Shown piece after piece: positions 1-21,434 of a stretch of 21,434 bases of DNA. The DNA comes from Fragilariopsis cylindrus CCMP1102 (taxonomy: Eukaryota > Bacillariophyta > Bacillariophyceae > Bacillariales > Bacillariaceae). The stretch's first letter is position 1; the number at the start of each line of letters is the position of its first letter. The position numbers were made by a program, and so were the translations under genes. The stretch covers positions 1 to 21,434 of the forward strand of contig FMBT01000703.1 in NCBI GenBank assembly GCA_900095095.1. The letters run 5' to 3'. The notes beneath the pieces are model-generated. The model was not told the origin of the DNA. It did no database searches and was given only the letters and a program-made list of their open reading frames with translations.

Positions 1-2614
1 GGAACTTCGGGGGGACGTTTAATAACTGAACAACTTCCTCGTCACCCTCTGTCCCGTCGGACGCTGCGAGAAACATTGCCGTACTTTCAATACCTCGCAT
101 TTTGGATGGTTTGAGATTCGTCACCGCTACAATCTTCTTACCAATCAACTCATCGATTGGGATCTTACCGGCGAGTCCAGCCACGATGGTACGATATTCT
201 GGACTTCCATCTTCGGATATGTCTCCAACAGTCTGCTTTGCACCACTAGTAAACTATCTGCTTCTGGATGAGCTCCTGCTTCGATAATCGTTGCCGCTCG
301 GAAAGCAACACGTCGGATATCTTCAACTGGACCCTTCTGCTCTTGTAGCTCTCTACCACCCCTGCCTCGATTTCGTTGTGCTGGTGCTTTGCCGTCATTA
401 TTATCATTCTTTTGGTCCGGTTTGACACCACCCCACGCATCCCGAAGCGTAACGACACGATTGAAAATAAGATTATCTTTCCCAGTTGACTCTTTGTCTA
501 GTGCGAAATATCCACTTCTTTCAAATTGATACGCAAGAGAGGATGGGTGTATTTTATTACTATTATTACTGTCAGATTGTTTGTCAATCGTTGCGATCAT
601 CTCAAGAGCATCCTCCGCGACACTTGGTTCGATAAGTATATTCTCCATTATTTCGAGTGAATTAGGATTCAAATCCTTTAAGTAATCGCCACTATCCTTT
701 CCAGGTTCTTCGGTTAGGAATAAACGATCGTATTGATTGATTTTACATTGCACGCCAGTAGTTCCTTCAACCCAATGGATAATACCTTTCACACGTTGCA
801 TCTCTTCGGGAGTAACACCCGCTCGAGTATCGGGGAAATAACTACATTTTAATTCGATAGGTTCCTGTGTATCAGGATCACGGATGATTTCGTCACATTG
901 GATAACATATGCGTACCGTAAGCGGACCATCTTGTCAGGTAGTAGTCGTTTGTATCCTTTGGGTACTCTCCCTCCGTTATTTTGGCCTTCGGGTCCATCA
1001 AGATCAAAAAAGTCACTTCGTTCGATGTACAAATCTTTTCCGAATGGTATAGTCCGATCACCCATTTCAGCAATCTTGGATGACGTGGTGCTTCAAATTC
1101 TTCTAATTCGTTACCTTCTCTTTCCCAGTTTGTTAAGGTTATCTTAAGAGGTTTCAAAACACAAAAGGCACGTTGACACGATTCGTCCATTTTTAATCGG
1201 ATACATTCCTCTAAGGCAGAAAAGGCAATATTAGACTCAGCTTTGGATATTCCAACACGTTCACAAAATAGTCGTAATGCTGATGGTGGCACACCCCGTC
1301 GTCTCATTCCCGATAAGGTTGGCATCCTTGGATCGTCCCATCCATGTACATGATTCTGTTCGACTAATTGAATTAATTTTCTTTTGGATAATACAGTATT
1401 TTGTATATTCAATCGACTAAATTCAATTTGTCGTGGCTTTGATGTGATTAGTCCCGTTGGTATTAATTTGTCAATCAACCAATCATAAAATGGTCTATGA
1501 TCTTCAAATTCTAACGTACAAAGTGAATGTGTAACACTTTCAAGTGAATCTGATATAGGATGACTAAAATCATACATTGGATATATACACCATTTCTCTC
1601 CAGTTTCCTGATGAGATTCATGTTTGATCCGATACAAAGTAGGATCTCTCATGTTGATATTTGGTGACGTCATATCAATTTTTGCACGTAGTACGTGTTC
1701 ACCCTCTTTACATTCTCCATTTTTCATCTATTGTTTATTATTGCCATGTGAAAAAGGGATTTTTCATGGTTTTTTGCGTGACGTACCATATCGATGGAAT
1801 AAGATCAGCCAGGGGGAAAGTCAAAACAAAATAATACGTAAGAAGAATGTCGTCGCGTGATGTGGTGATATCGTTGTATAGTCAGTCGTTGTGTATCATC
1901 CACTAGTATAGTTTATATAGTATTATTGTATGCAGTACGTACCTTACGGAAAATATCTAAATTTTCTTCCACGCTACGTGTCCGATACGGACTATCCTTA
2001 CCCGGTTCAGTTAATGTACCACGATATTCTCTCATATCTTCTGCCGATAATGATTCAATATACGCATCACCTTCTTTGATCAATGCCTCAGCACAATCAT
2101 AAATAGTATCAAAGTAGCTTGATGTTTTACGTACATCACCCTCCCATGGAACAATATTTTTTCCATCGTCTTCATACAAACCCGATTGGATCCATTTTAC
2201 ATCTTCTAATATCGATTCGACGTATTCCAAATCTTCCTTTGTTGGATTAGTATCATCCATTCTCATATTACATGTCCCATCAAACATCCTTGCTACTGCA
2301 AAATTAAAAGAAACTGCCTTCGCATGACCTAAATGTAAATATCCATTCGGTTCTGGTGGGAAACGTGTTTTAACGGCAGGCATAGTAAAATCTTCTGCTG
2401 CTGCTTGATTATTATTATTATTATCCCCTTCTTCTACTTTCGGATCAAAGCCGGTATCTTCTTGAATAATTTTGGTAATAAAATTAGGTGCGTAAGCGAA
2501 TCCATGGCAGAAAGAAATACCGCTGCTTCCACTGCTGCTGCTGCTCGAGAAGAAACCTACCAGACCGAAAATAAGAAGAGATCCTCCTATGTTATTGAGA
2601 ATTATGTTCGCCAT
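1..2614 (-). CDS. Glutaminyl-tRNA synthetase, bacterial type, with C-terminal tRNA-binding domain (partial)
   Basis: Charges tRNA(Gln) with glutamine. Exon 1 (2614-1943) holds a hydrophobic leader (residues about 9-22), an ASAFAP-like site (HGFAYAP), and the class I start [16 protein letters not shown] with HLGH at residues 94-97. Exon 2 (from 1727) continues FRK|MKNGEC and carries [23 protein letters not shown], the KMSKS equivalent [22 protein letters not shown] and the anticodon-binding domain with [19 protein letters not shown]. After [11 protein letters not shown] the frame runs into a tRNA-binding OB fold ([21 protein letters not shown], then [20 protein letters not shown] and [15 protein letters not shown]) and leaves the window. 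Two one-base deletions break the frame, near 1072 (CCAAG where CCAAAG restores HPKIAEMGD) and near 235. The leader suggests plastid targeting; that is inference. Family identity is very secure. Confidence 0.93.
1728..1942 (-). other. Intron in the GlnRS gene
   Basis: 215-bp phase-0 intron. The donor is AAG|GTACGT and the acceptor CAATAG|ATG on the minus strand. Splicing joins DIFRK to MKNGECKEG, the junction expected from E. coli-type GlnRS (LFEKMRAGGF). Both reading frames close shortly inside the intron. Confidence 0.9.
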
Positions 2615-3040
2615 CTTATAATAATAGTAATGAACGATGAGGATCTACCGGTAGATGACGACGACGATGCGTATAATTTAGCGTCTGGTGTCAGGGTCCA
2701 ATTCTAAAACTTGGTGAGTGATTATGATTGCGGATTGTTGTAGTTGTTTGCTAAGTTTTGCTTGTCGATTGTTTCTATTCCCATGCCGATAACAGTATTT
2801 AACAATAATGCTAACACACATTAGTTGAAAAGTAGTGTTTGTTGCATCGGCAGATGACGAATGTCAAATGTAGAATGCAAATTTTTGATGGGTGATGGTT
2901 GATGAAGAGGTTTCAGTCACGACTAATTCTGAATCGTGACCCAGAGAAAAAATTCACCCTTGTTTGTTTGCCAGTCGGTAAGTACAGCTCAGCCGCCCCC
3001 AATTAGCCTTCTTTGCTGTAAATATCAACATTCTACCCGC

Positions 3041-3080
3041 AGCTATCTTAAAAGACAGAATCTAAAAAGGGACTCTAGCT
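3041..3080 (+). repeat. Direct repeat copy 1 upstream of the MYND gene
   Basis: Imperfect 40-bp element beginning and ending in AGCT. It shares ATCTTAAAAGACA, AAAAAGGGACT and TAGCT with the copy at 3355-3397. The TATA-like segment is degenerate here (AATCTAAAAAGG). Confidence 0.75.
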
Positions 3081-3354
3081 ATTCTGTTCTTTTTCACGAT
3101 CTTATTATCAACATAATTATTGTTGAGTACAGTATGAGTACTAGGGTCCTACTGTATATGGGTGGGTGGGGGGGGCGCAAATCTAAGAATATTGCGCTCG
3201 ATTTTTATTTTTCGCGTATTTTATGCTTTCAAATTTATGACTTCTTCTTCTTGATTTCAAAAAATCCAAACGGCGCGCCACTGCATTATTCTTGTCTACT
3301 CCCTTTTAGTGACTACGTCGACAGAGCCGCTTCGAGATGAAGGGACACAGCCAC

Positions 3355-3397
3355 AGCTCTATCTTAAAAGACACAAATATAAAAAGGGACTGTAGCT
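3355..3397 (+). repeat. Direct repeat copy 2 with TATA-like element
   Basis: Second copy of the element at 3041, 43 bp, again bounded by AGCT. It contains ATATAAAAAGGGAC (from 3378), a good TATA-box match about 120 bp before the MYND start codon. A promoter role is inferred from position only. Confidence 0.7.
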
Positions 3398-3502
3398 GCC
3401 TTTATCTAATTAGTCTCAACTGAAAGACGACGAGGTACGATATCAGTAGGCTGACAGTTAGCTTAGTAGGATCAGTATAACAAAAGTTGATTTTAAAATA
3501 CA

Positions 3503-4489
3503 ATGGGTCGAAAACAAAAATTGCGTCAAGAACGCAAGATTAAAAACAAAAATCCGACGTCAGCGGTGGTAACTACAGCACCAGAAGCAACAGTAGAAGC
3601 AGCATCAGAAGGTAGAATGCCGGAGGCGGCGATGAAGGCAATAGCAGATGAAATAGACAATATGTTTCCGAAATCGGATGAATATGTCCAAGCAATGATG
3701 GATATGGATACTGAGATTATTAATGGAAATGAACATTATAAGTTGAATAATATTGAACAATATGTGTTATTCAAACAGGGCGCCACAGAACATGGGTGTG
3801 TACATAGCATGCTCCTAATGGGAAAAATACTGCGGATATGGAGTGCTACCACTAAAGGACACTGTAATCCTCCTCCTATGTATATACATTTAGCGTATCC
3901 TTGGCTTTTGGAAGGGGCTATCCGCGGAAGTTTTAGATGTATAATGAATTTGATTGGGGAATGTTATATGCATCAGGCCGGACCGGATCGGAGGACAGAT
4001 GCATTATTTGACTACTGGGGGAAAATCGCCAATAATACCGACACTCGAATCCCCGCTTTAGGTCTCAACGAATTGAAGTATCGTTTAGGGCGAAAATGTG
4101 TTATTTGTTCAAAAACAGATACTAAAACATTAACACTCACACAATGCATGGGGTGTAGCTTTCATTGTTATTGCAGTGAATCTTGTCAGACAACTCATTG
4201 GAATGAACACAATCACAGGGGTGAATGTAAACAGCTTCGAATTCTGCATAAGTATCACAAGCCATATGCAAAAGCAATTCGGGATGCAGCAATTCGTGGT
4301 GATATTCATCCAGCCCTGGAAAAGTTACAATACAAATTGGGTCTGTCACGACCTTTAGAGGACTATCAGGAACTAATTGACTACAATACACACGATGGGA
4401 AATTAATTAATCCTAAAGACTACGTTGTTGCTAGGGAAGATGGGACGGTATGGGTAGGATCTTTCCCCAGTAGTCAACATCTTAAATGA
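3503..4489 (+). CDS. MYND zinc-finger protein with Sel1-like region
   Basis: 328-residue protein in one uninterrupted exon. The basic N-terminus (MGRKQKLRQERK) is followed by an Ala/Glu-rich linker, then a helical segment (about 85-195) with Sel1-like spacing (GAIRGSFRCIMNLIGECY). The MYND finger spans residues 199-242: CVIC, CMGC, then YC-SES-CQ, a Trp and an H-x3-C end, so all expected zinc ligands are present. MYND fingers bind short Pro-rich peptides; the specific partner here is unknown. Proteins of this shape belong to expanded families in diatoms. The start is the first ATG of the frame, after an A-rich leader. It ends 290 bp from the convergent sulfotransferase-like gene. No frameshift was seen. 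Confidence 0.88.
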   Translation: MGRKQKLRQERKIKNKNPTSAVVTTAPEATVEAASEGRMPEAAMKAIADEIDNMFPKSDEYVQAMMDMDTEIINGNEHYKLNNIEQYVLFKQGATEHGCVHSMLLMGKILRIWSATTKGHCNPPPMYIHLAYPWLLEGAIRGSFRCIMNLIGECYMHQAGPDRRTDALFDYWGKIANNTDTRIPALGLNELKYRLGRKCVICSKTDTKTLTLTQCMGCSFHCYCSESCQTTHWNEHNHRGECKQLRILHKYHKPYAKAIRDAAIRGDIHPALEKLQYKLGLSRPLEDYQELIDYNTHDGKLINPKDYVVAREDGTVWVGSFPSSQHLK

Positions 4490-4553
4490 AACAAAAGTAC
4501 TGCGTTACACGACGTAGAAAATAGATAATCTCAACACGTACAGTAACTGATGA

Positions 4554-4581
4554 GATGATGATGATGATGATGATGATGATG
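4554..4581 (+). repeat. GAT/ATG trinucleotide microsatellite
   Basis: About nine ATG units in the short convergent spacer between the MYND gene and the sulfotransferase-like gene. It lies outside coding sequence. Confidence 0.9.
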
Positions 4582-4778
4582 TAAGGCACAAAATAATATG
4601 CAAGTACTACAACTGCAGAACAATTCTAAAAAAGTTTAATCTCAAATGCAGATTACACATAGTGTGTGTTTCGGGCTGAGTTGAGTAATTGAACAAAAAA
4701 AGTTTTGACAATGATAGGTTATTATAAAGTATTACTAGTACTATTTAAACCCTGCCGTGATGCAAAAATTACTGTGTA

Positions 4779-6931
4779 TTAGAAACTCGATATTACTGTA
4801 CCCGCTTCCCGTGGTGGAAAAATTACTGTGTTTAGGAATTCTTCATTACTGAATAACTTCTCAATATTAACTTCACAAAATGCACCGGTTGAAACATATT
4901 CATTAAATGATTTATCGTGTTCGGTCTTGATATGAATTATCCATGAATCATCATCATCATCATCGCCATTCTTGTTATTATTATTATCATCATCATCATC
5001 ATCATCATCACGTGTTGGATACTGAGATGATAGAATCAAATGATCCGTTTTTGTCGATGATAATTCAATTAGATGGGTATTGGATTGTTTTCGTCGTGAC
5101 TTATTGTGCATCTTGACTAGCAATACTTGTTGAAGTAAAAAGTTCCAGGATGCAACTTTCAACTTTTGAGTTGATTCCGACTTTAAACATCGTTTCAACT
5201 CGTGGTGTTCATACACATCGCTGCTGCTACTACTACTACTACTACTACTACCGTTCGTATTTGTTGTTGTAATATTACGGTTGTTGCTTCCATGGCTTCC
5301 GCTACTTGCTATGTTTTGTTGTTTGTTTTTATTATTACTATTCAACCACCGTTGAATCCCATTTTTAATTTTATGACCCGTTGGGATAGTAACGTGATGA
5401 CTTGAATTGAATTCCGGTGTTAATGATAACTTTTTCATCCGCGTAGTCTGTATGATTCGAAACATATCATCTTTCGATAACAAATGATGAGATTTAGGTT
5501 TCTTATCCTTTTACGGAATTCTTCATCCTCCGTTTGTTCTACCAAATGACGACATGTATTCGTTGCAGATGGTAACATTTGACAGACGAAGTTCGCAAAT
5601 AGATTTTGTTGTACCGGTTCATTATTCGGCATCATGCTGCTATTGTTGGTATTATATTCTTGTTGATGCATATCAAATATCTCAACTCGATCGTATAATC
5701 CAAGTTGAGACGACCACATCAAATACGAATAGATAGATCCATGAACCTTTTTTTGTGCTTCTTTTTTGCGGGAACTAAAAAAAATTCCATCGTATGCGGT
5801 ATTGTTAATATTATTCCGCTTATTATTACTGTTGGTGTTGGTGTTGTTGTTGTTGGTGTTGTTGTTCTTATCGTCTTCCACAGGATCGTATTGGATTAAA
5901 TCCCGTAAGAACCATTCAACATATGCAATAATCCCTGGTATGTATCCCTCGTACGGGTACAGTAAAGTAGTGTCGTTACTAATTTCTGTATCTTTATTTG
6001 GTGTATCTTTTTTAGCAACAAGATGACGTTGGTCATAATAGGAAGGTAACCACTCAAAGAAATGTCGATAACCGACGACGATTTTTATCTTAAATCCAAA
6101 CAATTTTCAGCAGTTGCGGAATCTTGCTGCTGTTGTTGTTGTTGTCGCTGCTGCTGTTGTTGCTGTTGTTGTTGACGGGTGTTATTTTTCCTTAAAAATA
6201 TTCCATTGAAGATCTTATCAAAGCTTCCCGGTAGATGAAGCAATTGACTGGTGTAGAATTCAGAGGAAATTATAACATTACGTTTATTGTCATGATAATC
6301 TGTAATTATCCAGAAATTCTTTCGAATGACTATAGATGAAATGATTCATTCCAAAAATTGTGATATTCGCCTTATCATTCATTGTCGGTGTCCAAGACTT
6401 TTTATTCTTTCACTTTCTTTGTTCTCAAAGTTTGTCCCATATAATAATAGTTATCCTCTTAGCTAATTGAACAGCAATCTTTTCAAAGAATGCTGGATGG
6501 TAGTTGTTGCAGTCTTGGTGGTCCGACATGTAAAATCAACCATGGACGGTCATCATCCCATCATCATCATCAACATCGTTCTTTTTTTCTCTTCATGTTG
6601 TTCGAAATCACTAATCTGATGTTGAGCCGACCGTGACGTTTTTGACCCTATCAACTGATGATGACGACGATAACGATAACGATGAAGATGAATTCCCCAT
6701 TCTTTGCTGGTGTTGTCACTACCGTCAACGTCAACGTCAATCGACATCAACGTAATGACGTGATGTTTTTGTCCTTGCCAATCGGTGACAACGACGAAAA
6801 CGATGATAGCGATGGTGATGATCCCAATAATTCTGAATCCTTGTAGTAATCCATCGTAGGATTAACAGACGCTCATTGTTGAAAATGATTAGGATAGTAA
6901 ATAAAACAACCAAGAAAAAATAGAAACGCAA
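4779..6931 (-). CDS. Sulfotransferase-like type II membrane protein, frame-broken
   Basis: Pieced together from fragments on the minus strand. 6931 starts a short cytosolic end and one membrane anchor (MRFYFFLVVLFTILIIF), typical of Golgi type II enzymes. At 6550-6490 lies WLILHVGPP, then in the next frame KTATTTIQHSLKRL, together a PAPS-binding P-loop-like motif of sulfotransferases. Later pieces are NYYYMGQTL, SWTPTMNDKANITIFGMNHF, NVIISSEFYTSQLLHLPGSF, a poly-Q run, KIVVGYRHFFEWLPSYYDQ (5'-PSB-side YR) and a C-terminal segment from 5483 ending TVISSF. At least seven frame changes separate them, including CCAAG for CCAAAG near 6518. Polar N/D/Q runs interrupt the fold. Membership of a diatom sulfotransferase-like family is likely and the substrate is unknown. 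With this many breaks it could also be a true pseudogene. Confidence 0.6.
6120..6175 (-). repeat. CAG/CAA run encoding poly-Gln
   Basis: Mixed CAA/CAG codons on the minus strand encode about 16 Gln with one Arg inside the sulfotransferase-like gene, between NGIFLRKNN and the ENC segment. Confidence 0.9.
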
Positions 6932-8026
6932 ATACTGTTTTCTATTTCCTGGTGGTATACTTTTCCATCACCACCTTTCTTTTCTTCTTACTTCTTCTTA
7001 TTATTAGCAGTAGGATAGATATTTATCGTCATTGTTTTTTAATTGTATTGGCGTACTACTAACTTACAGTAGCTGGTGTTTTATTAAATTGATTTTGTGA
7101 TTTTCCGTCGCCGATCACATTGTTTGTATTGCGCTTCGATTCGTACAGTACGGAGAATTATATTCCCGCCGGATGATCTTATATTCATTCGAATGATAGG
7201 ATAGGATAATCTTCTTCTACAATATGTCAATTGCCTTCCCTCAACCTCGGACGGACACTACGCTTCGCTCCTAGCTAGCTGCAGCATGGGTTGCCTGTTA
7301 TGATTTCCTATTATTTCTGTTGGCCCATTTTCGAAATGGAAGGGGTTATTGGGGAAACTTTAAATTATGTTGGTCAATTTTTTGTGAATTGAGGAGGAAT
7401 TCGTTTCCCTTTTGAGTAGTTTTTTTTCTCGCGCTTTATCACACGGACAATGTCAAACTCACGATTGAAATAAATAAATTTAATAAAAATTGACCAGGTT
7501 CAAGCAGGTGCTGTGTGTTCAGATTTTCACAAAATTGAAACACTTCTCCTAGTACAGCGTCGCCGACAATTTCACCGACAACTTCGCCCCTACAATAAAG
7601 TTCTCCCACATCTACTAGTCCATCTGGTACAGTAATCCAACAGACACAACAGAACCAACTGATCCTCCAACTTTACATCCCCTACAGATAGTCCTACTGA
7701 ATACGCCAACCGCAAGTCCAGTCCGACTGCATCGCCTACAGATTCTCCCCCACATCTAGTCCAACTAATTCACCTAGTGAACTCTTTTGTTTTTAAAATA
7801 ATCATATCATCACATAAACTTTTATGAGCACTGAATTAATGTAAAGAGCGAATGAAAACGAAGAAAGCAATTTTAATGACAAGATACAAGATTGACTCAA
7901 AAATAAATAACTGACAACACAAAACAACAATACATTCAATAACAACAAGCTTGAAAGAGAAGAGAATACTGCTGAACTAACTCGTCTTTTGTTCTATAGA
8001 CCCGAGAAAGAAAAAATATAGCGACG
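6932..8026. other. Intergenic region between sulfotransferase-like gene and ISCA2
   Basis: Divergent spacer of about 1.1 kb and AT-rich, with a CTT/ATT-rich stretch at 6975-7010. Apart from the Ser/Pro/Thr relic at 7542-7781 I see no coding pattern. Confidence 0.6.
7542..7781 (+). pseudogene. Relic of a Ser/Pro/Thr-repeat coding sequence
   Basis: Translated pieces in changing frames read TSPSTASPTISPTTSP, SSPTSTSPSG, PTDTTEPTDPPT, SSPTASPTDSPP and TSSPTNSPS. This is the SPT-type repeat common in diatom wall and surface proteins. It has no start codon, several in-frame stops and no flanking domain, so it is probably a fragment or a decayed gene. The function of the parent gene is unknown. Confidence 0.5.
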
Positions 8027-8890
8027 ATGGCAATAACGACGATGGCAAGTACAATACTTAATCACACGAGAAGAAGAACAACGACAATGGCGTCATTATT
8101 ACTATTACGAAGGATACCACCTGCAACACGATCGATCGTATCATTTTCCTTCGTATCCTCATCTTCCAACAACAACATCATCAACAACAACACATCATCA
8201 ACAGCAACAGCAGCAATACTATCAATATCAATCGCCGTTCATTAGTAACGATAACCAAAACAAAGTCATCTGATAATGACAATACTGTTGTAGTAGCAGA
8301 CGATATTGGTATTAACGATGATGATGGTGGTGGTGGTGGTGGTGGTTCTAAACAACAACAGCAGCAACAACAACAACAACCCATTACTGTAAACTCGTCG
8401 TCGTCTGGATCGAATAGCAGCAATGATCTTACCAATTATGTCTACAATCCCAACTCAACACTGATCGTAACAGAAAGTTGTTTGAATCGTGTAGAAACAC
8501 TTCTGAAACAAAAACGAGAAAAAGATGATGATGATGGTAACATAATAATAATGCGGATGAGGATGGTTATTTTTTAAGAGTATTTGTGGATGCTGGTGGT
8601 TGTTCCGGTTATACCTATCAATTTGAAATTGATAATGTATTAGATACTGATAATGACGATGACGAAGAGAGTGAAGATATTATAGTGGTATCCACATCAG
8701 TATCCGGTGCACCAAGAATTGTTGTGATAAAACATCGTTAGGGTTCCTCGAAGGATCGAAAGTGGATTATGTCATAGAAATGATTAAATCAGCATTTGTG
8801 GTGGCTGATAATCCACTATCAGAATCAGCATGTGGTTGTGGTTCATCCTTTGCTATGAAGAATTTTGAAAAACATGGTGTAGAAGATTAA
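8027..8890 (+). CDS. ISCA2: Mitochondrial iron-sulfur cluster assembly protein, ISCA2/HesB type
   Basis: A-type Fe-S assembly protein; ISCA1/ISCA2 help build [4Fe-4S] clusters in mitochondria. The leader from 8027 is Arg/Ser/Thr-rich (RRRTTTMASLLLLRRIPP) with no acidic residues and no ASAFAP site, so mitochondrial import is inferred. A low-complexity linker (poly-Gly, poly-Gln) leads to the A-type domain: LIVTESCLNRVETLLKQ, FLRVFVDAGGCSGYTYQFEI, FLEGSKVDYVIEMIKSAFVV and SACGCGSSFAM. The three conserved Cys (GGCSG and CGCG) are all present. The frame changes near 8232, 8550 and 8735, each consistent with one missing base; corrected length is about 288 residues. It ends at TAA 8888-8890, convergent with the next gene. 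Confidence 0.85.
8321..8383 (+). repeat. GGT and CAA/CAG runs in the ISCA2 linker
   Basis: Seven GGT codons followed by nine CAA/CAG codons encode a Gly tract and a Gln tract just before the conserved A-type domain. Presumably a disordered linker. Confidence 0.85.
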
Positions 8891-9190
8891 ATTGTATGCA
8901 AAATTAATAATACAAATGAATCAATGGAATGAAAATGAATTGAGATTCAAAGATACGAATTCAAAAACAAAACCAAATAAATATCAGTACTAGTGATAAC
9001 ACCGAGGAAGTTCAACAAGGTACTACCATATACATGTGGTAAACGCATATATATGAGTATGAATGTATTGAATACTGCATATGGAACTAGTAGTAGTAAA
9101 TAATTACTAGACAACAGTAAACATCGTACATTTTTTTTCTTCTTCAACTGTTTTTAAGTTACTTTTTCCTTGGGTTATGTTCTTCATGTT
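8891..9190. other. Convergent spacer
   Basis: 300 bp between the stops of ISCA2 and the next minus-strand gene. AT-rich, with no coding or structural signal seen. Confidence 0.6.
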
Positions 9191-10528
9191 TTATTTTGCA
9201 TTAGCTGTACTACTACTACTACTACCAACTATTGTGACAGCGAATTTTGATGATGATGATGATGCTGATAATGCATTCTTTGATTGCTTTAATAAACGTT
9301 CTTGTTCTGCTTCCATTTCAGCTGTAATAACCAGATTTTTCATTTTTTTCTTCATTTTCATCTTATGTCTTCTTATCTTATTCTTATTCTCATTCGCAGC
9401 AGCAGTGGTAGTAGCACAAGTAGTCTTCATCGTTGAAATAGTATCATTATTGGTGGCAGTAGTGCTACTAGTAGTAGTAGTGGTGGTGGCACACGTCTTC
9501 ATTATCGTTGACGATGATAATACTGCTGCTTTGCTCTTAGTATTATTGTCATCGTCATTCTTGTTGTTGTTGTTGTCATTCTTGCCTTCAGTCACCTCTC
9601 CGTTTTCGTCTTTATTTTTGATCTATTTTTAGAATTAGAAGAGGTACATTGTTCTCGACGTCGTTTCTTTTTCTTTCCTTGCAGTAGTAAATTTTGTGCT
9701 TCCGTCACAATTCGTTTCATATCAATAAGCTTTGTATTATCGTTGTTGTTGTCATCCTCATCATCGCTTCCACTTCCACTTGTTGCATCATTATCATTAT
9801 CATCCTCATTAGTAGCAAGAGTAAGTGCACGAACAAGTAATTCATTATTAATCGTATCATGTTGTGATAGTTCCGTACCAATTTGTCGTAAATACATATA
9901 ATATGTTTCACGTAATAATTCAACAGCAGTTTGTGTAAATTTAATATTCATAGGAACAACAACATTCACAGGAACATTCACCTCCAGAGTAGTTCCAGCA
10001 GCACTAGCACTACTAGTCACACTAATAGCTTTCATATCATCGTCATTGTTTTTGTTGTTACCGATATTGTTGGAACCGTTACTATTACGGCAACTACGAC
10101 GGATACTACGACGGCGAAGATTGTGGTTGTGACTACTCTGATTTGTCGTTGATATTGTTGTCGGTGGTAATTCTTCTTCCCCTCCTCCTTCACAGGCAGG
10201 ATTATCATTGTCATTGCCATTCTCAGCGTCATTAATTTGTTGCTTGTTGCTGTCAATTATTCCATCACTGCCATTGCCATTGCCATTGCCATTGCCATTG
10301 CTATTGCTATTGCCATTGCCATTGCCATTGCCATTGCTATGCCATTGCCATTGCCATTGCCCTGCCCTTGCCCTTGCCCTTGCCCTTGCCATTGCCATTG
10401 CCAACGCTACCTCCGTCGTTGTCGTTTTCATGATGACGATGGGGAGCAAAGATCGTAGATAGGTATCCATGAAATTCACCGATACCTATATTCAATCGTT
10501 GTCTTTTATGTTTATTCATGTTTGACAT
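9191..10528 (-). CDS. Low-complexity protein with possible histone fold
   Basis: Function not firmly recognised. From the ATG at 10528 the frame reads MSNMNKHKRQRLNIGIGEFHG, then GN/GK dipeptides encoded by the hexamer array. After two one-base slips in the array (near 10363 and 10340) it continues with Asn/Asp-rich sequence, a basic patch (LRRRSIRRSCR), a helical segment (FTQTAVELLRETYYMYLRQI, ending TINNELLVRALTLA), an acidic tract, MKRIVTEAQNLLLQGKKKKRR and, after a third slip near 9600, a Thr/Ala/Lys-rich end with KNLVITAEMEAEQERLL. The length closes at 447 codons if each slip is one missing base. The helical segment has the alpha2-loop-alpha3 pattern of histone-fold proteins such as CENP-S/MHF1, TAFs or H2B. 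That assignment is weak. The basic and acidic tracts fit a nuclear protein. Confidence 0.5.
10269..10402 (-). repeat. GGCAAT/GGCAAG hexanucleotide array
   Basis: About 22 degenerate hexamer units, coding on the minus strand. Depending on phase it reads GN/GK, MA/RA or QW. Two units each lack one A (GGCAGGGC near 10363 and GGCATAGC near 10340), which switches the reading phase inside the array. Confidence 0.92.
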
Positions 10529-10959
10529 CGTAACCGTAACGTTGGCTTTTTAGTTGAAGTTATCGTCGTATTCGAAGAATGAGCATGTATCAAGTACTCT
10601 TTGATAACAGACAACTCTACTGAAATTAGGTAACTGGGTTCATTGTTGTTCATCGTTCATTTCAATTTAAAAATTGGAAATTTCAATTTTCGATTTTCGA
10701 AGTATTCAATTTTTGTCTTGATATTATTTCTACTACAGTATTACAACGCGCTCTAGCGCGTCTTGACTACAACTGACAATCTAGACGAGATCAAAGATCT
10801 CATAAAACATAAATAACATAAAAAGATAAAAGGTAATACGGTAACGTTACTAAAATTCCCATTCCAACATTCTTATCAGTATAACTGCTCTTGCTTTTAT
10901 CAGTCTGATCAACCACACTTATGTAGACTTAGCTCTATTGCAACAGTAGTAGTGGTACG

Positions 10960-11140
10960 GTATGCAACGCAAGACTTTCAAAGTTTTATAACTTGTGTAC
11001 TTTGAACTTCTACCAGTATTTCAATTGCTGCTATTGTCTTTGAAAGGAGACTTTGCAGTCAGAGATCGTTTATCTATCTGTTTTAGCAGATCTTGATGTG
11101 ACACATAATTTGTGTACATTATTTAAATTGGTCCTTTTCC
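10960..11140 (+). repeat. Tandem duplication, copy 1
   Basis: About 181 bp starting GTATGCAACGCAAGACTTTC and ending GGTCCTTTTCC. The second copy follows after 7 bp. The copies differ by a few substitutions and a 3-bp indel (CTG). Confidence 0.93.
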
Positions 11141-11147
11141 TGGTCCA

Positions 11148-11326
11148 GTATGCAACGCAAAACTTTCAAAGTTTTATAACTTGTGTACTTTGAACTTCTG
11201 CCAGTATTTCAATTGCTATTGTCTTTGAAAGGAGACTTTGCAGTCATGAGATCGTTTATCTATCTGTTCTAGCAGATCTTGATATGACACATAATTTGTG
11301 TACATTATTTACATTGGTCCTTTTCC
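11148..11326 (+). repeat. Tandem duplication, copy 2
   Basis: About 179 bp, very similar to 10960-11140 over the whole length. No long open frame is conserved in both copies. Confidence 0.93.
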
Positions 11327-11329
11327 AAG

Positions 11330-11640
11330 AAGTTCCAAGAAGAAGATATGACACCAACACCGCTTTTCCAAATCGATTCATTGATGATCCACCAATTGAA
11401 ATAAATTGTACTAGGTCTCATTGGGAAGAAAGGAGAGCAGTCTCTGTATAAGAGTCAAATACACCACCGCCTGGATTTTTTGATGGATGGAAAACTGTCC
11501 TCCTGTTTTAGTTGTTGTGTTGATTATACTGATTATACTCTGTTTTTAGGCTATGTAACCCAATATCAATGCAACACCAAAGATTGCATCCTAAAGAATT
11601 TTCCTCCACCACATAAAGAACTTGTGTAATTGCTTGATTA
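11330..11640 (+). other. Unidentified coding-like fragments
   Basis: Short open stretches in changing frames read RRRYDTNTAFPNRFIDDPPI then CTRSHWEERRAVSV, PPPGFFDGWKTVLLF and CILKNFPPPHKELV. The composition is protein-like rather than low-complexity, and the site adjoins a tandem duplication. A decayed transposase or other mobile-element gene is possible. I recognise no diagnostic motif. Confidence 0.3.
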
Positions 11641-12198
11641 GTGATGCACACTGGGTTAACACACAAGAAAGTGTCTCATCATGCTTCAGAGTTTTTAGCT
11701 TTGAAGTGAAAGTGAGAATTTCACAACAACATAACAGCACTGGAACACACCATGATGCAGAAATTGGTTTGAAGACCAACATTGCATCCCTTTGAGAATA
11801 CCATGTAGAATTTCTCTGGGAGATCAGACCCTTAAGGTTGAGAGGCATGATAGCAGGCAGGCTGAATATGCTCTAAAGAAGTAGTAATTGAGTGACTCAG
11901 AGATTCACACGACTTACAGTTTAGTTACACGTCTTAAGCGTCTGTCTGTTTTCGTCAAAAGCACGAGTACAAATCTGATCTGGACCATTCGAGTTGTGAA
12001 TTTTCGAATCCAGAACGCGGAAAAACAAGACATGAAATTATGTGATTGGATTTTTTTGATGGCTACTACGAATACTACGACAACGACATCTGCGGATCTT
12101 TTCTTACCACAGCATCACATACTGATACACTTCATATCTCTCACTTGCACTTGTGACATACACTTTTATCTTGCTCGAGAAAACGAAAGAAATAAAAC

Positions 12199-15022
12199 AT
12201 GAAATTCATTGCCTCAGCCGTTGTTGCTGTTGCTGCAGCAAAAGCAGCAACCGCGTTTATTCCTCTTTCGTCGTTTTCGACGACGTCATCGACGACTTCC
12301 AAACCTGCTCCAGTCGGTATCGATCTCGTCGTCGTGAATGATAACATGAACAGCAACAAATACCGACGATCAGTTTCTTTCTTGTCAAGTTCTACTGAAA
12401 CCGAAGAGGCTGCAACTGAAGAGGATGCATCTGCTGAAAAATTCGAGTACGTGTCGTAACTATACAAGTCGTTGCTACTGGCATATTTATCATTTATCAA
12501 TGGCCTTTTTATTCTTTTGAATTTTTCGATCTTTCTATGATGTCGTCAAACTATCTTTTCTTTCCTTTTAACTTACTTGCTAACCAACTGTTGTAAATGA
12601 ACTATTTATCGTTGATACTATGATTGCACATCATTAATTTATTATTAGATTTACGAGCGATGTCGGTCGAGTTATGGATTTAATCATCAATTCGCTTTAT
12701 TCGGATAGAGATATTTTCCTTCGTGAATTGATCTCTAACGCAGCTGATGCATGTGATAAGAAACGGTTCCTTTCTATCACAGATGGTGAGGAAGGAGACG
12801 TTGAGGCGCCACCAGCGATTAAAATCAAATGTGATGTTGATACTAATACTGTTACAATTGAAGATTCCGGTGTCGGTATGACGAAAGATGAAATTATTAA
12901 CAATCTTGGTAAGATCGCTCAATCTGGTACACGTGCATTCGCACAGGCATTAGGAGACGGCAAATCAGATGTGAACCTGATTGGACAATTCGGTGTCGGA
13001 TTTTATTCTGCATTCTTAGTCGCCGATAAGGTAACGGTCGTAACGAAATCCATGCAGGACAATACAAAGCATACAAATGGGAATCGGAAGCTGATTCGTC
13101 GTATTCTATTTCGGATGCTAGTCCAGAAGAAATTGACGGTACATCTGGAACGAAACTTATTCTACAATTGAAGGAGGATGCTTCAACGTACTTAGAGCCA
13201 TCAAAGATTGAAGAATTATTACAACGATATTCAGAATTTATTGAATTCCCAATGTCAGTTTGGAAAGAAAAGACGGATTACAAGCAAGTTCCTGACGAGG
13301 AAGCCAATAAGGATTTGGAGGAAGGTGAAGAACCTAAAATGAAAACCGTACCAGAAACTACTGAAGGATACGAATCTGTTAATAATCAAAAACCAATTTG
13401 GTTGCGTTCACCTCGTGAAGTTTCAGATGATGAATACCAAGAATTCTACAAAACTGCCTTCAAATCAAGTTACGACACGCCAATGAAGTCAACACATTTC
13501 GTATTGGAGGGTCAAGTCGAATGTAAGGCCATTTTATACATTCCTGGTATGTTACCATTCGAATTGAGTAAGGATATGTTCGATGAAAATTCACGTAACA
13601 TCCGTTTGTACGTAAAGCGTGTATTTATCAATGACGGATTCCAAGAATTGATGCCAAGATGGTTGAAGTTTGTTAAGGGTGTAGTCGATTCCGATGATCT
13701 TCCTCTTAATGTTAGTCGTGAAATTTTACAAAAATCGAAGGTCCTTAGTATTATTAATAAACGTCTTGTACGAAAATCATTGGATATGATCGAAGACATT
13801 GCCAAGGACGAAACTGATGAGGGCGCTCAATATACTGTAAGTTTTTCCTCTTTTTCGAATCGACTTGTTTGGTTCGAATATTATTTATGTTATCTTCATT
13901 CTTATATAAAATTTGGAGTTATCGCTGACTAACAACCTTCCATACTTTTTGCTTTATGCTATTTCCTCGCATTATTTCTCTGTATCTCCCCTTATCTACC
14001 CAAAACTACATTTTTCTACTAATAATGTTGACATCTATTTTCTCATGATAAAATATTAGATGTTTTGGAACAATTTCGGAAAATATTTGAAGGTAGGAAT
14101 TATCGAAGATGACAAGAATCGTAAACAACTTGCCTCATTCTTGAGATTCTTCAGTGCCACTTCTGGCGAGGAGTTCACGAGTCTTGATCAATACATCGAG
14201 AAAATGCCAGAGGGTCAGAAGGCAATCTATTATGTAACAGGAGAGGGTAAGGAACGAGCGGCTATGTCCCCCGTCGCCGAGAAGCTCAAGTCTCGCGGTT
14301 TTGATGTCCTCTACGCTACCGAACCCTTAGACGAAATCATGTTTGAATCCCTAACCAGTTACAAGGATTTGGATATCAAGGATGCTGGTAAAGATACTCT
14401 GAAATTAGACGACGACGATGAAGAAGCCTCAAAGAAAAAGGAAGAATTAAATCGCGAAAACGTAGATGTTATCAGTTACCTAGAGACGATATTGACTGGA
14501 AGGTAGAAAAGGTTACCGTATCAGATTTACTGACAGATTCCCCCGCGGCCCTCGTGCAGGGTGCATACGGCATGTCCCCTAGTATGCAACGTTACATGAA
14601 AGCTCAAACTGTAGCAAGTGGTCAAGAACTTGGAGGATTAGACAGCATGAACAAGGTTGTATGGAGATCAACCCAAACCATCCGATTGTTAAAGATTTGA
14701 GTAGAATGGTCAAAGCGATAAAACCGGAAAAGAAGCCGAAGACTTTGCGAAGCTCCTTTTCGATGTAGCAGGAATGACATCAGGTTATGATATTGAAGAC
14801 ATGTCTGGTTTTGCCAAGAGAGTGATGGGACTAATGGGTTCACCGCAAGCTGTTGATGAAACTCAGGATGCAGTAGTCGAGAGCGAAGACAAGGCGGTCG
14901 AGGAGGAAAAGAGCGAAGAAGAGGAAAAAGCTGTTGGAATTCCGGACGCAGTAGTCGACGAGGAAAAGAAGGGCGACGATGACGATGAGGAAAAAGCTGT
15001 TGAAGTTGAGGTTATAGCATAA
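12199..15022 (+). CDS. HSP90C: Plastid-targeted HSP90 chaperone
   Basis: ATP-dependent chaperone. Exon 1 (12199-12446) encodes a signal peptide (MKFIASAVVAVAAAKAATA) followed by FIP, the classic diatom plastid cleavage site, then a Ser/Thr-rich transit region. Exon 2 (12649-13836) has the GHKL ATPase signatures DIFLRELISNAADACDK, EDSGVGMTKDEI, LGKIAQSGTRAF and GQFGVGFYSAFLVADKVTV, and the middle domain (PIWLRSPREVSDDEYQEFYK, DLPLNVSREILQ). Exon 3 (14060-15022) has FWNNFGKYLKVGIIED, QKAIYYVTGEGKE and the C-terminal dimerisation domain (MSPSMQRYMKAQT, INPNHPIVKDLSRMV). It ends in an acidic tail with no MEEVD or KDEL-type signal, as expected for a plastid form. Four one-base deletions (near 13068, 14487, 14662, 14720) break the frame; adding four bases gives exactly 801 codons. 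It is convergent with the deacetylase gene. Confidence 0.95.
12447..12648 (+). other. HSP90C intron 1
   Basis: 202 bp, phase 2: TTCGA|GTACGT to TTATTAG|ATTTACG. It joins AEKFE to FTSDVGRVMD, and it separates the targeting leader from the chaperone body. Confidence 0.92.
13837..14059 (+). other. HSP90C intron 2
   Basis: 223 bp, phase 0: TATACT|GTAAGT to ATATTAG|ATGTTT. It joins DEGAQYT to MFWNNFGKYLK, the expected middle-domain sequence. Confidence 0.92.
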
Positions 15023-15162
15023 GACTTTATTTATCAATCACTTTAATTAGTAATTATAAACTTTAGGGAAATGAAGAATACATGTAATTTAGTACGTCAA
15101 CTTTTATTAGTGATTGCGAATATGTAGAAACGTTATAAAATTAATTAGTAGTGTACACGTGA

Positions 15163-18100
15163 TTATCTCGGAACAGCATTACACCGTGCCAGTGCGCTTA
15201 CGTGCTCCGTTACGCAATGGATAAACCCTTCTTGATGGCATTTATCCAATCGCTTCTGCAACGCATACGACGATATTACATCTGTCATGTAAGGTGGTAG
15301 ATCAGCACCTAATTCTAGACACTCCAATTGGACAGATTGCGCCTGTTTTGATTTCGAATCCGCATTCGTCGCCGTATTCATTCCTGCTGATGTTTCAGGG
15401 AAGTTTTGAGGACGGCAGCAAGGAACACCATATCCACCTTCTAAGACACTTAGCACTCTACCACTGCAACATTTATAGGCGAGTTTGCACACGACTTCTG
15501 TAAGTGTGCCGAAATCTTCTGCTGTCAATCCACCCATATTCAATGGATCATTTTTGTGAGCATCAAAACCTTGTGTTTTTTTTTTGTTTTAAAATTATGG
15601 TCATGAGGGGAACACGATGGTAAACGATGGTCAGATGGATAAGACCAATTACAATTTTAATAATAGTCAAATACAAACAACCAATCAAGCTTGATCCAAA
15701 ACAATCATAACGCAATTCGATTATTATGGTTACTTACCAGCGGAGATAATAATGAGTTCTGGATTAAATTTGTCGACTGTCGGAGTAACTTTGGTGACTA
15801 ACGCTGTTCCAAGAGCGTGGGGAGTAACTCGACCACCCAATGGAATATTAAGGACACCTTTGTGCGGAGATATATCCCCGCATCTTCCGGGAAAATTCCT
15901 TTCTTTGGGTTTCCCCCAAGATGGTGTTCCAATTGATCCAAATTGTCGTCTTCAAAGTCCACCCCGTTGATATCTGGACCACCTGCATGCATTGAAACAT
16001 AAAGAAACCGTGGGTCGTATGTCGAGCAAAGTATATCTTGGGTTCCATTCCCATGATGCACGTCAATGTCGATGATACAGACCCTAGATAGACCAAGACC
16101 ACCCTGTAGAATTGGAGCTGTTGCGTACAGAGCAGCACATGCTACGGTATTCAGGATACAAAATCCATTTGAAACAGCTTTCATTGCGTGCAATTCACGA
16201 CCTGCATGATGCCCTGGAGGTCTCGTAGCACAAAAAGCATTCAGACATTCCCCGTTCATAATCATATCTACTCCCTGCAATGCAGCTCCTACTCCTGAGA
16301 TGGCGGCATTCCATGTTCCCTTTGACCCCTCTATTATATCGAGATAATTTAGAAGTTAGAATAGGGCCAAAACAAAACGATCTATGGAACACAAGATAAA
16401 AAACAGATAACTTACTTGTATCTTCCCCACCATTCCCGTCACTATCATCAGTTAAAGCAACCACGTCATCTTCAGTTGCCGCCAAACACCTTTTCTTTAT
16501 CCTTTCTATATAAGACATTTTATGTGCTCTCCTAATAACATCATTTTCGGCAAGATCTAGGTATTTTTCTCCCACTGTATTGATAATACGAATATTGCCT
16601 TTTGCTTGCCTCGCTCCTTTCAAAGCCGCAGGTAATCGAACTGCCCTCTCATAGCAATCACTAGAAGTGAGGTGAAGATTACAACGACTATCTGTGATCA
16701 CCCATGACACGCTATCGCTTCCCGATGTAGTATTAATATGTTTGTAAATTCGCTCACAGCAACGTCGCCAGTCTTTCAGGAACATCAGATATTTATCCTT
16801 TTTTAGAGAAGCTATCAAAGTTTCTCCTTGGGACTGATTTTACCATGAATAATTTGCAGGTTTTTAAGTGAGGATGGATAGATTCGATATAAGATTAGAA
16901 TTTAAGAAAAAATTCTCACACTACACTTACCTTTACGATGATCCATGTCCTGTTCATAGATCTTAAGTATTTATTCCTAGCTTCGGATCCATGTATCTGC
17001 TGTAATGATGAGCATTTTGCGTCCGCGATTACCAATTCATTTAGGCTGTTCTTTAGAATATTGCTCGTATGCGAGTTTTCAGATATAAGAGAATGGAGCG
17101 ATGATAGCCCGACGATAAATCTACCTGTATCATACGGATCATCCTTACTTCCTTTGCCCTGACGAGAGAATGAGACTGGAGAACTTATTGTTGAGTAGAA
17201 CTGTGGCGATTCCTTCACTTCTGATGTACCATCTAAGTTCAAACCCCAACATGCTGGCGGCTTCATTGAGTCTAATATTCTACCAAATTGGAGTGCTGGC
17301 TCTCCCTTTGCCATGTCACCAGGATACGCTTTTGGGCGGAATGTTTGTTTCTCGTGATGTGGCAACTGGGATAACATATGGATGAAAGGTAGCTGAAGAG
17401 CTGATGCAGGAAAATGCGCCGTATGAACTGCTAATGGATGCCCTTCCAACAGGGCAGCAGCAGCGCGATCACTATCTGATGCACGAGTTGACTTCATTTC
17501 AAATTGTGAAAACGTTCTGAACCCCAACGCCAGTCTATGGCTATCTAAAAACCTAGAAAACGCATCTTTCGGTAGACCCATTAATTTAAAAGACAACCGT
17601 AACGAATCGATGTCCAGTCCCGATTCTGCATCGTATGGGTATCTCTGGATCGATGCTTCATCGGCATCGGTAATCTCAACTTCAAACAAAGGACCAGAGC
17701 TAAAGAGTGCCTCGCCATGTCGAAGAACCGAGTCGGATAACGCTTCGACGCGTCTTCCACCACCACCACCACCATTTTTCATCATCGCGTGGTTGCTATT
17801 CCAGTAGGGTGCAAGAAACACAACATCCACCTTCTTTTTATTCCTACCTCGTTTGCTATGAACGCCAACTAACTCGGACCGTGCATAACTCGTGCGGGCC
17901 AAAATACGCCGTGTCTTGCACCACGAGCAAACGAGGTTGCTAGAATTATACCATGCTCAATACCATCAACGTCGAATTTAACTTTGGCATTGCCCTGGGT
18001 CAATTTCCGTTTCTGGTCCGACGATGATTGCGCTGCCTTCTTGCGTTCATACTTCTTCCTTGAATCTGCTAATTCTTCTGGTTCCAAATCGAACGTTAAC

Positions 18101-21079
18101 AAATCTTCAATCCACATTCCCTTCCATAGATCACCCATATCATTATCGTGGACGAATGCAATAACAACACCTACATATCCCTGCCACCAGATTTTTTCTC
18201 CTATCCGATATGCACCACCAGATGCACCCATCGGTTCTGATGCCTTCGTGGTTGTCCAACCATCTTGTTGTAAGACGATAGGGTCAATTGAAAGTCTACT
18301 AATTGCTTCTGCAATACTCTCTGGTGAATTCATATCGATATTTGCCAATATTAGTTTGGCTTGCTTCGGTACATTCTTGTAGTTGTAAACATGTCGCAAC
18401 ACATGACTGATTAACTCTAGACTGTTGTTGCTTTCAATATTAACGATACTGGTACCATCATTATTATTATCGGTGCTGCTGTCGTTGATTTCTGTATTAA
18501 TTCCTACCCACTCTAATAGTGATCGTTTCTTTGATCGTTCACCCTCCCGCCCATCAGGATTTTCAACCTCATTACTATTAGTTAATGCTAATACACCCAT
18601 AAAATGTTCATCCCATGTCTCATCATTTGCTCCATTATCGAACTCAAATAATCGTTCCAATTGAATCCGTTCCGCTGTGCTTAAAGATCTCAAAGGACGT
18701 ATACCAGGATCGGACATTATTTTCAACGTTGGAAAGGTCGTATACAAACTAACAACTTCTGTACCGTTATTTTCCTTTTCTTTGTTGAGGCCACGACAGC
18801 GGCAACCTGCGGTGGTGGTTTCGGGGATGACGATCTTTTCCTGTTGTTTTATTGTTGGCGGTTGATGAAGTAGTAGAAGAAGATTTGTCAGAAGAAGAAG
18901 ACTTCTTGGTGGTAGATACGATTGGTACTGCCTTCGACTTTGGCTTCGGCTGTGGCTCAGGATGCTGTATCGGCCAGGATCTGTGCTTGCATTTCTTCTT
19001 CTCACAACGAAGCATTTTTTGCATCTATACACCTTGTTGTCGCACTGGCCAGCGCATCGGTTGCATTGACATGTTTGCATTGTCGACACCCTAGTATTTT
19101 TGTCATTGCTTCTACCCATATCTCTACTACTGAACGACACACCAGAACTCGCTGTCGCCACCACCTTTTTATCGTTTTTAATGGTGATTTTATTAGAAGG
19201 TCCTCCACTGGATGCTGCTGTTGCTTTTGTTATTATCTTCTCCTTTTCTTCGGAAGGAACGTTTCCGTCGTCTTCCTTCTTTTGGTCGCTTTGTTGTTTT
19301 CTAGAGTCTGAAACTGAAACTGAAGTAGAATTATCATTGGGAGCTAGAGCATTATTTTTTCCTTCCTGTACATTTGCTTTTGTTGATAAAATATTCATAC
19401 TATCTCCCGAAGACGACGTCGTCGTCGTTATTGACCGAGTCGTTTTTGGTGCTGACTCGTTGTCGTCCATCTTTTGTTTCTTCGTCGGTCCACCATAAAT
19501 CTCATCTTCGTTGTACACAGGTGCAACTTGTTCCACTGCTCCACTAATTTCTTGCAAGTTCTTGATACAGATACTTTTGGTTGAAAGAAAGTTGTATAGA
19601 CCGGTATAGTTGGATCGGTCGATACCAGAAAAGACAAATTCCTGTTGATTACTAATACTGGCAGCACTGGCCTTCAAAGTAACACACAAATCAAAGTTAC
19701 GAGTCGAACCTTGACCTCCTGCATATCGTTGAAACTCAACACTTTTGACTTCATTGAAACGAATCAACAAGGGAGGTTTGTGAATAAAGACAAGTTGCTT
19801 ATCTAACGGATAGAGCAACCCCTCATTGGCCCAAAATGTGCACTTGACACATGGTCTGGAAAGTTTTCCAGGAATGAAGACTTTTTTCTTTGCTATTACC
19901 TTGAAGGTTTTAGCAACTAGGTTGGAGAGAGACCCTCTCATGATTGGTTGCAAATCATCTCCGTATTCTTTCTTCAACTTATCTTCGTCAAGCTTGACTC
20001 TCACTTCGTCAGGATCCTTGTTGGTTTGGAGGACCAGATTTTGGTAACGATGCTGACCCTGACGAATCGGTTTGTTTAATGCGATGACAAAGGCCGAATG
20101 GACATCATCAGGTTTCGGGAGAAGATAAAATCTAGAAATATCGTCGAATTTGATTTTGTAATTGTACTTTTGACCACGCATTCGAAAGAAGTGTTCATCT
20201 ATTGTTGTTGGATGATTAAATGTATATAAATTAATTCGAGCGGAATAACACAAACGGGTGAGCATAATGAAAGGACACGGTGTGAATATCAAAGTGAGGA
20301 ATGTAAAGAGAAAAGAAGTAAAATGATAAGCTCAGACACTACACGCAGACCACTTAAATTACGGTAGATATATAAATTTACATACACAATTCAATAGAGT
20401 ATCGACCACATGGAGTAAGAACTTCCAAATCAAACTCAACTATGGCATCTCCGGTTGTCTTTCGAATATTTGTTTTTGATGCTGACTCGTTGTCGTCCAT
20501 CTTTTGTTTCTTCGTCGCAATATCAGGTAATGATTTGTCTTTGTTTAGCTTTATATCATCATTATCTCCATTGGCATGTGGTGGTTCTGTGGCTTTTCGT
20601 TTATGAATAATGGTTGCAGTTGCAGTCGTAGATAATGATGCTGATACCGTAGACGATGATGAGACCGTCGAGTTTCCAGCAGCAGCAGCAGCAGCAGCGT
20701 TAACATTAACATTAACATTGGATGGTTTATCGGATGAAGTTGCTGCAGTAGTTGTAGTATGGCTACTACTTGTCGGTAGCGAACGTGTTTCCGTCGACGT
20801 CATCGTCGCACTCGCGACAGCGGTGCTCGGGGGCAATGATGCCGTCGTCGTCGTCGTCGCCAATGAAGGCTTCGGTACAACGTTAACATTGCCCATTACC
20901 GATATGCTGCTGGTGTTGTTGGGAGGTTTCGTGTGAGATGCTGTTCCATTGGGTACTGAATCTGAGGTGTAGCTGGCTATGTACTGCACATCATTTTGTG
21001 TATTATTCTCTGTTATCGGCCTGATAGTATCATTATTGTCCTCTTTGTCTTTGGTTTGTCCCAATTGCTGATCCGACAT
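15163..21079 (-). CDS. Multidomain chromatin protein: SSRP1 middle domain, Cys cluster, Tudor/PWWP-like segments and histone deacetylase
   Basis: Five exons: 21079-20386, 20198-16931, 16833-16416, 16330-15738, 15569-15163. Order of parts with approximate corrected residues: Ser/Thr/Asn-rich N-terminus (1-205), SSRP1/Pob3 double-PH middle domain (207-455), polar linker, Cys cluster (605-640), Tudor-like segment (893-953), PWWP-like segment (970-1032), and HDAC domain (1369-1720). An uninterrupted 807-codon frame links the SSRP1 module to the PWWP segment. One missing base near 17880 and one near 15893 restore the frame, giving 5382 nt or 1794 codons including stop, and all four intron phases then agree. 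The predicted role is deacetylation of histones at sites read by the other modules; that is inferred. The alternative is two genes (SSRP1-like and HDAC) joined by my model, but no stop, intron or obvious promoter separates them. Confidence 0.75.
15570..15737 (-). other. Deacetylase gene intron 4
   Basis: 168 bp, phase 1: TCCGCTG|GTAAGT to CACAAG|GTTTTGATG. It joins IIISAG to FDAHKND, splitting the zinc-binding motif. Confidence 0.92.
16331..16415 (-). other. Deacetylase gene intron 3
   Basis: 85 bp, phase 1: GATACAA|GTAAGT to AATAG|AGGGGTC. It joins GGEDT to KGSKGTWNAAISGV. It is the shortest intron in the window. Confidence 0.85.
16834..16930 (-). other. Deacetylase gene intron 2
   Basis: 97 bp, phase 0: GTAAAG|GTAAGT to AAATCAG|TCCCAAG. 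It joins TWIIVK to SQGETLIASLKKD. The next downstream AG (CCCAAG|GAG) would hit a stop, which fixes the acceptor. Confidence 0.85.
17797..17985 (-). other. PWWP-like domain in the deacetylase gene
   Basis: Starts GIEHGIILATSFARGARHGV, with the core FWPARVM (the PWWP signature position), and after a one-base break near 17880 continues SELVGVHSKRGRNKK and VDVVFLAPYW. PWWP domains bind methylated histone tails on nucleosomal DNA. A conserved-looking helical region follows (LFEVEITDADEASIQRYPYD, AFSRFLDSHRLALGF). Confidence 0.6.
18035..18215 (-). other. Tudor-like segment in the deacetylase gene
   Basis: Reads RIGEKIWWQGYVGVVIAFVH followed by GDLWKGMWIEDLLTFDLE, with regularly spaced aromatics as in small beta-barrel chromatin readers. 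The family cannot be fixed by eye; it may be a second PWWP- or agenet-like fold. Confidence 0.4.
18974..19080 (-). other. Cys-rich zinc-binding-like cluster
   Basis: Frame A gives TCQCNRCAGQC and VYRCKKC. Shifting by one base in the T-run at 19015-19020 (six A on the coding strand) gives MLRCEKKKCKHRSW instead, whose C-x4-C-x4-W spacing resembles the end of CXXC zinc fingers. Zinc binding is likely; the CXXC assignment is tentative. Confidence 0.45.
19442..19487 (-). repeat. 46-bp direct repeat, copy downstream of SSRP1 module
   Basis: Encodes TKKQKMDDNESAPKT just after the SSRP1 module. It matches 20472-20517 at 45 of 46 bases. TKKQKM is basic and could be a nuclear localisation signal. Confidence 0.95.
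19530..20460 (-). other. SSRP1/Pob3 middle (double PH) domain module
   Basis: Reads EFDLEVLTPCGRYSIEL|YEHFF (across intron 1), RMRGQKYNYKIKFDDISRFY, LLPKPDDVHSAFVIALNKPI, RQGQHRYQNLVLQ, GLLYPLDKQLVFIHKPP and SVEFQRYAGG. This matches the FACT subunit SSRP1, whose middle domain binds histones. The usual N-terminal SPT16-binding domain does not precede it here, and no HMG box follows. Confidence 0.9.
20199..20385 (-). other. Deacetylase gene intron 1
   Basis: 187 bp, phase 1: GAATTGT|GTATGT to CAATAG|ATGAACAC. It joins GRYSIEL-Y to EHFFRMRGQ, exactly as in the SSRP1 family. Confidence 0.9.
20472..20517 (-). repeat. 46-bp direct repeat, copy upstream of SSRP1 module
   Basis: Encodes TKKQKMDDNESASKT just before the SSRP1 module, 1030 bp from its partner. 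The single difference changes Pro to Ser. Confidence 0.95.
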
Positions 21080-21434
21080 TCTCTCAGAAGCTACTAGCTA
21101 GTCTCAGTAACTTGACTTTAAATTCCAGTGACTTTGCGGAGATGATACGCTCGGGCTTTAGGTTTGATTTTCTTGGGCACTACCTGCCTGTTGCAGTTCA
21201 ACGAGTGCAGTATGTGTAGTGATGTAATGATTTTTAGGCAAGGCGAAAGAGAGTTTTTGCTTTTGCTTTTATCAATGGATCATTGAATACCTCCATTTTT
21301 TTTAACGTTACCGTATTAGCTAATCACACTAAAGTACTAAGCTTTCCTACGTATGATCACATAGAATTTATGTGTTTTTACAGCGCGAGAAAAGCGGTAT
21401 TGTGGAAATTGCGCGCAAAAAAAAGCAAAATGCT
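21080..21434. other. Upstream region of the deacetylase gene
   Basis: 355 bp before the start codon, presumably the promoter. It contains GC-rich elements near 21382 (AGCGCGAGAAAA) and 21409 (TTGCGCGCAAAA). No gene is seen. Confidence 0.5.

Follow-up and report, generated by a model that had tools for sequence, protein, structure and literature searches.

The chromatin proteins that come closest to the gene described here are SSRP1/Pob3 of FACT and the class II histone deacetylases, of which HDAC6 chains provide the best matches in the PDB. For the way in which the gene seems to have arisen, the nearest described counterpart is formed by the templated or patch insertions with a flanking duplication that follow staggered breaks and are known from plants. 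The locus has features in common with each of these systems and departs from each of them. Like SSRP1/Pob3, it encodes a complete PH1 domain and a complete Rtt106-like middle domain, and the DNA concerned is 93% identical to the SSRP1 gene of the same genome. It differs in that the POB3_N, SSrecog and HMG parts are missing from the slice, in that conserved positions have been changed and in that the two domains are situated upstream of a deacetylase. The catalytic domain and the active-site motifs are those of the class II deacetylases, whereas the long low-complexity N-terminus, the undescribed middle region and the SSRP1 slice set the predicted protein apart from that class. As in the plant insertions, a short direct repeat flanks DNA that appears to have been copied ectopically and the intron was kept; unlike in those cases, the copied sequence has landed in a coding exon, stands in frame and comprises a whole two-domain unit.

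The window, by which we mean the entire stretch of DNA that was analyzed, is the complete contig C503 (21,434 bases) of the Fragilariopsis cylindrus CCMP1102 genome (67.9 Mb in 818 contigs). This genome has 27 silicon transporter matches of nearly full length (best E 1.1e-226, profile positions 3-504 of 513), which points to a diatom or some other silicifying stramenopile; one of 14 control genomes gave a signal, and this stayed below the cut-off.

Gene model and domain content

On the minus strand five exons can be joined into a single reading (Table 1). They total 5380 nt and the phase is kept across all four introns. The joined reading contains two frame breaks, one near 17880 and one near 15855, and restoring two missing bases yields 1794 codons. 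The codon count and the agreement of the intron phases that had been put forward in an earlier note on this DNA were thus recovered, the exon total being two bases short. The same note had described a continuous frame of 807 codons. A long frame is indeed present, although its length is 820 codons from stop to stop (20331-17869), some 775 of which follow the splice acceptor at 20198.

Table 1. Features of the chimeric gene and of the inserted slice, with their positions in the window.
Feature	Position	Strand	Details
Chimeric gene model, five exons	15163..21079	minus	Exons 21079-20386, 20198-16931, 16833-16416, 16330-15738 and 15569-15163; splice sites and phases worked out
Host gene start, low-complexity N-terminus	20517..21079	minus	No Pfam match
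Direct repeat, first copy, 45 nt	20472..20516	minus	TKKQKMDDNESASK; 44/45 identical to second copy
One extra base between first repeat copy and slice	20471..20471	minus	Junction comparison
984-nt slice of canonical SSRP1 (C651:51618-52617), intron included	19487..20470	minus	935/1005 columns identical, 26 gap columns
SSRP1 PH1 domain (PF21103), split by intron	19879..20449	minus	Joined residues 211-338; coordinates mapped by hand
Intron within slice, inherited from SSRP1	20199..20385	minus	Ends GTATGT...CAATAG; 11 differences from the intron of SSRP1 in 182 aligned positions
Rtt106-like middle domain (PF08512)	19558..19854	minus	Joined residues 347-445; coordinates mapped by hand
Direct repeat, second copy, 45 nt	19442..19486	minus	TKKQKMDDNESAPK; 44/45 identical to first copy
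Weakest link: open frame with poor codon scores along much of its length, cysteine-rich and then low-complexity	18740..19160	minus	Codon scores; openness P 0.00135
Undescribed host region (Tudor/PWWP-like in the earlier note)	16931..18717	minus	Database matches unconvincing; frame break near 17880
Histone deacetylase domain (PF00850), exons 3-5, frame break near 15855	15422..16560	minus	RPPGHHAG, DIDVHHGNG, SAGFDAH, LEGGYG; coordinates mapped by hand

Pfam was run on one joined reading in which an X had been placed at both frame breaks. The SSRP1 PH1 domain (129.5 bits) and the Rtt106-like middle domain (83.8 bits) were both recovered over their full profiles (positions 1-130 of 130 and 1-91 of 91, respectively), and the Hist_deacetyl profile scored 201.4 bits against a cut-off of 27.9 (profile positions 28-284 of 298). 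The SSRP1 middle module and the deacetylase that had been placed together before are therefore found on one joined reading. A sequence search of the PDB was in line with these assignments: the frame of deacetylase exon 4 was nearest to HDAC6 and that of exon 2 to the SSRP1 chain of 5ums (E 1.4e-38), which we take to be the human protein. The letters of the deacetylase motifs stand at joined residues 1498, 1549, 1659 and 1703 and correspond to the catalytic His-His pair, the zinc Asp/His/Asp and the Tyr. Their presence makes a working enzyme plausible.

The Tudor and PWWP domains that had been proposed for the region in between could not be confirmed with the whole reading or with its segments. 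More specifically, no such match was obtained in Pfam or in the PDB for the isolated segments at E values up to 10. The best PDB matches were weak, being designed TIM barrels at E 0.32 for the PWWP-like segment and a CAP-Gly domain at E 1.4 for the Tudor-like segment. Thus, of the domains that prediction had been expected to return, the SSRP1 double-PH and Hist_deacetyl were found, PWWP was not, and SSrecog is absent from the joined reading, in which POB3_N and HMG parts were without a Pfam match as well. A sub-threshold match to FdhE_N and a match to HTH_19 on isolated segments (E 0.056) were disregarded. Single-sequence AlphaFold2 models had a mean pLDDT of 32 for the middle host region and 34 for the slice.

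The deacetylase gene is apparently single-copy. Its 346-codon middle frame matched only itself in the genome, and a genome search with the DNA of the gene uncovered no allele without the insertion in the same assembly. No relatives were confirmed in viral contigs (searched for the 346-codon, the deacetylase exon-4 and the exon-2 frames) or in bacterial and archaeal genomes (searched for the 346-codon frame), in scans that employed a few peptide patterns with a reach of close relatives and that left diatom genomes outside by design.

Frame breaks are not restricted to the chimeric gene. The pieces of an HSP90-type gene on the plus strand (12638-15022) involve about three frame changes, and at the left end of the contig a Gln/Glu-type tRNA synthetase shows, in comparison with contig C688, a one-base dropout at 1078, where two frames meet. 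C688 overlaps positions 1-3134 of the window at 98%, with single-base gaps both ways, such that C688 also lacks bases that are present in the window. The overlapping sequence has the appearance of a second haplotype, or else of an overlap left unpolished. Considering the breaks in the neighboring genes, base-level errors explain the frame breaks best, while some of the differences between the two contigs may be haplotypic. The earlier explanation of the frame breaks by missing bases is thereby supported, as housekeeping genes nearby are broken in a like manner.

With respect to the remainder of the window, the HSP90-type gene is convergent with the deacetylase gene and their stop codons are 140 bases apart. 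The region 3078-4574 encodes a MYND-finger protein of a dispersed family: in a comparison of positions 1-15000 with the own genome, 44 of the 52 among the matches listed fall in this region, and the seven longest among the matches listed extend over about 1.2-1.3 kb at 81-86% identity. The stretch 8000-10485 is rich in simple repeats and has long open frames on both strands.

Source, edges and substitution pattern of the SSRP1 slice

A genome-wide search with the DNA of the chimeric gene returned one other place, the canonical SSRP1 locus (Table 1), and a protein search likewise found only these two places. The gene on C651 is whole, with matches to POB3_N, SSrecog, PH1, the Rtt106-like domain and the HMG-box, and SSrecog is found in the genome on this contig only. 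The slice consists of the end of one SSRP1 exon, an intron and the start of the next exon, and it holds the complete double-PH module. Its identity to the canonical gene, given above with gaps included, amounts to 95.5% over the 979 ungapped columns. To judge from this comparison, the SSRP1 part was duplicated from the canonical gene recently. The intron within the slice indicates that the copy was made at the level of DNA and argues against a retrocopy of spliced RNA.

The match to SSRP1 breaks off abruptly at both ends of the slice. The direct repeat adjoins the slice directly at the right edge and lies one base away at the left edge, with one base being ambiguous at the slice edge next to the second copy. 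A 31-nt core of the repeat occurs only at these two places in the 67.9 Mb when up to three mismatches are allowed, and a reversed control gave no match. Moreover, the flanks of canonical SSRP1 are different at the slice junctions and the 45 nt are not part of SSRP1 there. Considering these flanks and the presence of the repeat at both edges, the 45 nt are most simply seen as host sequence that was duplicated at the insertion. The divergence between the copies, one position in 45, agrees with the age of the slice (the probability of at most one difference at 6% is 0.24).

After removal of the intron the two repeat copies are spaced by 843 nt, a multiple of three, so that 281 codons have been added in frame by the slice, one repeat copy and the extra base. 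Indeed, the slice enters and leaves the host frame in the right phase. The differences in length with SSRP1 are a net 9 and 12 nt in the exonic part (each presented by BLAST as two nearby gaps) and 5 nt in the intron. The slice contains no stops; as 24% of the neutral simulations, run with an equal number of changes, were free of stops too, this openness is weak evidence for coding.

Of the 265 aligned codons 34 have changed, and 27 of these changes are non-synonymous; the neutral simulation gave 25.6 +/- 2.5. The dN/dS of the slice versus SSRP1 was 0.047/0.045 (NG86), 0.043/0.030 (LWL85) or 0.050/0.038 (YN00), values that derive from 34 changed codons in two sequences, in which the branches, relaxed constraint and a mixture of positive and purifying selection are inseparable. 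A simple binomial on the two sequences gave P values of 8e-5 for an omega of 0.3, 0.010 for 0.5 and 0.32 for 1. The substitutions in the slice fit neutrality. When aligned to the SSRP1 of 5ums, 23 of the 27 replacements could be placed: 13 affect the 87 sites that are identical to the presumed human sequence and 10 affect the 119 other sites (Fisher P 0.18), hence the conserved sites were not spared. A further four of the 119 sites are deleted, and 10 sites opposed to gaps are unchanged.

The changes are spread unevenly, with only four of the 34 in the last 85 of the 265 codons (P 0.006, post hoc). This segment (19487-19750) is nearer to canonical SSRP1 than the rest of the slice. This unevenness may reflect partial gene conversion or local constraint.

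The slice had been considered a FACT-type histone-binding module that would couple nucleosome handling to deacetylation. A young copy with neutral-looking substitutions does not support that proposal, and these substitutions together with the unspared conserved sites leave a working FACT-like module unproven.

Origin of the chimera and competing explanations

We consider it probable that a slice of the SSRP1 gene was recently inserted, in frame and by break repair, into the apparently single-copy deacetylase gene, and that the module has since been tolerated. On this view, the coding region for the low-complexity N-terminus would have suffered a staggered double-strand break, or two nicks, with an offset of about 45 nt. 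Repair would have filled in the break and used a copy of SSRP1 DNA as a patch, thereby duplicating the 45 nt. Transcription of the chimera would start at the deacetylase promoter, splicing would remove the intron inherited from SSRP1, and the resulting deacetylase would carry the additional double-PH module within its N-terminal half. The module would simply be tolerated, and not be preserved for the sake of binding histones, since codon changes in it have accumulated at a neutral-looking rate, with the frame and the splice sites surviving. The marks of a templated insertion are found at the locus, in the form of host sequence directly repeated on either side of the slice and of a donor that was copied at the DNA level and is itself intact.

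The continuity between the slice and the deacetylase is essential to this reading. It seems unlikely to us that there are instead two neighboring genes, one with the SSRP1 slice that ends within 19160-18740 and a deacetylase gene that starts near the ATG at 18717. The codon scores do provide a ground for such a division, as those of the open frame are negative in the windows from about 19160 to 18890, where another frame, mostly with stops, scores better, and they are good again from about 18680. In addition, a stop could be masked, given the frame breaks elsewhere, and chance could account for an open frame in the 85 codons at 19024-18767 taken alone (P 0.055). On the other hand, the 241 codons from 19441 to 18717 are free of stops, which was seen in none of 20000 simulations, and 139 open codons at 19160-18740 are improbable in Markov-simulated sequence (P = 0.00135). 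The dip in codon score by itself marks no gene boundary, because lower scores are also seen in the first exon, which is of low complexity (windows at 20899 and 20839); with 2629 training codons, the score is a blunt measure for cysteine-rich and low-complexity stretches. In a search for an intron in 19450-18700 with a loose pattern, four donor-like sites were matched, and neither GTAAGT nor GTATGT was among them. Compensating base errors may be present in the 19160-18890 stretch. The sequence at 19075-18950 is rich in cysteine (TCQCNRCAGQCDN..CKKC, with RCEKKKCKHR in a neighboring frame) and may be a zinc motif that was split by a base error; when the part near 19075-19010 was joined with an X to the neighboring frame, Pfam gave only sub-threshold matches (Myb_DNA-bind_4, E 0.058; CCDC106, E 5). 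One gene for the SSRP1 middle module and the deacetylase is the best reading of the DNA. The single gene proposed earlier accordingly holds in outline, with the frame open across 19160-18740, but its codon support is weak at about 19160-18890. A decaying pseudogene with real frame breaks we regard as improbable: the two breaks in the joined reading and the neutral-looking substitutions of the slice are what decay would leave, whereas the HSP90-type and tRNA synthetase genes are broken too and the catalytic motifs of the deacetylase are present.

The direct repeats look like target-site duplications, and a mobile element could have captured and carried the slice. This is very improbable, as the slice meets the repeat directly or after a single base, which leaves no room for the ends of an element, and typical target duplications are shorter than 45 nt. 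That two loci were fused during assembly is hardly credible. The contig is short and has base-level errors, as might be expected of such a product, but the slice differs from its source at 4.5% of the ungapped columns, in exons and intron alike, and a simple misjoin does not place duplicated non-SSRP1 sequence at both edges. Finally, the insertion could have been selected for a new function, in which the double-PH module would bind histones and steer the deacetylase to nucleosomes. Both PH domains are complete by Pfam, the frame and splice sites are intact with exonic length differences in multiples of three, and the deacetylase motifs are present. Nevertheless, we hold such selection to be rather unlikely in view of the neutral-looking substitutions, with an omega of 0.3 or less rejected by the two-sequence test (P below 1e-4), and of the conserved sites that were not spared. 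A bolder version, decidedly doubtful in our opinion, would have a new chromatin enzyme caught at its birth: a complete FACT double-PH module captured by repair and translated in one chain with a deacetylase, the replacements reflecting rapid adaptation to the new partner and not drift.

Tolerated insertion by break repair being the preferred explanation, the sequence data point to a chimera that is real and unusual and whose origin is very legible, although it is not yet evidence for a FACT-deacetylase machine. The locus calls for caution with gene models: behind a striking combination of domains there can be an insertion that is young and near-neutral, and not an established machine. It is mostly from old proteins that domain shuffling has been inferred. 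In the present case the donor, the acceptor, the edges and the target duplication can all still be read in one genome, so that the mechanism by which a domain was captured and the early fate of that domain become directly testable.
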